Source: Desulfobacterales bacterium
GTDB taxonomy: Bacteria; Desulfobacterota; Desulfobacteria; Desulfobacterales; Desulfosalsimonadaceae
Assembly: GCA_018335195.1 (NCBI GenBank)
Contig: JAGXKN010000016.1
Span: forward strand, 1 to 64,000
Direction of reading: 5' to 3'
Length of the DNA stretch: 64,000 nucleotides
How positions within the stretch are numbered: the first letter of the stretch is position 1; every line of letters starts with the position of its first letter. The position numbers were made by a program, and so were the translations under genes. Under the pieces are notes generated by a model. It did not search any database and was not told the origin of the DNA. It saw only the letters and a program-made list of their open reading frames with translations. This document shows positions 1 through 64,000 of this stretch, in pieces.

Positions 1-12
1 GAAACCCTCCGG

Positions 13-112
13 GATTTTCAATTTTGCCGCATCTACTGCGTCAGATGCAGCCTCGCATAGTCCACTATAGCTCGTCTGCATCTTCCTTGTATCTGCGGCA
101 AGCTTGAAAATC
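13..112. repeat. Imperfect long inverted repeat at left edge
   Basis: Arms at 13-36 and 89-112 are near-complementary (left arm begins gattttcaattttgccgc, right arm ends ggcaagcttgaaaatc). Shorter complementary blocks (cagatgcag and ctgcatct) lie inside, so the whole segment could fold as one long hairpin. No coding frame is convincing. It resembles the interspersed hairpin element at 44427-44562 in style but not in sequence. Confidence 0.6.
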
Positions 113-170
113 GCTCAAATTAGGTTTCTGTTTGACTTTTTTCCAGTTTTTGTTAACAACACCCCGTAAC

Positions 171-247
171 GCGTAATGTGTGATGCGTGATGTGTAATCT
201 GTAACCCATTACCCATTACGGATAACCCATTACGGATAACCCATAAC
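171..247. repeat. Degenerate 7-9 bp direct-repeat tract
   Basis: Runs of short units related to gtaatgtg, taacccat and tacggataaccc fill the 80 bases before the first gene. Similar tracts occur at 11714-11760, 50561-50659 and 57301-57348. No promoter or ribosome-binding site is obvious in it. Confidence 0.6.
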
Positions 248-255
248 TGAAAAAA

Positions 256-1833
256 ATGGTGCTCACAGAGATACTGGCCAGAAATGCCCGGATGTACGGC
301 GGCAAGGTCGCCCTGATCGAGCGGGAGCCTGAAAAGAAAAGCCGGCGAGAGATTACCTGGCGGCAGTTTTACCATCAGGCAAATGCGTTTTCAAACGCCC
401 TGATCGGGATGGGGGTGAAAAAAGGCGACCGGGTGGTTCACCTTATGATGAACTGCCTGGAATGGCTGCCCGCATATTTCGGCATCCTGCGCGCCGGCGC
501 CATTGCCGTGCCGCTGAATTTCCGTTTTGAAGCCCCGGCGATTTCCGGCTGCACGAATCTCTGCGATGCCCGGGTCCTGGTGTTCGGACCGGAATTTACA
601 GAGCGGATCCGGGCGGTCAAGGCCGAGCTGGATCAGAGTGTTTTGCATTACCTGTTTGCCGGACCTGCCGAGGCATGCCCGGAATTCGCCCAGCCCTGCG
701 ATGCGGTCACCGCGGATGCGGATCCGGCTGAACCCGAGGTCCATATTGATCCCGGCGACGGGGCTGCCATTTATTTCACCTCCGGCACCACGGGTGCGCC
801 AAAGGGGGTGTACCTGCTGCACCGGCAGCTGGAATCGGCCTGTTACGTGGAAAACCGGCACCACAACCAGGTGCACGAAGACAATTTTCTCTGCATTCCG
901 CCCCTGTACCATACCGGCGCCAAGATGCACTGGTTCGGCAATTTTATCGTGGGCGCCCGCGCTGTGATTTTAAAGGGCGTCGGCCCGAAAGCGATCCTGG
1001 AGGCGGTTTCCGAAGAACAGATTACCATTGTCTGGCTTCTGGTTCCATGGGCGCATGATGTCCTGGTGGCCCTGGAAAACGATGAACTGCGCCTGTCAGA
1101 TTACAGCCTGGACCAGTGGCGCCTGATGCATATCGGCGCCCAGCCGGTGCCGCCGAGCCTCATTGAAAAATGGCAACGGTTTTTTCCGGGCCAGTCCTAT
1201 GACACCAACTACGGCCTGACCGAGGCAACCGGTCCGGGGTGCGTGCATCTGGGCATGGAGAACATGGATAAAATCGGCGCCATTGGCGTGCCCGGCTTTG
1301 ACTGGGAGTGCCGGGTGGCCGACGAATCCGGATCCGATGCACCCGCCGGCAGGCCGGGCGAACTGCTGGTCAAGGGCCCGGGGGTTATGCAGTTCTACTA
1401 TAAAAATCCGGAGGCCACCCGGTCCACATTGGAAAACGGGTGGCTGCGCACCGGTGATATCGTTCGAAAGGACGAAGACGGATTTCTGTGGCTGGTTGAC
1501 CGGAAAAAGGATGTGATCATTACCGGCGGGGAGAACATCTTTCCGGTGGAAATCGAAAGCTTCCTTATGACCCACCGGGATATCCTGGATGCAGGCGTTA
1601 TCGGCGTGCCTGACGAGCGCCTCGGCGAGGTGGTGGCCGCCGTGGTTTCGGCCAAGCCGGGCAGGCGGATCACAGGGGATCAGATCCGGGAATTCTGCAG
1701 TGCCATGCCCCGTTACAAGCGGCCCAGGCGGATATTTTTCGACGAAGTGCCGCGCAACCCCACGGGAAAGATAGAAAAACCGAAGCTGCGCAAAAAGTAC
1801 GCCGATTTCCCGGCCGGCCAAACGGGCAGTTGA
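256..1833 (+). CDS. AMP-forming acyl-CoA synthetase (class I adenylate-forming enzyme)
   Basis: This 525-residue protein should activate a carboxylic acid to its CoA thioester by way of an acyl-adenylate in the cytoplasm. The family motifs are in order: P-loop YFTSGTTGAPKG at 173-184, NYGLTEATG at 318-326, TGD at 399-401, the hinge KKDVIITGGENI at 417-428, and the catalytic-lysine motif PTGKIEK at 502-508. Length and domain order are those of fatty-acid or aromatic-acid CoA ligases. The substrate cannot be read from sequence. The ATG at 256 has no clear Shine-Dalgarno sequence (preceded by aactgaaaaaa), but the N-terminus fits the family. It stands alone, convergent with the small gene at 1853. 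Confidence 0.9.
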   Translation: MVLTEILARNARMYGGKVALIEREPEKKSRREITWRQFYHQANAFSNALIGMGVKKGDRVVHLMMNCLEWLPAYFGILRAGAIAVPLNFRFEAPAISGCTNLCDARVLVFGPEFTERIRAVKAELDQSVLHYLFAGPAEACPEFAQPCDAVTADADPAEPEVHIDPGDGAAIYFTSGTTGAPKGVYLLHRQLESACYVENRHHNQVHEDNFLCIPPLYHTGAKMHWFGNFIVGARAVILKGVGPKAILEAVSEEQITIVWLLVPWAHDVLVALENDELRLSDYSLDQWRLMHIGAQPVPPSLIEKWQRFFPGQSYDTNYGLTEATGPGCVHLGMENMDKIGAIGVPGFDWECRVADESGSDAPAGRPGELLVKGPGVMQFYYKNPEATRSTLENGWLRTGDIVRKDEDGFLWLVDRKKDVIITGGENIFPVEIESFLMTHRDILDAGVIGVPDERLGEVVAAVVSAKPGRRITGDQIREFCSAMPRYKRPRRIFFDEVPRNPTGKIEKPKLRKKYADFPAGQTGS

Positions 1834-1852
1834 CCCCGCCGCAGGTGTCCGA

Positions 1853-2122
1853 TCACTTTTTCGTCTCCCGGGCCGCCTCGTTGATCAGGGCGCGCGCAAC
1901 CCGGATATCATAGGCCTGCTTCGGGTCAAAGCCTTTGCCCGAATACATGGCAATGGCCTGCTCAATTGCCTCCCAGGCCACCCAGCCGTGCTTGTCCCAG
2001 AGGGCGGGGTCGTCTGCATGCCACATGCGGAATTCCACAGTACTGCCCGAGGACCGGATATACATGCGTACCCGCTTGTTCTGCGGAAACGGGTAATAGT
2101 AAAGTCCCTTGTCGTCTTTCAT
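1853..2122 (-). CDS. Small conserved-looking protein of unknown function
   Basis: An 89-residue soluble protein rich in aromatic residues (several Tyr and Trp in the first 55 positions), with no transmembrane segment and no domain I recognise. A good AAGGAG ribosome-binding site lies about 10 bases before the ATG, which argues that the gene is real. It converges with the acyl-CoA ligase (19-base gap) and is followed upstream by a palindromic repeat at 2190-2248. It could be a DNA- or RNA-binding accessory protein, but nothing visible proves that. Confidence 0.6.
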   Translation of the reverse strand: MKDDKGLYYYPFPQNKRVRMYIRSSGSTVEFRMWHADDPALWDKHGWVAWEAIEQAIAMYSGKGFDPKQAYDIRVARALINEAARETKK

Positions 2123-2189
2123 GCACGGCGCTCCTTAAACTTAACCGCATCGGGTATTCATAAACGGTATTGGTCGTAAACGCGTCACT

Positions 2190-2248
2190 GTAGGGGCGGA
2201 TTTGCGTATTCGTCCGGGGAAAGGTCGGACACGCAGGTCCGCCCCTAC
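2190..2248. repeat. GGGCGGACACRCAGGTCCGCCCCTAC-family palindrome, paired copy
   Basis: Two inverted copies of the gtaggggcgga / tccgcccctac element lie head to head, forming a potential hairpin between lysA and the 1853-2122 gene. The same family recurs at 30964, 36906, 39535, 41347, 41388, 45862, 48037, 48159, 50494 and 58803. Confidence 0.8.
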
Positions 2249-2270
2249 GGATATACGATCGTCATTTGCA

Positions 2271-3542
2271 TTAACCATCCGGATTTAAGCTTTCGGGTTT
2301 GAAGTCAAGCGTGGCAAAATAATCTTCCATGGTCTCGGCGCGGCGGATCCGCTCCACTGTGCCGTCGGCCTTGAGCAGCAGCTCCTGGGGACGCAGCTTG
2401 GCGTTGTAGTTAAATCCCATGGCATGACCGTGCGCCCCGGTATCCTGGATGATCAGCAAGTCCCCGATATCAATTTCGGGAAGCTTTCGCTGTACTGCAA
2501 ACTTGTCGATGTTCTCACACAGGGATCCCACCACGTCGACCGTTTCGGCGGGATCGGTCTGCAAGGACTTGCCGAGTACGTCGATATGATGATAGGCACC
2601 GTACATGCCCGGCCGCATCAGCGCCGACATGCAGCTGTCCACCCCCACGTATTTTCGGTAGATGTTTTTCCGGTTTATAGCCCGGGTAACGAGCACCCCG
2701 TGGGGGCCGGTCATATACCTGCCGCTTTCCATGTACAGGTCCGGCGCTGTGCCGTGTTTTTCGCGGTACTGCGCGATCTGTTCGGTAATGCCTTCGCCCA
2801 TGGCCGAAAGATTCAGCGGTGTGTCATCCGGGTGGTAGCAGATCCCGAGCCCCCCGCCCATATTGATGAACTCGAAGTCAATCCCCAGCCGCCGGCTGAG
2901 CGTTTCGACCATTTCAAGCAGCATGTGTACCGTTTCCACCATGTAAGTATAATTGCGTTCATTGGACACCAGCATGGTATGCAGCCCGAAGCGACGAACA
3001 CCTGTGTCCCGCATGATCCGGTAAGCCTCTTCGATCTGGTCGCTGGATACCCCGTATTTGGCCTCGACCGGATTGCCGATAATTTCGTTTCCGGAACGCT
3101 GCGGACCCGGGTTGTACCGGAAACTTATCAGCTCGGGAACAATCGGTAGCTTGTCGATAAGGCTGATATCATCCAGGTTCAGGATGCTGCCGCCCCCGGC
3201 AATGGCCGCCTCAAAGTCCTCGCGCGTGGTGTTGTTGGAGGTGAACATAATCTGCTCGCCGCGGGCACCGATCCGGCGGCTCAGCGCCAGTTCGGGTACC
3301 GAGGAGCAGTCGAAGCCGAAGCCCAGGTCCTGTATGATTGCCATCACGTGGGGGTTGGGCAGCGCCTTGACGGCGAAGAACTCCTTGAAGTTTACCGGAA
3401 GCCTCGAAAATTGCGACTTCAAGGAGAGCGCAGTTTCCCGGATGCCGGTTTCATCGTAAATATGAAAAGGAGTGCCGAAATGTTCGGCAACTCCGGGCAA
3501 TATCGGAAAAAGTCGCTTTGTAAATGCTTCTGACATTGGCAT
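2271..3542 (-). CDS. lysA: Diaminopimelate decarboxylase
   Basis: A 423-residue fold-III PLP enzyme that should decarboxylate meso-diaminopimelate to L-lysine, the last step of lysine synthesis. The PLP lysine is K59 in FFAVKA. The phosphate-binding glycine loop GGGLG lies at 229-233, ESGR at 272-275, LCEN at about 341-344, and DTGAHGHAMGFNYN near 367-380. The ESGR and CEN variants differ from the common EPGR and CESGD. The overall pattern is the one I associate with diaminopimelate decarboxylases of clostridia and other anaerobes. Another fold-III amino-acid decarboxylase is the alternative. It appears monocistronic. Confidence 0.85.
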   Translation of the reverse strand: MPMSEAFTKRLFPILPGVAEHFGTPFHIYDETGIRETALSLKSQFSRLPVNFKEFFAVKALPNPHVMAIIQDLGFGFDCSSVPELALSRRIGARGEQIMFTSNNTTREDFEAAIAGGGSILNLDDISLIDKLPIVPELISFRYNPGPQRSGNEIIGNPVEAKYGVSSDQIEEAYRIMRDTGVRRFGLHTMLVSNERNYTYMVETVHMLLEMVETLSRRLGIDFEFINMGGGLGICYHPDDTPLNLSAMGEGITEQIAQYREKHGTAPDLYMESGRYMTGPHGVLVTRAINRKNIYRKYVGVDSCMSALMRPGMYGAYHHIDVLGKSLQTDPAETVDVVGSLCENIDKFAVQRKLPEIDIGDLLIIQDTGAHGHAMGFNYNAKLRPQELLLKADGTVERIRRAETMEDYFATLDFKPESLNPDG

Positions 3543-4037
3543 GGCGCCTACTCCTAATATTCGTACAGGCAGTTAAAAGATGATCTGTAAGTTTACACTC
3601 AGATGTCACCATACAGATCTTTCATTCCTTTTTCAAGTATCGGTCGTTCATCTTATCCTTGACTTTAAGTGTCATTCATGGGTAATTTAATCGTAAAACC
3701 GCATGAATTCGGACACCTCGTCGAGATGGGGGGTATACAGGATATTGTGGATAATTGTTAATATCTTCACCATATGTGGTTGAAAATGTAAAAAATAAAT
3801 AATTTGCTTGACATAACAACGATTTAACGTATGATGAGGCCAGGCTGAAGAGAGAACATGCCTGATGACACCAACCATGTGGAAAACAATAGGTGAAAGG
3901 TTTGAGCAAATGACCATTTGCCGGTTATTTCACCAGTTCACAATCTTGCCTTTAAATGATTTTCAGCCCTTGAGGTATCGCGTTGCTTGTCAACCCCGAT
4001 CGATCACCCATACAAGTGGAATGAAAACGAGACGATC
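3543..4037. other. Intergenic region and pil operon leader
   Basis: These 495 bases separate the divergent lysA and pilM genes. The sequence is AT-rich in the middle (3740-3840) and carries one strong sigma-70-type promoter at 3808-3835 facing pilM. No RNA gene or convincing small ORF was seen. The transcript would have an untranslated leader of about 195 bases. Confidence 0.6.
3808..3835 (+). promoter_or_regulatory. Sigma-70-type promoter of the pilMNOPQ operon
   Basis: TTGACA at 3808-3813 and TATGAT at 3830-3835 are separated by 16 bases. This is the strongest housekeeping promoter match in the gap and it points at pilM. Confidence 0.7.
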
Positions 4038-5093
4038 ATGGTATTCGGCAGAAAAAATCAATTAGTGGGTCTGGATATCGGCTCCCGGACGATCAAGGTG
4101 GCCGAGGCAGTGGAAACCAAAAAAGGCTGGGCACTGAAAAAATTCGGGTCCATCGAGGTTTCTCCCGGAATCATCGAAGAAGGGGTGATCAAAGATGCCG
4201 AAGCGGTTGCCGAGGCCATCCGGGAACTGTTTAACCTGTATAACGTCCGGCAAAGCAATGTGGCCATATCCATCGGGGGCTATTCGGTCATTGTGAAAAA
4301 TATCACAGTGCAGAACATGCCCGAAGATCAGCTCTATGAATCCCTGAATTTTGAGGCGGAGCAGTATATACCCTTTGACATCAACGATGTCAACATCGAC
4401 TTTGAAGTCCTCGGGGAAAGCGAAGCCAACCCGAACCAGATGAATGTGCTGCTTGTGGCCGCCAAGAAGGAAATGGTCAATGATTATGTCAACATCATTG
4501 ATATGGCCGGCCTCAACCTCGGCATCATCGATATCGACGCTTTTGCCCTGCAGAACATTTATGAGCTCAACTACCCGGCCACCGGGGAAAATATTGCCTT
4601 AATCGATATCGGCGCGGGAAAGACCTCGCTGAATATCCTTAAGGACAACACTTCCGTGTTCATGCGGGACGTGTCCCTGGGCTGCAACCAGATCAACCAG
4701 AACATTGCTTCAATGGCCAACTGCACCATGGCCGAAGCCGAGAGCCTGAAGCTTGCTGAAAAACCGGACCGGATTTCAGCCGAGGATCTCGAGGAAGTCA
4801 TTTCCTCGGTGGTCACGGACTGGTGCAATGAAATCCGTCGGGCCCTGGATTTCTTTTATTCCACCAACCCGGAGGATCAGATCAAGCAGATTGTCCTGAG
4901 CGGCGGCGGGGCCAACATCAAGCAGTTTCGCGACCTGCTGGCGGTGCAGACTGCCGCGGAGGTCAGCATGATCAACCCCTTTGAAGTCTTTGAGATAAAA
5001 GGCGGTCACCTGGATCCAAATTACGTGCAGCAGATCGCACCACAGGCCGCCATATGCATGGGGCTTGCCATCAGAAGGGTGGATGACAAATGA
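4038..5093 (+). CDS. pilM: Type IV pilus assembly protein PilM, actin-like ATPase
   Basis: A 351-residue cytoplasmic actin-fold ATPase that anchors the inner-membrane alignment complex (PilN/PilO) of the type IV pilus. The phosphate-1 motif GLDIGSRTIK begins at residue 11. The second nucleotide loop is LIDIGAGKTSL in the middle of the protein, and SGGGANIKQF follows near the C-terminus. I chose the ATG at 4038 because the protein then begins MVFGRKNQLVGLDIGS, as PilM proteins do. An in-frame ATG at 3987 would add 17 residues that look non-native. The gene ends in a 4-base ATGA overlap with pilN, so translation is probably coupled. Confidence 0.93.
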   Translation: MVFGRKNQLVGLDIGSRTIKVAEAVETKKGWALKKFGSIEVSPGIIEEGVIKDAEAVAEAIRELFNLYNVRQSNVAISIGGYSVIVKNITVQNMPEDQLYESLNFEAEQYIPFDINDVNIDFEVLGESEANPNQMNVLLVAAKKEMVNDYVNIIDMAGLNLGIIDIDAFALQNIYELNYPATGENIALIDIGAGKTSLNILKDNTSVFMRDVSLGCNQINQNIASMANCTMAEAESLKLAEKPDRISAEDLEEVISSVVTDWCNEIRRALDFFYSTNPEDQIKQIVLSGGGANIKQFRDLLAVQTAAEVSMINPFEVFEIKGGHLDPNYVQQIAPQAAICMGLAIRRVDDK

Positions 5094-5668
5094 TACGCAT
5101 CAATTTACTTCCTTTTCGTGCGGCACGGACCAAGGAAAACATCCGGCGCCAGGTATCTGTTTTCGTTCTGTCGATGATCCTGTTGCTGGTGATCCTGCTT
5201 ACGCTCAACATGTATCTGGGCCGGAAGGTCAATTCGCTGGAAGACAAACTCGCGGGTATCAAGGAGGATATCAAGCGCTACGAGCAAAAAGCCGAGAAGG
5301 TTGAGGAATTTAAGAAAAAACTGGCCGAACTCGAGCAGAAAATCGACATTGTCAACCAGCTCAAGACTCATAGAAAAGATCCACCGCAGCTGCTTGCCGA
5401 AATCACCAAGCTGGTGGTGCCGGACCGGATGCAGATGAAAAAGCTGGGGTATAACGGCAATTCGCTTTCAATCGAGGGCATTGCCATGGATAATGAAACA
5501 GTGGCCCTGTTTATGAAGCGCCTGGAGCGGCATCAAAGAATCGCAGAAGTGCAGCTGCAAAGCGCCAGGCAGACCACCGCATACAACATTGAAATGAAGA
5601 GCTTCGGCATAAACTGCAAGCTGGCCGAGTCAAGCAATGGTGCCAAGAAGAAGGCGAAGAAATCATGA
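5090..5668 (+). CDS. pilN: Type IV pilus assembly protein PilN
   Basis: A 192-residue bitopic inner-membrane protein. The N-terminal cytoplasmic motif IRINLLPF (residues 2-9) is the known PilM-docking sequence. One transmembrane helix spans about 22-44. A Lys/Glu-rich coiled coil (about 48-90) and a periplasmic ferredoxin-like region rich in Met and Lys follow. Its start overlaps the pilM stop by 4 bases, and its stop overlaps the pilO start by 4 bases. Confidence 0.92.
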   Translation: MIRINLLPFRAARTKENIRRQVSVFVLSMILLLVILLTLNMYLGRKVNSLEDKLAGIKEDIKRYEQKAEKVEEFKKKLAELEQKIDIVNQLKTHRKDPPQLLAEITKLVVPDRMQMKKLGYNGNSLSIEGIAMDNETVALFMKRLERHQRIAEVQLQSARQTTAYNIEMKSFGINCKLAESSNGAKKKAKKS

Positions 5669-6291
5669 AGAATATCAGCTTATCCATGGAAAGCCTTGAG
5701 CCCTTTTTCAGGAGAATCAGCCAGCTTACCAAGCTTCAGCGGATACTGGTATGCATCGGGACCGCGGTTGTGATCCTGGGGATATTCGGGTACTTTTTTT
5801 ATATGCCGAAATTTGATGCCATGAGCGATCTGCGGGAGGAAATCAAACAGGCGGAAAGCAAGCTGGAGCGGACCAAAGCAAAAGCCCGGACCTATGAGGC
5901 GGTTAAAAAGGAGTTTGAAGAAGCCCAGGCACAATTCAGAATCGTTGCCCGGGCCCTGCCTGACAAGGAAGAGATCCCCTCCCTGCTCACCGGCATCTCG
6001 CAGGCCGGAAAGGCCTCGGGCCTGAAGTTTGTTCTGTTTCAGCCTCAGGATGAGTCAACCAAGGATTTTTATGCGGAAATTCCCGTGAAAATGGAGCTTA
6101 CCGGCCAATATCATGATCTGGGCGTGTTTTTTGACAAGCTGGCCCGGCTGTCGCGGATCGTCAATGTAAAGGATTTCTCCATTTCCGGGGGCTCAGAGGG
6201 CGGCGGGAAGAATCTGAAGATTGCCTGTACCGCAGTCACCTACAAGTTTATTGAATCATCGGAAAACCAGAAGTCAAAAAAGAAAAGATAA
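5665..6291 (+). CDS. pilO: Type IV pilus assembly protein PilO
   Basis: A 208-residue inner-membrane protein that pairs with PilN in the periplasm. It has a short cytoplasmic N-terminus, one transmembrane helix at about 29-49 (LVCIGTAVVILGIFGYFFY region), a coiled coil from about 52 to 95, and a periplasmic PilO fold with the usual GLKFVLFQP segment. It is third in the operon and translationally overlaps pilN. The C-terminus is Lys/Ser-rich. Confidence 0.92.
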   Translation: MKNISLSMESLEPFFRRISQLTKLQRILVCIGTAVVILGIFGYFFYMPKFDAMSDLREEIKQAESKLERTKAKARTYEAVKKEFEEAQAQFRIVARALPDKEEIPSLLTGISQAGKASGLKFVLFQPQDESTKDFYAEIPVKMELTGQYHDLGVFFDKLARLSRIVNVKDFSISGGSEGGGKNLKIACTAVTYKFIESSENQKSKKKR

Positions 6292-6296
6292 AAACC

Positions 6297-7025
6297 ATGT
6301 CAAAACGGACCCTATTTATCGCCGCATTGTTTTTTCTCCTGTCTCCCTGGTTTCTGATGGGACTCGGCAGTTCACCCGGGGAACCGGAAAAAGACGTTCA
6401 CGTAAGCGAAGAGGTCAAGATCGAACAGGAGCAGGCGCAGGAGGACCAGGCCGCTTCAGCGGAAACGGAAGAACAGGAAAAGTCCCGGGAGAAAACCTCC
6501 CGGGCGCAGGCCGCGCAGGCGTCTGAACCGGAAAAGCAGGCAAAATCAGGCGAAGGTCAGCAGCTGCAGGATACCGACGACAGCAAAAGGAGCGCTGAGC
6601 AGGAACTCCGGGAAATGACGCTGAGCGGCGATGAATCCCTGATGGCGGATGAACAGAGGCTTTATACGCGCAAAGGTCGGGTCGATCCGTTTGAACCGTT
6701 TTTAAACAAAGGACCGGAATCAAACGGCGAAGGCGGCGAAGAAGATGCGAATCTTCCATCCCCGCCCGATACGCCGCTGACCCGTGTTTCGCTCAGCCAG
6801 TTGAAGCTGACGGCAATCCTGCAGATTCCCGGAGAAAAGAAATCCATTGCCATGGTCGAAGACCCGGGCGGCAAGGGATATGTCATCAACAAGGGCACAT
6901 ACGTCGGGGAAAGCGGCGGGAAGGTGTCTGAAATTTTATCCGATCGCATTCTTATTCGTGAAAAATACAAGGATGTTTACGGTAAAATCGCGGTGCGCGA
7001 AATCGAAAAAAAACTTCAGAAATAA
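6297..7025 (+). CDS. pilP: Type IV pilus assembly lipoprotein-type protein PilP
   Basis: At 242 residues it is longer than most PilP proteins. It has an N-terminal hydrophobic signal (residues 6-24), then a long Glu/Gln-rich, low-complexity linker (about 30-105), then the conserved PilP core beginning GRVDPFEPF and ending with a beta domain that contacts the PilQ secretin. No lipobox cysteine is visible, unlike many PilP proteins. The gene starts 5 bases after pilO and ends 15 bases before pilQ. The acidic linker may span the peptidoglycan. Confidence 0.88.
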   Translation: MSKRTLFIAALFFLLSPWFLMGLGSSPGEPEKDVHVSEEVKIEQEQAQEDQAASAETEEQEKSREKTSRAQAAQASEPEKQAKSGEGQQLQDTDDSKRSAEQELREMTLSGDESLMADEQRLYTRKGRVDPFEPFLNKGPESNGEGGEEDANLPSPPDTPLTRVSLSQLKLTAILQIPGEKKSIAMVEDPGGKGYVINKGTYVGESGGKVSEILSDRILIREKYKDVYGKIAVREIEKKLQK

Positions 7026-7040
7026 CCCGGAGAGAAAAAC

Positions 7041-9383
7041 ATGTACAGACATGAAGCAAAGGCAAGAAGCATCCGGCTGATTTCTTTATTAATCGGGTTT
7101 GTCCTGGTTGTTGCCGGCTGCAGCACGCTGTCTCCGCAGGAAGGCGCGGAAAAAGCAGCCGTCAATACCATTAACCGGGTTGAAGCCGCAAGCACAACTG
7201 AATCCGGGCGGGTAGAGATCCAATCCTCCGAGGAGCTGCAATATACGGCTGTAAAACAGCTCGAACCGCTGGGGGTGATTTTTTATTTTCCCCAGGCCAG
7301 GCTCGGCGAAATTGATACAAGCTACACCCCCGAGAGCGGAGTTATCAAGTCCGTGGACCTTTCGAGCGCAACAGACCAGCAGAATCAGAATGTGCGCATG
7401 GAAGTCGAGCTGGCTGAAAATCTGGCCTACGAGGTCGACAAAAACGGCCCGGTTTTCACAGTGGCCTTCAAAGGCAAACCCGACGCCGCCGCGTCCCGGG
7501 CCGGATCCAAATCTCTTGCTGCCGGGTCGAAAGAAACGGTTGGATCTGAAAATGCTACCGGGCAGGAAACCTCTCTGAACAGTCCGGAGCGCGATTCCCG
7601 GCAGTCCCGACAAGATGACGCGCAATACCGGGGACTGGCCATTGTCGAAGACATCGGCTTTGAAACCACAGACAGCGGAAAATCCGTCCTTTCCATAGGG
7701 ACTTCCCGGCAGGCCCGGTACAATATCGACAAGATCGCAGACAAGCAGCTGAAGCTGACTCTTTCGGATGCCGCCATTCCCGAGCATATCGACCGGCGCC
7801 CCTTGATTACCACCCGTTTCGACACCGCCGTGGACCGCGTGATTCCCTATGAAGTCAGGACCCGGCAGGACACGGTCGAGGTTGTCGTGGAGCTCAGAGA
7901 GTCGGTTCCCTACTGGGTGGAGCGTTCAGACGGACAGATCAAGCTGCATTTTGACGCCTCCACCGTCGGTCCGCGGCCGTATTCCGCCGCGGAACTGCCG
8001 GATTGGCAGCGCGTGCTTGAGGATGCCGCATCCAGGCCCACGGCCGAAGAAGCTGCAGAGGCGGAATCAACCGAGGGTAAATCGGCCCGGGAGGCGGCCG
8101 AGGCCGAGGAAGTGGACTGGCTGTTTGAAAAGGAGGAATACACGGGCGAAAAAATCGCCCTGGATTTTCATGAAACCGATATCAAGAACGTGTTCCGTAT
8201 CCTGCAGCAGGTCAGCGGGAAAAACTATGCCATTGACTCGGACGTGGAGGGAACGGTGACCATTTCCATGGACAAGCCGATCCCGTGGGACCAGGTGCTG
8301 GACCTGATATTAAAGCAAAACCGGCTGGGCAAGGTTGAAGACGACGATATTATACGGATTGCCACCCAGCAGACCCTTCGCGAGGAAGAACAGGCCCGGC
8401 AGGAGCGGATCGAGGCATACCGTGCCCGCAAGGAGCAGGAAAAAAGCCTGGAGCCGTTGGTGACCCGCTACATCCCGGTCAATTACGCCAACGCCCAGAA
8501 TGAGGTGCTTCCCCATGTAAAGGACAGCCTGTCGGATCGGGGCAAGGTGAGCGTGGATGCGCGAAATAACCAGCTGATTATCACAGACACCCGGGCGCGG
8601 ATTGACAAGGCGCGCGAAGTGGTCTCAGAGATCGACAAGGTTACCCCCCAGGTGGTGATTGAAGCGCGGATCGTGGAAATCAACGAAGACTTTGCAAAAG
8701 ATATCGGCACTGAGTTCTCCCTGGATCGAAGCGATATCGCAAGCAGTACGATGAGCGGCATCTACGGCCACGACGTGGTCATGAATTATCCGGCCAGTGC
8801 CACATCCTCAATCGGATTCGCGTTTGAGAATCTCGGCACGTCCCTGACCCTGGACGCCAAGCTCTCAGCTTTGGAAGAGCAGAACAACGTGAAGATCGTC
8901 TCTGCCCCCAAGATTGTGACCCTGGACAACAAAAAGGCCTCGATCACCCAGGGTTTTGAATATCCCTACCAGACCGTCGAGGATGATGATGTGCAGATCG
9001 AGTTCAAGGAAATTGACCTGACTCTGGAGGTGACCCCGCATGTCACCCCGGATGATCGGATTTCGCTCCAGATCTTTGTAACCAAAAACGACATTGCCGA
9101 ACAGACCGCAGAGGCCCCGGCGCTTTCAACAAACGAGGCCGAGACCGAGCTGCTGGTCGATGACGGCAGCACCATCGCCATCGGCGGTATCAAAAAGAAT
9201 ACCACATCGGAACGCGTCTCCGGATTCCCGGTGTTAAAAGACATCCCGGTGCTGGGTTGGCTGTTTAAACGGCATCTCAAAGAAAAGGAAAAGAGCGAGT
9301 TGCTGATCTTCATGACGCCGCGTATTGTCCAGCTCGAGCAGCGCAAGCTCACAGCGACGTCAGGTGACAGCACGAGCCAATAG
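7041..9383 (+). CDS. pilQ: Type IV pilus secretin PilQ
   Basis: A 780-residue outer-membrane secretin, the exit pore of the pilus. The N-terminus has a signal peptide ending in a lipobox-like VVAGCS, with Cys at about residue 27, suggesting lipid attachment. Two AMIN-type beta domains follow (about 55-150 and 195-300), probably binding peptidoglycan. Next come the STN domain (about 370-425, KIALDFHETDIKNVFRIL region), a NolW domain (about 460-530) and the secretin domain to the end, closing with LLIFMTPRIV. Charged low-complexity linkers separate these parts. It is the last pil gene in the operon. Confidence 0.93.
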   Translation: MYRHEAKARSIRLISLLIGFVLVVAGCSTLSPQEGAEKAAVNTINRVEAASTTESGRVEIQSSEELQYTAVKQLEPLGVIFYFPQARLGEIDTSYTPESGVIKSVDLSSATDQQNQNVRMEVELAENLAYEVDKNGPVFTVAFKGKPDAAASRAGSKSLAAGSKETVGSENATGQETSLNSPERDSRQSRQDDAQYRGLAIVEDIGFETTDSGKSVLSIGTSRQARYNIDKIADKQLKLTLSDAAIPEHIDRRPLITTRFDTAVDRVIPYEVRTRQDTVEVVVELRESVPYWVERSDGQIKLHFDASTVGPRPYSAAELPDWQRVLEDAASRPTAEEAAEAESTEGKSAREAAEAEEVDWLFEKEEYTGEKIALDFHETDIKNVFRILQQVSGKNYAIDSDVEGTVTISMDKPIPWDQVLDLILKQNRLGKVEDDDIIRIATQQTLREEEQARQERIEAYRARKEQEKSLEPLVTRYIPVNYANAQNEVLPHVKDSLSDRGKVSVDARNNQLIITDTRARIDKAREVVSEIDKVTPQVVIEARIVEINEDFAKDIGTEFSLDRSDIASSTMSGIYGHDVVMNYPASATSSIGFAFENLGTSLTLDAKLSALEEQNNVKIVSAPKIVTLDNKKASITQGFEYPYQTVEDDDVQIEFKEIDLTLEVTPHVTPDDRISLQIFVTKNDIAEQTAEAPALSTNEAETELLVDDGSTIAIGGIKKNTTSERVSGFPVLKDIPVLGWLFKRHLKEKEKSELLIFMTPRIVQLEQRKLTATSGDSTSQ

Positions 9384-9407
9384 TTGAAGACAGGACGGAC
9401 AGACAGA

Positions 9408-9497
9408 ATGAAGACATTGATTTTATTATTGATTATCGTGGGCGTGTGGGCGGCCCTCCAGCTGTGGATTCTGCCCAAAATGGGGATATCCACTTGA
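9408..9497 (+). CDS. 29-residue membrane microprotein
   Basis: A short ORF begins MKTLILLLIIVGVW and ends LPKMGIST. It has one hydrophobic helix (residues 3-21) and a basic C-terminal residue pair typical of single-pass small proteins. It starts 24 bases after the pilQ stop and ends about 105 bases before ssb, so it may be co-transcribed with either. The ribosome-binding site is weak (ggacagacaga). The strong hydrophobic composition and clean start and stop suggest a real gene. Chance occurrence cannot be excluded without homologues. Confidence 0.45.
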   Translation: MKTLILLLIIVGVWAALQLWILPKMGIST

Positions 9498-9602
9498 GTT
9501 CGGGATGCCTGCCAGGTGGCGGGCCCGAGTTCGCAAAGCCAGGAACCCGAAGACCCATCGGTTCAAGACCACTCAGATAACAGCATTACGCGAGGATAGC
9601 AA

Positions 9603-10052
9603 ATGGCACGCGGCGTCAACAAGGTAATCCTGATCGGAAACCTGGGAAGAGATCCGGAGATCCGCTATACGCAGGACGGAAACGCAGTGGCGAATTTCAC
9701 CCTTGCCACTTCAATGGAGTGGCGGGACAAGGCCAGCGGCGAGAAACGGGAAAAAACCGAATGGCATCGGATTGTTGCCTTTCGCAAGCTCGGCGAAATC
9801 TGCGGGGAGTATCTGTCCAAGGGTAAGCAGGTCTACATCGAAGGCCGCCTCCAGACCCGCTCCTGGGAGCAGGACGGGGTGACCCGGTACATGACCGAGG
9901 TGGTGGCCAGTGACATGCAGATGCTCGGCGGAAAGGGCGCAGGGGGCGGCGGCGGATACAATGCGGGCGGCGGTTTTTCAGGTGAACCCCAGCCCCAGCC
10001 GGCCCCCGGCGGCAGCGACGGCGGGAATGCAGACGATGACATTCCCTTTTAA
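9603..10052 (+). CDS. ssb: Single-stranded DNA-binding protein
   Basis: A 149-residue protein. The N-terminal OB fold (about 1-108) has the family start [19 protein letters not shown], the [11 protein letters not shown] strand and the [10 protein letters not shown] strand. A Gly/Pro/Gln-rich flexible linker follows, then the acidic DDDIPF tip that docks partner proteins. It should coat single-stranded DNA in replication, recombination and repair. It has its own terminator at 10138-10165, shared with the convergent tatA. Confidence 0.96.
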
Positions 10053-10137
10053 GCTGAATCGGGGCGTCTGCGGAACAAAGAACAACATTCCGAAATCACT
10101 TCTCCCGATAGCTGTAGAAAACATTCCTGCAGGAGAT

Positions 10138-10165
10138 AAAGCCGGGCACCGGCCCGGCTTTTATT
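10138..10165. terminator. Bidirectional intrinsic terminator between ssb and tatA
   Basis: The stem is AAGCCGGGC / GCCCGGCTT (10139-10147 with 10152-10160) with a 4-base loop. It is followed on the + strand by ttttattttt and preceded by an A-rich run, so it can serve both convergent genes. It overlaps the end of tatA. Confidence 0.8.
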
Positions 10166-10355
10166 TTTCCTTTTCCTTTTTTTGATCCTCGATCTGATCG
10201 GGATCCGATTCGGAATTCTCGCTGGAAACCGCCTTTTTAAAGTTGCGGATCCCCTTGCCGATGCCTGATCCGATTTCGGGCATCTTGCCCGCCCCGAAAA
10301 TAATCATGATAATCACCAGAATGACAATCAATTCTGGCATGCCGATGCCAAACAT
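10161..10355 (-). CDS. tatA: Sec-independent translocase subunit TatA/TatE
   Basis: A 64-residue protein. A short periplasmic N-terminus and a transmembrane helix (about 6-20) are followed by the [10 protein letters not shown] hinge and an amphipathic helix with [11 protein letters not shown]. It ends in a highly charged tail (EDQKKEKEK). This is the pore-forming TatA type that exports folded proteins with twin-arginine signals. It stands alone without tatBC, which is common in Desulfobacterota. Confidence 0.93.
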
Positions 10356-10474
10356 GTAGGCGCTCCTCTTCTTGGCAGTTGGCCGCGCCCTGTTTTCGAC
10401 GCGACAATTTTATTTAATTTTAGGCAAATCTGCATGTTCTGTCAATTGCTTAATAAAGCCCATGGCCCGGAGAT

Positions 10475-10526
10475 TGAAAATTTTCATGGGATAGCTCTTG
10501 TCAATTTTTCGAAAATGGATTAAAAT
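10475..10526 (+). promoter_or_regulatory. Promoter and 12-bp palindrome upstream of the MetE-like gene
   Basis: TTGTCA at 10498-10503 and TAAAAT at 10521-10526 have a 17-base spacer, a good sigma-70-type arrangement. A perfect palindrome TGAAAATTTTCA at 10475-10486 lies 12 bases before the -35 box and could be a regulator site. That role is inference. Confidence 0.5.
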
Positions 10527-10586
10527 GATTATTTTTCAGTAATATAAGAAAGTGCGAAAACTCCGGATAAAAAGGATCGACCGACC

Positions 10587-11660
10587 ATGAATACCGATTT
10601 TCGCCCCCGGGGCCTTGCCGCCTGGATCGGGAGCCTTCCCATGGACAATCATGACGAAGCGGTAAAAGTCATGCTTGAGTATACGCCGGATATTCCGATC
10701 TGGGTGCAGTTGCCGAAATTTGCAGCAGAGGGAATGGTCGCCCAGTTTGCAAGGGGCATGCCCGGACTGGCCCGCAAAGAGGGCCGCATGTTCGTCGATG
10801 CCGGGGATGAAAGCTTTGACGAGGCCATGGTGGATTTTTTTGAAGCCTACATGGCTGTTACCGAAGGGGGCGAAGATATTGCCGACTCCCGCTTTGCGCT
10901 GCATCAGGACGAAGCCCCGGGTTTTTTTACCTTTATGCGGGAACTCGATCAGCGCGCGGACAAGCCCGCTGCAGTCAAGGGCCAGGTGACCGGACCGTTT
11001 ACCTTTGGCACGGGCCTTGTCGACGATGCGGGCCGGACCGTTTTCTACAACGAACATGTTCGGGACGCGGCGGTAAAGCTGATTGCCATGAAGGCCCGCT
11101 GGCAGGTAAACCAGTTGAAAAAATACGGCGTGCCCGTAATCGTATTCCTCGACGAACCGGCGCTGGCCGGATTCGGGTCTTCGGCCTTTATCAGCGTATC
11201 CCGGGATGAAATCGATGCATGTTTTGCAGAGGTGATTGCAGCGATCCACGAGGAAGGCGGACTTGCAGGCGTCCATGTCTGCGCCAACGCCGAGTGGTCC
11301 GTGATCCTGGATTCAGAGGCGGATATTGTAAGCTTTGACGCGTTTTCCTATTTTGACAAGTTTATCCTGTATGCCGACTCGCTTCGTCGGTTTTTGGAAA
11401 GCGGCCGAATCCTGGCCTGGGGTATTGTCCCCACCAGCGATACTGCGGCCATTGCGTCCCAGAGCGCGGAGTCCCTTTATGAGCTTTGGCAGGAGGAAGT
11501 CAAACAGGTGGAGGCCCTTGGATTTGACCGGCAGCAGGTTGTTTCTCAATCGCTGATCACTCCAAGCTGCGGCACCGGCGCTCTTTCCATGGACCACGCG
11601 ATGCAGGTCATTGACATGAACCATGGCCTCTCAAAACGGATCCGGGGCGAACAAAGCTGA
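10587..11660 (+). CDS. Core-MetE/UROD-like methyltransferase (cobalamin-independent methionine synthase family)
   Basis: A 357-residue TIM-barrel protein of the UROD/MetE superfamily, matching only the catalytic C-terminal half of classical MetE. The zinc-site pattern is visible: His and Cys in GVHVCAN near residue 231-235 and Cys in TPSCGTG near 330, with VFLDEPALAGFG (a conserved Glu) around 190. Such core-MetE proteins are thought to transfer methyl groups from methylcobamide proteins rather than methyl-tetrahydrofolate. The substrate here is unproven. It appears monocistronic with its own promoter. Confidence 0.75.
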   Translation: MNTDFRPRGLAAWIGSLPMDNHDEAVKVMLEYTPDIPIWVQLPKFAAEGMVAQFARGMPGLARKEGRMFVDAGDESFDEAMVDFFEAYMAVTEGGEDIADSRFALHQDEAPGFFTFMRELDQRADKPAAVKGQVTGPFTFGTGLVDDAGRTVFYNEHVRDAAVKLIAMKARWQVNQLKKYGVPVIVFLDEPALAGFGSSAFISVSRDEIDACFAEVIAAIHEEGGLAGVHVCANAEWSVILDSEADIVSFDAFSYFDKFILYADSLRRFLESGRILAWGIVPTSDTAAIASQSAESLYELWQEEVKQVEALGFDRQQVVSQSLITPSCGTGALSMDHAMQVIDMNHGLSKRIRGEQS

Positions 11661-11713
11661 TACTTTGAAAAACTTCACAGGTTTTCAATACAAAACAAAC
11701 CTTTGACCTTATA

Positions 11714-11760
11714 TAACTCATAACCTATAACGCATTACACATTACGCATAACCCATAACC
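11714..11760. repeat. Degenerate taaccYat/attacgc direct-repeat tract
   Basis: Short units such as ataactcataacc, gcattacac and attacgcataaccc are repeated in this 47-base tract between the MetE-like gene and the MoxR gene. It is of the same style as 171-247. Confidence 0.6.
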
Positions 11761-11783
11761 ATTCAAAACCGCAGGAAGAATCA

Positions 11784-12644
11784 ATGATGACGGAAAACAG
11801 ACAGGAACAGGGATATTTCACCGGCGCCCAGCGGTATGTGCTCGATGATGAACTGGCCCAGATCGTCAATATTTCCATGTCCCTGGAAATGCCGCTGCTG
11901 CTCAAGGGCGAGCCCGGCACGGGCAAGACCATGCTGGCCCATGCCATTGCCGAAAATCTGAGCATGCCGCTGATCGTGTTAAACGTGAAATCCAACATGA
12001 AGCTTATTGACGGGCTTTACCAATATGATACCCTGACCCGGTTAAACGACAGCCGGTTCGGGGACTCCACGCGCGATGTCAGCCGAATCGAGGATTACAT
12101 CAAAATGGGCAAGATCGGCCAGGCCTTCACAGCCGAGCAGCGCACCGTGCTGTTGATCGACGAAATCGACAAGGCGGACACCGACTTCCAGGATGACATG
12201 CTTGATGTGCTTGACCAGATGGAGTTTGATATTATCGAGGTCGACAAGACCATCCGGGCCAAGCACCGGCCGGTGATGGTGATCACGTCCAACGCAAAAA
12301 AGGATTTGTCCGATCCGTTTCTGGGGCGGTGCAATTTCCACCACATCGCCTTTCCGGATCCGCCGATGATGCGGCGGATTATCGGGGTGCATTTCCCCGA
12401 GATCGACTCCGAGCTGATGAATAACGCCGTTGATACTTTTTACCGGCTCCGGGAAATCGACAACGTGGAGAAAAAGCCCGCGACCCGGGAACTGATAAAC
12501 TGGATCCGGGCGCTTTCCATGGATCCCGATTTCAAGCCCAAGCAGCTGGCCAAGGGGGAAGTGCCATACTTGGGCGTTCTCTTCAAAAAGAGCCAGGACT
12601 ATTATTATGCCGCCAACCAGGTCCAGCGGAAAAGACGGTTTTAA
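11784..12644 (+). CDS. MoxR-family AAA+ ATPase
   Basis: A 286-residue AAA+ protein. Walker A is GEPGTGKT (about 41-48), Walker B is LLIDEIDKAD (about 119-128), and sensor 1 is ITSNAKKDLSDPFLGRC. MoxR ATPases act as chaperones that insert cofactors or assemble complexes and usually pair with a VWA-domain partner. That partner follows directly at 12657 (12-base gap). The target complex is not identifiable from the neighbours. The start at 11784 has an AGGAAG ribosome-binding site. A second Met follows at codon 2. Confidence 0.88.
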   Translation: MMTENRQEQGYFTGAQRYVLDDELAQIVNISMSLEMPLLLKGEPGTGKTMLAHAIAENLSMPLIVLNVKSNMKLIDGLYQYDTLTRLNDSRFGDSTRDVSRIEDYIKMGKIGQAFTAEQRTVLLIDEIDKADTDFQDDMLDVLDQMEFDIIEVDKTIRAKHRPVMVITSNAKKDLSDPFLGRCNFHHIAFPDPPMMRRIIGVHFPEIDSELMNNAVDTFYRLREIDNVEKKPATRELINWIRALSMDPDFKPKQLAKGEVPYLGVLFKKSQDYYYAANQVQRKRRF

Positions 12645-12656
12645 GCAGATACGGTC

Positions 12657-13847
12657 ATGTTTGTCGATTTTTTCTATAAGCTCAGAGAAGCGGGCATACC
12701 GGCAACGCCAACGGCGTTTCTGACGCTTCACAAGGCGCTGCAAAACGGGCTGATCATGTCCCTGTCGGACTTTTACACCGCATCCCGGGCGATCCTGGTA
12801 AAAAGTGAACGGTATTTTGATCTGTTTGACCAGATCTTTGCCCATTTTTTCGAAGGCGCGGAAATGCCCGATGTCGAGGGGTTTGAGCTCGACGAGATCG
12901 CCAAATCCCTGCTGGATCAGTGGCTTTCCGATCCGCAGTCCGTTGCTGACGCGCTTGGTGTCGATTCCGCGGAGCTGCAGAACCTCTCGCCGGATGAACT
13001 TATCGAGTATTTCAAGCAGCGGCTCGAAGAGCAGACCGAGCGGCACGACGGCGGAAACCGCTGGATCGGCACGGGCGGGACTTCTCCGGTGGGACATTCC
13101 GGATACCATCCGGAAGGTATGCGCGTGGGAGGAGAGTCGCGAAACAAGTCGGCGGTCAAGGTCGCCAATGAAAGGCGGTACAAGGATTATTCACGCATGG
13201 GCCCCTTGACCCAGGCATCCATTGGAGAAGCCTTAAAGCGCCTGCGCAACCTGGTGCCCTCGGGCCCCAAGGATCAGGTCAATGTCCGCGAAAGCATCTA
13301 CCAGACCATGAAAAACGCGGGCGAGATCGAGATCGTTTTCGACCGGCGGCTGAAAGACCGGCTCAAGGTGATCCTGGCAATTGACAACGGCGGGTATTCC
13401 ATGGACCCTCACGTGCCGGTGGTACAGACCCTGTTCAACTATGCCCGGTCCCAGTTCAAGGAGCTGAAAACCTACTTTTTCCACAACACGATTTACGACA
13501 CCCTGTGGGAGGACCCGGCACGGTATCGAAAGCCCAAGCCGGTGGCCGAATTTGCCGGCCTGGATCCGGACACGCGCCTGATCATTGTCGGCGATGCCAG
13601 CATGGCGCCTTACGAGTTGATGGCCCGGGACGGATCGATTTATGTGCACGAGCGCAGCGGCAGGGCCAGCATCGAGCAGCTGCGCTTTCTGGCGGAAACC
13701 TTTCCGCACAATGCGTGGCTCAACCCGGTGCCGGCCCGCATGTGGCCCTATACCCGGACGATCAATGTCATTCGCCAGGTTTTCCCCATGTTCGAGCTGA
13801 CCATCGATGGGCTGGAACAGGCGGTGGATCAGCTCATGGCGGCATAA
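12657..13847 (+). CDS. VWA-domain protein (CoxE-like), partner of MoxR ATPase
   Basis: A 396-residue protein with an alpha-helical N-terminal half, a basic linker (about 155-185) and a C-terminal von Willebrand A domain from about residue 235. The MIDAS-type metal motif reads AIDNGGYSMD, a variant of DxSxS. The pairing with MoxR immediately upstream is the diagnostic context. Together they probably form a two-part chaperone for maturing a membrane or metal complex. The partner enzyme is unknown. Confidence 0.82.
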   Translation: MFVDFFYKLREAGIPATPTAFLTLHKALQNGLIMSLSDFYTASRAILVKSERYFDLFDQIFAHFFEGAEMPDVEGFELDEIAKSLLDQWLSDPQSVADALGVDSAELQNLSPDELIEYFKQRLEEQTERHDGGNRWIGTGGTSPVGHSGYHPEGMRVGGESRNKSAVKVANERRYKDYSRMGPLTQASIGEALKRLRNLVPSGPKDQVNVRESIYQTMKNAGEIEIVFDRRLKDRLKVILAIDNGGYSMDPHVPVVQTLFNYARSQFKELKTYFFHNTIYDTLWEDPARYRKPKPVAEFAGLDPDTRLIIVGDASMAPYELMARDGSIYVHERSGRASIEQLRFLAETFPHNAWLNPVPARMWPYTRTINVIRQVFPMFELTIDGLEQAVDQLMAA

Positions 13848-13869
13848 AACACATCAATCGGAGGTCAAT

Positions 13870-14337
13870 ATGCATCCTGCAAGCATGGCAGAAAAAATCA
13901 TGAAGGTACTGGCAGTGCTGGTGTTATCCAGTCTTATAATTGCACCGCTGGCTGCCGGCGCAGAACGTCTGGCCGTATCCGCGGATGTGGCAAATGTTCG
14001 CTCCGGTCCGGGCACCGACAACGCAAAGCTTTGGCAGGTTAAGCGCAACACGCCCATCGAGGTGATCGGATCCCAGGACGGCTGGTATCTTTTCAAGGAT
14101 TTCGAGGGGACCAAGGGCTGGATCCACGGGGACCTGGTGGATGATTTCGAGGCCGTGGCCATCAGGGACGGCAAGGACCTGGTCAATATCCGCAGCGGTC
14201 CGGGCACGGATCACGACGTGATCCTGCAGGCCGGGGAGGGCGTTCCGTTCAAGGTCCTGGACAAAGAGGGCGACTGGCTTCACGTGCAGCATGCAGACGG
14301 GGAAAAAGGCTGGATTCACCGCGCGCTGATATGGTAA
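13870..14337 (+). CDS. Exported tandem bacterial SH3-domain protein
   Basis: A 155-residue protein with an N-terminal signal peptide (hydrophobic core about 12-28, cleavage near AAGAERL) followed by two SH3b domains. Each has the ADVANVRSGPGTDN or LVNIRSGPGTDHD signature and a KGWIHGDLV or KGWIHRALI ending. Such domains usually bind peptidoglycan or act as periplasmic interaction modules. I chose the ATG at 13870 because GGAGG lies 5 bases before it. It follows the MoxR/VWA pair by 22 bases and may be part of that unit. Confidence 0.82.
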   Translation: MHPASMAEKIMKVLAVLVLSSLIIAPLAAGAERLAVSADVANVRSGPGTDNAKLWQVKRNTPIEVIGSQDGWYLFKDFEGTKGWIHGDLVDDFEAVAIRDGKDLVNIRSGPGTDHDVILQAGEGVPFKVLDKEGDWLHVQHADGEKGWIHRALIW

Positions 14338-14379
14338 AAACTTTTCCCGGATTGCCGGGTTAACTAGAGAAAGGACAAC

Positions 14380-15375
14380 ATGGCGATTTCAACAGGCCCG
14401 GATCGAAAGACAATTGTTTGCGTGGGTTCTGCGCTGGTGGATATGCTGGCAAAGGAAGGCGACAGTTTTCTGGAGGCCGCGGGCGCGGCCAAGGGCAGCA
14501 TGACGCTGGTGGAGCGGGAATACATTGATGACCTGGCTGCCAAAACCACGGATCCGCCGATAACGGTTTCCGGCGGATCCGCCTGCAACACGGCTGCGGG
14601 CGTGGGCATGCTGGGCGGCGATTCCCGGTTCGTGGGCAAGCTCGGCCGGGATCACATGGGCGAGGTCTTTGAAGCGGACCTGGTCAAAAACGGGGTGACC
14701 CCCTACCTGTTTGACTCCCCGGCGCCCACCGGGCGGGTGCTTTCGGTGATAACCCCGGATGCCCAGCGCACGATGTTTACGTACCTGGGCGCGGCAGCGG
14801 AAATGGCGCCCGAAGAGATCACAGCGGAATGCTTTGCCAATGCAGCGGTGGTACACGTGGAAGGCTACCTTCTGTTTAACCCGGAATTGATGATGGCGGT
14901 GGTGAAAGGGGCCAAAGCATCCGGGGCCCGGGTCAGTCTGGATCTGGCCAGTTTCAACGTGGTTGAGGAATCCCTGGATCTGCTCAACCGGATCGTGGCC
15001 GACTACATCGACATCCTGATTGCAAATGAAGATGAAGCCTTTGCCTATACCGGCATTTCAGACGAGGAAAAGTCCCTGGAAGTGCTGGCCCGGGAGGTGG
15101 AAATCGCGGTTTTAAAAACCGGACCGCGAGGCAGCCTCATCCTCGGACCCGGGGAGGTGGCCCTCGTCGAACGGATGGGCGACGGCTGTGCCGTGGATAC
15201 CACCGGCGCCGGCGATCTTTGGGCGGCCGGATTCCTTTACGGGCTGGTCAATGGGTATTCCTTTTCCAGGAGCGGTGCCCTTGGCTCGGCCTGCGGCTTT
15301 GAGGTCTGCCAGGTGGTGGGCGCCAAAATTGGCGAGGACGGATGGCAGCGGATCCGCCGGCAGCTGGCGGCATAA
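14380..15375 (+). CDS. PfkB-family carbohydrate/nucleoside kinase
   Basis: A 331-residue ribokinase-fold kinase. The first PfkB signature is the GGSACNTAAG loop at 65-74, and the catalytic anion-hole motif DTTGAGD lies near 270 with the base Asp. The adenosine-kinase-like opening (VCVGSALVDML) suggests a nucleoside or sugar substrate, but none can be fixed. A GAGAAAGGA ribosome-binding site precedes the ATG. It is separated by 33 bases from the TPR gene downstream. Confidence 0.85.
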   Translation: MAISTGPDRKTIVCVGSALVDMLAKEGDSFLEAAGAAKGSMTLVEREYIDDLAAKTTDPPITVSGGSACNTAAGVGMLGGDSRFVGKLGRDHMGEVFEADLVKNGVTPYLFDSPAPTGRVLSVITPDAQRTMFTYLGAAAEMAPEEITAECFANAAVVHVEGYLLFNPELMMAVVKGAKASGARVSLDLASFNVVEESLDLLNRIVADYIDILIANEDEAFAYTGISDEEKSLEVLAREVEIAVLKTGPRGSLILGPGEVALVERMGDGCAVDTTGAGDLWAAGFLYGLVNGYSFSRSGALGSACGFEVCQVVGAKIGEDGWQRIRRQLAA

Positions 15376-15408
15376 TCACGGAACTTACAGGGCGGAGAAA
15401 AGACAGCT

Positions 15409-16101
15409 ATGGCCACAGAATCAACCAGATCCCGCAACACGCAGCAAGAGCCGGAAGCATACGATTCGATCCAGGGGTATGGAAAAAAGCTCCTTGCCCG
15501 TGCCAAGTTATATCAGAAACAACTCATCTCGGCAGCGGCCGTTTTTTGTGTCGTACTCGTTGTCGGGGCCGGGGTGCTGTATTTTCTGGACCGCGCGGAA
15601 GATAATGCTTCGGCCATGCTGATTCAGGCCAGCCAGCAGTATGAAAGCATGGACAAAAATGCCGATGACGCGGCCTTTGCCGATATCAAGCAGCAGTTTC
15701 AAACCCTGATCGATGAATACGGATACACAGATGCCGGCAAAATGGCGCTGCTCAATTATGCCGGCATCTGCTACCAAACCGGTGACCACGATCGGTCACT
15801 GGAACTGTATCAAAGCGCCCATGAGGCATTTAAAAGCAATCCCCATTTCAGTCAACTGGCATTAAACGGAATGGCCTATACCCAGGCTGCCAAAGGCAAT
15901 GATCAAGAGGCCATTTCCCTTTTTCAACAGGTCGTGGAAGACGGCTCCCCGGCGCTAAAAGCCCAGGCTCTGTTTCAACTGGGGATGCTTTACAGTCAGA
16001 CGGGGAATCCGGAAAAAAGCAGGCAGGCCTACGAGCGCCTGGTTTCGGACTTTTCGGATTCAATCTTTGCCGAACCGGCCAGATCCCGGATTTCAGGTTA
16101 A
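15409..16101 (+). CDS. Membrane-anchored tetratricopeptide protein (YfgM-like)
   Basis: A 230-residue protein with a charged cytoplasmic N-terminus (about 1-38), one transmembrane helix (about 40-62) and a periplasmic TPR-like domain with about four repeats (for example ALLNYAGICYQTGDHDRSLELY and KAQALFQLGMLYSQTGNPEK). The layout matches YfgM and related ancillary chaperones of the Sec translocon. The assignment to that function is inference. Confidence 0.72.
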   Translation: MATESTRSRNTQQEPEAYDSIQGYGKKLLARAKLYQKQLISAAAVFCVVLVVGAGVLYFLDRAEDNASAMLIQASQQYESMDKNADDAAFADIKQQFQTLIDEYGYTDAGKMALLNYAGICYQTGDHDRSLELYQSAHEAFKSNPHFSQLALNGMAYTQAAKGNDQEAISLFQQVVEDGSPALKAQALFQLGMLYSQTGNPEKSRQAYERLVSDFSDSIFAEPARSRISG

Positions 16102-16162
16102 AACCGGGTCAACCGCCCCTCGGCCCCGACACGCTGCTTTCATTTAACCATACGATTGCCCT

Positions 16163-18370
16163 ATGGTCAGCGCCCGCCCAGATAATGTCACCCTGAACTG
16201 CCAGATCGAGCGTGTGACCTACACGAACCCGGAAAACGGATACACTGTTGCGCGGGTGCGCATTCGCGGCCGGCGCGAGCCGGTCACCGTTGTGGGCCGG
16301 TTCATGGAGCCCACCCCTGGCGAGGTCATGGAGATGACCGGGAGATGGAAGATTCACCCCGCCTACGGCGAGCAGTTCGAGGTGGATTCCTACCGCACCA
16401 CCGCGCCTTCCACGGTAAACGGCATCCAGAAATACCTTGGCTCCGGCCTGGTCCGGGGCATCGGCCCGGAAATGGCCAGGCGGATCGTGGCAAGATTCGG
16501 CAAATCCGCCCTGTCGGTCATTGAAAACGAACCCCACCGGCTGCAGGAAGTCGAGGGGATCGGCAAAAAGCGCGTGGAGATGATCAAGGACGCGTGGGCC
16601 GAGCAGAAAGAGATCCGCAATGTTATGCTTTTTCTGCAGTCCCACGAGGTCAGCGCGGCCTATGCCGTGCGCATATTCCGCCAGTACGGCCGGGATGCCG
16701 TGGAGGTGGTCACGGAGAATCCCTATCGACTGGCCACGGACATTTCCGGCATCGGCTTTTTGACTGCGGATAGAATCGCCCAGAAGCTTGGATTTGAAAA
16801 GACGCATCCCCTGCGCATCCGCGCAGGGGTGCTTTACGTGTTAAATCAGCTCTCCGAAGACGGCCACGTGTATTATCCCCGGGACCTGCTGATCGGAAAA
16901 TGCACGGAAATTCTTGAAACCGATGTCGATACCGTAGCAAGAGCCATTTCCGAAACCCAAAGCGACGGGCAGGTTGTCGTCGAAGAGACCGGCCTGGATG
17001 CCGCTTCCGGTGAAAACCGACAGGCGGTTTATCTGAAGCGGTTTTACGTAAGTGAAACCGGGATTGCGGCGCATTTTGACCGGTTGCTGGCTGCGCCCAA
17101 GTCCGTGCGGGCTATTGACACCCAACGCGCCCTGCAATGGGTGCAGCAGCGACTCGATTTTAACCTGGCAGACAAGCAGAAAGCGGCTGTGCGCGGTGCG
17201 GTGGAAAACAAGGTCATGGTGATCACGGGCGGACCGGGCACCGGCAAAACCACGATCATCCGGGCGGTGCTGGAAATTTTTTCCCGCCTCCACGTGCGCA
17301 TTATGCTGGCCGCGCCCACCGGCCGGGCGGCCAAGAAAATGAGCGAGACCACCGGTCACGGGGCCGGCACCATCCACCGGCTGCTTTCCTTTAACTACCA
17401 GGCCGGCGGATTTCAGAAAAACCAGGACAATCCGCTGAAGTGTGACCTGCTGATCGTGGACGAGGCTTCCATGATTGACACGCAGCTCATGTATCACCTG
17501 CTCAAGGCGGTGCCGCCGGCAGCCACCCTGTTGCTGGTGGGCGATGTTTACCAGCTGCCTTCGGTGGGTCCGGGCAATGTGCTGCAGGACGTAATCGAAT
17601 CCGGAAAAGTGCCCGTGGTCCGGCTTACTGAAATATTCCGCCAGGCCCAACAAAGCCGGATCGTCGTCAATGCCCACCGCATCAACAGCGGCAGCATGCC
17701 CCGGCTTGACGCCGAGGCGGAAAGCGACTTTTTTTTCATTGAGCAGGAGGATCCGGAAAAAGTTGTTGACATTATCGTGGAATTGGTGTCAAAACGCATT
17801 CCCCGGCGCTTTGGCGTTGATCCCGTAGACGAGGTGCAGGTGCTTTCGCCCATGCACAAGGGAACTTCCGGAACAGCCAACCTCAACGGCCTGCTCCAGG
17901 AGGCGCTGAACCCGGAAAAAACGCGGGTCAGCGTGGCAGGGGCGACTTTCCGGATGCATGATAAGGTCATGCAGATCCGGAACAATTACGACAAGCAGGT
18001 GTTTAACGGGGATATGGGGCGCATCTCGGAAATTGACGAACAATTTCGCCAAATGCGGATTGATTTTGAGGGCCGGCAAATCGATTATGCGTTTACCGAA
18101 CTCGACGAGGTGGTCCCGGCATATGCCGTATCCGTGCACAAATCCCAGGGTTCGGAATTCCCGGTGGTGGTCATGCCGATTTTGACCCAGCATTATATCA
18201 TGCTGCAGCGCAACCTGATCTATACCGCAGTGACCCGGGGGCGCCGCCTGGTGGTCCTGGTGGGAACGAAAAAGGCCATGGCTATTGCGGTGAAAAATGA
18301 CCGGCCCAGGCAGCGTTATACGCGGCTGGCCGCCAGAATGGCGGGACCGCAGCCGGCCTCGGCAGTTTGA
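16163..18370 (+). CDS. recD2: RecD2-type ATP-dependent helicase
   Basis: A 735-residue SF1B 5'-3' DNA helicase without RecBC partners. The N-terminal OB-like domain and helix-hairpin-helix elements (VEGIGKKRVEMIK near 131) identify RecD2 rather than RecD. Walker A is GGPGTGKTT near 355-363, Walker B is LIVDEASMID near 432, and the C-terminal UvrD-like motif is YAVSVHKSQGSEF near 655. It should act in DNA repair or fork processing. It starts after a 61-base gap and ends 21 bases before trkA. Confidence 0.92.
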   Translation: MVSARPDNVTLNCQIERVTYTNPENGYTVARVRIRGRREPVTVVGRFMEPTPGEVMEMTGRWKIHPAYGEQFEVDSYRTTAPSTVNGIQKYLGSGLVRGIGPEMARRIVARFGKSALSVIENEPHRLQEVEGIGKKRVEMIKDAWAEQKEIRNVMLFLQSHEVSAAYAVRIFRQYGRDAVEVVTENPYRLATDISGIGFLTADRIAQKLGFEKTHPLRIRAGVLYVLNQLSEDGHVYYPRDLLIGKCTEILETDVDTVARAISETQSDGQVVVEETGLDAASGENRQAVYLKRFYVSETGIAAHFDRLLAAPKSVRAIDTQRALQWVQQRLDFNLADKQKAAVRGAVENKVMVITGGPGTGKTTIIRAVLEIFSRLHVRIMLAAPTGRAAKKMSETTGHGAGTIHRLLSFNYQAGGFQKNQDNPLKCDLLIVDEASMIDTQLMYHLLKAVPPAATLLLVGDVYQLPSVGPGNVLQDVIESGKVPVVRLTEIFRQAQQSRIVVNAHRINSGSMPRLDAEAESDFFFIEQEDPEKVVDIIVELVSKRIPRRFGVDPVDEVQVLSPMHKGTSGTANLNGLLQEALNPEKTRVSVAGATFRMHDKVMQIRNNYDKQVFNGDMGRISEIDEQFRQMRIDFEGRQIDYAFTELDEVVPAYAVSVHKSQGSEFPVVVMPILTQHYIMLQRNLIYTAVTRGRRLVVLVGTKKAMAIAVKNDRPRQRYTRLAARMAGPQPASAV

Positions 18371-18391
18371 CGGGTAAAAGGAGTCATCGCA

Positions 18392-19753
18392 GTGAAAATT
18401 ATCATTGTGGGTGCAGGTGAGGTTGGATATCATATCGCCAGCCGGATGTCCTTTGAAAATAAGGACGTGGTCGTCATTGACAGGGATCCGGGCGCGATCA
18501 AGCGGCTTTCAGACAACGTGGACGTGGAGGCGATAAACGGGTCGGGCAGCAGTCCGCGGGTGCTCAAGGAAGCCGGGCTCAAGGAGGCTGAAATCCTGCT
18601 TGCGGTCACCGACAGTGATGAAACAAATCTCGTGGCCTGCCTGATGGCGGATATCATATCGCCCACCACCAAGAAACTCGCCCGGATCCGGGAAGGGGAT
18701 TTTGACGCCTACCACAAGGTGCTCCATGAACAGTCCCCGCATATCGACACGGTGATCAATCCGGAAATCGAGGTGGTCAAGAGTATCGAGCGGTTTTTGA
18801 GCATACCCGGAGCCGTGGATGTCAGCGATTTTGCCGACGGCATGCTGAAGTTTGTCGGGTTGTACCTGGATCAGGGAAGCCGGCTGGCCGGGATCCGGCT
18901 CAAGGAGATCCCGGAGAAAATCGGACAGCGGATTCTGGTGGCCGCGGTGGTCAGAAAGGAGGAGCTGATCATTCCGGGCGGCGATGCCCGGCTGTACCCG
19001 GGCGACCTGATTTATTTTATCAGCGAGGAGCAGGGTCTTTCCTCAATTTTAAAAGCCTTTGACAAGCAGGTAAAGCCGGTGCGCAGAGCCATGATCGTCG
19101 GCGGCGGGCGGATTGGCACGCGGCTGGCGGACATCCTTGAAAAAGGCGGGATTCATACCAAGATCATTGAGCGTTCCGCCCATCGGTGCAGTGAACTGGC
19201 CGCAGAAATGAAAAAGGCCGTGGTGATCCAGGGAGACGGGTCTGACCAGCGCCTGCTGTTAGAGGAAAACATCCATGAAATGGATGCGGTGATCACGCTG
19301 ACAAACGACGAGGAGACCAATATCCTGGTATCCCTGCTGGCCAAGCGGATGGGAGCCGGCAAAAGCATTACCCGGCTCAACAAGTTTAGTTATTTTCCCC
19401 TGATGCCGGCCATCGGAATTGAGCAGGTGGTCAGTCCTCGGCTTTCGGCAATCAACACGATCCTCCAGCATATCCGGCGGGGTAAGGTCCTCTCCGTGCG
19501 CACCCTGACGGATGAACAGGCCGAGGTGCTGGAGGCAGAAGCCCTTGAGACCTCGGATATTGTCGGCAAGCCCCTTCACAGCTCGTCGTTGCCCAAAGGT
19601 TCGCTGGTAATCGGTATTATCCGGGAGGGCCATGTGCTGATTCCTTCCGGAGACAGCGTAATCGAGCCCGGCGACCGGATTATTATTTTTGCCAAGCGCC
19701 AGGTGGTGTCCAAGATCGAGCGGATTCTTACCGTGAAACTGGAGTTTTTCTAA
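18392..19753 (+). CDS. trkA: Trk potassium uptake regulatory protein TrkA
   Basis: A 453-residue cytoplasmic gating subunit. It has two RCK-N Rossmann domains, each opening with a dinucleotide loop (IIVGAGEVGYHIA at the N-terminus, IVGGGRIGTRLA near 234), and each followed by a TrkA-C domain. It binds NAD(H) or ATP and controls TrkH. The start is GTG, preceded by AAAAGGAG. The stop codon directly abuts the trkH start, so the two are co-translated. Confidence 0.94.
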   Translation: MKIIIVGAGEVGYHIASRMSFENKDVVVIDRDPGAIKRLSDNVDVEAINGSGSSPRVLKEAGLKEAEILLAVTDSDETNLVACLMADIISPTTKKLARIREGDFDAYHKVLHEQSPHIDTVINPEIEVVKSIERFLSIPGAVDVSDFADGMLKFVGLYLDQGSRLAGIRLKEIPEKIGQRILVAAVVRKEELIIPGGDARLYPGDLIYFISEEQGLSSILKAFDKQVKPVRRAMIVGGGRIGTRLADILEKGGIHTKIIERSAHRCSELAAEMKKAVVIQGDGSDQRLLLEENIHEMDAVITLTNDEETNILVSLLAKRMGAGKSITRLNKFSYFPLMPAIGIEQVVSPRLSAINTILQHIRRGKVLSVRTLTDEQAEVLEAEALETSDIVGKPLHSSSLPKGSLVIGIIREGHVLIPSGDSVIEPGDRIIIFAKRQVVSKIERILTVKLEFF

Positions 19754-21202
19754 ATGCGATGGGGCTTTGTGCTCCAGTATGTCGGAATCCTGGTTTTTTT
19801 CCTGGGCCTGACCATGTTGCTGCCCCTGGCTGTGGGCGCATTTTACGCAGACGGCGGTATTGGGCCCCTTGCAAAGTCCTGCGCCATTTCCGCAGCCGCC
19901 GGGATTCTGCTGTTTTTCGTGTTCCGGCGGGATAAGGCCGAGCAGATCAGCCAGCGCGAAGGCATGGCTATTGTGGCCCTCGGCTGGACCGCAATCGGGT
20001 TTTTCGGCGCCCTGCCCTTTTATTTTGCAGGCGTGTTTCCCACATTTGCAGATGCCTTTTTCGAGTCCGTCTCCGGGTTTACAACCACCGGCGCATCCGT
20101 GTTCACGGCAGTGGAAGGTGTCAGCCGGGGACTACTGTTCTGGCGAAGCCTGATCCAGTGGCTCGGCGGCATGGGGATTATCGTGCTCACAATTGCCATT
20201 CTGCCGTTTCTGGGAGTCGGCGGTTTCCAGCTTTACAAGGCCGAGGTCCCCAGCCCGGTGCCCGATAAGCTCAAGCCCCGGATCCGGGACACGGCAAAAG
20301 TGCTGTGGAAGGTGTATCTGCTGTTTTCCCTGTTGGAATTGCTGCTGTTGCTAATCGGCGGCATGACGGTATATGATGCCCTGTGCCACACTTTTACAAC
20401 CATGCCCACAGGCGGCTTTTCCACAAAGAACCTGTCGATCGCCCATTTTGACAGCCTGTATTTTGATATCGTGTTCATCGGCTTCATGCTGCTGGCAGGG
20501 ATCAATTTTTCCCTGCACTACAATATGCTCCGGGGCAGGCCCCTGGCTTACTGGCGCGATCCGGAATGCCGCTTTTTTTTGATTTTTATGCTGATTCTGG
20601 TCGGGGTGGTGAGCTTCAGCGTTTTGGGGCCGGTTTATGAGACTGCAGGCGAATCCCTGAGATACGGCGCTTTCCAGGTGATCTCCATATTGACCACCAC
20701 CGGGTATGCCACCGCGGATTACAACCAGTGGCCGGCCATGGCCCAGTTGATCCTGTTGATATGCATGTTTCTCGGCGCTTCTGCGGGATCCACCGGCGGC
20801 GGCATGAAAATGCTCCGCGTGATGCTGTGCTTTAAATTTTGCTACAAGGAATTGTTTAACATGGTGCACCCCCATTCGGTTTCTTACGTGAAAATCGGGG
20901 GCAAACCGATTCCGGATCCGGTAGTGGGTAGTGTTCTGGGCTTTCTGGCCCTGTATGCCGCGGTATTTGTCGTGTGCGCCATTGTCCTGGCCGGCATGGG
21001 TGTGGATTTTGTTACTTCTTTTTCCGCCGTGGCCGCATCCATCGGCAATATCGGCCCCGGCCTGGCCATGGTCGGACCGGTGGGCAATTATGCGGAAATC
21101 CCCTATTTCGGCAAGTGGCTGCTGGCCTGGTGCATGCTGGTGGGCCGCCTGGAAGTCTACACGGTCATTATCTTCCTGGTTCCGGAATTCTGGCGGAAAT
21201 AG
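19754..21202 (+). CDS. trkH: Trk-type potassium transporter TrkH
   Basis: A 482-residue polytopic inner-membrane protein. The four pore loops include SVSGFTTTGASVF and later TTTGYATADY, and the hydrophobic helices are typical of the Trk/Ktr family. It conducts K+ with TrkA as gating ring. It starts on the base after trkA ends. A palindromic element sits 8 bases after its stop and is probably the 3' end of the transcript. Confidence 0.94.
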   Translation: MRWGFVLQYVGILVFFLGLTMLLPLAVGAFYADGGIGPLAKSCAISAAAGILLFFVFRRDKAEQISQREGMAIVALGWTAIGFFGALPFYFAGVFPTFADAFFESVSGFTTTGASVFTAVEGVSRGLLFWRSLIQWLGGMGIIVLTIAILPFLGVGGFQLYKAEVPSPVPDKLKPRIRDTAKVLWKVYLLFSLLELLLLLIGGMTVYDALCHTFTTMPTGGFSTKNLSIAHFDSLYFDIVFIGFMLLAGINFSLHYNMLRGRPLAYWRDPECRFFLIFMLILVGVVSFSVLGPVYETAGESLRYGAFQVISILTTTGYATADYNQWPAMAQLILLICMFLGASAGSTGGGMKMLRVMLCFKFCYKELFNMVHPHSVSYVKIGGKPIPDPVVGSVLGFLALYAAVFVVCAIVLAGMGVDFVTSFSAVAASIGNIGPGLAMVGPVGNYAEIPYFGKWLLAWCMLVGRLEVYTVIIFLVPEFWRK

Positions 21203-21210
21203 TCCCAAAG

Positions 21211-21266
21211 GGGTCAAGTCTGCCCTTGACGCTTTGGTTAGTCGAAAGCGTCAAGGACAGACCCCT
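21211..21266. repeat. GGGTCAAGTCTGCCCTTGAC palindromic element (copy A)
   Basis: Inverted arms gggtcaagtctgcccttgacgctt and aaagcgtcaaggacagacccc surround a short loop. It begins 8 bases after the trkH stop. Related copies are at 21681-21751 and 22599-22667. Confidence 0.85.
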
Positions 21267-21269
21267 CAG

Positions 21270-21310
21270 AAAAAAATCGCCCGGGGAAGGCAGAAAAGTC
21301 TTCCCCGGGC
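21270..21310 (-). terminator. Intrinsic terminator of the tRNA-Lys/tRNA-Glu operon
   Basis: An 11-base stem (21279-21289 with 21300-21310, GCCCGGGGAAG and its complement) with a 10-base loop is followed on the - strand by GATTTTTTTCTG. The poly-U side faces leftward, so it ends the - strand tRNA transcript. Confidence 0.85.
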
Positions 21311-21411
21311 GGTATATAAAAAAAGGGGATAGTTGCAAAACCGTTTCCTACACCGGTTCCAGCAATATCAGGGAGCGCACGGTTTTTCTAACCCCTTGAT
21401 TTAATATAATG

Positions 21412-21489
21412 TGGCGTCCCCAAGGGGATTTGAACCCCTGTCGCCGGCGTGAAAGGCCGGTGTCCTGGACCGGGCTAGACGATGGGGAC
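21412..21489 (-). tRNA. tRNA-Glu (anticodon TTC)
   Basis: The 7-base acceptor stem GTCCCCA/TGGGGAC and the T-arm GGTTCAAATCC fold as a cloverleaf, with anticodon loop CTTTCAC (anticodon TTC). The 3' CCA is encoded at 21412-21414. It lies 17 bases downstream of tRNA-Lys on the same strand. Confidence 0.95.
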
Positions 21490-21506
21490 GCATGGATAAC
21501 AACCCA

Positions 21507-21582
21507 TGGTGGGCCGTGTTGGACTCGAACCAACGACTCTCTGCTTAAAAGGCAGATACTCTACCAACTGAGTTAACGGCCC
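21507..21582 (-). tRNA. tRNA-Lys (anticodon TTT)
   Basis: Acceptor stem acggccc/gggccgt (as + strand 576-582 and 511-517 of this block), D-arm with CTCAGTTGGTAGAG, anticodon loop CTTTTAA and T-arm GGTTCGAGTCC. CCA is encoded at 21507-21509. It is first in the two-tRNA operon that ends at the 21270-21310 terminator. Confidence 0.95.
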
Positions 21583-21680
21583 AGTCCAGCAGGCTTCATA
21601 AAGTCCTCCTTGTATATACTTGCGGATAAATTGTCAACATTAAAAGTAAATCCCTTTGCAATTTTTTCAATGAATTTTTC

Positions 21681-21751
21681 CCAAAGGGGTCAAGTCTGCC
21701 CTTGACTCTTTAGTCAGCCGAAAGCGTCAAGGGCAGACTTGACCCCTTTGG
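21681..21751. repeat. GGGTCAAGTCTGCCCTTGAC palindromic element (copy B)
   Basis: A 71-base near-palindrome (outer bases ccaaagg/cctttgg). It sits 4 bases past the trmO stop and may act as the 3' end or terminator of that transcript. Confidence 0.88.
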
Positions 21752-21755
21752 CCGG

Positions 21756-22232
21756 CTACTTGAAGCGGTTGTCAGCCCTTTGTTCTTCGACGTTTCTTTT
21801 GGCTTTTTCCATCCATCCGGTCCGCACGGATCCCGGGGCGTCAAACTCCGGGGCGTAGGGTTTGACATCCAGCAGAGGGGTGCCGTCGAGCACATCCACC
21901 CCTTCAATATAAAGGATGTTTTCCTTGCGGGAAAGCAGCCGCACCACGGAAAGGCCTACGGGATTGGGCCTGCGGGGGGCGCGGGTGGAAAAAAGCCCGT
22001 GCGGCTTGTTGTCGAGAAACGGCGTGACCGTCAGGTCAAATCCGTCGACCTTGTGGAAGTGGTAGACCAGGAAGATGTGGGAGAACCCTTCCAGGTCGTG
22101 CAAGCCTTCTTCATAGGCCGGGCGCACTTCCACGCGGCCCTGGACGTCTTTTGCACCTGCCGGCTGAATGGGCATGCCCTCGGGTGTTGTAAAGGGGCTG
22201 TAAATAGTGCCGATGGGTTCATAACAGATCAT
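21756..22232 (-). CDS. trmO: tRNA t6A37 N6-methyltransferase TrmO
   Basis: A 158-residue SAM-dependent enzyme of the TsaA/YaeB fold that should methylate threonylcarbamoyl-adenosine 37 of some tRNAs. Family landmarks are the opening YEPIGTIYSPF, the central LEGFSHIFLVYHFH and the signature FSTRAPRRPNPVGLSVV, followed by DVLDGTPLLDVKPY. It lacks the extra C-terminal domain of longer homologues. I prefer the second ATG (22232) over 22238 because AAGGAG then has a 7-base spacing. It follows the 75-residue gene at once, so the two are probably one operon. Confidence 0.88.
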   Translation of the reverse strand: MICYEPIGTIYSPFTTPEGMPIQPAGAKDVQGRVEVRPAYEEGLHDLEGFSHIFLVYHFHKVDGFDLTVTPFLDNKPHGLFSTRAPRRPNPVGLSVVRLLSRKENILYIEGVDVLDGTPLLDVKPYAPEFDAPGSVRTGWMEKAKRNVEEQRADNRFK

Positions 22233-22243
22233 CCGCATGCTCC

Positions 22244-22471
22244 TTATTTTTCTTCGGGCATGTCAAATGCGATGCCGTAGTTCCGGATTTTTTCGATGAC
22301 GCTGTTTAACTGGTCCCGGGTGCAGTCCGTGATGCGGTAAACGTTGTTGACCCCGTCGTTGAACATCAGCACCAGGTCGCCGTTTTCGTTGACATATCCC
22401 TTTCGGATGTATTCCGCGGACAGCCAGGGTTCGACGGCCTCCAGAAACTGGGTCATGGAGCAGGTTTTCAT
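22244..22471 (-). CDS. Small protein of unknown function, co-transcribed with trmO
   Basis: A 75-residue acidic soluble protein starting MKTCSMTQFLEAVEPWL. It has no transmembrane segment and no domain I recognise. A strong AAGGAGG ribosome-binding site lies before its ATG, and its stop overlaps the trmO ribosome-binding site, so translation is likely coupled. A role with TrmO is only suggested by position. Confidence 0.7.
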   Translation of the reverse strand: MKTCSMTQFLEAVEPWLSAEYIRKGYVNENGDLVLMFNDGVNNVYRITDCTRDQLNSVIEKIRNYGIAFDMPEEK

Positions 22472-22598
22472 CGTAACATCGCCTCCTTGGTATGTGGCGG
22501 ATCAACCTTTTGTCAATCCTTACCGGTATCTGTTTGTTTATTATTTTATGCATGGTGGAGCCGGGATGCAACATCCTGCCTGGGTGTGAGGGGTCTGT

Positions 22599-22667
22599 GT
22601 GAGGGGTCAAGTCTACGCTTGACTCTTTAAGAAAACTAAAGAGTCAAGCGTAGACTTGACCCCTCAC
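22599..22667. repeat. GGGGTCAAGTCTACGCTTGACTCTTTA palindromic element (copy C)
   Basis: Arms of 31 bases at 22599-22629 and 22637-22667 are essentially perfect complements around a 7-base loop. It ends 6 bases from the stop of the WecG-STAS gene (22674). It is the best-conserved of the three copies within 1.5 kb. Confidence 0.9.
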
Positions 22668-22673
22668 TCTCAC

Positions 22674-24248
22674 TTACCGGATCTGTTGCCGGAGCGTTCT
22701 TTCAGCCTCCCGGATATTGTCGGTAAAGACAAACAACCGGTCCAGCCGCAGGATCTGAAACATCTGGTGCACGTACTCCCGTACGCCGCAAAGTATGCAG
22801 CTTCGGCCGTGTCTTGCCACATGGCGCTGGATCTTGACAAAGAAGTGCAGGCCCGCGCTGTCGATAAAATCGATGCCTTTTAAGTTGAACACCGCGTTTC
22901 TCCGGCCGAGGGTTTCAAACAGGGCATCGATGTCGATATCCAGGATGCGCGTGGCGTCAAGGTCGCCGTACATGTGAAAAATCGCCGCATTGCCCCGAAT
23001 CAGGGCCAGGTAGTAAAAAGAAGCCGAATCCGCCCTTTGGGAAAGCACGCCGATGACATCATCAATACTCTGGTACATGCTTTTTTCAAAAAAATCCAGG
23101 GTTCGGCTCAGCCTGAGAAACCGGTAGACCGGTGGCCGTAGGCCGATCATGAAAATTTCCCGATCCATTGCCGCAGCCGTCCGCCACAGGCTCAACAGCA
23201 GGCCCAGTCCCGAGGAATCCATGAAATTCACTTTAGAGAAATCAAGCACGACCTTCGCGGAATGTTCAATGATGTGCTTGAGTTCGGTCTTGATTTCCTC
23301 GGCTACCGAGGCATCCAGTGGATCGGGCAATGTAATGGTTTTCAATGCCACGCCCTGGCCGGGGCGGGACATGCGGCTATTAATGGAAGGATTCGGGGAT
23401 CGGAGCCCGAAGAGCTTGTAGGTAAGCTGCTGGTACTGCTGGTAAAGCACCAGGGGGAAAACGGTAAACCCGAACGTCACGGGGCTGTAAAAAAAGCGCA
23501 TCCATATCCGGCGGCGAAATTCGGATTTCGTATTCTCGAGGCCAGTTATGCGTTGAACCCTGCCGCGGGCATGGCTGTGCCCGGCCGCGCGGATGAACTC
23601 CTGCGTGCCGGTTATCACAAGGGTGAGCGGAACATAGAGCCGATGGCGGTTTTTTTCATACCAAGCAGCAGAGGCCGGATCCCGTAAATCCAGAATCAGG
23701 AAATCAGCGGCTGTGGCGGTGATTTTTTGCAGCAGCATGGTGCGGGGGCCCGGGTTTTCAGTTTTCCGGGATGCCGGGGCGGCCGTGCCGGCAATGGCAA
23801 GGTCCGGATGGGTCGGCTCGATGATTTGAGCGGCCCGGTGCATGGATCTGGATGCATTTTCCAGCAGGAAGAGTGTTTTGCGGTTTTTTTCCGCGCTGCG
23901 GAAAAATTCGCGGAAAAATGCAACATCGGAAAACCGCTGTTTGAGCCGGGTGCCGACAACCCGGGCCGCCCATGCCACGGGCCGCCCTACCGGGATCATC
24001 AGGTCCGACTGCCGCAGGATGTTGATCAATTCCTCGTTGGCCCCGGCTTTGCTGCGAATTCCCGCATAAAGCCGGGTCACGGTGTCCGTGTTCACCACCA
24101 CTGCGGTTCGTGGCCGACCGTCGAGCTCATAGTCTTCGGCCATTGTCAGGATCCGGCTGATGGTTTCTTCCAGATCGAGGTTGTCCACGGGGATGCCGAG
24201 TATGACAGCGGTTTCCGGAGTCAGGGTTTTCAAAATCTCACCATGCAA
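22674..24248 (-). CDS. WecG/TagA-like (GT26) domain fused to two STAS domains
   Basis: A 524-residue fusion. Residues about 15-245 follow the WecG/TagA/CpsF glycosyltransferase layout (VVNTDTVTRLYAG, then SDLMIPVGRPVAW, then a segment like GLENTKSEFRRR). The catalytic DGxG position reads VGRP at 87-90, so the transferase is probably inactive. A hydrophobic stretch (about 251-280) follows. Two STAS domains occupy about 299-400 and 415-515, with the serine motifs DSSGLG (344-349) and DSAGLH (463-468). STAS proteins are the targets of partner-switching kinases and phosphatases, and one such protein lies next door at 25279. The start is TTG with a stop just upstream, overlapping the uppP end by 11 bases, so the two are coupled. 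Confidence 0.72.
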   Translation of the reverse strand: MHGEILKTLTPETAVILGIPVDNLDLEETISRILTMAEDYELDGRPRTAVVVNTDTVTRLYAGIRSKAGANEELINILRQSDLMIPVGRPVAWAARVVGTRLKQRFSDVAFFREFFRSAEKNRKTLFLLENASRSMHRAAQIIEPTHPDLAIAGTAAPASRKTENPGPRTMLLQKITATAADFLILDLRDPASAAWYEKNRHRLYVPLTLVITGTQEFIRAAGHSHARGRVQRITGLENTKSEFRRRIWMRFFYSPVTFGFTVFPLVLYQQYQQLTYKLFGLRSPNPSINSRMSRPGQGVALKTITLPDPLDASVAEEIKTELKHIIEHSAKVVLDFSKVNFMDSSGLGLLLSLWRTAAAMDREIFMIGLRPPVYRFLRLSRTLDFFEKSMYQSIDDVIGVLSQRADSASFYYLALIRGNAAIFHMYGDLDATRILDIDIDALFETLGRRNAVFNLKGIDFIDSAGLHFFVKIQRHVARHGRSCILCGVREYVHQMFQILRLDRLFVFTDNIREAERTLRQQIR

Positions 24249-25053
24249 GCATCAGTACAATTCCGCCCACCGCCCAGCAGTAGGGAGCAAACAGCGAAAG
24301 ATGCCCTTTTTTCACCAGGTAGACCAGAAACGACAATGCCGCATACCCCACTGCTGCAGCGCAGACCGCACCGGCCAGGACTGCCGGACTTCCTGCACTT
24401 CCCGCAGAAGCGCTTTCCGGCAGGCCCACCAGGGCGGCGCCGAGAATCGCGGGTATGGAAAGCAGGAAAGAATACCTGGCCGCGGTTTCGCGATTTAACC
24501 CCAGGTACAGGGCCGCAGCAATGGTGGCACCGGAGCGGGATACACCGGGAATCACCGCCACGCCCTGGGCAATCCCGATCAAAACGGCGCGCATCAGGCT
24601 CAGGCCGGAAACATCTTTTCCGGTCCCGGTCTTGTACCGGGTAAACCACATCCATATGCCCGTGCCCACCAGCATGCCGCCCACCAGCAGCACCGAGGAA
24701 AACAGCACATCCGCGATTTTGTGAAAACACAGGCCGATAATGGCGGTGGGGACCGTTCCGGCCAAAATCATGAGAGCAAGCCAGACGTCTGCAGGGGGAT
24801 TTTTGAGGCCTGCTTTCCGGTTCCGGCCGAACACCCACTTTGCAAGTGCTGTGATCATGCGGATCAAGTCATGGTAAAAATATATGCAAACCGCCGCCAG
24901 GGTACCGAGGTGCACGGCCACGTCAAAGATCAGCTCGGGCTGGCGCAGTCCGAACAAATGCTGGAACAGCACCAAGTGCCCCGAGCTGCTGACCGGCAGA
25001 AATTCTGTTAAACCCTGGATAACGCCCAGGGCGATGGCCTGTATAATTGTCAT
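24238..25053 (-). CDS. uppP: Undecaprenyl-diphosphatase UppP (BacA)
   Basis: A 271-residue polytopic membrane enzyme that dephosphorylates undecaprenyl pyrophosphate and so recycles the lipid carrier for peptidoglycan and surface glycans. The two signature motifs are TEFLPVSSSGH (16-26) and PGVSRSGAT near 175. About seven or eight hydrophobic helices fit the family. Its 3' end overlaps the WecG-STAS gene, whose family acts on undecaprenyl-linked sugars, giving a plausible shared substrate. Confidence 0.93.
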   Translation of the reverse strand: MTIIQAIALGVIQGLTEFLPVSSSGHLVLFQHLFGLRQPELIFDVAVHLGTLAAVCIYFYHDLIRMITALAKWVFGRNRKAGLKNPPADVWLALMILAGTVPTAIIGLCFHKIADVLFSSVLLVGGMLVGTGIWMWFTRYKTGTGKDVSGLSLMRAVLIGIAQGVAVIPGVSRSGATIAAALYLGLNRETAARYSFLLSIPAILGAALVGLPESASAGSAGSPAVLAGAVCAAAVGYAALSFLVYLVKKGHLSLFAPYCWAVGGIVLMLAW

Positions 25054-25154
25054 AAAAAAATTTTTTCCAATAATTAACCTGTCATGTTTGCAGGCGCATA
25101 TTATTTGAGAGAAACGTGAAAATGCAAATTTTTTTACTATCAGTCTTTGATCAG

Positions 25155-25275
25155 TCTGTAAAAAGTCTTGAAACCGTTATAATTGCCGGCCAATAAAATG
25201 ATAAGTTTTTGATTTTACTTAACCACTTAATCACTTAAAACTTAACACTGCCTGTAAAAAGGACTTTTTACAGGC
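25155..25275. repeat. TGTAAAAAG...GGACTTTTTACAGGC interspersed repeat (copy 1)
   Basis: This 121-base copy runs from tgtaaaaagtcttgaaacc through caataaaatgataag and cacttaaaacttaac to the hairpin cctgtaaaaaggactttttacagg. The hairpin lies 4 bases from the stop of the signalling gene at 25279. Other copies: 28017, 37142, 60310 (truncated), 60504, 61582. Confidence 0.9.
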
Positions 25276-25278
25276 AAC

Positions 25279-26919
25279 TCAGTCTTTAAACAGCAGAATT
25301 TTAAATCGGACACAGTTTTCTCCGGTCTTGTCGTCACGGTGGTATGCAATGTCATCGACCAGTTGTGAAACCAGGTAACAGCCCATTCCGCCTTCCTGGG
25401 TTCCGTCAAGTACCGGCGGCCGGATGTTGTTGGGATCAAATGCCTTGCCCGTATCCCGGAATTCCACTTCGATACGGTTTTTAAAGGCTTCTGCGGTGAT
25501 TTTGATGGTGTATCCGGGCTGACTGTCCAGGCCGTGCTTGACGATGTTGGCCACGAGTTCGGTGGCCGCCACTTCCACCTGGGAAAGCCGGAGCGGGTCA
25601 AGCTGGCCGAAGGCGTTCTGCTCGCAGAAGCCGCGGACAAAGGCCCGGACTTTTTTGAGATTGTCCAGGTGGCTGTCGATTTCCAGTTGCTGCCGGTTCG
25701 TGACCTGCAGTGCGGCTGACGGGGAATCGTCAATTTTTGCGCCCACACAGGTAAAGTCGTCGATAAATACCTGCGTCCCGGTAAAGGCGGTGACATCCCG
25801 GTAGATGGCCCGGATCAGTTCATCTGCCGGCATGGCGGCATTTTTTTCAACGAACCGCACCAGCCGGTCTTCGCCGTATAACTCCCGGTTTTGGTCCGCG
25901 GCCTCGGTAAGGCCGTCTGAGTAGAACAAAAACAGGTCGCCCGGGGCAAAAGGCACGGTAAATTGCTGGAAAGGTGCGGTTTCGGGAAATCCCAGGGGCA
26001 TGTTCGCGCCCTTTAAAAGCACCACGCTGTTTTTCGCGCGCTTATAGTGGATTGTCCTTACATGCCCGCAGTCCACATAATCAAACCGGTAGCGGTTCAG
26101 GTCAAAACGCCCGTAGCAGAAAGTGACAAAGGTTTCGAGCTCCTTCATCTGCTCGATCATGTTGTCATGAACCCCTTTTACGATCTGTTCGGGCTCGGGC
26201 ACTTCCTTGCGGCCCGGAAGGGAGCGGCCATGGTTTAACACCCGCAGGAATTCGCTTTTCAATGCCGCACCCATAAATGCGGCCATGAGTCCCTTGCCCA
26301 TGATGTCTGCCACAACAATGTCGAGCAACCCGGGAGCGGGGCGGATAAAGTCGTAAAAATCCCCGTCGATTTTTTCAGAAGGGATGGAGAGTTGGGCCAC
26401 ATGCATTTCCGGCAGATCCCGGGGTGGCCGTCCCAGCAGGAGCGTGCGCTGGATCTGGGATGCCACGAAAATCTGGTGCTGCCGGGCCTGTTCGAGCTTT
26501 TTTTCCGCTGCCTTCAGCCGGCTGGCCTGCCGGTATGCGTCCACGGACTTGTCCACCAGGGCGGCCACCTGGCCCGGGTTAAACGGTTTGGTCACATAAT
26601 CGAGGGCACCCTGCTTCATGGCCTCCACCGCGTTTGCGATGTTTTCGCTGGCCGTGAGCATCAGCGGCGCCATGTCCGGAAAATGCTCGCGGATATAGCG
26701 AAGGCAGTACAGGCCGTCACCTTCCGGCATCCGCAGGTCGATTACCGCGGATGCCACCTTGTCTGACAAACGGCTCACGGTTTCTTTGCCGGTCCTGGCG
26801 CAGATGACGTTATATCCGCTTTTTTCCAGTTTCCGGCGCAAAAGAAGCCGTGTGCCGGAATCATCGTCGGCCACCAGCACCCAGGGCGCCTCGTCTTCGT
26901 TATTCTCCAGGCTGTCCAT
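25279..26919 (-). CDS. Response regulator with SpoIIE-type PP2C phosphatase and HATPase (anti-sigma kinase) domains
   Basis: A 546-residue three-domain signalling protein. The receiver (about 12-125) has D61 as phosphate acceptor and K111 in VTKPF. A coiled coil (130-160) leads to a PP2C/SpoIIE phosphatase (about 170-395) with metal sites GDFYDF (186-191), DIMGKG (205-210), SDGLTEA (334-340) and DDF (387-389). The C-terminus (about 410-546) is an RsbW-type HATPase with N box ELVANIVKHG (from 454), DTGKAFD and GGMGCYL. So one protein holds both the kinase and the phosphatase of a partner switch. The STAS target could be the neighbour at 22674. No sensor kinase is visible. The ATG at 26919 starts at a typical receiver N-terminus. 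Confidence 0.85.
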   Translation of the reverse strand: MDSLENNEDEAPWVLVADDDSGTRLLLRRKLEKSGYNVICARTGKETVSRLSDKVASAVIDLRMPEGDGLYCLRYIREHFPDMAPLMLTASENIANAVEAMKQGALDYVTKPFNPGQVAALVDKSVDAYRQASRLKAAEKKLEQARQHQIFVASQIQRTLLLGRPPRDLPEMHVAQLSIPSEKIDGDFYDFIRPAPGLLDIVVADIMGKGLMAAFMGAALKSEFLRVLNHGRSLPGRKEVPEPEQIVKGVHDNMIEQMKELETFVTFCYGRFDLNRYRFDYVDCGHVRTIHYKRAKNSVVLLKGANMPLGFPETAPFQQFTVPFAPGDLFLFYSDGLTEAADQNRELYGEDRLVRFVEKNAAMPADELIRAIYRDVTAFTGTQVFIDDFTCVGAKIDDSPSAALQVTNRQQLEIDSHLDNLKKVRAFVRGFCEQNAFGQLDPLRLSQVEVAATELVANIVKHGLDSQPGYTIKITAEAFKNRIEVEFRDTGKAFDPNNIRPPVLDGTQEGGMGCYLVSQLVDDIAYHRDDKTGENCVRFKILLFKD

Positions 26920-27070
26920 ATGAAGTGTTCGGTTTCAAAAATTTTTGCAGAATCGGATAAACATCAACTGTATTCACAGGGGTCACGGAGCCGCAGTGGC
27001 GAACCCGCGTGCTCGCCCTTTTTCCCTGATCATTTTCTTCGGGCCGCTTTGCGATGACATTGATTATGCA

Positions 27071-27892
27071 CTAGCGGGATAAAGAGTCAATGGATTTGTG
27101 TCCGGGCGGGTTTTCCAGGATTTCGGTTTTGAGGCGCTCCAGTACCGCCTTTCCTTCCAATGAGAACTCCGGGTGATTCGACAGGAAATCGCCAAGGACG
27201 GCGGGTTTTGGCCTATGCGAGCCGGAAACGGCGTTCTCCAGCAGCCCGAGAGTGCCTGCCCCCTGGTTGTATATGATCAGCGGATTGCCGAAAGCCGGTG
27301 AACCCGCCTCGTCGGTAGTGGGCCGGCCGAGGATCAAAAAGCCCTGCAGTTTGGATGCGGCCGGGGCCACGCGCAAATCGAGAAGTTCGGCAAAAAGTGT
27401 CAATGCTTCGGCCGCGGCCTCGGGCTGGTTCGCCTCCAGGGCCTGCGCCCCGTCTTCAAAGATGGATTCGATATCCGCCCGGTTGTAGCGCAGGTCCAAC
27501 TGCATCACGCACCGACTGTGGAGCTTCATGACCGTGTCCGCCCCCCTGGCCCTGACCACGTCCTTGTCGTTTAATATGCGGATGGCGTTTCGGATGCTGA
27601 GCATTTCCTTTAAAAACGGATTTCGCCGCAGCAGCACATCGGGCAGCGTCGTGCGGTACAGGGGAAGTTCATTGTCCAGCACGATGATTTCCGGGGGCTC
27701 GGCGCTGAAATCCCGGCTGAACAGTTCCATGTCCCGTTCGACCCGGGATTCATACCCGGCTGTCTCCAGCAGACCGCGTACGGCCTCCCTGTCAATGCGC
27801 ACCCCGTCTTCGGCCGGCTCCAGCGACCCCAGCGCCCGCCGGGCCATCCGGTCAATCTCGATTTTCTTCCTCAGATTTTCTTTGAATGACAT
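27071..27892 (-). CDS. Hypothetical protein, mostly alpha-helical
   Basis: A 273-residue soluble protein with no domain I recognise. It has a basic N-terminal helix (KENLRKKIEIDRMARRAL), a Leu-rich middle (about 85-190) and a Gly/Ala-containing stretch FLILGRPTTDEAGSPAFGNPLIIYNQG. No signal peptide or membrane helix is visible. I prefer the ATG at 27892 (AGGCAGGGA before it) to the GTG at 27925. A perfect 18-base palindrome lies 47 bases upstream. Confidence 0.65.
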   Translation of the reverse strand: MSFKENLRKKIEIDRMARRALGSLEPAEDGVRIDREAVRGLLETAGYESRVERDMELFSRDFSAEPPEIIVLDNELPLYRTTLPDVLLRRNPFLKEMLSIRNAIRILNDKDVVRARGADTVMKLHSRCVMQLDLRYNRADIESIFEDGAQALEANQPEAAAEALTLFAELLDLRVAPAASKLQGFLILGRPTTDEAGSPAFGNPLIIYNQGAGTLGLLENAVSGSHRPKPAVLGDFLSNHPEFSLEGKAVLERLKTEILENPPGHKSIDSLSR

Positions 27893-27938
27893 TCCCTGCC
27901 TGCCCACTTGTCCGATTTTTAACACCTAATGGTTGATG

Positions 27939-27982
27939 GCAAAATGAAAGTGCACCACCTTATAGGTGCACTTTCATTTTGC
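27939..27982. promoter_or_regulatory. Perfect 18-bp inverted repeat upstream of the 27071-27892 gene
   Basis: Left arm gcaaaatgaaagtgcacc (27939-27956) and right arm ggtgcactttcattttgc (27965-27982) are perfect complements with an 8-base loop. No poly-T tract follows on either strand, so it is more likely an operator or RNA hairpin than a terminator. It is unrelated to the repeat families elsewhere in the window. Confidence 0.6.
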
Positions 27983-28016
27983 ATGTAACCCCTAATCACT
28001 TAAAACTTGATGGTTT

Positions 28017-28135
28017 CGTAAAAAGCCCTGAAACCATTATAATCGCCAGACAATAAAATGATAAGTTTCTGATTTTACATAACCACTTAATCACTTAAAA
28101 CTTAACACTGCCTGTAAAAAGGACTTTTTACAGGC
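28017..28135. repeat. TGTAAAAAG...GGACTTTTTACAGGC interspersed repeat (copy 2)
   Basis: A 119-base copy beginning cgtaaaaagccctgaaacc and ending with the cctgtaaaaaggactttttacagg hairpin, 24 bases from the stop of the CoA ligase gene at 28159. The hairpin could also serve as its terminator. Confidence 0.9.
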
Positions 28136-28158
28136 TGCTTAACCACTTAAAACTTTAT

Positions 28159-29889
28159 TTAATCCTGCATCCGCATCGTATCACCCCCCGGCAGCCCGAG
28201 TTCCCAGGCCCGCAGCACCCTGCGCAGCAGTTTGCCGGTGCGGGTTTTGGGCAGGGTTTCCACAAAAACCAGTTCCTGCACCAGCAGGTCCGCGGAGAGG
28301 TTGCCCTTTAAAAACGCCCGGATCTCATAGTTCAGGCGGTTGGACGCCGTATATCCCTTTTTCAGGGTCACGTAGGCTTTCAGGTAGGAAACCCCTTTTC
28401 CCGGTTCCTTGCCCTTGGAAATCACTGCCGCCTCTGCCACCGCCGGGTGCATGGATAGTACCTGTTCGATTTCAAACGGCCCGATCACCTTGTCGCCGCC
28501 GGCCTTGAGCAGATCGTCGTTTCTGCCCTGGTGGTAGAAATACCCTTCCTCGTCCGCAACGGCAATATCGCCCGTGACAAACCATCCGTTGCGGAAGTAC
28601 CTGTGGAATCTGTCCGGATCCTGCCAGATTTCGGACATGAGTCCGGGCCATCCGGGCTTCAGGGCCAGCTCTCCCAGCGAGAGGGGGGGCAGGGGCGCGC
28701 CGTTTTCATCGAGCACGGCCGCCTCGATGCCGGGCAGGGGTTTGCCCATGGAGCCGGGCTTGATGTCCGTGCTCGGAAAGTTGGCAATGCAGATCATTCC
28801 GGTTTCCGTCATCCACCAGTTGTCATGCGGCGTGCAATGCAGCTTGTCCCGGGTCCAGTAGAACAGTTCCGGCAGAAGCGGGGCGCCCACCGAGCAGATA
28901 TGGCGGAGCGCGGAGAGATCGTAGCGCGTGGGCAGATCGTCGCCGGCCTCCATTAAGTCCCGGAGCACCCGCGGCGTGGTATACCAAGTGGTCACCCGGT
29001 TGGTTTCCAGGGCCCGGTACCAGTTGGCCGCCGTAAAATGCCCGCCCATCACGAAGCTGGTCACCCCGCACAGCCAGGGTGCGAATGCCCCGTACACGGT
29101 TCCGGTGACCCAGGCGGGGTCCGCATCCGTCCAGAGCACCGTATCCGGCTTGAAATCGAGAACCCAGCGGGCGGATGCCAGGATGCCGGTCATGTCGGTA
29201 TGGGTGTGCACGATCCCCTTGGGCGGCCGGGTGGAACCGGAGGTGTATATTAAATACAAGGGCGTTTTTCCGGAAAACGGCGCCGCCGGGTAATCATCCG
29301 GCATTTCTTCGGCCTGCCCCGCGATGACTTGCTCGATGTCAAACACGTTCGGGGCCGGTCCGCACACCAGCAGGATGTGCTGCAGATGGGCCACGAAGTC
29401 AAACGGGATCTTTTCCACCAGGTCCGGGTGGGTCAAAATCGCCCTGGGGGAGATGTTTTCCAGGCGGATTTCAAGCTCATAAAAATTGGACGAGGCAAAT
29501 ACCGGGCAGAACATCACGCCCATGCGGGCGGCCGCGGTCATTGCAAAATAGGTCTCCGGGCAGGGCGGAAGAAACAGCAGCAGCCGGTCGCCTTTGACAA
29601 AACCGTACCGGGCCAGCAGATTGGCCCATTGGGCCGATTTCCGGCGCATCTGCGCAAACGTATAAGTCTGCCGGCCTTCGAAGGATTCAAACGACAGGGC
29701 CGGGTGCCCGGCCCTGTCCGGATCTGCCGCCCATTTGTCCAGGGATTCGGCGATTATGTTCATCTCCGTGCTGCCGGACCATGAAAATTCGGCTTCCACG
29801 TCCTTCCAGGAAAAATTTTTCCGGGTCTGGTCATAATCGGCCAGGTTCGCGGTATCCGGGGCTGTGGCCGGGATTCTCGCCTTGATCAT
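28159..29889 (-). CDS. AMP-forming acyl-CoA synthetase (acetyl/medium-chain type)
   Basis: A 576-residue cytoplasmic ligase. Motifs are the P-loop YTSGSTRPPKG near 213-223, WWMTETG near 363, the TGD near 440, GRNDDLLKAGGDKVIGPFEIE near 455-475 and the catalytic-lysine motif LPKTRTGK near 548-555. It has an acetyl-CoA-synthetase-like N-terminal extension (residues 1-60). The substrate is a short- or medium-chain acid, not fixed. It overlaps the upstream deacetylase gene by 4 bases (ATGA), so the two are coupled. The lysine in PKTRTGK is the residue that is acetylated in such enzymes. Confidence 0.86.
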   Translation of the reverse strand: MIKARIPATAPDTANLADYDQTRKNFSWKDVEAEFSWSGSTEMNIIAESLDKWAADPDRAGHPALSFESFEGRQTYTFAQMRRKSAQWANLLARYGFVKGDRLLLFLPPCPETYFAMTAAARMGVMFCPVFASSNFYELEIRLENISPRAILTHPDLVEKIPFDFVAHLQHILLVCGPAPNVFDIEQVIAGQAEEMPDDYPAAPFSGKTPLYLIYTSGSTRPPKGIVHTHTDMTGILASARWVLDFKPDTVLWTDADPAWVTGTVYGAFAPWLCGVTSFVMGGHFTAANWYRALETNRVTTWYTTPRVLRDLMEAGDDLPTRYDLSALRHICSVGAPLLPELFYWTRDKLHCTPHDNWWMTETGMICIANFPSTDIKPGSMGKPLPGIEAAVLDENGAPLPPLSLGELALKPGWPGLMSEIWQDPDRFHRYFRNGWFVTGDIAVADEEGYFYHQGRNDDLLKAGGDKVIGPFEIEQVLSMHPAVAEAAVISKGKEPGKGVSYLKAYVTLKKGYTASNRLNYEIRAFLKGNLSADLLVQELVFVETLPKTRTGKLLRRVLRAWELGLPGGDTMRMQD

Positions 29890-30929
29890 GAAATCACTCC
29901 GTAGGGTCGATGAATTTCTTCAATCTGCCGGACCAGGTCAGCCGCCCCGGCTGAAGGGCTGAAAGCGGATTCGGTTTCCGTGCACCCGGATCCGGTCAAC
30001 TCCCGGAGCAACTCCCGGATGCAGCGGGTCAGGGCAAGCGGCTCATATCCGCCTTCCAGGGAGAAAAACAGGGGTATGGGCCGGCCCGCGGAATGCGAGG
30101 CACTCAGAATCAGCCGGGTTATCCGGGCATACAGGCTTTCGGAAAACCGGCATCTGCCGATGGGATCGTCGCAGTGGGCGTCAAATCCCGCGGCCACCAT
30201 GATCATGTCCGGGGCAAAGCCCCGGATTGCCGGCAGCAGCGTCCGGGAATAGAGGTATAACATGTCGTCATCTGTAAAATCCCGGGACAGGGGGATGTTC
30301 ATGGTGTAGCCCTCGCCCCGGCCGGTGCCGATCTGCCCGGGTTCGCCGCTGTAGGGATAGAGCATCAGGTCATGGGTGGAATAGTAATATACCCGGTCGT
30401 CATGGTAAAAAATGTCGTTTAATCCGTTTCCGTGGTGCACGTCCCAGTCCAGGATGAATATGCGCCCGGCACCGTAGTTCGCCTGGGCGTATCTGACCGC
30501 TACCGCGATATTGTTGAACACGCAGAACCCGCTGGAGCGTTCCGGCAGGGCGTGATGGCCGGGCGGCCGCACCAGGGCGAAAAAGGCGTCGCACTGGTCT
30601 GTCAGCAGCATGTCCACCCCCTGCAGGCAGGCGCCTGCGGCCAGCCAGGCCACCAAGTAGCTTCTGGCGCTGACCGGGGTGTCGGGCGCCAGGTTGGTCA
30701 TGCGCTGTTCCGCGGTTTTCAGGATTTTCCGGATATGGGCCGGTGTGTGTACCCGTTCCACGTCTTCCAGTGCCGCGGGCTGTGGCTGAACCGGCTGGAC
30801 GCGCCCTGCAAACTCCCGGTCAACCATCCGGTAAAGCTCCTGGATCCGCCTGGGTTGCTCGGGGTGAAAATGCCCGGTCTTGTGCTCGGCAAACCGGTCA
30901 TCCCTTGTCACCCCGACCCGCATCCCCAT
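29886..30929 (-). CDS. Histone-deacetylase-family (AcuC-like) deacetylase
   Basis: A 347-residue zinc-dependent class I/II-type amidohydrolase. The catalytic His pair is in RPPGHHA (about 122-128), zinc ligands are in DWDVHHGNG (about 160-168), and the third is in GFDAH near 244. In bacteria AcuC proteins remove acetyl groups from acetyl-CoA synthetase lysines. The gene neighbours are two such synthetases and a GNAT acetyltransferase fusion, so that role is likely here. Polyamine or acetoin substrates are alternatives. An AGAAGG ribosome-binding site supports the start at 30929. Confidence 0.84.
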   Translation of the reverse strand: MGMRVGVTRDDRFAEHKTGHFHPEQPRRIQELYRMVDREFAGRVQPVQPQPAALEDVERVHTPAHIRKILKTAEQRMTNLAPDTPVSARSYLVAWLAAGACLQGVDMLLTDQCDAFFALVRPPGHHALPERSSGFCVFNNIAVAVRYAQANYGAGRIFILDWDVHHGNGLNDIFYHDDRVYYYSTHDLMLYPYSGEPGQIGTGRGEGYTMNIPLSRDFTDDDMLYLYSRTLLPAIRGFAPDMIMVAAGFDAHCDDPIGRCRFSESLYARITRLILSASHSAGRPIPLFFSLEGGYEPLALTRCIRELLRELTGSGCTETESAFSPSAGAADLVRQIEEIHRPYGVIS

Positions 30930-30963
30930 CTATATCCTTCTCCTTGCCTTTTCCCGCCGGTTT

Positions 30964-30990
30964 CGGGCGGACACATAGGTCCGCCCCTAC
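30964..30990. repeat. GGGCGGACACACAGGTCCGCCCCTAC-family element
   Basis: A single copy (cgggcggacacataggtccgcccctac) lies between the deacetylase gene and acsA, followed by a taaaacttaaaac tract. Confidence 0.85.
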
Positions 30991-31024
30991 GCTTTTATCT
31001 TAAAACTTAAAACTTAAAACTATT

Positions 31025-32992
<1,968 letters not shown>

Positions 32993-33004
32993 AAAAACCC
33001 TCCT

Positions 33005-34915
33005 TTACTTCTTGGAGTTAGCGTTTGTCGGGGCGTCATGCGCTTCCACGGGTTCATCAAATCGGGAACTGAGAACGATGATGTCTTCATCCCGGTTTTT
33101 ATGCATCTTATAGGGCAGTTTTTCAAAAAGGCGGATCATTCCCCTGTTTCCGGGTTCAGTGTATGCTACCAGCCCGTCAATTTCATTTTCCCTGGCAGCC
33201 TCGGCCAGCTTGTGGATCATGGTTTCGGCGATGCCCTTGCCCTGCCACTGCTTGCTCACGGAAAAAGCCACTTCCGCCATGTTTTTCTGCGGCTCCAGCA
33301 TGTAGGCGCCGATGCCGATGACCGAGCCGAAACCGAATTCCCCGGTCAGGGCCACCAGCGTGAGGTTGCGCACGTAGTCGGTTTCAATGATGGACTTGAC
33401 ATCATCGCGCAAAAACCGGGTTTTTTCGTAGAAGAACCGGGCGACCACGTCCTGCTTGTCGAGATTGTAGAAGTGCTCCTGGATGCGCCGGTCGTCGACC
33501 GGCTTGGCCGGCCGGAAGGTCACGGACTGGCCTTCAATTTTCCGGATTTCCTCCAGCCCGGCCGGGTAGACGCTTCGAAGCGATTCCGAGAGCTGGCGGG
33601 AGCGGGTCATCAGGCCCAGGTCCTTGGCGCGTTCAAACAGCTCATTGCGGTAATCCGGATGGGCGAGGCTGATCATGGCCGTGGCCCGTTCCTGGAGGTT
33701 TTTGCCGAACAGGTTGACCGCCCCGTATTCGCTGACCACGTAGGAGACGTCCGTCCTGGGCACGACCACGCCGCCGCTTTTGATTTCCGGCACAATGCGG
33801 CTGATGCTGCCGTCCACGGAAGTCGAGGGGATCAGTAGGATCGACTTGCCGTTCGGGCACGCGGAAGAGCCGCGCATGAAATCGAGCATGCTCGAGACAC
33901 CGGCAAAATAGTTATGCGGCAGGGCATCCACTGCCGCCTGGCCGCTTAAGTCCATTTCCATGACCATGTTAATCGAGACCATTTTGTTGTGCTGGCCGAT
34001 GATGCCCGGGTTGTTGACGTAATCCGAGGGATAGAACTCGATTGACGGGTTGTCATGCACGAATTCGTATAAATAGGGCGATCCCACCGCATTGGTGGCC
34101 ACGATCTTGCCGTCGTTGACTCCTTTGTACTTGTTGGTGATCACGCCCATGGACACCAGGTCCATGATCCCGTCGATGACAAACTGGGTGTGTACGCCCA
34201 GGTCGTTTTTCTCTGACAGGGCCAGCAGGATGGCCTTGGGCGTGGCCCCGAGCCCGAGCTGGAAGGTGGAGCCGTCTTCGATGACATTGGCCACCAGCCG
34301 GGCGATCCGGTGGGCGGACTCAAACTCGGGCAGTTGTTCAATGGTCAGCAGGGGCTCATCCTTTTCCACCACCAGGTCCACGTCATTAACGTGAATGAAG
34401 CTGTGGCCCAGCACCCGCGGCATCTGCTCATTGACCTGTACGATCACCAGGTCTGCCGACTGGATGGCTGCCGGCCCGACATCCACGGAAATCCCCAGGC
34501 TCATCCATCCAAAGTCGTCGGGCGGGGATGCTTGTACCAGGGCGGCGTTAATGGGCAAATAGCGCTTTTTAAACAGATTGGGCACGGCCGAGAGATTCAT
34601 AGGGGTGATAAACGGCCGGTTGGCCTCCATGTGCTTGGCGCTGGCCGAGCCCTGGTAGATGCTGCGGATGCTGAACTGCTCGAAATTGCCCTGGGTGGCC
34701 AGGCGGGTGAGCGGGGAATTTTGGAGGCTCATCAGGCGAACGACTTCCAAGTCGCTTAAATGAGGCGCTTTGTTTACCAAAATATTGACCAGATGCTGCG
34801 GTTCACCGCAGGAAGAGCCGACAAAGACACGCTGCCCCGATTTGAGGCGTTTCATGGCTTGTTCTGCGCTGCATTGCTTCTGGAGGTATTCATCCGGCCA
34901 GTATTTCGCGGTCAT
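33005..34915 (-). CDS. Acetyl-CoA hydrolase/CoA-transferase fused to a GNAT acetyltransferase
   Basis: A 636-residue fusion. Residues 1 to about 450 follow the acetyl-CoA hydrolase/4-hydroxybutyrate CoA-transferase family (QLGLGATPKAIL, GVITNKYKG, SPYLYEF, YVVSEYGAVNLFG). The position where these enzymes carry the catalytic Glu (usually HTEM or HSEM) reads HTQF, with Gln244. Residues about 466-620 are a GNAT domain with the acetyl-CoA loop QWQGKGIA (556-563). So the protein binds CoA esters in one half and can acetylate an amine in the other. acsA is next, 12 bases downstream. I infer it acetylates AcsA in response to CoA-ester level. The alternative is a working CoA-transferase with a regulatory GNAT. 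Confidence 0.8.
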   Translation of the reverse strand: MTAKYWPDEYLQKQCSAEQAMKRLKSGQRVFVGSSCGEPQHLVNILVNKAPHLSDLEVVRLMSLQNSPLTRLATQGNFEQFSIRSIYQGSASAKHMEANRPFITPMNLSAVPNLFKKRYLPINAALVQASPPDDFGWMSLGISVDVGPAAIQSADLVIVQVNEQMPRVLGHSFIHVNDVDLVVEKDEPLLTIEQLPEFESAHRIARLVANVIEDGSTFQLGLGATPKAILLALSEKNDLGVHTQFVIDGIMDLVSMGVITNKYKGVNDGKIVATNAVGSPYLYEFVHDNPSIEFYPSDYVNNPGIIGQHNKMVSINMVMEMDLSGQAAVDALPHNYFAGVSSMLDFMRGSSACPNGKSILLIPSTSVDGSISRIVPEIKSGGVVVPRTDVSYVVSEYGAVNLFGKNLQERATAMISLAHPDYRNELFERAKDLGLMTRSRQLSESLRSVYPAGLEEIRKIEGQSVTFRPAKPVDDRRIQEHFYNLDKQDVVARFFYEKTRFLRDDVKSIIETDYVRNLTLVALTGEFGFGSVIGIGAYMLEPQKNMAEVAFSVSKQWQGKGIAETMIHKLAEAARENEIDGLVAYTEPGNRGMIRLFEKLPYKMHKNRDEDIIVLSSRFDEPVEAHDAPTNANSKK

Positions 34916-34972
34916 TCAGGCCCCCTTGGGGATCTCCGCCTGTTTGCTGAATCAGCTTCCTGTAAACAACGT

Positions 34973-35000
34973 ATCATATGCAAAACAGTGGTGACAACAA
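34973..35000 (-). promoter_or_regulatory. Candidate promoter of the CoA-transferase/acsA operon
   Basis: On the - strand TTGTTG (34995-35000) and TATGAT (34973-34978) are 16 bases apart, about 58 bases before the start at 34915. The -10 box is good but the -35 box is weak. A regulated or alternative-sigma promoter elsewhere in the gap is possible. Confidence 0.35.
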
Positions 35001-35164
35001 AAATTCCGTTTCCTGTGCGGATTAAGCTTCTTTTGGCGCACCATTGCCGCTTTGATCCTTGTCAGCCTTTCAAGTCGGGCTTTTTTCTTCGGTTCGGTCC
35101 GCGGAAAAGCGTCTCGTGACGGCTGACGGGCATTGTATCTAACCGGTTTCCCCGGCTGTCAGTC

Positions 35165-35929
35165 TTAATACGGTTTGCCCCGGTCATCGACCATTGGGAC
35201 GAAAAGTACGGGCAGAATCTCTTTTTTCAACAGATCCCCTTCTTGTTTTTCAAGCAGCACCAGTTGCTGGTCCGAGCTTTTGCCAACGGGAATCACCATG
35301 CGTCCGCCTTCGGCCAGTTGTTCCTTTAACGGCTCCGGAATCTCGGTGGGGGCACAGGTGACGATGATGGCATCAAATGGTGCGTGTTCGGGCCAGCCCT
35401 TGAAGCCGTCCCCGATCTTCACGTGCACGTTTTCATAGCCGAGCCCGGAGAGGGTCTTTCTGGCGGTCTCTGCCAGGGACTCGATGATTTCAATGGTATA
35501 TACCCGGTCGCAGAGTTCGGCGATAATGGCCGCCTGGTAGCCGGACCCGGTGCCGATTTCCAGGACCCGGTCGGTTTTTTTCAGTTCCAGCGCCCGGGTC
35601 ATCACCGCCACGATATAGGGCTGGGAGATGGTCTGCCCTTCGCCGATGGGCAGCGGGCGGTCCGCGTAGGCGAACTGTTGCAGCCGATCCGGGACGAACC
35701 GGTGCCGCTGGACTTTTTCAAAAGCCTTCAGGATTTCTGGATCCCGTATGCCCCGTGCCTTGAGTTGATCGTGAATCATCTGCATGCGCTGCTGCCGGAA
35801 TTCGGGCGCGTTTTCGGCCTTGCTTCGGAGCGGATCTATTTCATGCGCAAAATTCATTGCCGCCATAAACAATATAACGGCAGGCACCGCAATCAGCAAA
35901 TTTCGAACGACTCGCGGGATATTCATCAT
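35165..35929 (-). CDS. pcm: Protein-L-isoaspartate O-methyltransferase with N-terminal export/anchor segment
   Basis: A 254-residue SAM methyltransferase that repairs isoaspartyl residues. The motifs are HRFVP, IGEGQTISQPYIVA, the SAM loop VLEIGTGSGYQAA and DAIIVTCAP. Unlike the cytoplasmic form it carries a basic-then-hydrophobic N-terminus (about residues 5-28, NIPRVVRNLLIAVPAVILFM), so it may act in the periplasm or at the membrane. I place the start at 35929 because its ATG overlaps the TGA of the P-II-like gene (ATGA). A longer in-frame ATG at 36022 would run back through that gene. Confidence 0.87.
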   Translation of the reverse strand: MMNIPRVVRNLLIAVPAVILFMAAMNFAHEIDPLRSKAENAPEFRQQRMQMIHDQLKARGIRDPEILKAFEKVQRHRFVPDRLQQFAYADRPLPIGEGQTISQPYIVAVMTRALELKKTDRVLEIGTGSGYQAAIIAELCDRVYTIEIIESLAETARKTLSGLGYENVHVKIGDGFKGWPEHAPFDAIIVTCAPTEIPEPLKEQLAEGGRMVIPVGKSSDQQLVLLEKQEGDLLKKEILPVLFVPMVDDRGKPY

Positions 35930-36276
35930 TCTTCCGACGGCCTGTTTTTTCCGAGCCGGCCGAACCGGGTCACCGGGGTGACAAAGTAGATTCCCTGCCG
36001 GGGTTTGCCCTTTTGCCGGCAAATGTTTTCAATAAACCCGATGGCCAGGTCGAGCAATTCCTGGTTTTAAATAACGGCAAAAATGGTTTTGTTATGGCGG
36101 CTGCCGCCGCTGGTCAGGCTGCGCAGACCCGCAAAAATCGGGACGTGCTGGGATATCAGCTGCAGGGCGCCGGTGGTCTCGATCACCGTGGCCCCGGATT
36201 TGCCCATGTCCAGCCATCCGGTAATCATTTCGTCGAGCAGGTCCTCGTTTTCAAGCACGACAAAAAAGAGGTACAA
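35926..36276 (-). pseudogene. P-II-like regulatory protein gene interrupted by an in-frame TAA
   Basis: The first part (36276 down to 36070) encodes MYLFFVVLENEDLLDEM and, later, an IFAGLRSL and HNKTIFAVI stretch typical of the small P-II-like family often found with PTS IIA genes. A TAA at 36067-36069 then interrupts the frame. Without any frameshift the reading continues NQELLDLAIGF to YFVTPVTRFGRLG and stops at the TGA 35926-35928, which overlaps the pcm start. The continuation is family-like, so one point change (for example AAA to TAA) would restore about 116 residues. It is either a recent nonsense mutation, a base-call error, or a truncated functional form. Confidence 0.75.
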
Positions 36277-36313
36277 GGTTTAAGCCCGGATTTGCGTGAA
36301 TGGTTTTTGTTGA

Positions 36314-36784
36314 TCAGTAATAGGCGGTGCTTTTTTCAAGGTTCCGTATTTCCCGGTCCAGTGCAGGCGAATCAGCGGCATCCCTGACGGACTGCACAAA
36401 GGAATCTTCCCGGCAGAGCCGGGAAACCCGCGCCAGCAGACGCACGTGCATATCCGTGTCTTTTTGCGGGATGATCAGTGCCAGGACGATACTGACCGGA
36501 TTCTTGTCCAGGGCGTCGAAATCCACAGGCCTGGCCAGGCGCAGCAGCATCACCGCAGCTTCTTCGGCCTCCTCGCTTGTGGTGTGGGGAAATGCCAGGC
36601 CGTTGCCAACCCCGGTGCTCATGGTCTCCTCGCGCTGCACGAGACCCTCGTATATCCGGGATCGTTGACGGACAATGCCGTTTTTTGCGCAGGCCTCCGC
36701 GATAAAGTGAAGGACCGCGTCTTTATCCGGCAGATCCACATCCAGGAAGATGTTTTCCGCGCGCAGGTAATCGGTGATTTTCAT
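36314..36784 (-). CDS. PTS fructose/nitrogen-type EIIA protein
   Basis: A 156-residue PtsN-type EIIA domain. The phosphorylated histidine is H67 in NGLAFPHTTS, and the MSTGVGNG segment before it is typical. No EIIB or EIIC partner is visible, so it is probably regulatory rather than a sugar transporter. I chose the ATG at 36784 (MKITDYLRAENIFLD) over 36835. The P-II-like gene starts 37 bases downstream and pcm follows, so the three form one unit. Confidence 0.85.
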   Translation of the reverse strand: MKITDYLRAENIFLDVDLPDKDAVLHFIAEACAKNGIVRQRSRIYEGLVQREETMSTGVGNGLAFPHTTSEEAEEAAVMLLRLARPVDFDALDKNPVSIVLALIIPQKDTDMHVRLLARVSRLCREDSFVQSVRDAADSPALDREIRNLEKSTAYY

Positions 36785-36905
36785 GGCATCCCGGCCCCGT
36801 GTGGAGAATAACCCATAAGAATCAATGCAAATCACTATAGATCAACCCGCCCCGAAAGTCAAGCGCAACCCCGCCGGGTTCCACAGATTTTTACAATCGA
36901 ATATC

Positions 36906-36932
36906 CGGGCGAACACGCAGGTTCGCCCCTAC
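36906..36932. repeat. GGGCGAACACGCAGGTTCGCCCCTAC-family element
   Basis: A single copy with the A/T variant of the family (gaacac...gttcgcccctac), as in the pair at 45862-45920. Confidence 0.8.
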
Positions 36933-37141
36933 ACCGGGGATCTTGAAGTCATACGGGCCTGGATGCAGGAGGGGGTGCAGCTGACGAGGCGGTTGGCCAG
37001 GGCGGGACGGCGGGGTGGTTTGCGCAGATGCATCGGGCGCGGAAGCGGACGGCAGATGCGCAAACTTCCCCGGTGGCCACCCCTGCGGAAGAACCATGAA
37101 GCCCGGTGTTTTTTTGCAGAGCCTGACAAGATTGGTGAATT

Positions 37142-37350
37142 CGTAAAAAGCTGATTATCCCGCCCGGGCGGTATTTTTGCAACAAAGGAAATCCGTAAGC
37201 GCCTTGGCTGATCGGCGACGCGAAAAAGGCGTTTCCTTGGAAGTCCTGAAACCGTTATAACCGGAAAATAAAATGATAAATTTCTGTTTTTACTTAACCA
37301 CTTAATCACTTAAAACTTAACACTGCTTGTAAAAAGGACTTTTTACAGGC
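37142..37350. repeat. Long form of the TGTAAAAAG...CTTTTTACAGGC repeat (copy 3)
   Basis: This 209-base copy carries an extra 5' block (cgtaaaaagctgattatccc, gcaacaaaggaaatccgtaa, gatcggcgacgcgaaaaagg) also present in the copy at 61582-61793. It then joins the common core and the terminal hairpin. The two long copies lie 24 kb apart and match over almost their whole length. Confidence 0.9.
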
Positions 37351-37482
37351 TGATCAATCACTTAAAACTTAACACTGTCTGTTGACAGGCGCATGGGAAA
37401 GATTATAATCTGGATTAAATTAAACTTTTTACGAAAAGACCCCCATCACCTTCAATTCCTTGTGGAGTCAAAGAGATCGCCC

Positions 37483-38970
37483 ATGCACCGCATTCCGGTC
37501 CCCCGGACCCGCGTAATATTTTTCCTCTGCCTTGCACTGCTGTGCGTCGGCTGGTTTTCCGCGCATCTGAGTGCTCAGGACCCGGCCGGGCAAAAGGTAT
37601 TTGTCATCCCTGTATCCGGCACCGTGGATCCCGGTATGGCCGCGTTTATTGAAAGGGCCCGGCAGGAGGCGACACAGGATCCGCAATCCCTTGCCATCCT
37701 GGAAATCAATACATTCGGCGGCCGGGTGGATTCGGCACTGCAGATCGTGGACACCATGCTCAAGTTTCCCGAAGACCAAACCATTGCCTATGTTTCGCCC
37801 AAGGCCATTTCCGCCGGCGCACTGATTGCACTGTCCTGCAGCGACCTGGCCATGGCCCCGGGCAGCACCATCGGGGACGTGGCCCCGATCATGCAGTCCT
37901 CGGAAGGCCCCAGGGAGCTGGGCGAAAAATTCCAGTCCCCCATCCGGGCCAAGTTCCGGGCCCTGGCCGAGCGCAACGGATACCCGGTCCCGCTTGTGGA
38001 GGCCATGGTGACCAAGGAAAAGGAGGTCTTCGAGCTGAAAACGGCAGACGGCACCACCCGCTACATGGATGCCCAGCAGTACGCGGACCTGCCGGAAGAC
38101 GAAAAAGATGCCGTGGTCACCAGGAGAACCATCGTGGAAGAAGGCGAACTTTTGACCATGCACGATACAGAGGCCAGGGCCTACGGCATGTCCATGATGA
38201 CTGCGGGATCCATCGAGGACCTGCTTGCGCGCCTGGGCATGGAGGAATACGAGCTGACCCGCATCGAGGAGACCTGGTCCGAGGCCCTGGTGCGGCTGAT
38301 TGACGGCATCGCCCCGATTCTGATGATGATCGGCCTGGCCGGACTCTACATCGAGATCAAATCGCCGGGCTTCGGTGTTCCGGGTGCCGTGGGGGTGCTC
38401 TGCCTGGCCCTGGTGTTTTTAAGCCAGTACCTGGTGGGCCTGGCAAACTACACGGAGTTTTTCATCCTGGTGGCCGGAATCATTCTGCTGGGCGTGGAAG
38501 TGTTTGTGCTGCCGGGCTTCGGCCTGTCCGGGTTTGCCGGAATGGTGCTCATCGTTGTCGGCATTATACTGGCCATGCAGGATTTCGTGGTCCCGGATCC
38601 GTCGATTCCCTGGCAGAAGGATCTGCTGATCGAAAACGCGGTGCGGGTTCTGGGCGCTTACGTGGCGGCCGTGATCGCGGGGCTTTTGTTTATCCGCTAC
38701 GTAATGCCCCGCATCCCCAGCAGCCGGGAAGGCCCGTACCTGGCCGCTTCCCTTGAGGGAGCGCATGCCGACAGCCGGGAAACGCAGATGGTGTCTGCCG
38801 GTGATACCGGCGTGGCCCTGAGCTACCTGCGGCCTTCGGGCAAGGCGGAGATCAACGACGAGATGTTTGACGTGATCACGGAAAACCAGTTCCTGGATAA
38901 GGGCACGCCCATCCGGGTCATTGATATTCGCGGCAACCGGATTGTCGTGGATAAGAAGGAGCAGGCATGA
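37483..38970 (+). CDS. NfeD1b-type membrane serine protease (ClpP-class)
   Basis: A 495-residue protein with a signal peptide (about 10-31), a ClpP-class protease domain (about 38-250), about four to five transmembrane helices (about 285-430) and a C-terminal OB-fold NfeD domain. The catalytic Ser is S110 in KAISAGALIAL, and a Lys near 157 is the probable general base. This is the stomatin-operon partner protease. Its 3' end overlaps the second nfeD gene by 4 bases and a flotillin gene follows. I prefer the ATG at 37483 since the one at 37393 adds 30 residues before the signal peptide. Confidence 0.88.
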   Translation: MHRIPVPRTRVIFFLCLALLCVGWFSAHLSAQDPAGQKVFVIPVSGTVDPGMAAFIERARQEATQDPQSLAILEINTFGGRVDSALQIVDTMLKFPEDQTIAYVSPKAISAGALIALSCSDLAMAPGSTIGDVAPIMQSSEGPRELGEKFQSPIRAKFRALAERNGYPVPLVEAMVTKEKEVFELKTADGTTRYMDAQQYADLPEDEKDAVVTRRTIVEEGELLTMHDTEARAYGMSMMTAGSIEDLLARLGMEEYELTRIEETWSEALVRLIDGIAPILMMIGLAGLYIEIKSPGFGVPGAVGVLCLALVFLSQYLVGLANYTEFFILVAGIILLGVEVFVLPGFGLSGFAGMVLIVVGIILAMQDFVVPDPSIPWQKDLLIENAVRVLGAYVAAVIAGLLFIRYVMPRIPSSREGPYLAASLEGAHADSRETQMVSAGDTGVALSYLRPSGKAEINDEMFDVITENQFLDKGTPIRVIDIRGNRIVVDKKEQA

Positions 38971-39449
38971 TCCAGCCTTATATTGCGCCGGTGATTTTCC
39001 AGGTCGTGGGCATTGCCGTGCTGCTGGCCGAGGTGATGCTGCCTTCCGGCGGGCTGCTTGCCATTGTCGCACTGGGCTGCCTGGGATACTCCCTGTACCT
39101 GGTTTTTACGGCAATATCGGCGTTTGCCGGCATGATCTTTGTGCTGGCAGATATCGTGATTCTGCCCGTGGTGCTGATTGTCGGACTCAAGCTGCTGGCC
39201 CACTCGCCGCTGGCGCTCAAGTCCGAGCTGTCGAGCAAGAGCGGATACGCCTCGTATGACGAGAAAAACGCCGAATACGTGGGCAGGCAGGGCGAGGCCC
39301 TGACCGACCTCCGGCCGGCGGGCACCGCCAGGATCGACGGAAAACGGGTGGATGTGGTCACCCGGGGCGATTATATTGAACACGGATCGGCAATAAAGGT
39401 CTCCGCAGTCGAAGGCGGCCGCATCATTGTGCGAAAGATTTCGCAATGA
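38967..39449 (+). CDS. Short NfeD-family membrane protein
   Basis: A 160-residue protein with two or three transmembrane helices in the first 85 residues and a C-terminal NfeD OB-fold (about 100-158, GEALTDLRPAGTARIDGKRVDVV). It repeats the C-terminal half of the upstream protein without the protease. The ATGA overlap indicates translational coupling. Confidence 0.86.
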   Translation: MIQPYIAPVIFQVVGIAVLLAEVMLPSGGLLAIVALGCLGYSLYLVFTAISAFAGMIFVLADIVILPVVLIVGLKLLAHSPLALKSELSSKSGYASYDEKNAEYVGRQGEALTDLRPAGTARIDGKRVDVVTRGDYIEHGSAIKVSAVEGGRIIVRKISQ

Positions 39450-39470
39450 GAAGGTTATTGCCCCGGAATA

Positions 39471-39561
39471 GGTATCGGTATCGGGTCTCGTTTTCGATCC
39501 CGATCCCGAACCCGATCCCGATTTTTAAGCATGCCGGGCGGACACACAGGTCCACCCTACA
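39471..39561. repeat. GGTATCGG/CCGATACC tract plus GGACAC-family element
   Basis: 39471-39522 is a near-palindromic run of six-base units (ggtatcggtatcggg... cccgatcccgaacccgat). A GGACACACAGGTCCACCCTAC copy follows at 39535-39561. Both families also adjoin at 41285-41414, 50423-50521 and 58745-58830, which suggests the pair spreads or accumulates together. Confidence 0.8.
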
Positions 39562-39631
39562 GCCGGTTTTTATTAACCACATAACCACTTAAAACTTAAC
39601 GCACTTAACACTTAACACTTCAGGAGGCTTT

Positions 39632-40630
39632 ATGACCGCTCAATTCATCATTCTCGCAATTCTGGTAATTGCGCTGATCGTGCTGGTCTATTTTATCGGA
39701 TCCGCGATTTCGCTGTGGGTCCAGGCCCTGGTATCGGGTGCGAGCATCGGCTTGTTTAACATCATCTTCATGCGGCTGCGCAAAATTTCGCCCAAGCTTA
39801 TTGTCAACGCCAAGATCATGGCCGTCAAGGCCGGCATCGATATATCCACCAACGACCTGGAATCGCATTTTCTGGCCGGCGGGGATGTCATGCGCGTGAT
39901 CCAGGCCCTCATCGCCGCGGACAAGGCCAACATTGACCTCAAGTTCAACCGGGCCGCGGCCATAGACCTGGCCGGCCGCAACGTGCTGGAAGCCGTGCAG
40001 ATGAGCGTTAATCCCAAGGTGATCGAAACCCCGATGGTGGCTGCCATGGCCAAGGACGGCATTCAGCTCAAGGCCATTTCCCGGGTGACCGTGCGCGCCA
40101 ACATCGACCGGCTGGTCGGCGGCGCCGGCGAGGAAACCATCCTGGCCCGGGTGGGCGAGGGTATCGTGACCACCATCGGCTCCTCGGACAGCCACAAGAA
40201 CGTGCTGGAAAACCCGGACAGCATTTCCAAGCGGGTGCTGGAAAAGGGACTGGATGCGGGCACGGCCTACGAGATTCTCTCCATCGATATCGCGGACGTG
40301 GACGTGGGCAAAAACATCGGCGCGGAGCTGGAAACCGACCGGGCAGAGGCGGACAAGAAGATCGCCCAGGCCAAGGCAGAGGAGCGCCGGGCCATGGCCT
40401 ATGCCGCAGAGCAGGAGATGAAGGCCAAGGTCCAGGAGATGCGGGCCAAGGTCGTGGAAAACGAGGCCCAGGTGCCCGTTGCCATGGCAGAAGCCCTGCG
40501 TTCCGGCAATATCGGCATCATGGACTACTACCGGTTCAAAAACATCCAGGCTGATACCCAGATGCGCGACAGCATCGGCAGCCAGGAGGAAGACGAAACC
40601 GGCCCGCACGGCCAGGAAACCGAGGAATAA
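39632..40630 (+). CDS. floA: Flotillin-like protein FloA
   Basis: A 332-residue SPFH-domain membrane scaffold. It has an N-terminal hydrophobic segment (about 4-27) and a short second membrane-associated stretch. The SPFH core contains [35 protein letters not shown] and the [30 protein letters not shown] segment. An Ala/Glu/Lys coiled coil and acidic tail follow. FloA organises membrane microdomains and is usually encoded next to nfeD, as here. AGGAGG lies 5 bases before the ATG. Confidence 0.94.
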
Positions 40631-40642
40631 GGAAAAACCGCC

Positions 40643-41218
40643 ATGGAATCCCTGATTTTTATACTGGTGCTGGTGATCATCATTATCTCCAACCTCGTGC
40701 GGGTGCAGAAAAAGCTGAAGACCGCCGCCCCGGGCGACCGGGAGGAAAAACCACAGCCGGGCGGCTGGAAACAGAGCCTCAGGGACACCTGGCAGCAGGT
40801 GAAAAAGGAAATGGATGGGCCGGCCGGGGACGCGCAAACGCGCGAATCCGGCGGGCGCCGGCCTTCCGGCTGGGAGGGGCTCATGCCCGCACAGGAGGCG
40901 CCGGAGGAAAAATCCGAACCGGCCCCAGCCCGTTCCGGGGCCCCGTCTTCCCCGCCGCGGCCCGAGCCTGTCCGTGCCGGCCGGGGCCAGACCCTGATCG
41001 AATCCAGAAGCCGGGAGGGCCGGACCCCGGAGGCGCGGGTCGGAAAAACCGAGCGCCGGGCCATTGCGCCGCCGCTGAAAGGGCCGGGCGAACCGGTAAA
41101 ACATCGCCCGCACCGGCTTGCACTTTCCAGGGAAAAGGTGCGCCACGCGGTGATCTGGTATGAGGTCCTGGGGCCGCCCATGTCCCTGCGGGACCCGGAA
41201 CGGGAAATGTGGCTCTAA
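40643..41218 (+). CDS. Proline-rich single-pass membrane protein of unknown function
   Basis: A 191-residue protein with an N-terminal membrane helix (about 3-20), a long disordered Pro/Arg/Glu-rich middle (about 30-150) and a conserved-looking C-terminal stretch LSREKVRHAVIWYEVLGPP at 159-177. It begins 12 bases after floA. I associate this type of C-terminal AVxWxExLGPP motif with small bacterial membrane proteins, but the function is unknown. Position suggests a partner of the NfeD/FloA complex. Confidence 0.65.
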   Translation: MESLIFILVLVIIIISNLVRVQKKLKTAAPGDREEKPQPGGWKQSLRDTWQQVKKEMDGPAGDAQTRESGGRRPSGWEGLMPAQEAPEEKSEPAPARSGAPSSPPRPEPVRAGRGQTLIESRSREGRTPEARVGKTERRAIAPPLKGPGEPVKHRPHRLALSREKVRHAVIWYEVLGPPMSLRDPEREMWL

Positions 41219-41284
41219 CCCGCCGCTTTTTTTCACCCTTGAAACCCGCCCCAAAATATTATATAAGTACGCTTTCAAACTGAT

Positions 41285-41480
41285 CCGAATCGGTATCGGG
41301 TTTCATTTTTCGAACCCGATACCGATTCGATTTAGTCACATAATTCCGGGCGGACACACAGGTCCACCCCTACAACGGATTTTGGTTCGGGCGGACACAC
41401 AGGTCCGCCCCTACAGCCGGTTTTTATTAACCACATAACCACATAACCACATAACCACATAATCACATAATCACTTAAAA
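41285..41480. repeat. Compound repeat block before fdhA
   Basis: It holds a CGGTATCGGG palindromic tract (41285-41331), two GGACACACAGGTCC elements (41347-41372 and 41388-41414) and an 8-base tandem tract, ataaccac or ataatcac repeated about six times (41424-41475). No promoter for fdhA is obvious inside it. Confidence 0.8.
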
Positions 41481-41513
41481 CTTAACGAACTTAACACTTT
41501 CTGAGACTTCGCC

Positions 41514-44282
41514 ATGACCGAAAACCAAGTAACCATCAACGGAAACCCGTTTCCCGTACAGCCCGACGATACGATTCTGGACGTGGCCCGGCGCAACAGC
41601 ATTGACATCCCGACTTTGTGCTACCTCAAGGGCGCCACGCCGACCGGGGCCTGCCGGATATGCGTGGTGGAAGTGGAAAATGCCCGCAACCTGCTGCCGG
41701 CCTGCTCCACCCCGGCCCAGGCCGGAATGGTGATCCACACGGAATCGCCCGCAGTGGTGACCTCCCGGAAAATGAGCATCGAGCTGCTGCTGGCCTCGGG
41801 CAATCACAACTGCGCGGTCCGCGGATCCGATGAAACCGGCAGTTTCACCGATTTCCAGTTGGGTGTTCAGGCGCAGGATCACAGCGACCGGCTCTGTCCG
41901 GCGTGGGGGGACTGCACGCTCCAGGATCTGGCATACCGGTACCAGGTTTCCGGGGAGGCTTTTCCGGCCACGGAAGTCAAGTATCCCCTGGAATCCGTCA
42001 ATCCTTTTATCGTGCGCGATTTTTCCCGCTGCATCCTTTGCGGCCGCTGCGTGCAGGCCTGCAATGAAGTCCAGGTCAACAACGCCATAAATTTCGGGTA
42101 CCGGGGCAAGAACAGCAAGATCGTGGCCGCGGGCGACCGGCCGCTCAAGGATTCGGACTGCGTGTTCTGCGGCGAGTGCGTGCAGGCCTGCCCGACCGGC
42201 GCGCTGATGGAAAAGGACGCCAGGTACCGGTGGCGGCCCTGGGAAGCGGAAAAGATACGCACCACCTGCAGTTACTGCGGGGTGGGCTGCCAGCTCGACC
42301 TGCATGTAAAGGACAACACCGTGTTCAAGGTCACCGGCGCGGAAGAAATTGCCCCGAATTACGGCAGCCTTTGCGTCAAAGGGCGATTCGGCTACAAGTT
42401 CATCAATTCCCCGGAGCGCCTGAGCAGTCCGATGATCAAGGAAAACGGCGAGTTCCGCAAGGCCGACTGGAACGAGGCCCTGGACCTGGTGGCCCGCAGG
42501 TTTGCGGAAAACCGGGACAGCCACGGGCCCGACAGCATGGGCGTGTTGACCTCCGCCCGGATTGCCAACGAGGACAATTACCTCGCCCAGAAATTCACCC
42601 GGGCGGTGCTCGGGACCAACAACATCGATCATTGCGCCCGTCTCTGACATTCCTCCACCGTGGCCGGTCTGGCCGCAGCGTTTGGAAGCGGGGCGATGAC
42701 CAACACCATCGCGGATGTCGAAGAAGCCGACGTGATCCTGGTGACCGGGTCCAATACCACGGAAAACCACCCGGTGATCTCGAGTTTTGTCAAGCGGGCG
42801 GCATCGCTTAAGGATACAAAGCTGATTCTTGTCGATCCGCGGCGCATAAAGCTTGCAGAGCATGCCGACATGTGGCTGCGGCCCAACCTGGGCACGGACG
42901 TGGCCTGGATCAACGGCCTGCTTCACGTGATTTTAAAGGAGGGCCTCTACGACAGGGATTTCGTGGAAAACCGGACCCAGGGGTTTGAAGCTCTCCAGGA
43001 GATGATCGAAAAGTTTACCCCGGACTACGTATCAGAGATTACGGGCATACCCTCCCGGCAGATCATCGAAGCCGCCCGCCTCTATGCGGGAGCGGAAAAC
43101 GGGGCCATTCTCTACTGCATGGGCATCACCCAGCACATTTCCGGCACGGACAACGTCAAGTCCCTGGCCAACCTGGCCATGGTTTCGGGCAACCTCGGCC
43201 GCCCCGGCACGGGGGTCAACCCCCTGCGGGGCCAGAACAATGTCCAGGGGGCCTGCGACATGGGCGGACTGCCCAACGTGTTTACCGGGTACCAGAAAGT
43301 CACGGATGCAGACACGGTGGGGAAAATGGAAAGCGCATGGAACACCACCGGGCTATCGGACAAGGCCGGCCTGCCGGTCACGGAGATGATTCCCAGGGCC
43401 CATTCCGGCGAGATCAAGGCGCTGTACGTGATCGGGGAAAATCCCCTGGTTTCGGACCCGGACTTGAACCATGCAGAGGAGAGCTTTTCGCATCTGGATT
43501 TCCTGGTGGTGCAGGATATTTTCATGACCGAGACGGCGCAAAAGGCAGACGTGGTGCTGCCCACCACCTGTTTTGCAGAAAGGGACGGCACGTTTACCAA
43601 TACCGAGCGCCGGGTCCAGCGGGTCAGAAAGGCGGTCCACCCGCCGGGCGCGGCCCGGGAGGACTGGCGGATCATCGCGGAGATCTCCCGGCGCATGGGC
43701 TATCCCATGGACTACAAAAACGCCTCGGAGATTTTTGACGAACTGGCTTCGGTCACGCCGTCTTACGCCGGCCTGAGCTATGCGCGCATCGAACGGGAAG
43801 GCCTGCACTGGCCGTGCCCCAAGCCGGAGCATCCCGGCACGCCGATACTCCATGCCCAAGCGTTCCCCATCGGCCGCGGCAACCTGCACGCAATCGACTA
43901 CATCCCGCCGGCAGAGCAGGTCAATGATGAATACCCGCTGTATTTGACCACGGGCCGGGTGCTTTACCAGTACCACACCGGCTCCATGACCCGGCGGACA
44001 GAAGGGCTCAACGAGCGGGCCCCGGAAAGTTTCGTGGAGATTTCCCCGGCGGATGCGGAAAAGTACGGCCTGCAGGAAGGCGACAAGATCCGGATTGCCT
44101 CCAGGCGCGGGGAAATCATGGCCCGGATGACCATATCGGACAAGGCCGTGGACGGCACCGTGTTCATCCCGTTCCACTACGCCGAGGCCGCGGCCAACCG
44201 CCTGACCAACTCCGCCCTGGACCCGGTTTCCAAGATCCCGGAATACAAGGTCTGCGCGGTCAAGCTGTCACGGGCGGCATAA
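41514..44282 (+). CDS. fdhA: Selenocysteine-containing formate dehydrogenase alpha subunit with NuoG-like N-terminal Fe-S domains
   Basis: 922 residues if the TGA at 42645-42647 is read as selenocysteine (residue 378). The sequence there is DHCARL-U-HSSTVAGL, the molybdopterin active-site pattern of formate dehydrogenases, and both sides are the same reading frame. A GGTCT-loop hairpin follows, starting 14 bases after the TGA. The N-terminus (1-240) is NuoG-like: a 2Fe-2S cluster (CYLKGATPTGACRIC), a His/Cys cluster, and two 4Fe-4S motifs (CILCGRCVQAC, CVFCGECVQAC). Next is the 4Fe-4S of the catalytic domain (CSYCGVGC) and the Mo/W-bisMGD domains. This layout fits NAD- or ferredoxin-linked, bifurcating-type enzymes. 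The nuoEF genes at 50816 and selA at 58848 support it. The - strand sensor genes in between are probably its regulators. Confidence 0.93.
42645..42686 (+). promoter_or_regulatory. Selenocysteine UGA codon and bacterial SECIS hairpin
   Basis: After the UGA, GGCC (42662-42665) and GGCC (42671-42674) pair around the loop GGUCU (42666-42670). A G-U pair and a G-C pair extend the stem and lower pairing is imperfect. The loop starts 18 bases after the UGA, the same spacing and loop as I recall for E. coli fdhF. It lies inside coding sequence, as bacterial SECIS elements do. Confidence 0.85.
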
Positions 44283-44597
44283 AAGAAAAGAAGTGCATTA
44301 AGTGTTAAGTGCATTAAGTGTTAAGTGGACTTGCTGGGCGGGGGTCTGCCTTTTCACTTAATCACATAAACACGTAACCACATAACCACTTCTTTTTTTC
44401 TTAATACACTTAAAACTTGATGCTCTCGTAAAAAGTCTAATTTCAGATGGCGCCATAAAAAGTTCAAGATCAAGGCTTGCGCAATTTCGAAGAATGCAGC
44501 GTACTTCGCCGTACGTGAAATTCTGAGAAATTGCGCGTAACGCAGATATTGGACTTTTTACGGTGCCATCAAACTTAACGCACTTAAAACTGCAAAC
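44283..44597. other. Gene-free region between fdhA and the CNB gene
   Basis: These 315 bases between convergent genes hold aagtgttaagtgcattaag tracts and one interspersed hairpin element (44427-44562). I see no coding sequence. Confidence 0.6.
44427..44562. repeat. CGTAAAAAGTC...GACTTTTTACG inverted-repeat element with internal palindrome
   Basis: The outer arms cgtaaaaagtc and gactttttacg are related to the ends of the six-copy family. The inside differs: an internal palindrome centred on gtacttcgccgtac is flanked by gcgcaatttcgaagaatgcag and its partner. It looks like a small non-autonomous element. Confidence 0.75.
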
Positions 44598-45077
44598 CTA
44601 CCACCGATTCATGATTTCGTGGCCCCGCTGTTTGGCCAGTTCATCCTGGAGTTCCTGGAACTGGGTACCTACGGCGCTCAGGGTGTACTGCATGATTGCA
44701 AACCCCACTTCCGGGGCTTTTTCGCAGAACCGGAGGAGATCGTCTTTTGGCAGCCGGATCAGCCGGCATCGCCTGGAGGCGCAGTAGCCGGAAAGCTGGT
44801 ATTTGTAGGGGGGCACAAAACAGGTCCATCCAAAGGCCTGGGCAGCGGACATAAACGCCATCTGCTCCATCGGCGCCCCGTTTTCTGAAAGCTCGGCGCA
44901 GAGCCTTACCTCTCCTTCCACAACGATCCAAAGATCCGTGGCATCCGCGCCGTGCGCAAAGATGCGGTCTCCGTTCCTGCATTCCACCAGTTCGGCGGTT
45001 TCTGCGATGGCCGCCAGATGCTCGTCGGTCAGGTCATTGAATGGTGCCGTGCTTTCGAGAATTTCCTGCTTTAGCAT
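44598..45077 (-). CDS. Stand-alone cyclic-nucleotide-binding-fold protein
   Basis: A 159-residue protein consisting of one CNB beta-roll (about 10-125) and a C-terminal helix, with no DNA-binding domain. The phosphate-binding cassette reads FGWTCFVPPYKYQLSG, not the FGE and Arg/Ser/Ala pattern needed for cAMP, so it may bind another ligand or none. It overlaps the CNB/2Fe-2S gene by 7 bases and is its partial paralogue (same FGW and PPYKY motifs). Probably a signalling partner in the formate/hydrogen sensor island. Confidence 0.8.
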   Translation of the reverse strand: MLKQEILESTAPFNDLTDEHLAAIAETAELVECRNGDRIFAHGADATDLWIVVEGEVRLCAELSENGAPMEQMAFMSAAQAFGWTCFVPPYKYQLSGYCASRRCRLIRLPKDDLLRFCEKAPEVGFAIMQYTLSAVGTQFQELQDELAKQRGHEIMNRW

Positions 45078-45838
45078 GATTGACCTCCCTGGAGCACAAG
45101 GTCATCCTGGACCTTGCCCCCGATCACGTGTTCTGCAAATACCCGGCGCATCTTTTTTTCATCCATGTGCTGATAGATCACCGGTTCCTGGTCCTGGAGG
45201 CGGACCGTGACGTTGGGCTCGCTTCTGCAGAAGCCGAGGCACCCGCCGGTGGTCACCTGGATATTCTGCCGGATCGAGCCGGCCACTTCCTCTGACAGGG
45301 CCTTCATGACCTCGCGCGCCCCGGCGGCGATCCCGCAAGTGCCCATGTGCACGGTCACCCTGGCCCCGGCAAAGGCCGCCTGTCCGGCCGATGCCTGAAG
45401 CTGCCGGAATCGTTTGCCAACCACCCGGATCATGCCGGAGAGCACCCGGTAGCCGATATCCGGATGCGCACGGAAATATTCCATCAGCTTTCCGGCGTCA
45501 ATAACCAGGACCCGGCATTGCTTTGAAATGCAGTAGGCCGAGAGCTTGTATTTGTATGGCGGAATCATGCTGGACCAGCCGAAAATCTGGTTTTCCCCCA
45601 GCGTGGAAATGGTCTGTTCGTCGGAGGTTTCCCGTCCGCCGGGCAATTCAAAACGCAGGTCAACGGTTCCCTCGGAAAGCACCCACAGGTTTGCGGCAGA
45701 CCCGCCGTCCTGGAACAGGCGGTGGCCCTTGGTAAAGCTGCGAAGCTCGCTGAAATCCTGGATCGGTGCCAGCTCCGGCTCGGTCAATTGTTGAAATGCT
45801 TCTGTCTGCTGCAGAATTTCTTTTGGCTGCTCTGGCAT
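45071..45838 (-). CDS. CNB domain fused to a thioredoxin-like 2Fe-2S domain
   Basis: A 255-residue fusion. The first 150 residues are a CNB fold with FGWSSMIPPYKYKLSAYC, a cassette lacking the cAMP-binding Glu and Arg. Residues about 158-250 are a NuoE/HndB-like ferredoxin with GTCGIAAGA and GGCLGFCRSEPNV. Only three of the four usual cysteines are seen, with His where NuoE has its first Cys (VHMGTCG). So a redox centre is tied to a ligand-binding beta-roll in one chain. It overlaps the next gene (44598-45077) by 7 bases. Confidence 0.82.
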   Translation of the reverse strand: MPEQPKEILQQTEAFQQLTEPELAPIQDFSELRSFTKGHRLFQDGGSAANLWVLSEGTVDLRFELPGGRETSDEQTISTLGENQIFGWSSMIPPYKYKLSAYCISKQCRVLVIDAGKLMEYFRAHPDIGYRVLSGMIRVVGKRFRQLQASAGQAAFAGARVTVHMGTCGIAAGAREVMKALSEEVAGSIRQNIQVTTGGCLGFCRSEPNVTVRLQDQEPVIYQHMDEKKMRRVFAEHVIGGKVQDDLVLQGGQSC

Positions 45839-45861
45839 TCACACCTCCCGTGATAAATTGC

Positions 45862-45920
45862 GTAGGGGCGAACCTGTGTGTTCGCCCTTTCCTCGGGCGA
45901 ACACACAGGTTCGCCCCTAC
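45862..45920. repeat. Inverted pair of the GGGCGAACACACAGGTTCGCCCCTAC element
   Basis: Two copies form a perfect-arm hairpin (gtaggggcgaacctgtgtgttcgccc against its complement). It splits the sensor cluster between the CNB/2Fe-2S gene and the ferredoxin gene. Confidence 0.9.
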
Positions 45921-45962
45921 AGATATGCAATTGTCAATGTCAGCATTCTTTTGCAAAAATTC

Positions 45963-46331
45963 TTATCCCCGCGCCAGTGCAAAGTCGGTCTGGACTTCGC
46001 CTTCCAGGACGTGGCGCCGGAACACCTGCCGCATCTTGTTGGCATCCATGTGCTGGTAAACAATGGGTTCCTCGCCCTCGACCGCCACGGTCACGTTGGG
46101 CTCGCTGCTGCACATGCCCAGGCAGGCCGAGGCCATCACCCGGATATCCTGGCGCTCTGTCTGCCCCATTTCCGCCATCAGCGCGTTCATCACTTCGCGG
46201 GCGCCGGCGGCGATCCCGCAAGTTCCCATGTGCACGGTTATTTTAACATTTGCCGCGCCGTGGCGCAATGAGGTTTCTTCCGAGGTCTGTTCCTTGATTT
46301 TTTTCAGGTCGTCTATGGTCATTTTGCCCAT
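45963..46331 (-). CDS. Thioredoxin-like 2Fe-2S ferredoxin (HndB-like)
   Basis: A 122-residue soluble redox protein with a charged N-terminal helix (about 1-28), then KITVHMGTCGIAAGAREV and ACLGMCSSEPNV. As in its fused paralogue at 45071 the first NuoE-type cysteine is replaced by His, leaving three Cys for a 2Fe-2S cluster. It starts 3 bases after the HATPase gene and is the last gene of a tight four-gene block. Proposed role: electron relay or sensor for the hydrogenase-like protein. Confidence 0.83.
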   Translation of the reverse strand: MGKMTIDDLKKIKEQTSEETSLRHGAANVKITVHMGTCGIAAGAREVMNALMAEMGQTERQDIRVMASACLGMCSSEPNVTVAVEGEEPIVYQHMDANKMRQVFRRHVLEGEVQTDFALARG

Positions 46332-46334
46332 GAT

Positions 46335-46871
46335 TTACCTCTCTGTTTTGATTTGTTCCATCTGTTTCATCAGGTGCCGGAATACATCCGGATCGGTGAT
46401 CGGCCGGTTGTTAAACTGCTTCCGCACCTGCTTTGTATCAATGACGATTTCCCCGTCCCCGGACTGGCGGCGGTAGACCAGGTCCCCTTCCGGGTTGCTG
46501 TAAATCAGGGTCATCAGCGTACCGGCCATGTCTCCCAGGGGCGGCCGGTCAATGTGGTCATGGACAAAAGTGGCGGTCACCCGGGTGCCCTGACCGGGTT
46601 CGGAATCGATCGTCATGGATCCGCCGCACCTGCGGGCCGTGTTTTCGAAAAGCGACAACCCCAGCCCCACTCGCCGGGTGGTCCGGGTTGTGTAAAACGG
46701 GTCGGTGATCCGTTTCATCACGTCTTCGGGCACGCCCCGGCCGTTGTCCGCGATGGAGATCTCCAAGCGGTTTTCCGCCGGATCCTGCTTCACCGTGATG
46801 CAGATCCGGTCCGCGCCGGCGGTGATGCCGTTTTCCGCCACATCCAGAATATGGAGCGCCAGTTCCTTCAA
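46335..46871 (-). CDS. HATPase-domain protein (histidine-kinase-like ATPase without HisKA)
   Basis: A 178-residue protein with a GHKL ATPase: N box MKELALHILDVAENGITAGA, G1 IADNGRGVPED, G2 GLGLSLFENTARRCGG, and GQGTRVTATF. No dimerisation/His domain is present, so it may phosphorylate a separate partner or act as an ATP-binding switch. The C-terminal 60 residues (IYSNPEGDLVYRRQ onward) are an extra domain. It overlaps the PHP gene by 4 bases. Similar genes accompany hydrogenase sensor clusters in Firmicutes and Desulfobacterota. Confidence 0.82.
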   Translation of the reverse strand: MKELALHILDVAENGITAGADRICITVKQDPAENRLEISIADNGRGVPEDVMKRITDPFYTTRTTRRVGLGLSLFENTARRCGGSMTIDSEPGQGTRVTATFVHDHIDRPPLGDMAGTLMTLIYSNPEGDLVYRRQSGDGEIVIDTKQVRKQFNNRPITDPDVFRHLMKQMEQIKTER

Positions 46872-47632
46872 TTTGCGATGATCTTTCGGCCGTCTTCTCC
46901 CTTAAGCGCCATCCGCAGTTCGGCAAAGCAGGGCGAGGCCATCTGCAGCCCGTACCAGGCGCGTCCGATATCCTTTAAAAAGTGGGCGTCTGACGCGGTC
47001 ACGCACGGATACCCGGCAATGCCGTTCACGCTTTCCCGGGCCCGGGAAAGCGGCACCCGAAAGGAAACTTCGATGCCGTCAATGTCAAGGTCCGGCGGGA
47101 TAAAGCCCAGGTTGCCGATGAGGCTGTATGCCGGCCGGTCCACATGGGATGCGATGCACAGGCCGCCGCAGGCGTGCACCTGCGCGACAATTTCATACAG
47201 GTTCAGGGTGGTCGCCCCGATGAGCAAGCGGGGGTTTTCCCCCAGGACCTCGTTTTTCTCATTGGCCACGATCTGCTCGCCCCACACCGCGCGCTGATTT
47301 TCCCCCGGCAGGCGGGCGTACACGAATTCCTGCATCTGGTGCGCCGATTCCAGGGTTTCAAACAGGGCCACCACGTGGACTTCTTCCCTGGAGCAGATTT
47401 CCAGGCCCGGCAACACCGCAAGGCCGAGACGATCCCCGGCCCGCATCACCGCCCCGGCATTTTCAGCTGAATTATGGTCGCATACGGCGATCATGTCAAG
47501 GCCCGCGTGCCGGCTTTGCGCCGCAATATCCCGCGGCCCCATTTCCAGGTCGCCGCACGGGGAAAGGCAGGTGTGGATATGGGTATCCGCCCGGAAGTGC
47601 TTGAGCTCCTGTGTTGCCCGGGCCGGGTTCAT
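46868..47632 (-). CDS. PHP-domain phosphoesterase/metal-hydrolase-like protein
   Basis: A 254-residue PHP-fold protein. Metal ligands are in DTHIHTCLSPCGD near residue 17, with DHNSAENAG near 52, a later ICSREEVHVVALF and ASDAHFLKD near 222. The fold suits hydrolysis of a phosphoester, but the substrate is unknown. I begin it at 47632 (MNPARATQELKHFRADT). Its start overlaps the DRTGG gene stop by 4 bases and its stop overlaps the HATPase start by 4 bases. It is thus co-translated within the sensor island. Confidence 0.82.
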   Translation of the reverse strand: MNPARATQELKHFRADTHIHTCLSPCGDLEMGPRDIAAQSRHAGLDMIAVCDHNSAENAGAVMRAGDRLGLAVLPGLEICSREEVHVVALFETLESAHQMQEFVYARLPGENQRAVWGEQIVANEKNEVLGENPRLLIGATTLNLYEIVAQVHACGGLCIASHVDRPAYSLIGNLGFIPPDLDIDGIEVSFRVPLSRARESVNGIAGYPCVTASDAHFLKDIGRAWYGLQMASPCFAELRMALKGEDGRKIIAN

Positions 47633-47982
47633 TCGTCTGCGGTTTCGTTGACAATGCCTGCGGCGTAGAGTTTTCCGGCCAGTTCGTAGGAACTCCCGTT
47701 GTAGAGCAGAATGGGGATCTTTTCCCGGTCGGCTTTCTCGCAGGTTTCCAGGTCCGGCTGGTTGTCCATGGCAAGGACGATGGCGGCCATCTCCCGGAGC
47801 ACGGCCACTGCCACGATGTTCTGATGAACCTGGATGGTCATCCAGACGCACCCGATCGGGGCGTTGGCCATGACCTCGCTGAGCAGGTCGCCGCAATAGC
47901 CGCCGGCGATTTCCCGGTCTATGCCCGCTTTTCCGGCCGCGGCGGTGAGTCCGAACTGGTCGATCAAGTCCTGGGTTTTCAT
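47629..47982 (-). CDS. DRTGG-domain protein
   Basis: A 117-residue protein whose fold is the DRTGG domain also found in phosphotransacetylases (GGYCGDLLSEVMANAPIGCVWMTIQVHQNIVAVAVLRE). Its function is a small-molecule or protein-sensing role, not enzymatic. I begin it at 47982; the upstream frame runs into repeats. It overlaps the PHP start by 4 bases. A second DRTGG gene lies at 49954 in the same island. Confidence 0.78.
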   Translation of the reverse strand: MKTQDLIDQFGLTAAAGKAGIDREIAGGYCGDLLSEVMANAPIGCVWMTIQVHQNIVAVAVLREMAAIVLAMDNQPDLETCEKADREKIPILLYNGSSYELAGKLYAAGIVNETADE

Positions 47983-48036
47983 AAGCGCCTCAATTCTTCC
48001 GTACATCCGGATATTGCAGATATTTGCCGATCCTGC

Positions 48037-48184
48037 CGGGGTGGACACACAGGTCCACCCCGACGTGTCCGCATAGAATGGAACATATTCCCATTTGCCC
48101 TCCTGGATGCGGACCTGCGTGTCCGCCCCGGCACATGCCCCATCGCGAAAAGTATATCGTAGGGGCGGACCTGTGTGTCCGCAC
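48037..48184. repeat. Two opposed copies of the GGGGTGGACACACAGGTCCACCCC element
   Basis: One copy at 48037-48063 and one inverted at 48159-48184 lie about 100 bases apart. They sit between the DRTGG gene and the hydrogenase-like gene, splitting the sensor cluster. Confidence 0.8.
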
Positions 48185-48199
48185 CTGTCCTGCAGAAAC

Positions 48200-49498
48200 C
48201 TATGTATTGCCCTCCTTGTTGTTGTCGATTTCCCGGAGCCTGAAACAATCACTGCGTTTGGCCCGGCCGCGAACCACGTCTTCGGCAAAGGTGCGGCAGT
48301 CCGGCGCCCCGCAGACCCCGCAATCGACTCCCGGCAGCAGCGACACCAGATTCTCGATTTCCTGCATTTGGTCAATAGTCAGCGCCCGCCGCTGATCCGG
48401 GTAATAATCGGTAAAATCCGAAGGCCGGATATTGGCAAAAAACCAGCCGCGGTCGTAGAGCCGCTGGAGTTTGTACGGGGGCAGTCGCCGGTTGACACCG
48501 AATGTGCGCACAAGTTTTTGTACGGTCTGCTTGGCCATATGACGGTCCACGGCGGTCAGCGGTCCGCCGAGACATCCTTGCGGGCAAACCCGCAGTTCAA
48601 TGTAATTCATTTCATCAAAAACGCCCATCTCGATTTTTTCGAGGCAGTTGCGGACCTCTCTTAACCCGGAAACCGCAAGCAGGCCCTCATCGCGCAGGGG
48701 ATTGATCTCCCCGCCGGACTTGCTCCACATGGGTCCCCGGGCATTGGGGATGTTGGCAAACGGGTCGGTATCGTAAATATCGAGCTCCTTTTCCCGGATG
48801 TTTTCCACGTGCTTGCAAATCTCCGGATAGACGGCATTAATGCCGATGGTGCGGTCCACGGATCCAATCTCGTCTTTGAGCACCATCTCCTGGGACAGCG
48901 CCTTGGAGGGGCAGGGGGTGATGTGGAAGATCTCGATCTCGGAGCCGGTGATGTTATGTATGGACTGCAGTTTTTTACGCACGTCATCGGCGATCATGAC
49001 CGCCGGCCGGCGGATCGGCAGGATATTGTCCAACAGCGTCGGGTGCTTGAGCGCGATGAGCCGGATCACCACCGGGCATATGGGGGAGATCAGCGGAAAC
49101 GGGGCCTGTCGGGTCTCCCGGTTCTGCGCGATAAACCGCTCCACTGCGAATTGGAACATTTCCAGGTGAAAGGAAAGATCCACCACGTGGTCAAAGCCCA
49201 TTTTCTTGACCGCCCGGAGCACATCGCACGGCATGGTATCCGGGAACTGGGAATAAAGCGCCGGCGAGATAATTGCCGCATTGGTTTTGTCCTTGTCGAG
49301 AGGGAATCGGGATTCGACGTTGGACTGGATCACCCCTTCCGGGCATACCCGGAGGCACTCCCCGCACCCGATGCACAGATCCGGGTGGTGGACGGCCTTG
49401 TGGCCGCGGATGCGGATGGCCCGGGTGGGGCAGGCTTTTACGCAGTGTGCGCAGCCCGTGCATTTATCAAGCTGGAATGTTACATATTCCCCGATCAT
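48200..49498 (-). CDS. [FeFe]-hydrogenase-like sensor protein with ferredoxin and C-terminal 4Fe-4S domains (HydS/HsfB-type)
   Basis: A 432-residue protein. An N-terminal 2x[4Fe-4S] ferredoxin (CTGCAHCVKACP, CIGCGECLRVCP) leads into the H-cluster fold. The motifs are ISPICPVV (C141), ITPCPSKA (C196) and RVCPQGCLGG (C305, C309). All four H-cluster cysteine ligands remain, but the proton-relay cysteine of TSCCPxW is Ile140 and the flanking residues differ, so turnover is unlikely. The C-terminus (392-418) has an Fe4 motif CGVCGAPDC. HydS proteins are thought to sense H2 and signal to a kinase or phosphatase, which fits the neighbouring HATPase and DRTGG genes. It overlaps the next HATPase gene by 4 bases. 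Confidence 0.85.
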   Translation of the reverse strand: MIGEYVTFQLDKCTGCAHCVKACPTRAIRIRGHKAVHHPDLCIGCGECLRVCPEGVIQSNVESRFPLDKDKTNAAIISPALYSQFPDTMPCDVLRAVKKMGFDHVVDLSFHLEMFQFAVERFIAQNRETRQAPFPLISPICPVVIRLIALKHPTLLDNILPIRRPAVMIADDVRKKLQSIHNITGSEIEIFHITPCPSKALSQEMVLKDEIGSVDRTIGINAVYPEICKHVENIREKELDIYDTDPFANIPNARGPMWSKSGGEINPLRDEGLLAVSGLREVRNCLEKIEMGVFDEMNYIELRVCPQGCLGGPLTAVDRHMAKQTVQKLVRTFGVNRRLPPYKLQRLYDRGWFFANIRPSDFTDYYPDQRRALTIDQMQEIENLVSLLPGVDCGVCGAPDCRTFAEDVVRGRAKRSDCFRLREIDNNKEGNT

Positions 49499-49953
49499 GC
49501 GCTTTGCCCTGTTTTATTTTCCCGGGACCCTGGGGACAGCGAAAAACGCATCACCACCCTGGTGCCCTGTCCCTTTTCGGATTCAATGTCCAAACGGTCG
49601 GAATGGGTCTCCATGTTCGGCAGTCCCATGCCGGCGCCAAAGCCCATTTCCCGGTACTCCTCGCTGGCCGTGGAAAACCCTTTTTCCATGGCTTTCGCGA
49701 TATCTTCAATTCCGGGCCCTTCGTCAGAGATGTCCAGGATGATTTTATCGGTGTTGACCTCTATGCGGAAGCTTCCGTTTTCCCCGTGCATCACCGCGTT
49801 CATTTCCCCTTCATATGCGCAGATGGCCACGCGCCGGATCAGCGCGGACTCGATGCCGATCTGCTTGAGCATGTTTTGCACGGATATGGATGCCTCACCT
49901 GCATGGATGAAATCCCGGCTTTTGAGCTGGAAGCTTTTTTTTAGCGCCGCCAT
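49495..49953 (-). CDS. Anti-sigma-type HATPase (RsbW-like)
   Basis: A 152-residue GHKL ATPase of the anti-sigma kinase type. N box: VAICAYEGEMNAVMHG. G1: DISDEGPGIED. G2: FGAGMGLPNMETHSD. The C-terminus GQGTRVVMRFSL completes the fold. It starts on the base after the DRTGG gene ends and overlaps the HydS start by 4 bases. It would phosphorylate or bind a partner in response to the sensor, but no STAS partner is visible here. Confidence 0.82.
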   Translation of the reverse strand: MAALKKSFQLKSRDFIHAGEASISVQNMLKQIGIESALIRRVAICAYEGEMNAVMHGENGSFRIEVNTDKIILDISDEGPGIEDIAKAMEKGFSTASEEYREMGFGAGMGLPNMETHSDRLDIESEKGQGTRVVMRFSLSPGSRENKTGQSA

Positions 49954-50316
49954 TTACCTCAATCCGTTCAGCCCGGTAAATCCCTGGGCGTACAGGCGCC
50001 CGCTGGTGACAAACATCGAATACGGACACGTCAGCAGGGGAATGCCATGGGAGTTTGCCGTATCAATGACCGCCTGGGGCGGCCGCTTGTTCCGGACAAA
50101 CAGAATGGCCTCAACACCGGCAATCACGGCGGTTTTAATGGACTGCACGTTGGTCAGGCCGGTTAAAAGCATACTGCTGGTACCCAGGTTGGCCGCAAGG
50201 ATATCGCTCATCATGTCGCTGGCGCCGATACGCTCGATGTCCAGGTCGAGCTTATGGTCCCCGGAAATGACAACCGCGTCTATCTTGTCGATCAGTTCGG
50301 AAAGTTTCATCGGCAT
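49954..50316 (-). CDS. DRTGG-domain protein (first gene of the sensor cluster)
   Basis: A 120-residue protein (MPMKLSELIDKIDAVVISG) with DRTGG features near DIERIGASDMMSDILAANLG and FVTSGRLYAQGF. It is distantly related to the DRTGG gene at 47629, so two copies serve one island. It sits at the 5' end of the first block, AAGAAGAG lies before the ATG, and its stop abuts the HATPase start. Confidence 0.76.
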   Translation of the reverse strand: MPMKLSELIDKIDAVVISGDHKLDLDIERIGASDMMSDILAANLGTSSMLLTGLTNVQSIKTAVIAGVEAILFVRNKRPPQAVIDTANSHGIPLLTCPYSMFVTSGRLYAQGFTGLNGLR

Positions 50317-50815
50317 GCTGCTCTTCTTGTTGGAAAGTGGCCCCGGATGTGTATAAACCTGTTTATACTTTCAAAGTAAAAAAAACCCGGATAAGTGTCA
50401 ATAAATTGTTGCCCTTCCGCCGAATCGGAATCGTTCCCGGGGTCGGCACCGGGTCTCGATTTCGATACCGAACCCGAACCCGATCCCGATTATTCGGGCG
50501 GACACACAGGTCCGCCCCTACAGATCATATCATCTAACCACTTAACACCCTTAAAACTTTACCCATCACCGCCCACCGACCCCTGACCACCGACTACCGA
50601 CCACCGACTACCGACCACCGACCACCGACCCCTGACCACCCATCACCCATAACCCATAATTGACAATCGCAGCAGACTGTGACATATTCATTTCTTCTTT
50701 TTCGAGCAAGTCTGGCAATTTATTCTGATTTTTCGGATATGCATGGCAATGGTAACCTATAAAATAAATTGCTTTTAAAAATCTGAAACGCTCAATTTAG
50801 GGGTAAAGGAGACCC
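50317..50815. other. Intergenic region between sensor island and nuoE
   Basis: These 499 bases, divergent between the - strand island and nuoE, include a CGGTATCGG-type tract (50423-50490), a GGACAC element (50494-50521) and a tandem tract (50561-50659). The part 50660-50805 is AT-rich and probably carries the nuoE promoter and the island promoter. No protein is evident. Confidence 0.6.
50561..50659. repeat. Tandem gaccaccgactacc / catcacccataac tract
   Basis: Seven- to eight-base units accaccg, actaccg and ccctgac repeat about ten times, then acccatcaccc and ataacccat units. It is not a CRISPR: no conserved repeat of 25 bases or more and no spacers. Confidence 0.75.
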
Positions 50816-51298
50816 ATGATGCTTTCTCACCCGGATATCACCCCGGAGATGAAACAGCGCATCGATGAAATTATCGCGTCCCATAAGGACACCCCCGGCG
50901 CCGTTATCCCGGTGCTTCGCATGTGCCAGGACGTAGTGGGCTATCTCCCGGTTGAACTGATCGACTACATCAGCCGCGGCCTGAATCTTCCCCGCAGCGA
51001 TGTTTACGGCGTAGCCACCTTTTATTCCCTGTTTTCCCTGACACCCAGGGGCCGGCACACCGTCCGGGTCTGCCTCGGCACGGCCTGCTATGTCAAGGGG
51101 GTCAAGGAGGCCATGGACCGGATCGGCCGCACATACGGCATCGGTTCCGGGGAAACGACCGACGACCGCCGGTTTTCCCTGGAAGCCGTGCGGTGCCTGG
51201 GCGCCTGCGGACTGGCGCCGGTCATGATGGTGGATCAACACACCTACGGCGGCATCAAGCCGGACCAGGCCCTGGAGATCCTGGAGAAGTATGAATAA
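50816..51298 (+). CDS. NuoE-like 2Fe-2S subunit (HndA/HydC type)
   Basis: A 160-residue thioredoxin-like ferredoxin. The four cluster cysteines are in CLGTACYVKG and CLGACGLAP, with the helical N-terminus (about 1-60) typical of the family. It passes electrons from NAD(P)H or ferredoxin chemistry in NuoF to partner Fe-S subunits. It is followed after 109 bases by the NuoF gene. The AAAGGAG ribosome-binding site suits the ATG at 50816 or 50819. I infer it serves FdhA at 41514. Confidence 0.9.
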   Translation: MMLSHPDITPEMKQRIDEIIASHKDTPGAVIPVLRMCQDVVGYLPVELIDYISRGLNLPRSDVYGVATFYSLFSLTPRGRHTVRVCLGTACYVKGVKEAMDRIGRTYGIGSGETTDDRRFSLEAVRCLGACGLAPVMMVDQHTYGGIKPDQALEILEKYE

Positions 51299-51407
51299 TA
51301 ACAAGTGGTTAAGTGTTAAGTGTGAAGTGTTAAGAAAAAAAGGAATAAATCCGGATTTTGATCTTAAAACTTAAAGCACTTAAAACTTAAAACTTTTTGG
51401 AGAAAAT

Positions 51408-53195
51408 ATGAACCAGCACAGATTAGACCTGATGCTGTGCGGCGGCACGGGCTGCCATGCCAGCGGCGCCAGTGAATTCAAGGAAGCGCTTGGCGCCGAA
51501 CTCGAGCGCCAGAATCTGGACCGGGAAATCCGGATCATTGAAACCGGCTGCAACGGGTTCTGTGCGGTCGGCCCGGTCATGCTCGTCCAGCCGGAGGGCA
51601 TTTTCTACCAGCAGCTTCAGCCCGGGGACGCGGAAGAACTCGTGGAGGAACATTTCCTGAAGGGCCGCCCGGTCCAGCGCCTGCTCTACAAGGAGCCGGC
51701 CTCCAAGGAAACCATCCCCATCATGGACGAGATCCCGTTTTTCGCTAACCAGATGTTCCGGGCCATGCGCAACAAGGGGCAGATCGACCCGGAAAGCATT
51801 GACGAATACATCGCCCGGGACGGGTATTTCGGCATGGCCCGGGCGGTCAATGAACTCACGCCCGAGGAAATCATCGAGGAGGTGAAAACCTCCGGACTGC
51901 GCGGCCGCGGCGGCGCGGGATTTCCCGCGGGGGTGAAATGGGGGTTTGCCGCAAAGGCCGAAGGCGATATCAAGTACGTGCTGTGCAATGCGGACGAGGG
52001 CGACCCCGGCGCGTTCATGGACCGCAGCATCCTGGAAGCCGATCCCCACGCGGTGCTCGAGGGCATGATCATTGCCGCCCGCGCCATCGGGGCAAGCCGG
52101 GGATATATTTACTGCCGGACCGAATACCCCCTGGCCATCGATCGCCTGAGCCTGGCCATTGAAAACGCCCGGAACTACGGCCTTCTGGGCGAGGACATCC
52201 TGGGCAGTGGATTTGATTTTGACATCGACATCTACCAGGGCGCAGGCGCTTTTGTATGCGGCGAGGAAACCGCCCTGATGCGATCGATCGAGGGCAAGCG
52301 CGGCATGCCGCGCCCCCGGCCGCCTTTTCCCGCAAACAAGGGGCTCTGGGACCGGCCCACGGTGCTCAATAACGTGGAAACAATGGCCAACGTGGGCCAG
52401 ATCATTTTAAACGGCGGCGAGTGGTACGCCAGCGTGGGCACGGAGTCCTCCAAGGGCACCAAGGTGTTTGCCATGTCCGGGGACGTCAACAACATCGGCC
52501 TGGTGGAAGTGCCCATGGGCATTACCCTGCGCAAGATGATATTTGACATCGGCGGCGGCATCCCGAAGAAGCGCAAGTTCAAGGCCGTGCAGCTCGGCGG
52601 CCCGTCGGGCGGATGCGTGCCGGAAAAATACCTGGACACGCCGGTGGATTACGAGGAAATCGCCAAGGTCGGCGCCATCATGGGCTCGGGCGGCGTGATC
52701 GTCATGGACGAAAAAACCTGCATGGTGGACATGGCCCGGTTTTTCATGGATTTCATCCAGGACGAATCCTGCGGCAAGTGCACCCCCTGCCGCGAAGGCA
52801 CTCGCCGGATCCTGGAAATCCTGGACAAGATCGCCTCGGGTCACGGCACGCCCGGAGACATCGAAATCCTGGAAGACCTCTGCGACGTGATCAAGACCTC
52901 TTCGCTGTGCGGGCTGGGCCAGACCGCACCGAACCCGGTGCTTTCCACCCTGCGGTATTTCCGGGAGGAATACGACGCCCATGTCTATGAAAAGCGCTGC
53001 CCGGCTAAGCGGTGTGCCGCGCTGCTGAAGTTCACCGTGGATCCGGACAAGTGCAAGAAGTGCGGCATGTGCTACAAGGTCTGCCCCAGCGGCGCGATCA
53101 CTTGGCAGAAGAAGGAAGTGGCTTCCATCGACCGGGAGAAATGCGTCCAGTGCCTGGCCTGCTATGACGCGTGCCGGTATGATGCAATCGAGTAA
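51408..53195 (+). CDS. NuoF-like NADH/flavin Fe-S subunit with extra ferredoxin domains
   Basis: A 595-residue protein. The N-terminus (1-90) is a thioredoxin-like 2Fe-2S domain (CGGTGCHASG, CNGFCAVGP). Next come the FMN/NAD domain (SGLRGRGGAGFPAG, NADEGDPGAF), an SLBB domain and the 4Fe-4S motif SCGKCTPCREGT. A C-terminal 2x[4Fe-4S] ferredoxin (CKKCGMCYKVCP, CVQCLACYDAC) follows. This domain set is that of HydB/HndC/NuoF subunits of electron-bifurcating hydrogenases and formate dehydrogenases. It is the NAD(P)(H) site in an FdhA-NuoE-NuoF enzyme. Confidence 0.93.
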   Translation: MNQHRLDLMLCGGTGCHASGASEFKEALGAELERQNLDREIRIIETGCNGFCAVGPVMLVQPEGIFYQQLQPGDAEELVEEHFLKGRPVQRLLYKEPASKETIPIMDEIPFFANQMFRAMRNKGQIDPESIDEYIARDGYFGMARAVNELTPEEIIEEVKTSGLRGRGGAGFPAGVKWGFAAKAEGDIKYVLCNADEGDPGAFMDRSILEADPHAVLEGMIIAARAIGASRGYIYCRTEYPLAIDRLSLAIENARNYGLLGEDILGSGFDFDIDIYQGAGAFVCGEETALMRSIEGKRGMPRPRPPFPANKGLWDRPTVLNNVETMANVGQIILNGGEWYASVGTESSKGTKVFAMSGDVNNIGLVEVPMGITLRKMIFDIGGGIPKKRKFKAVQLGGPSGGCVPEKYLDTPVDYEEIAKVGAIMGSGGVIVMDEKTCMVDMARFFMDFIQDESCGKCTPCREGTRRILEILDKIASGHGTPGDIEILEDLCDVIKTSSLCGLGQTAPNPVLSTLRYFREEYDAHVYEKRCPAKRCAALLKFTVDPDKCKKCGMCYKVCPSGAITWQKKEVASIDREKCVQCLACYDACRYDAIE

Positions 53196-53230
53196 TCTAT
53201 ACGGACAACCCATAGAACCGGAGATAGCCT

Positions 53231-53548
53231 TTGCACGAAGAGCAATTCGAAATATTGCGGGAATTTGCTGAAAAGGTGCGTGCTGTTTATCCAAAGGCGC
53301 GGATTTGGGCGTTTGGCTCATATGTTAAGGGCACTGAAACAAAGGAATCCGATCTGGATGTTTGTGTCGTCATTAAGCAAATGACGCCCGATGACCGCTT
53401 GACCATCAGTGATGTGGCTTGGGAAGTCGGGTTTGCACACGATTTGCATCTTTCAACCATCGTGATCTCTGAGAAAGACTTCGAACAAGGGCCCGTCTCA
53501 GTCAGCCCCTTACTGGACGCAGTGCGAAATGATGGGGTTGCCGCTTGA
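53231..53548 (+). CDS. MNT-domain nucleotidyltransferase (antitoxin of HEPN/MNT module)
   Basis: A 105-residue minimal nucleotidyltransferase. The signature is G29-S30 in FGSYVKG with D41 and D43 in SDLDV. In HEPN/MNT modules the MNT protein AMPylates the HEPN toxin to neutralise it. The start is TTG with GGAG 7 bases before it. Its stop overlaps the TTG start of the HEPN gene (TTGA), the coupled arrangement of such pairs. It lies 35 bases after nuoF. Confidence 0.85.
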   Translation: MHEEQFEILREFAEKVRAVYPKARIWAFGSYVKGTETKESDLDVCVVIKQMTPDDRLTISDVAWEVGFAHDLHLSTIVISEKDFEQGPVSVSPLLDAVRNDGVAA

Positions 53549-53943
53549 AACAGGATCCGCAAACACGTGAACTCTGTAAATACCGCCTTCAGCAGGCAGA
53601 GGAAGCCCTGTCGGAAGCCCGTCTGCTTCAAAACGCGGGGCATTTTCGCGGAGCAATAAACAGGGCCTACTATGCAATGTTTTATGCAATTCAGGTTCTG
53701 GTTGTTTACCACAAGGCAAAGGTGTCCAAGCACAGCGGCGTGATTTCATATTTTGACCGGGAGTTTGTGAAGCCGGGAATTATTGACAAGAAATTTTCGA
53801 AATGGCTTCATCGGCTCTTTGATCTTCGGCAGGATGCCGATTACGGGGTTTTCTTTGAACCTTCGGAAGATCATTGCAAGCAGGCAATCGAACAAGCCGG
53901 GGAGTTTGTAAACCGAATTCAAAGTTATTTTGAAAACAAGTGA
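53545..53943 (+). CDS. HEPN-domain protein (toxin partner of MNT)
   Basis: A 132-residue alpha-helical protein. INRAYYAMFYAIQVL at about 38-52 and LFDLRQDADYG near 90-100 are typical of the PF05168-type HEPN family. A strict Rx4-6H ribonuclease motif is not obvious, so catalysis is uncertain. TTG start overlapping the MNT stop. Confidence 0.83.
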   Translation: MKQDPQTRELCKYRLQQAEEALSEARLLQNAGHFRGAINRAYYAMFYAIQVLVVYHKAKVSKHSGVISYFDREFVKPGIIDKKFSKWLHRLFDLRQDADYGVFFEPSEDHCKQAIEQAGEFVNRIQSYFENK

Positions 53944-53974
53944 AAGTTTCGTCGGATGAAACTTAATCGCCTAA

Positions 53975-55492
53975 TCACTTAACCACTTTTTTTACAATCG
54001 CCTCAACCAACCCATCAATCGTATACGCATCCGCCACGATGTCGGCTTGAACGCCCATCTCCGCTGCCGTTTCGGCCGTAATCGGCCCGATGGCGGCAAT
54101 GGTCACACCGGACAGCATTTCCCCTGCCCCGGATTCGTCCAGCAGGGCCATGAAGTTTCGCACCGTGGAGGAGCTGGTAAACGTGACCATGTCGATCTCC
54201 CCGGCGCGCAGGCGTTCAACGAGCTGATCGGCCCCGCCCGTTCCCTGCACGGCCCGGTAGGAAATCACCTCGTCGACCCGGGCGCCCATATTCGTGAGTT
54301 CGACCGGCAGTACCGGCCGGGCGCCTTCGGCCCGGGGCAGGAGGATCTTTTTTCCGGCCACGTCCTGGTTTTCAAAGGCTGAAACCACGGATTCGGCCCG
54401 GTAGCTGTCCGGCACGATATCCGCGTTTAACCCGTTGTCGGCCATCCGCTGCGCAGTGGCCGGCCCGATGGCAGCGGTCCGGATCCGGCCCAGGGCCCGG
54501 GTGTCCTTTCCCGCGGCCCGCAGGCGGTCAAAAAACACGTCCACCCCGTTCACACTGGTAAACACCAGCCAGTCGTAGCCCGAAACCGCTTCCACCGCCG
54601 CATCCAGGGGGCCGAGATCCTCGGGCGGCACGATTTCAATGGCCGGCACCTCCAGGCAGGCCGCCCCCAGGCCGGACAGCTTTTGCACCAGGTCGCTGGC
54701 CTGTTTTCTGGCCCGGGTCACCACGATGCGTTTGCCGAACAGGGGACGCTTTTCAAACCACTGCATCTTTTCCCGGAGCCGGACCACCTCGCCGATCACG
54801 ATGATGCATGGCGGCTTGAGCCCGGCTGCCTGCACGTTATCATAAATCGTCTCCAGGGTGCCGGACACGGACTGCTGGTCCGGCGTGGTGCCCCACCGCA
54901 CCAGTGCGGCCGGGGTATCCTTTGACATGCCGGCTTCTACAAGCCGGCGGGTGATGTTGGGCAGGTTTTTCACGCCCATCAGGAAAACCAGGGTGCCGCC
55001 GGTGGCAGCCAGCGCATCCCAGTTAATCATGGAATCGGTCTTGGTGGGGTCCTCGTGCCCGGTAATAAAGGTCACGCACGAGGCAAACTGCCGGTGGGTC
55101 AGGGGAATGCCCGCATACGCCGGCGCGGCCACAGCAGAGGTCACGCCGGGCACCACCTCGAAATCCAGGCCGGCTGCGATCAATTCCTCGATTTCCTCGC
55201 CCCCGCGGCCGAAGATAAACGGGTCCCCGCCTTTTAAGCGCGCCACCGCGTTTCCGGCCGCTGCCTTTTCCACCAGCAGGGCGTTGATCCCGTCCTGGCT
55301 CAGGGTATGATCCCCGCCCTTTTTGCCCACGTAGATCAGCTCGGCATCATCTCTTGCATACTTAAGCAACTCCGGGGATGCCAGGTAGTCGTATACCACC
55401 GTGTCTGCCGCGGCAATGCACGCGATCCCCTTTTGTGTCACCAGCCCGGGGTCCCCGGGGCCGGCGCCGATCAGGTAAACGATTCCGCTCAT
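53975..55492 (-). CDS. cobA-hemD: Fused uroporphyrinogen-III methyltransferase / uroporphyrinogen-III synthase
   Basis: A 505-residue bifunctional protein. Residues 1-245 are the SAM-dependent CobA domain (IGAGPGDPGLVT, GGDPFIFGRGGEE) making precorrin-2. Residues about 255-505 are the HemD synthase that closes the tetrapyrrole ring. The fusion is common in anaerobes and channels substrate to siroheme and cobalamin. I place the start at 55492, overlapping the hemC stop by 4 bases. A longer in-frame start would overlap hemC almost fully. Confidence 0.92.
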   Translation of the reverse strand: MSGIVYLIGAGPGDPGLVTQKGIACIAAADTVVYDYLASPELLKYARDDAELIYVGKKGGDHTLSQDGINALLVEKAAAGNAVARLKGGDPFIFGRGGEEIEELIAAGLDFEVVPGVTSAVAAPAYAGIPLTHRQFASCVTFITGHEDPTKTDSMINWDALAATGGTLVFLMGVKNLPNITRRLVEAGMSKDTPAALVRWGTTPDQQSVSGTLETIYDNVQAAGLKPPCIIVIGEVVRLREKMQWFEKRPLFGKRIVVTRARKQASDLVQKLSGLGAACLEVPAIEIVPPEDLGPLDAAVEAVSGYDWLVFTSVNGVDVFFDRLRAAGKDTRALGRIRTAAIGPATAQRMADNGLNADIVPDSYRAESVVSAFENQDVAGKKILLPRAEGARPVLPVELTNMGARVDEVISYRAVQGTGGADQLVERLRAGEIDMVTFTSSSTVRNFMALLDESGAGEMLSGVTIAAIGPITAETAAEMGVQADIVADAYTIDGLVEAIVKKVVK

Positions 55493-56430
55493 GATTGTTG
55501 GAATTCTTCTATAAGGCGTTGCACAATATCCCCGGCGCCGCGCGCAATCAGCCGTTCTGCCAGGGCTCTTCCCAGGGATTCGGGAGATTGCGCCGAACCC
55601 GTCATCTGTTCTCTGAGCATGACCGAGCCGTCGGTTTCCGCCACCATGCCGTCGAGTTCCAGGTTGCCGTCCGAAAGCACGGCAAAAGCCGCAATCGGTA
55701 CCTGGCATCCGCCTTCCAGGCGCTTTAAAAACGCCCGCTCCGCCAGTACCGTGCACGCGGTTTCCGGGTGATGGATTTCAGCCAGCAGGGCGGCGGTCTC
55801 CCGGTCGTTTTTTCGGGCCTGGATGCACAGCGCGCCCTGGCCCACGGCCGGCAGCACCACTTCCGGGTCCAGGTGCGCGCTGATCTCGTGATCATACCCC
55901 AGGCGCTTGACCCCGGCAGCCGCCAGGATCACGGCGTCCAGGCCTTCAGTGGTAAGTTTTTTGATGCGGGTGTCAATATTGCCCCGCAGGGGCCGCACGT
56001 CAAAATCCGGCCGGAAATGCAGCACCTGGCATGCCCGCCGCAGGCTGCTGGTGCCCACGGCCGCACCGCGGGGCAGCTCGGCCAGCGTGGTCGCCCCTTT
56101 GGCAATAAGGACGTCATAAGGGGTTTCCCGCACGGGAATTGCGCCAATATGCAGGCCTTCGGGCATCTCGCCGGGCATGTCCTTCATGCTGTGCACGGCC
56201 AGGTGAACCCGGCCCGCAAGCAGGGCCTCCTCGATTTCCTTGACAAACAGGCCCTTGCCCCCGACCCGGGCCAGGGGCACGTCCGTGATCTTGTCCCCGC
56301 TGGTCTTGATGACCTCGAGTTCGACATTGATTTCCGGATGGTGTTCTGCGATCCGGTCTTTTACCCAGTTTGCCTGCCACAGGGCCAGCTTGCTGCCGCG
56401 GGTGCCGATGCGGACGGTCTGGCCCGTCAT
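55489..56430 (-). CDS. hemC: Hydroxymethylbilane synthase
   Basis: A 313-residue porphobilinogen deaminase that polymerises four porphobilinogens. Opening RIGTRGSKLALWQ, VHSMKDMP, and the dipyrromethane cofactor Cys in LEGGCQVPIAA. It is preceded and overlapped by fmdB and followed by cobA-hemD, all coupled by ATGA overlaps. I use the ATG at 56430 because the protein then begins MTGQTVRIGTRGSK. Confidence 0.95.
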   Translation of the reverse strand: MTGQTVRIGTRGSKLALWQANWVKDRIAEHHPEINVELEVIKTSGDKITDVPLARVGGKGLFVKEIEEALLAGRVHLAVHSMKDMPGEMPEGLHIGAIPVRETPYDVLIAKGATTLAELPRGAAVGTSSLRRACQVLHFRPDFDVRPLRGNIDTRIKKLTTEGLDAVILAAAGVKRLGYDHEISAHLDPEVVLPAVGQGALCIQARKNDRETAALLAEIHHPETACTVLAERAFLKRLEGGCQVPIAAFAVLSDGNLELDGMVAETDGSVMLREQMTGSAQSPESLGRALAERLIARGAGDIVQRLIEEFQQS

Positions 56431-56657
56431 ATGCCGCAACCGGCACAGCCCGTGGATGTACAACTGCCGCAGGACGATCCCGCAGACGCGCTGACGGTCT
56501 CGCCGCCTGCGCCCTTGCTCACAAACCCGCACGTGGACAGCAGTTTTTTCAGATCCCGGCTCTGCCCGCACTGCGGACACACCGGCACCTCGCCGCCCCG
56601 CACCAGGGTTTCAAACTTCTTATCACAAGCCTCGCAATAATATTCATAAATCGGCAT
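56427..56657 (-). CDS. FmdB-type zinc-ribbon protein
   Basis: A 76-residue protein. The zinc ribbon is MPIYEYYCEACDKKFE (C8, C11) with CPQCG, followed by a Cys-rich tail (SSCGSCTSTGCAGCG). The family is regulatory or accessory and poorly defined. It is the first gene of the hemC-cobA/hemD transcript, overlapping hemC by 4 bases. Confidence 0.88.
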   Translation of the reverse strand: MPIYEYYCEACDKKFETLVRGGEVPVCPQCGQSRDLKKLLSTCGFVSKGAGGETVSASAGSSCGSCTSTGCAGCGI

Positions 56658-56734
56658 TTTCCTGTATCTCCTTTTATTAAAAAGATCCCGATTTTCGTCT
56701 TTGGTCTGGAGTCAAAAGATCTTGACATACAAAG

Positions 56735-57028
56735 CTATAAATAACGCTTTATATCAAGCGCGCCATGGAAGATGCCCAGGATTTCAACCGTATCGGGATG
56801 CCGAAAAAGGTATGCGATACGGTAGTGTCCATACAAGAGAACACGAATATGTCCTTCTGGTTCTGTACGGTAGTGATATCCGATTTCGGGAAATTCAGCC
56901 AGAAATTGTACTTTGTTGTAAATTCCTTCTACAACTCTGTTCGCAGCATCAGCATTATCCTCGGCTATATATTTGTAAATGTCTTCCAGCCATATTACAG
57001 CTTCCTGGGCCCACCTTATTTCTGCCAT
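56735..57028 (-). CDS. ParE/RelE-family toxin
   Basis: A 97-residue toxin of the ParE/RelE fold. The opening WAQEAVIWLEDIYKYIAEDN, the FPEIGYHYR segment and the C-terminal IRVLLYGHYRIAYLF are typical. It inhibits gyrase or cuts mRNA; which is not clear. It overlaps the antitoxin gene by 13 bases. Confidence 0.87.
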   Translation of the reverse strand: MAEIRWAQEAVIWLEDIYKYIAEDNADAANRVVEGIYNKVQFLAEFPEIGYHYRTEPEGHIRVLLYGHYRIAYLFRHPDTVEILGIFHGALDIKRYL

Positions 57029-57198
57029 TGGCGAATGCGTTTTCCCATATCTTCATTCGAAATTACGCGTTCTTCGCGAACGTCCCGAAGCCCCTTTTCA
57101 ACCATTCCTGCAAATGCCAGCTCACGGACAATTTCCTCATAAGTGGCATCTTCCGGTTGATTTTCGATGATTTCTTTTAACTTATCTTTAGCAGTCAT
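57016..57198 (-). CDS. Antitoxin of the ParE-type module
   Basis: A 60-residue acidic/basic protein (MTAKDKLKEIIENQPEDATYEEIVREL), helical, of the addiction-module antitoxin type. It comes first on the transcript, as antitoxins usually do, with the toxin overlapping its 3' end. Confidence 0.82.
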   Translation of the reverse strand: MTAKDKLKEIIENQPEDATYEEIVRELAFAGMVEKGLRDVREERVISNEDMGKRIRQWQK

Positions 57199-57300
57199 TT
57201 TTACTCCGTAGCTCCGTCATTTCTGCTTTTTTCTCAAAATAACAACGAATCCGCCAAAATCAATGTACAGCAGCCGTCTGATGTCGGGATCGGTATCGGG

Positions 57301-57348
57301 ATCACCCATCACCCATCACCCATCACCCATCACTCATCACCCATCACG
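57301..57348. repeat. Tandem atcaccc tract
   Basis: The seven-base unit atcaccc is repeated about six times, interrupted once by atcactc, just past the end of the GGDEF/TPR gene. A ggatcggtatcggg fragment precedes it at 57287-57300. Confidence 0.85.
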
Positions 57349-58679
57349 CTTTTCTCCCCGCCCCGGATCATCGCAATATACTCGTCCGAAGCCGTATCGC
57401 CCAACCCCCTTGCCGCCTCAAACTCTTCCAGCGCCTCGTCATACCGGTTGCGGTTGTAATACAGCCGGCCCAGGCGGTGGCGGAACAGCGCGTTGTCCGG
57501 GGCCATCTCCACTGCCTGCTGGCAGAACAGCAGGGCGATGTCCGCGTTTCTGGACTGCATTTCATAGAGATACCCAAGCGCGGAAAGGGCTTCTGCGTCT
57601 TCCGGCCGGATTTTGAGCACGTTCTTGTAGGCGGCTGCGGCATCGGCATCCCGGTCGATCTCCATGTAGCAGTCGCCCAGGTAGCGGTGGGCGGCCGCTG
57701 AGCCGGAATTTAACGCCACTGCCGCCTCCAGGTATTTTTTGGCCTGGATGTGCCGGCCGGTTTCCAGGTACACCCGGCCCGCCTGAAACGCCACCTCGAA
57801 TACGTTTTTATCCAGGGTTTCGGCTTTGTGGAAAAACTCCAGGGCCCGCTCGTAATCGCCCTTGCACATGCACGCGTAGCCGGCATTGTACACGGGCATG
57901 ACCTCTTCGGGGTCCAGCCGCGCGGCTTCCAGGAAGCATTCCAGGGCCGCATCATATTCCTCGCGCACCCCGTAGCAGACCCCCAAGCTGTTTAGCACGT
58001 TGACGTTTTCGGCATCGAGTTCCAGGGCCTTTTTGAACTCGGCCACCGCCCCGTCAATGTCTCCGGCCTGGTAGTACTTGTCGCCGCTGATGTTCAGGCT
58101 GACCGCGTCAAACACCACCCGGCTGTCCGGGCCGAAGAACTCGGCATGAAGCACGGCCTTTTGCGCATTTTTCAGAATGCTTTGCCGGTCGTAGTCAAGC
58201 ACCGGGTACCCGGCAATGCCGATGGTAACAGTATCGTTTCTGCTTTGCGCCAGTTTTTCGCGCACTGCGTCGGCAATTTCCAGACAGGCCTCTCCCTGGA
58301 TTTCCGGCAGAAAGCAGGCCAGTACGTCCGCATCCACGATTCCCCAGGTACCGCCCTGATCCTGACAGATCTCATCGACAACCCCGGCTACATCCTGTAT
58401 CAGGAATTCCGGCTCGGCCGCGAGGTGAAAATCATCAATGCGGACCGCCATGACCGCAAACCGGTCCGCATCGGCCACCCCCTCCAGGCCGGCTTCCAGG
58501 ATCCGCCCCGGGCCGATGACATCCGGAAAAATCCGGGTCAGGGTCTCGATGGTCCACGCCGCGGCCGCGTCTGGCTGGGTGCCGTAGTCTGCCACAGGCT
58601 CGCTGATATCGCTCCTGGACAGCAAAAACGCACTGCTCGAAGTCTGGCTCCGTTTTATCCCCCCGCTCTGATCACTCAT
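57330..58679 (-). CDS. Degenerate GGDEF-like domain with TPR array
   Basis: A 449-residue protein. Residues about 70-200 follow a GGDEF fold (VTIGIAGYPVLD, NAQKAVLHAEFFGPDSRVV), but the GG(D/E)EF signature is replaced by GIVDADVLACF, so it should not make c-di-GMP. About six tetratricopeptide repeats follow (about 203-440, for example NVLNSLGVCYGVREEYDAALE). It likely senses nucleotides or assembles proteins. It is separate from selA by 168 bases of repeats. Confidence 0.75.
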   Translation of the reverse strand: MSDQSGGIKRSQTSSSAFLLSRSDISEPVADYGTQPDAAAAWTIETLTRIFPDVIGPGRILEAGLEGVADADRFAVMAVRIDDFHLAAEPEFLIQDVAGVVDEICQDQGGTWGIVDADVLACFLPEIQGEACLEIADAVREKLAQSRNDTVTIGIAGYPVLDYDRQSILKNAQKAVLHAEFFGPDSRVVFDAVSLNISGDKYYQAGDIDGAVAEFKKALELDAENVNVLNSLGVCYGVREEYDAALECFLEAARLDPEEVMPVYNAGYACMCKGDYERALEFFHKAETLDKNVFEVAFQAGRVYLETGRHIQAKKYLEAAVALNSGSAAAHRYLGDCYMEIDRDADAAAAYKNVLKIRPEDAEALSALGYLYEMQSRNADIALLFCQQAVEMAPDNALFRHRLGRLYYNRNRYDEALEEFEAARGLGDTASDEYIAMIRGGEKSVMGDE

Positions 58680-58744
58680 AAATCATTTCCCTGATAAAAG
58701 TTCCCGGCTGGTTTCCCGCAACCACCTGACCATTTACACACTCA

Positions 58745-58830
58745 TCGGTATCGGGTATCGGTATCGGGTTTTGATCCCGATACCGATACCGAACCCGATT
58801 ATTCGGGCGGACACACAGGTCCGCCCCTAC
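58745..58830. repeat. GGTATCGG palindromic tract plus GGACAC-family element
   Basis: 58745-58799 is built of ggtatcgggt / acccgatacc units around a central ttttgatccc. A cgggcggacacacaggtccgcccctac element follows at 58803-58830. It lies 18 bases from the selA stop. Confidence 0.88.
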
Positions 58831-58847
58831 CTACCTTAACCACTTAA

Positions 58848-60293
58848 TCACTTAAAACTTAACGCACTTAACGCACTTAAAACTACATCTACAATCCCGG
58901 CAATCTCCCCGTCCTGCACCGTCCGCAAATCGAATAACAATTCGTCATTTTCAATCCGCCCGATCACCGCCGGCCGCTGACCCCGCAGGGCCTGATCAAT
59001 CCGGGAGGCATTCATCCCGTCCACCGTGATGGCCACGCACTTGGTGGGCAGCTCCTGCAGCGGCAGGGATCCGCCCCCGGCCCGGGACACCGAATCCATC
59101 ACCCGGCATTTCAATTTCGCATCGCCGATTTCGCCGAGCGCTTTTTCCAGGTCTGCGGCCTTTTTCTCGATGTGTTCCATCGGACAGGTCAGCATGTACA
59201 GGGTGGGGATTTCTTCCATGGCAGCAGGCGCGTCCCGGTAGGCCCGAAGCGTGCTTTCCAGGGCCGCCAGGGTGAGCTTGTCAATGCGCAGGGCCCGGGT
59301 CAGGGGATTTTTTTTGATCCGGTCCATGATGGCTTTGGATCCCACGATCACCCCGGCCTGGGGCCCGCCCAGCAGCTTGTCCCCGGAAAACGTCACCAGG
59401 TCCGCCCCTGCGGCCACGGACTCCTGCACCGTGGGCTCCTTGATCAGCCCGTACCTGGAAAAATCCACGAATGTTCCGCTGCCCAGATCCTCCATCACCG
59501 GCAGCCCGGCATCCGCCCCCAGGTCCACCATCTCCTTTAGGGAAACGCTCCGGGTAAACCCCACGATCCCGTAGTTGCTGGTGTGGACTTTTAACAGCAG
59601 GCCGGTGTTCTCGTTGATCGCGGCCTGGTAATCGCGCGGGTGCGTGCGGTTGGTGGCGCCCACCTCCCGGAGCACGGCCCCGCTTCGGCTCATCACGTCC
59701 GGAATCCGGAAAGACCCGCCGATTTCCACAAGCTCGCCCCGGGAGACGATCACCTCCCGGTTTTTTGCCACGGTATCCAGGCACAGCAGTACGGCCCCGG
59801 CATTGTTGTTGACCACCATGGCCGCCTCCGCCCCGGAGATCTCGCAGATGATGTCTTCTACGATCTCGTATCGCGACCCCCGCCTGCCGGTTGCCAGGTC
59901 AAACTCCAGGTTGGAATACCCGGAAGCCGCCGCCCGGACATGTGCCATCGCCTTTTCACTGAGCAGGGACCGGCCGAGATTGGTGTGCACCACAATACCC
60001 GTGGCATTGATGACGTGCACCAGGTTTTCCGCCATGGCCGCGTCCGCTTCGGCCCGCACAGCGCCCAGGATGGATTCCCGGCCCAGATCATTTTCCGCCG
60101 GCGGCGCCCCGCTTTCCAGGATCTGCTTTCGCATCCCGGCCAGCACCCGCCGCACGCAAGCCTTTAACACGGACCGGGGGACACCTGCCAGCCCGGGATC
60201 TTCCGCGGCCCACGCCAGCACGGCATCCACCCCCGGCAGCCGCCGCAGCATCTCCTGGCTTGCATTATCGGTTTGTTTGTTTTTTCCGGACAT
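58848..60293 (-). CDS. selA: L-seryl-tRNA(Sec) selenium transferase
   Basis: A 481-residue PLP enzyme that turns Ser-tRNA(Sec) into Sec-tRNA(Sec) using selenophosphate. The PLP lysine is K306 in SGDKLLGGPQAG. INATGIVVHTNLGRSLL and EDLGSGTFVD are family landmarks. No selB or selC was seen in the window. It supports reading the fdhA UGA as selenocysteine. It is flanked on both sides by repeats and seems monocistronic. Confidence 0.95.
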   Translation of the reverse strand: MSGKNKQTDNASQEMLRRLPGVDAVLAWAAEDPGLAGVPRSVLKACVRRVLAGMRKQILESGAPPAENDLGRESILGAVRAEADAAMAENLVHVINATGIVVHTNLGRSLLSEKAMAHVRAAASGYSNLEFDLATGRRGSRYEIVEDIICEISGAEAAMVVNNNAGAVLLCLDTVAKNREVIVSRGELVEIGGSFRIPDVMSRSGAVLREVGATNRTHPRDYQAAINENTGLLLKVHTSNYGIVGFTRSVSLKEMVDLGADAGLPVMEDLGSGTFVDFSRYGLIKEPTVQESVAAGADLVTFSGDKLLGGPQAGVIVGSKAIMDRIKKNPLTRALRIDKLTLAALESTLRAYRDAPAAMEEIPTLYMLTCPMEHIEKKAADLEKALGEIGDAKLKCRVMDSVSRAGGGSLPLQELPTKCVAITVDGMNASRIDQALRGQRPAVIGRIENDELLFDLRTVQDGEIAGIVDVVLSALSALSFK

Positions 60294-60309
60294 ATATTCC
60301 GTTTCTCAT

Positions 60310-60399
60310 GCCGGGCAATAAAATGATAAGTCTCTGATTTTACTTAAACAATTAATCACTTAAAACTTAACACTGCCTGTAAAAAGAATTTTTACAGGC
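60310..60399. repeat. Truncated TGTAAAAAG...CTTTTTACAGGC repeat (copy 4)
   Basis: It lacks the 5' block and starts at gccgggcaataaaatg. The terminal hairpin carries an AGAATTTTTACAGG variant instead of GGACTTTTTACAGG. Confidence 0.85.
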
Positions 60400-60503
60400 G
60401 GATCAAACTTAACACTTTCATAAAATTCCATATCATTCCAAATCCCATCATTCAACTCCTGATCCGCCCCCGTGCCCCATTTTTTCCAAACCGCTTGATG
60501 GCA

Positions 60504-60623
60504 CCGTAGAAAGTCTTAAAACCATTATAATTGCCAGACAATAAAATGATAAGTTTTTGATTTTACTTAACCACTTAATCACTTAAAACTTAACACTGCC
60601 TGTAAAAAAGACTTTTTACAGGC
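60504..60623. repeat. TGTAAAAAG...CTTTTTACAGGC interspersed repeat (copy 5)
   Basis: Full-length core form (accgtagaaagtcttaaaacc ... actttttacaggc), ending 37 bases before mntA. Confidence 0.9.
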
Positions 60624-60659
60624 TTGAATTCCCGCTTGTTACCAGTTATGATATCAAAT

Positions 60660-61094
60660 ATGAAACCCTGTAATCTGACACCCGAACAAAGAGAAAAGAT
60701 TCTGGCGAGCGTCGCCGCGAAGCTGGATCTGCATCATGAGGTCCGCTTTGCCTTTGCTCACGGATCTTTTGTGCAGGGCGGGGCGTTTCGGGATCTGGAT
60801 GTAGCCGTATTCCTTCTTCCGAAAATCCTCCCGGAGATTGGCTTTAGATACGAAATGCGGATGGAATCAGAGATCGAAAAAGCACTTGATCCACGGGTGC
60901 CCGTAGATGTCCGGATTTTGAATACTGCAAAGCTTGGCTTCCAGTATCAGGCGCTGCGCGGGCACCTGCTGGTTGATCGGGACCCGGATGAGCGGGTTGC
61001 GTTCACCAGGAAAACCGTGGCCCGCTACCTTGATATCGCCCCGCTTCTGCGGCACCATACAAAGGAGGCCTTCAGCATTGAACCTCGACCATGA
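60660..61094 (+). CDS. mntA: MntA-type nucleotidyltransferase (antitoxin)
   Basis: A 144-residue MNT protein. G35-S36 in HGSFVQGG with D45 and D47 in RDLDV and D83 in PVDVRIL complete the triad. In this type the antitoxin adds AMP to HepT. I start at the ATG 60660 (MKPCNLTPEQREK). Its 3' end overlaps the HepT start by 17 bases. Confidence 0.85.
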   Translation: MKPCNLTPEQREKILASVAAKLDLHHEVRFAFAHGSFVQGGAFRDLDVAVFLLPKILPEIGFRYEMRMESEIEKALDPRVPVDVRILNTAKLGFQYQALRGHLLVDRDPDERVAFTRKTVARYLDIAPLLRHHTKEAFSIEPRP

Positions 61095-61494
61095 TCGAAT
61101 CCGGGACAAGCTCAAGGATATTCACCGCTCAGTTGAGCGGCTGAAGCGGTTTCAGGAAAGCGGCAGGGAAGCATTTCTTTCCGATGCGGATAGCCAGGAT
61201 ATTGCCCGGTCACGGCTGCTTTCGGCCATCGAGGCGGCCCTGAATATCTGTTTCCATGTGACCGCCAAGAAGCTGAAAAATGTGCCTGAAGATTATGGTG
61301 ACTGTTTCCGGAATCTGGGACAGGCCAATCTCATAGACGCCAGCCTTGCAGAGCGGCTGGCAGATATGGCCAGATTCCGGAATCGGCTCGTACATCTCTA
61401 CTGGGATATCGATTACGGTGCCGTGTATGATATTATAGCCAATTCCCTGAACGATCTGGAAGATTATGCCGCCGATACCGCGAAGCTTCTGTGA
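61078..61494 (+). CDS. hepT: HepT-type HEPN ribonuclease toxin
   Basis: A 138-residue HEPN (DUF86) toxin. The RNase motif Rx4HxY is R101, H106, Y108 in RNRLVHLY. I start it at the TTG 61078, because AAAGGAGG at 61061-61068 lies 9 bases before it and no closer ATG fits. Translation overlaps mntA, as in known HEPN/MNT pairs. Confidence 0.87.
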   Translation: MNLDHDRIRDKLKDIHRSVERLKRFQESGREAFLSDADSQDIARSRLLSAIEAALNICFHVTAKKLKNVPEDYGDCFRNLGQANLIDASLAERLADMARFRNRLVHLYWDIDYGAVYDIIANSLNDLEDYAADTAKLL

Positions 61495-61925
61495 TCCCTC
61501 ATTTCGTAATCCGCGCCAGCCTCCCTCTACCACAACCGCTTTTCCCACCTACCCACTTAACCACTTAACACTTAATGGTTTCGTAAAAAGCTGTTTATCC
61601 CGCCAGGGCGGTATTTTTGCAACAAAGGAAATCCGTAAGCGCCTTGGCTGATCGGCGACGCGAAAAAGGCGTTTCCTTGGAAGTCCTGAAACCATTATAA
61701 CCGCCAGGCAATAAAATGATAAGTTTCTGATTTTACTTAACCACTTAATCACTTAAAACTTAACACTGCCTGTAAAAAGGACTTTTTACAGGCTGATTAA
61801 CACTTAAACTTCTGGCACAAATCGTGCTTTAAATCATTCGTGACCGATTGTATCAGCCCTGCAAAATCCGGGTCGCAAAACGTTTTTGCTGCTCCGGGGA
61901 TAACACAACAATAAGGATGCACGCC
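61495..61925. other. Gene-free gap with long repeat copy 6 before the PilZ gene
   Basis: These 431 bases hold repeat 61582-61793 and then 130 bases before the PilZ start, where a promoter should lie (none clear). Confidence 0.55.
61582..61793. repeat. Long form of the TGTAAAAAG...CTTTTTACAGGC repeat (copy 6)
   Basis: Matches the 37142-37350 copy almost base for base, including the 5' block gatcggcgacgcgaaaaagg. The ends are cgtaaaaagctg and actttttacaggc. Confidence 0.92.
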
Positions 61926-62354
61926 ATGGATGATCAACAAAGCGCAAAGATTGCTGATGAGCGGCGGGAATACCCCAGGATCGAAACAGAAAACCATGTG
62001 AGCTACATTCTTTTCAATGCCGGCCGGGAAATCACCGATCAGGGCCAGGGGAAAATCCTGAACCTGAGCCAGGGCGGCACGCTTCTGGAAACGGAAAATC
62101 CCCTGGTCGGTTCATTCGTGATCCTGGTCGCCCTGGACCCGCACGGAAAGAAGGTCAAAGTTCCGGGCCGGCTGGCAAATGTCCGCCAATCGGAAAAGAC
62201 GGGCGGATATCAATCCGGGATCGAATTCAAGGGGTCCAGGGAACAAAAGATCCGTGCCATTGTGGCCTTTGTGAAGGACGCCAGCCGCCGCAGGCACCCG
62301 GAACGGAAAAACCGCCTGTACGCAGTGAAATCACTCGGGGAAAGCTTCAAATGA
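61926..62354 (+). CDS. PilZ-domain c-di-GMP-binding protein
   Basis: A 142-residue PilZ protein. The binding motif is ERREYPR near 11-18 with NLSQGG near 45-50. A basic C-terminal tail (SRRRHPERKNR) follows. It probably reports c-di-GMP to a motility or pilus target, maybe the pil system of this window. I start at the ATG 61926 with AAGGA before it, not at the upstream 61848 ATG. Confidence 0.8.
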   Translation: MDDQQSAKIADERREYPRIETENHVSYILFNAGREITDQGQGKILNLSQGGTLLETENPLVGSFVILVALDPHGKKVKVPGRLANVRQSEKTGGYQSGIEFKGSREQKIRAIVAFVKDASRRRHPERKNRLYAVKSLGESFK

Positions 62355-62511
62355 CCGCAAAACAGCAAATAAAAGCGTTTTTTATGTCTTTTTTCTTTGA
62401 CAAAGAACGAATTTAGCGCACTTTGAGAGGTGTTAGATGGCTATAGATGTTTCAACATCCAGGAATCGGCGAACTTTCGAAAACCATAATCCGATGGCAG
62501 GGAGGCGGAGT

Positions 62512-62802
62512 ATGGAGGCATTCGTGATATGTGCCTTTGAATTCAAACACGAGAAGAATCAGGATTTTCGGAATGCATATGCAGCCTTGGCAAAACTGGG
62601 TTTGAAAAGAGACCTTGTATCTGAAACGGGCCAAAGGTTTCTGCTGCCGACAGGTATTGCAGCCGGCGAATTGAAAAGTTCCAGTGAAAGCAAATTAAGA
62701 GAAGATCTCTGTGTACAAGCAAAGAAAGCCTTTGACGCGTTTGGTGTTGAAGCCGAGATTTTTATCACTGTTTGCGGTAAGTGGGCCTGGGGGTATCTGT
62801 AA
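62512..62802 (+). CDS. Small protein of unknown function
   Basis: A 96-residue protein (start MEAFVICAFEFKHEKNQ) with alternating beta/alpha character, ending ICGKWAW-like (VCGKWAWGYL). The fold outline resembles small ferredoxin-like RNase-related families, but I recognise no motif. GGCGGAG lies before the ATG. An upstream ATG at 62437 would add 25 residues of low-confidence sequence. It is preceded by a T-rich tract (62370-62400). Confidence 0.55.
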   Translation: MEAFVICAFEFKHEKNQDFRNAYAALAKLGLKRDLVSETGQRFLLPTGIAAGELKSSSESKLREDLCVQAKKAFDAFGVEAEIFITVCGKWAWGYL

Positions 62803-63065
62803 TACCGGAGGCCGATCCACCGGCGGGCCGCTTTGATTTTATGCCCGTTGATATGTCGGGAATCCGAAATTGCAACATCTTTGAGACCTCCTCAAGGCCG
62901 GCTGCTTTTCAAATCCGCACCTTCGCAGACACTTATCACTTGCTCCGGCTCCCATGAATTGCCCCGCCAATGGGCGGACACAGAGGAGAATATTCTCGGC
63001 TTCTACCTGTTTCGCTAAACCGCCACATTCTTGTTTTTTCTTAAAACTTAACGAACTTAATGCAC

Positions 63066-64000
63066 TTAAAACTTCTTTTTCCCCGGCGATTCCAGCCCGT
63101 GCCTGCGCAGCAGGTCGTAAAAATGCGGCTTTGAAACCCCGGCCCGCTCGCACAACTGCTGTACGTTTTTCTCCCCGCCGGCCAGCAGGCGCTCCAGATA
63201 GCGCTTTTCCGCTCTTCTGGCGCCTTCCTGCCGGGCTTCCTTCAGGGTCATGTCCGCCTCCCCGGCCTCCCCGGTCTCCACTGCTTCGGTGACCTGCGGC
63301 GCGTTATCCGGCTTGTCCAGCTCCCCGGAGCGGATCCGGATGCGGACGTAGGAAGGCAGGTGCTGGGGGTAGAGAATCGGCTCCGCCCCGGCGTTGACCA
63401 CGGCGTTTTCCATGCAGTGGCCGAATTCCCGGATGTTGCCGGGCCAGGTATAGTTTTTCAGCGTGGGCAGAAAATCCGGTGAATTGCCCTTTGTGGGCAG
63501 GCCGTAGCTTTCGCAGATTTTCTGCAGGAAGTGGGCGGTGAGCTGGGGCAGGTCTTCGGGGCGCTCGCGCAGCGGGGGCATGAAAATTTCCTGCCCCATG
63601 ATCCGGTGCAGCAGGTCCTGCCGGAACAACTGCTGATCGGCCATGGCCGCAAGGTCCCGGTTTGTTGCGGAAACCAGCCGGAAATCGCTTTTCTTTTCCC
63701 GGGCCGCGCCCACCGGCAGAAAGGTCTGCTCCTGCAGCACCCGCAGCAGGTTTTTCTGCGCACTCATGGGCAGCTCCCCGATTTCATCCAGGAACAAAAC
63801 GCCCTTGTCCGCAATTTCGACCAGGCCCTTTTTGTCCGCATTGGCGCCGGTGAATGCTCCCTTCACATGCCCGAACAGGGTGCTGTTAATCAAACTTTCC
63901 TGCAGTGCCGCACAGTCCACGATGACAAACGGACCTTCACACCGGGTGCTGTTTTCATGTATGATCCGGGCGGCCAGCTCCTTGCCCACCCCGGTCTCCC
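63066..64000 (-). CDS. Sigma-54-dependent NtrC-family activator, N-terminus cut by window edge
   Basis: The visible C-terminal 311 residues include Walker A GETGVGKE (just inside the edge), the sigma-54 contact loop GAFTGA, the Walker B region VLFLDEIGELP, and RERPEDLP and WPGNIREF. A C-terminal Fis-type helix-turn-helix (VQQLCERAGVSKPHFYDLLRR) follows. It activates RNA polymerase with sigma-54. The regulatory N-terminal domain lies beyond base 64000, so its signal is unknown. An Ala/Glu-rich linker precedes the HTH. Confidence 0.93.
   Translation of the reverse strand, partial: ETGVGKELAARIIHENSTRCEGPFVIVDCAALQESLINSTLFGHVKGAFTGANADKKGLVEIADKGVLFLDEIGELPMSAQKNLLRVLQEQTFLPVGAAREKKSDFRLVSATNRDLAAMADQQLFRQDLLHRIMGQEIFMPPLRERPEDLPQLTAHFLQKICESYGLPTKGNSPDFLPTLKNYTWPGNIREFGHCMENAVVNAGAEPILYPQHLPSYVRIRIRSGELDKPDNAPQVTEAVETGEAGEADMTLKEARQEGARRAEKRYLERLLAGGEKNVQQLCERAGVSKPHFYDLLRRHGLESPGKKKF

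Follow-up and report, generated by a model that had tools for sequence, protein, structure and literature searches.

A possible HsbR/CrsR-type partner switch with STAS domains fused to a degenerate WecG/TagA-like protein in a Desulfobacterales bacterium

Genes at the locus

The 64,000-nucleotide stretch of DNA that we analysed (the window), from a Desulfobacterales bacterium related to sulfate reducers, carries three genes on the minus strand, transcribed in the order REC-PP2C-HATPase, uppP and WecG-STAS-STAS (Table 1). They are present as described in the original prediction, and a Pfam scan confirmed the domains named there; the receiver-PP2C-HATPase gene, described there as the next gene, does adjoin uppP but lies upstream of it in transcription. 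Chance or a frame artefact was ruled out as an explanation by conservation of the three frames in relatives and by the dN/dS values between the window and its closest relative, L049 (uppP, 0.13; kinase/phosphatase, 0.16; parts of WecG-STAS-STAS, 0.11 to 0.30).

Table 1. Features of the locus and its surroundings
Feature	Position	Strand	Basis or remark
REC-PP2C(SpoIIE)-HATPase_c_2 protein, 546 aa, HsbR/CrsR-type kinase/phosphatase	25279-26919	-	Pfam, motifs, orthologues
uppP/bacA, undecaprenyl-diphosphate phosphatase, 271 aa	24238-25053	-	PF02673 (264 bits), motifs
Degenerate WecG/TagA-like-STAS-STAS	22674-24248	-	Pfam, alignments, dN/dS; start TTG 24248 or 24233
WecG/TagA-like part	residues ~8-218		
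Hydrophobic tail	residues ~219-292		
STAS1	residues ~296-400		Ser345
STAS2	residues ~405-515		Ser464
Insertion of 139 bp (counting one copy of the repeat), kinase/phosphatase gene to uppP	25140-25278	.	absent in L049
Orphan gene, 284 aa, between ACS-like gene and switch genes	27071-27925	-	no Pfam/NCBIfam match
Upstream acetyl-CoA cluster: ACS-like, histone-deacetylase family, ACS, CoA-transferase-GNAT	28159-34915	-	

The kinase/phosphatase combines receiver (PF00072), PP2C (PF07228, 138 bits) and HATPase/anti-sigma-type (PF13581, 80 bits) domains in one protein, as expected of the HsbR/CrsR type. All 18 aligned orthologues keep the receiver Asp, the Asp motifs of PP2C and the Asn box of the HATPase domain; the family has 20, but G318 and G321 have only partial copies, which did not enter the alignment. 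The HATPase G1-box Asp was kept in 17, the exception being G212, which has Asn. With these motifs the protein looks capable of both phosphorylation and dephosphorylation, as originally predicted. Orthologues were found in 20 of 36 family genomes (E 1e-40) and in 38 of 291 genomes of the order sample (E 1e-90). The best solved-structure match by sequence was the Pseudomonas response regulator RssB (3eq2, E 3e-24), restricted to the receiver and PP2C domains; the NCBIfam RssB model, whose cut-off is 700 bits, scored the protein at 98.

Of the 225 bp that separate the kinase/phosphatase gene from uppP, 139 bp are an insertion that is missing in L049, and the gap was therefore set aside as an argument against an operon. 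The insertion is flanked by direct repeats (AAAGACTGA at 25279-25287 and 25140-25148) and contains a palindrome with 13-nt arms (25249-25276), similar copies of which occur elsewhere in the window. It also contains a terminator-like hairpin, and a promoter-like site precedes uppP; together, these elements could separate the kinase/phosphatase gene from uppP in this genome.

UppP carries QGLTEFLPVSSSGH at position 13 and PGVSRSGAT at position 169, which we take to be conserved UppP/BacA motifs; its scores against the NCBIfam UppP models fall below the cut-offs (TIGR00753, 210 against 217.5). No second BacA gene was found in the genome (one PF02673 match). Since the next frame opens either at TTG 24248, overlapping uppP by 11 bp, or at TTG 24233, 4 bp past the uppP stop at 24238, the predicted translational coupling of the two genes is plausible with either candidate start.

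A WecG/TagA-like domain with lost catalytic residues

The WecG-STAS-STAS protein matches the GT26 family (PF03808, 62 bits over residues 81 to 218; cut-off, 27.4) and has two stretches matching PF01740 (STAS), for which the protein as a whole scores 109 bits, while its TIGR00696 and TarA matches stay below the NCBIfam cut-offs. Its N-terminal domain is matched by the TagA structures 5wb4 and 7mpk; however, in the alignment the GT26 pocket residues of TagA, Thr37, Asp65, Gln167 and Glu168, correspond to Val51, Val87, Ser193 and Ala194. In all 11 rows of the window's clade that reach them, other residues stand at the positions of Asp65, Gln167 and Glu168, and the Thr37 position is changed in 10 of 11 (L067 keeps Thr), whereas all four residues are retained in 10 of 10 other relatives (alignment A1). 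L065, L059 and L060 do not cover the Asp65 column, and neither L062 (partial) nor L028, in which just the WecG part stands next to a transposase-like gene, was taken into the alignment. The counterparts of TagA Asn39 and Arg83, Asn53 and Arg105, are retained in the window protein. The C-terminal tail has diverged, and the TagA tail arginines 214, 221 and 224 had no confident placement in the window's clade.

In TagA, the largest losses of activity were reported for Thr37Ala and Asp65Ala (PMC6493773). The dN/dS of the WecG part is 0.23 against L049, and two further close comparisons gave 0.26 and 0.27; that of STAS2 against L049, based on few synonymous changes, is 0.30, no lower than that of the WecG part. 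Judged from these sequences, the WecG part very probably does not transfer sugar, yet it is under purifying selection. Searches of the genome (E 0.001) found neither another WecG nor a PF02397 transferase. The proposal that a WecG-type enzyme at this locus uses the carrier recycled by UppP is accordingly not supported, given the loss of the aligned catalytic Asp and Gln-Glu in 11 of 11 clade rows and the outcome of these searches. The hydrophobic tail is moderate (Kyte-Doolittle maximum of 1.29 over 19 residues), and structure prediction from two sequences gave a mean pLDDT of 35 and was set aside.

The STAS serines are as predicted: Ser345 lies in DSSG and Ser464 in DSAG, and they are invariant in 24 of 24 aligned rows and in the 23 of 23 rows that reach the position, respectively.

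Conservation of the switch genes and an older STAS partner

Loss of the gene neighbourhood in relatives had been named beforehand as one of two refuting results, and the neighbourhood proved to be conserved. In the window's genus (g1), the order kinase/phosphatase-uppP-WecG-STAS-STAS occurs in eight of nine genomes, the ninth contig ending within uppP; in the sister genus (g104), WecG-STAS-STAS directly follows the kinase/phosphatase gene, with no uppP between, in five of six. A WecG-STAS match (E 1e-15) was present in 15 family genomes, all of which have the kinase/phosphatase, and in none of the 16 that lack it (raw counts, kinship ignored). One of the 15, G321, has an intact-type WecG-STAS on another contig. 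The kinase/phosphatase and WecG-STAS-STAS trees agree at the genus level, g140 grouping with g104 and g1 standing beside them; L060 (G202), which is in alignment A1, was left out of this comparison because a run of unread bases in its frame fuses the WecG tail to the start of a methyltransferase-like gene.

The acetyl-CoA cluster is retained, whole or in part, in g1 and g104. The 284-aa orphan gene occurs within only part of the genus: it was seen in L049, L051, L052 and L053 but not in L050, L064 or L102. In G226 and G320 the gene after WecG-STAS-STAS is a sugar-nucleotide gene of the rfbB type, and in G105 such a gene comes after uppP. In G161, from another family (L058), REC-PP2C, HATPase and STAS genes lie near an intact WecG-STAS-STAS.

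Outside g1 and g104, uppP follows the kinase gene in G105 (g3) and G320 (g140). It is absent from the g104 operon, and in five g104 genomes it lies on another contig; its products in G317, G197 and G254 show 38, 34 and 40% identity to the window UppP over the matched part (in one comparison, two of the six g104 uppP loci were usable). Because the switch genes stay together there, uppP was rejected as indispensable to the unit in g104.

The kinase/phosphatase also has an older partner. Of the 38 order-sample matches, 30 gave loci, and in 18 of the 22 loci outside g1, g3, g104 and g140 a lone STAS gene lies directly downstream, three of these matches being by construction since the search profile included three g105 STASs. 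As for the four exceptions, L145 and L154 have no STAS within ~1.5 kb, L148 stops at the kinase gene, and the STAS of L151 is encoded on the opposite strand. In g104, WecG-STAS-STAS occupies the position where the lone STAS stands elsewhere. The lone-STAS orthologue of this genome is unlinked (G000:C75:39762-40109) and shares 45 to 48% identity with the RR-linked g105 STASs, against 27 to 36% for the WecG-linked STAS domains. In a STAS tree that carries a long-branch warning, 12 unlinked STASs of the clade fall among the RR-linked ones (10 of 24 A1 rows per WecG-linked STAS and 12 unlinked loci were used; L137, a WecG-STAS-STAS, and L151 were left out). Of the 20 family genomes that have the kinase, 15 also carry a clear lone STAS (at E 2e-26 or better), compared with 1 of the 16 that lack the kinase. 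An orphan gene of ~500 aa beside the lone STAS in relatives gave no Pfam match over the cut-off in the two copies scanned.

A candidate partner switch and its known relatives

These data are most consistent with a partner switch of the HsbR/CrsR type to which a second STAS substrate, borne by a dead glycosyltransferase, has been added, a reading that we hold on balance to be probable. The switch itself is probably real, because relatives keep much of the gene arrangement. A phosphodonor would set the receiver; in one receiver state the HATPase would phosphorylate Ser345 and Ser464, as well as the conserved Ser in the unlinked lone STAS, and in the other the PP2C domain would remove the phosphate. 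As the WecG part is under selection and keeps a hydrophobic tail, it may anchor the two STAS domains to the membrane, so that in one phospho-state they would bind a cell-envelope partner there; this membrane role is suggested by the moderately hydrophobic tail. Anatomy and conservation support the originally proposed partner switch on a glycosyltransferase-derived platform; use of the carrier by that platform as a WecG-type enzyme is not supported. Counted against a switch on WecG-STAS-STAS were the ancestral-type lone STAS in the same genome, the 3eq2 match without the HATPase domain, the presence of only the kinase and the lone STAS in G105, where WecG-STAS-STAS was not found, and the dN/dS of STAS2.

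It can be envisioned that the kinase/phosphatase serves only the ancestral lone STAS, perhaps releasing a sigma factor to which its HATPase domain is bound, as is reportedly the case for CrsR and RpoS, and that WecG-STAS-STAS and uppP are passengers in the operon. The lone STAS downstream in most outside loci, the grouping of unlinked with RR-linked STASs, the co-occurrence with the kinase and four genomic hits to sigma-70 region 2, of whatever sigma type, favour this explanation, which we nonetheless consider rather unlikely: it leaves unexplained why WecG-STAS-STAS and the kinase are linked in two genera, with serines kept while enzyme residues decay, and why the two gene trees agree. An alternative in which the WecG part remains catalytic despite its altered residues, with STAS phosphorylation gating its sugar transfer, would accord with the purifying selection, with the retained Asn53 and Arg105 and with the nearby rfbB-like gene in three genomes; the clade-wide replacements, which include the two positions most damaging to TagA, make it highly improbable.

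The original prediction had the switch control undecaprenyl-phosphate supply, acting on UppP through WecG-STAS-STAS. The position of uppP between the switch genes in g1 and after the kinase gene in G105 and G320, and its standing as the sole BacA gene found, speak for this model; the g104 operon without uppP, the divergent g104 uppP genes elsewhere, the older lone-STAS partner and a WecG part dead by motif speak against it, and no case of STAS control of undecaprenyl metabolism was found in the literature searched with undecaprenyl terms. We regard it as unlikely. A more specific version, in which the dead glycosyltransferase sits at undecaprenyl-linked intermediates as a membrane phospho-switch and the toggled STAS pair gates the only BacA-type UppP, so that carrier recycling answers a signal, is likewise quite doubtful. 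Regulation of carrier supply is thus only suggested, by operon membership; in g1, UppP is probably a co-transcribed envelope gene product and possibly a target of the switch, which, if so, would place carrier recycling under post-translational control.

WecG-STAS-STAS proteins in polysaccharide clusters would allow a phospho-switch to target sugar transfer itself rather than transcription. The window's clade appears to have gone one stage further, losing the enzyme residues while retaining the platform of the switch. The proteins in polysaccharide-type clusters have the same full-length architecture in the same order, at 25 to 32% identity, and keep the active site: intact WecG-STAS-STAS directly follows a PF02397 sugar transferase gene in L024, L058, L026 and L066, is fused to a GT2 domain in L025 and follows a GT2 gene in L056. 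With TagA/WecG (GT26) the window protein shares the N-terminal domain and differs in four replaced pocket residues, a diverged tail and two STAS domains. Pseudomonas RssB (3eq2) shares the receiver and PP2C domains with the kinase/phosphatase, the HATPase domain being outside the match. The domain order of SypE differs from that of the window kinase/phosphatase.

In Vibrio fischeri, the kinase/phosphatase response regulator SypE is reported to control SypA, a STAS protein needed for polysaccharide-dependent biofilm, and how SypA promotes such biofilm was described as unknown in 2015 (PMC4517449). Unlike the double STAS with WecG found here, SypA is a single-domain STAS with no glycosyltransferase fusion; a natural STAS-glycosyltransferase fusion is a candidate for the kind of target that SypA-like proteins act on. 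HsbR of Pseudomonas aeruginosa, which has the REC-PP2C-kinase architecture, is reported to control the phosphorylation of a STAS protein, HsbA, and CrsR acts likewise on CrsA in Shewanella (PMC6482189). At the locus described here, the linked STAS protein with conserved serines instead joins a degenerate WecG domain to a pair of STAS domains, with uppP between the two genes in g1 and the lone STAS unlinked.

Gene order and the place of uppP

The order kinase/phosphatase-uppP-WecG-STAS-STAS is found in 8/9 genomes of the window's genus, g1; in the ninth, G159, the contig stops within uppP. In five of the six genomes of the sister genus, g104, the kinase/phosphatase gene is followed directly by WecG-STAS-STAS (cut off in G197 by the end of the contig after 76 residues), and a search of the sixth, G254, found neither gene. 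Elsewhere, G105 (genus g3) has the order kinase-uppP-rfbB-like, and no WecG-STAS-STAS was found in a search of its genome. In G320 (genus g140), kinase and uppP extend to the end of one contig, and a second contig end opens with WecG-STAS-STAS and, after it, an rfbB-like gene, which fits a putative kinase-uppP-WecG-STAS-STAS order; in G226, an rfbB-like gene likewise lies downstream of WecG-STAS-STAS. The window's genome (99 contigs, 3.29 Mb) has a single PF02673 match.

Features of the putative switch locus in the window
Feature	Position	Strand	Remark
REC-PP2C-HATPase	25279-26919	-	kinase/phosphatase
uppP	24238-25053	-	
WecG-STAS-STAS	22674-24248	-	start TTG 24248 or 24233
139-bp insertion	25140-25278		flanking 9-bp direct repeats AAAGACTGA; palindrome

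Depending on the start codon, WecG-STAS-STAS overlaps the uppP stop (TTG 24248) or begins just downstream of it (TTG 24233). The insertion makes up 139 of the 225 bp between the kinase/phosphatase gene and uppP and is missing in the relative L049, whose corresponding gap is 80 bp. Similar palindromes (two to three mismatches) at 28109, 37324, 60597, and 61767 in the window, together with the insertion's own repeats, indicate that it is likely a dispersed small mobile element. Directly past the WecG-STAS-STAS gene is a perfect 31-bp inverted repeat (22599-22667), with related copies at 21210, 21686, and 21726.

Directly upstream of the switch genes (28159-34915) are ACS-like, histone-deacetylase-family, ACS, and CoA-transferase-GNAT genes, kept wholly or partly in two genera, a set that may hint at acetylation control of acetyl-CoA synthesis. 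Because this cluster adjoins the kinase in both g1 and g104, a link to acetyl-CoA metabolism is conceivable.

The WecG domain and its relatives

The WecG-STAS-STAS protein scores 62 bits against PF03808 and matches the TagA structures 5wb4 and 7mpk (E, about 8e-9). In alignment with TagA, Val87 lies at the Asp65 position and Ser193/Ala194 at Gln167/Glu168, and an alignment bridged via L025 places Val51 at Thr37; equivalents of Asn39 and Arg83 are retained. In the accessible part of the TagA study, Asp65 is proposed as the general base, and Thr37Ala and Asp65Ala cause the biggest losses of activity (PMC6493773). The equivalents of Thr37, Asp65, Gln167, and Glu168 are reached by 21 of 24 aligned relatives. 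The Asp and the Gln-Glu pair occur in 0/11 rows from g1 and g104, and the Thr is missing from 10 of these (L067 is the exception); all four residues are present in 10/10 rows outside these genera. A branch supported at 100/100 separates the degenerate group from the other relatives. The original prediction had UppP recycling the carrier for a WecG-type enzyme; with the catalytic Asp and Gln-Glu pair lost in all 11 rows, that enzyme argument fails.

The predicted integrity of the STAS serine motifs was borne out, with S345 present in 24/24 rows and S464 in all 23 that reach it. Between the window and L049, dN/dS is 0.23 for the WecG part, 0.11 for STAS1, and 0.30 for STAS2 (few synonymous changes); two other close pairs give 0.26 to 0.27 for the WecG part and 0.14 to 0.17 for the STAS part, pairs with saturated synonymous sites having been set aside. 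Such WecG values, despite the lost catalytic residues, indicate that the domain is retained for some role.

Sugar-related genes surround most intact-site relatives whose neighbors were scanned. A PF02397 sugar transferase gene lies immediately upstream at L024, L058, L026, and L066; at L058, individual REC-PP2C, HATPase, and STAS genes are also found a short way upstream. L056 is preceded by a GT2 gene and L027 by a fructose-bisphosphatase gene; L023 is flanked by nucleotidyl transferase and epimerase genes, and L057 by sulfotransferase and sigma-54 activator genes, with a GT2 gene farther upstream. L025 (4347-6950) encodes an 867-aa GT2-WecG-STAS-STAS fusion; its WecG match is strong (202 bits), and the protein would serve well as a model of a glycosyltransferase under STAS control. 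WecG-STAS-STAS matches occur in 7/146 order-sample and 20/291 class-sample genomes at E 1e-20 and in 15/36 family genomes at E 1e-15, with the window's own genome counted, as well as incomplete matches (e.g., G074, G197, G202, G313, G317, and G320).

Possible partners of the kinase/phosphatase

The receiver Asp, PP2C Asp motifs, and HATPase Asn box are conserved in 18/18 aligned kinase/phosphatase orthologues, and the HATPase G1-box Asp in 17/18. A lone STAS gene lies immediately downstream, on the same strand, in 18/22 kinase loci outside g1, g3, g104, and g140; in genus g105 it encodes 112 to 115 aa and follows the kinase in three of four genomes, the contig of the fourth (G321) stopping in the kinase. 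The window's genome carries an unlinked relative (C75:39762-40109; 45 to 48% identity with the g105 proteins). In the STAS tree, 12 unlinked STASs from the window's clade fall among the kinase-linked ones, apart from WecG-linked domains; their grouping with the g105 proteins is modestly supported (82/70). Of 36 family genomes, 16 encode a clear lone STAS (E 2e-26 or better), and the kinase is present in 15 of these; in the remaining 5/20 kinase genomes, the match is absent, weak, partial, or WecG-linked. In relatives (L118, L119, L121, and L123-L128), the lone STAS adjoins a conserved orphan protein of ~500 aa or more, in frames cut by locus ends; the one candidate counterpart seen in the window's genome is an 87-aa frame (L109:6148-6411) with a start similar by eye. 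Elsewhere in the window, a small HATPase protein (49495-49953; 152 aa) adjoins an iron-hydrogenase-like gene, and a STAS search of the genome found none near it.

Since the lone STAS adjoins the kinase at most outside loci and an unlinked relative persists, the WecG-STAS-STAS protein seems to have been recruited into a switch that already existed, and both partners may be served by the kinase. A partner switch acting on the WecG-STAS-STAS protein is our best reading, slightly favored on balance. That this switch controls carrier supply, as originally proposed, is improbable, because the reasoning from a WecG enzyme breaks down and uppP is not a constant member of the locus. A search of the window's genome for PF02397 transferases found none, and the one WecG match found there is the WecG-STAS-STAS protein itself.

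In the open-access literature, with most subscription journals outside its scope, we found no report of WecG or WecB with a STAS domain; nor did open-access searches reveal STAS with a glycosyltransferase domain, serine kinase, and PP2C, or undecaprenyl pyrophosphate phosphatase with a STAS domain, and a broader one of titles and partial abstracts gave no case of this kind. The kinase/phosphatase itself has the architecture described for HsbR and CrsR in the accessible part of PMC6482189.
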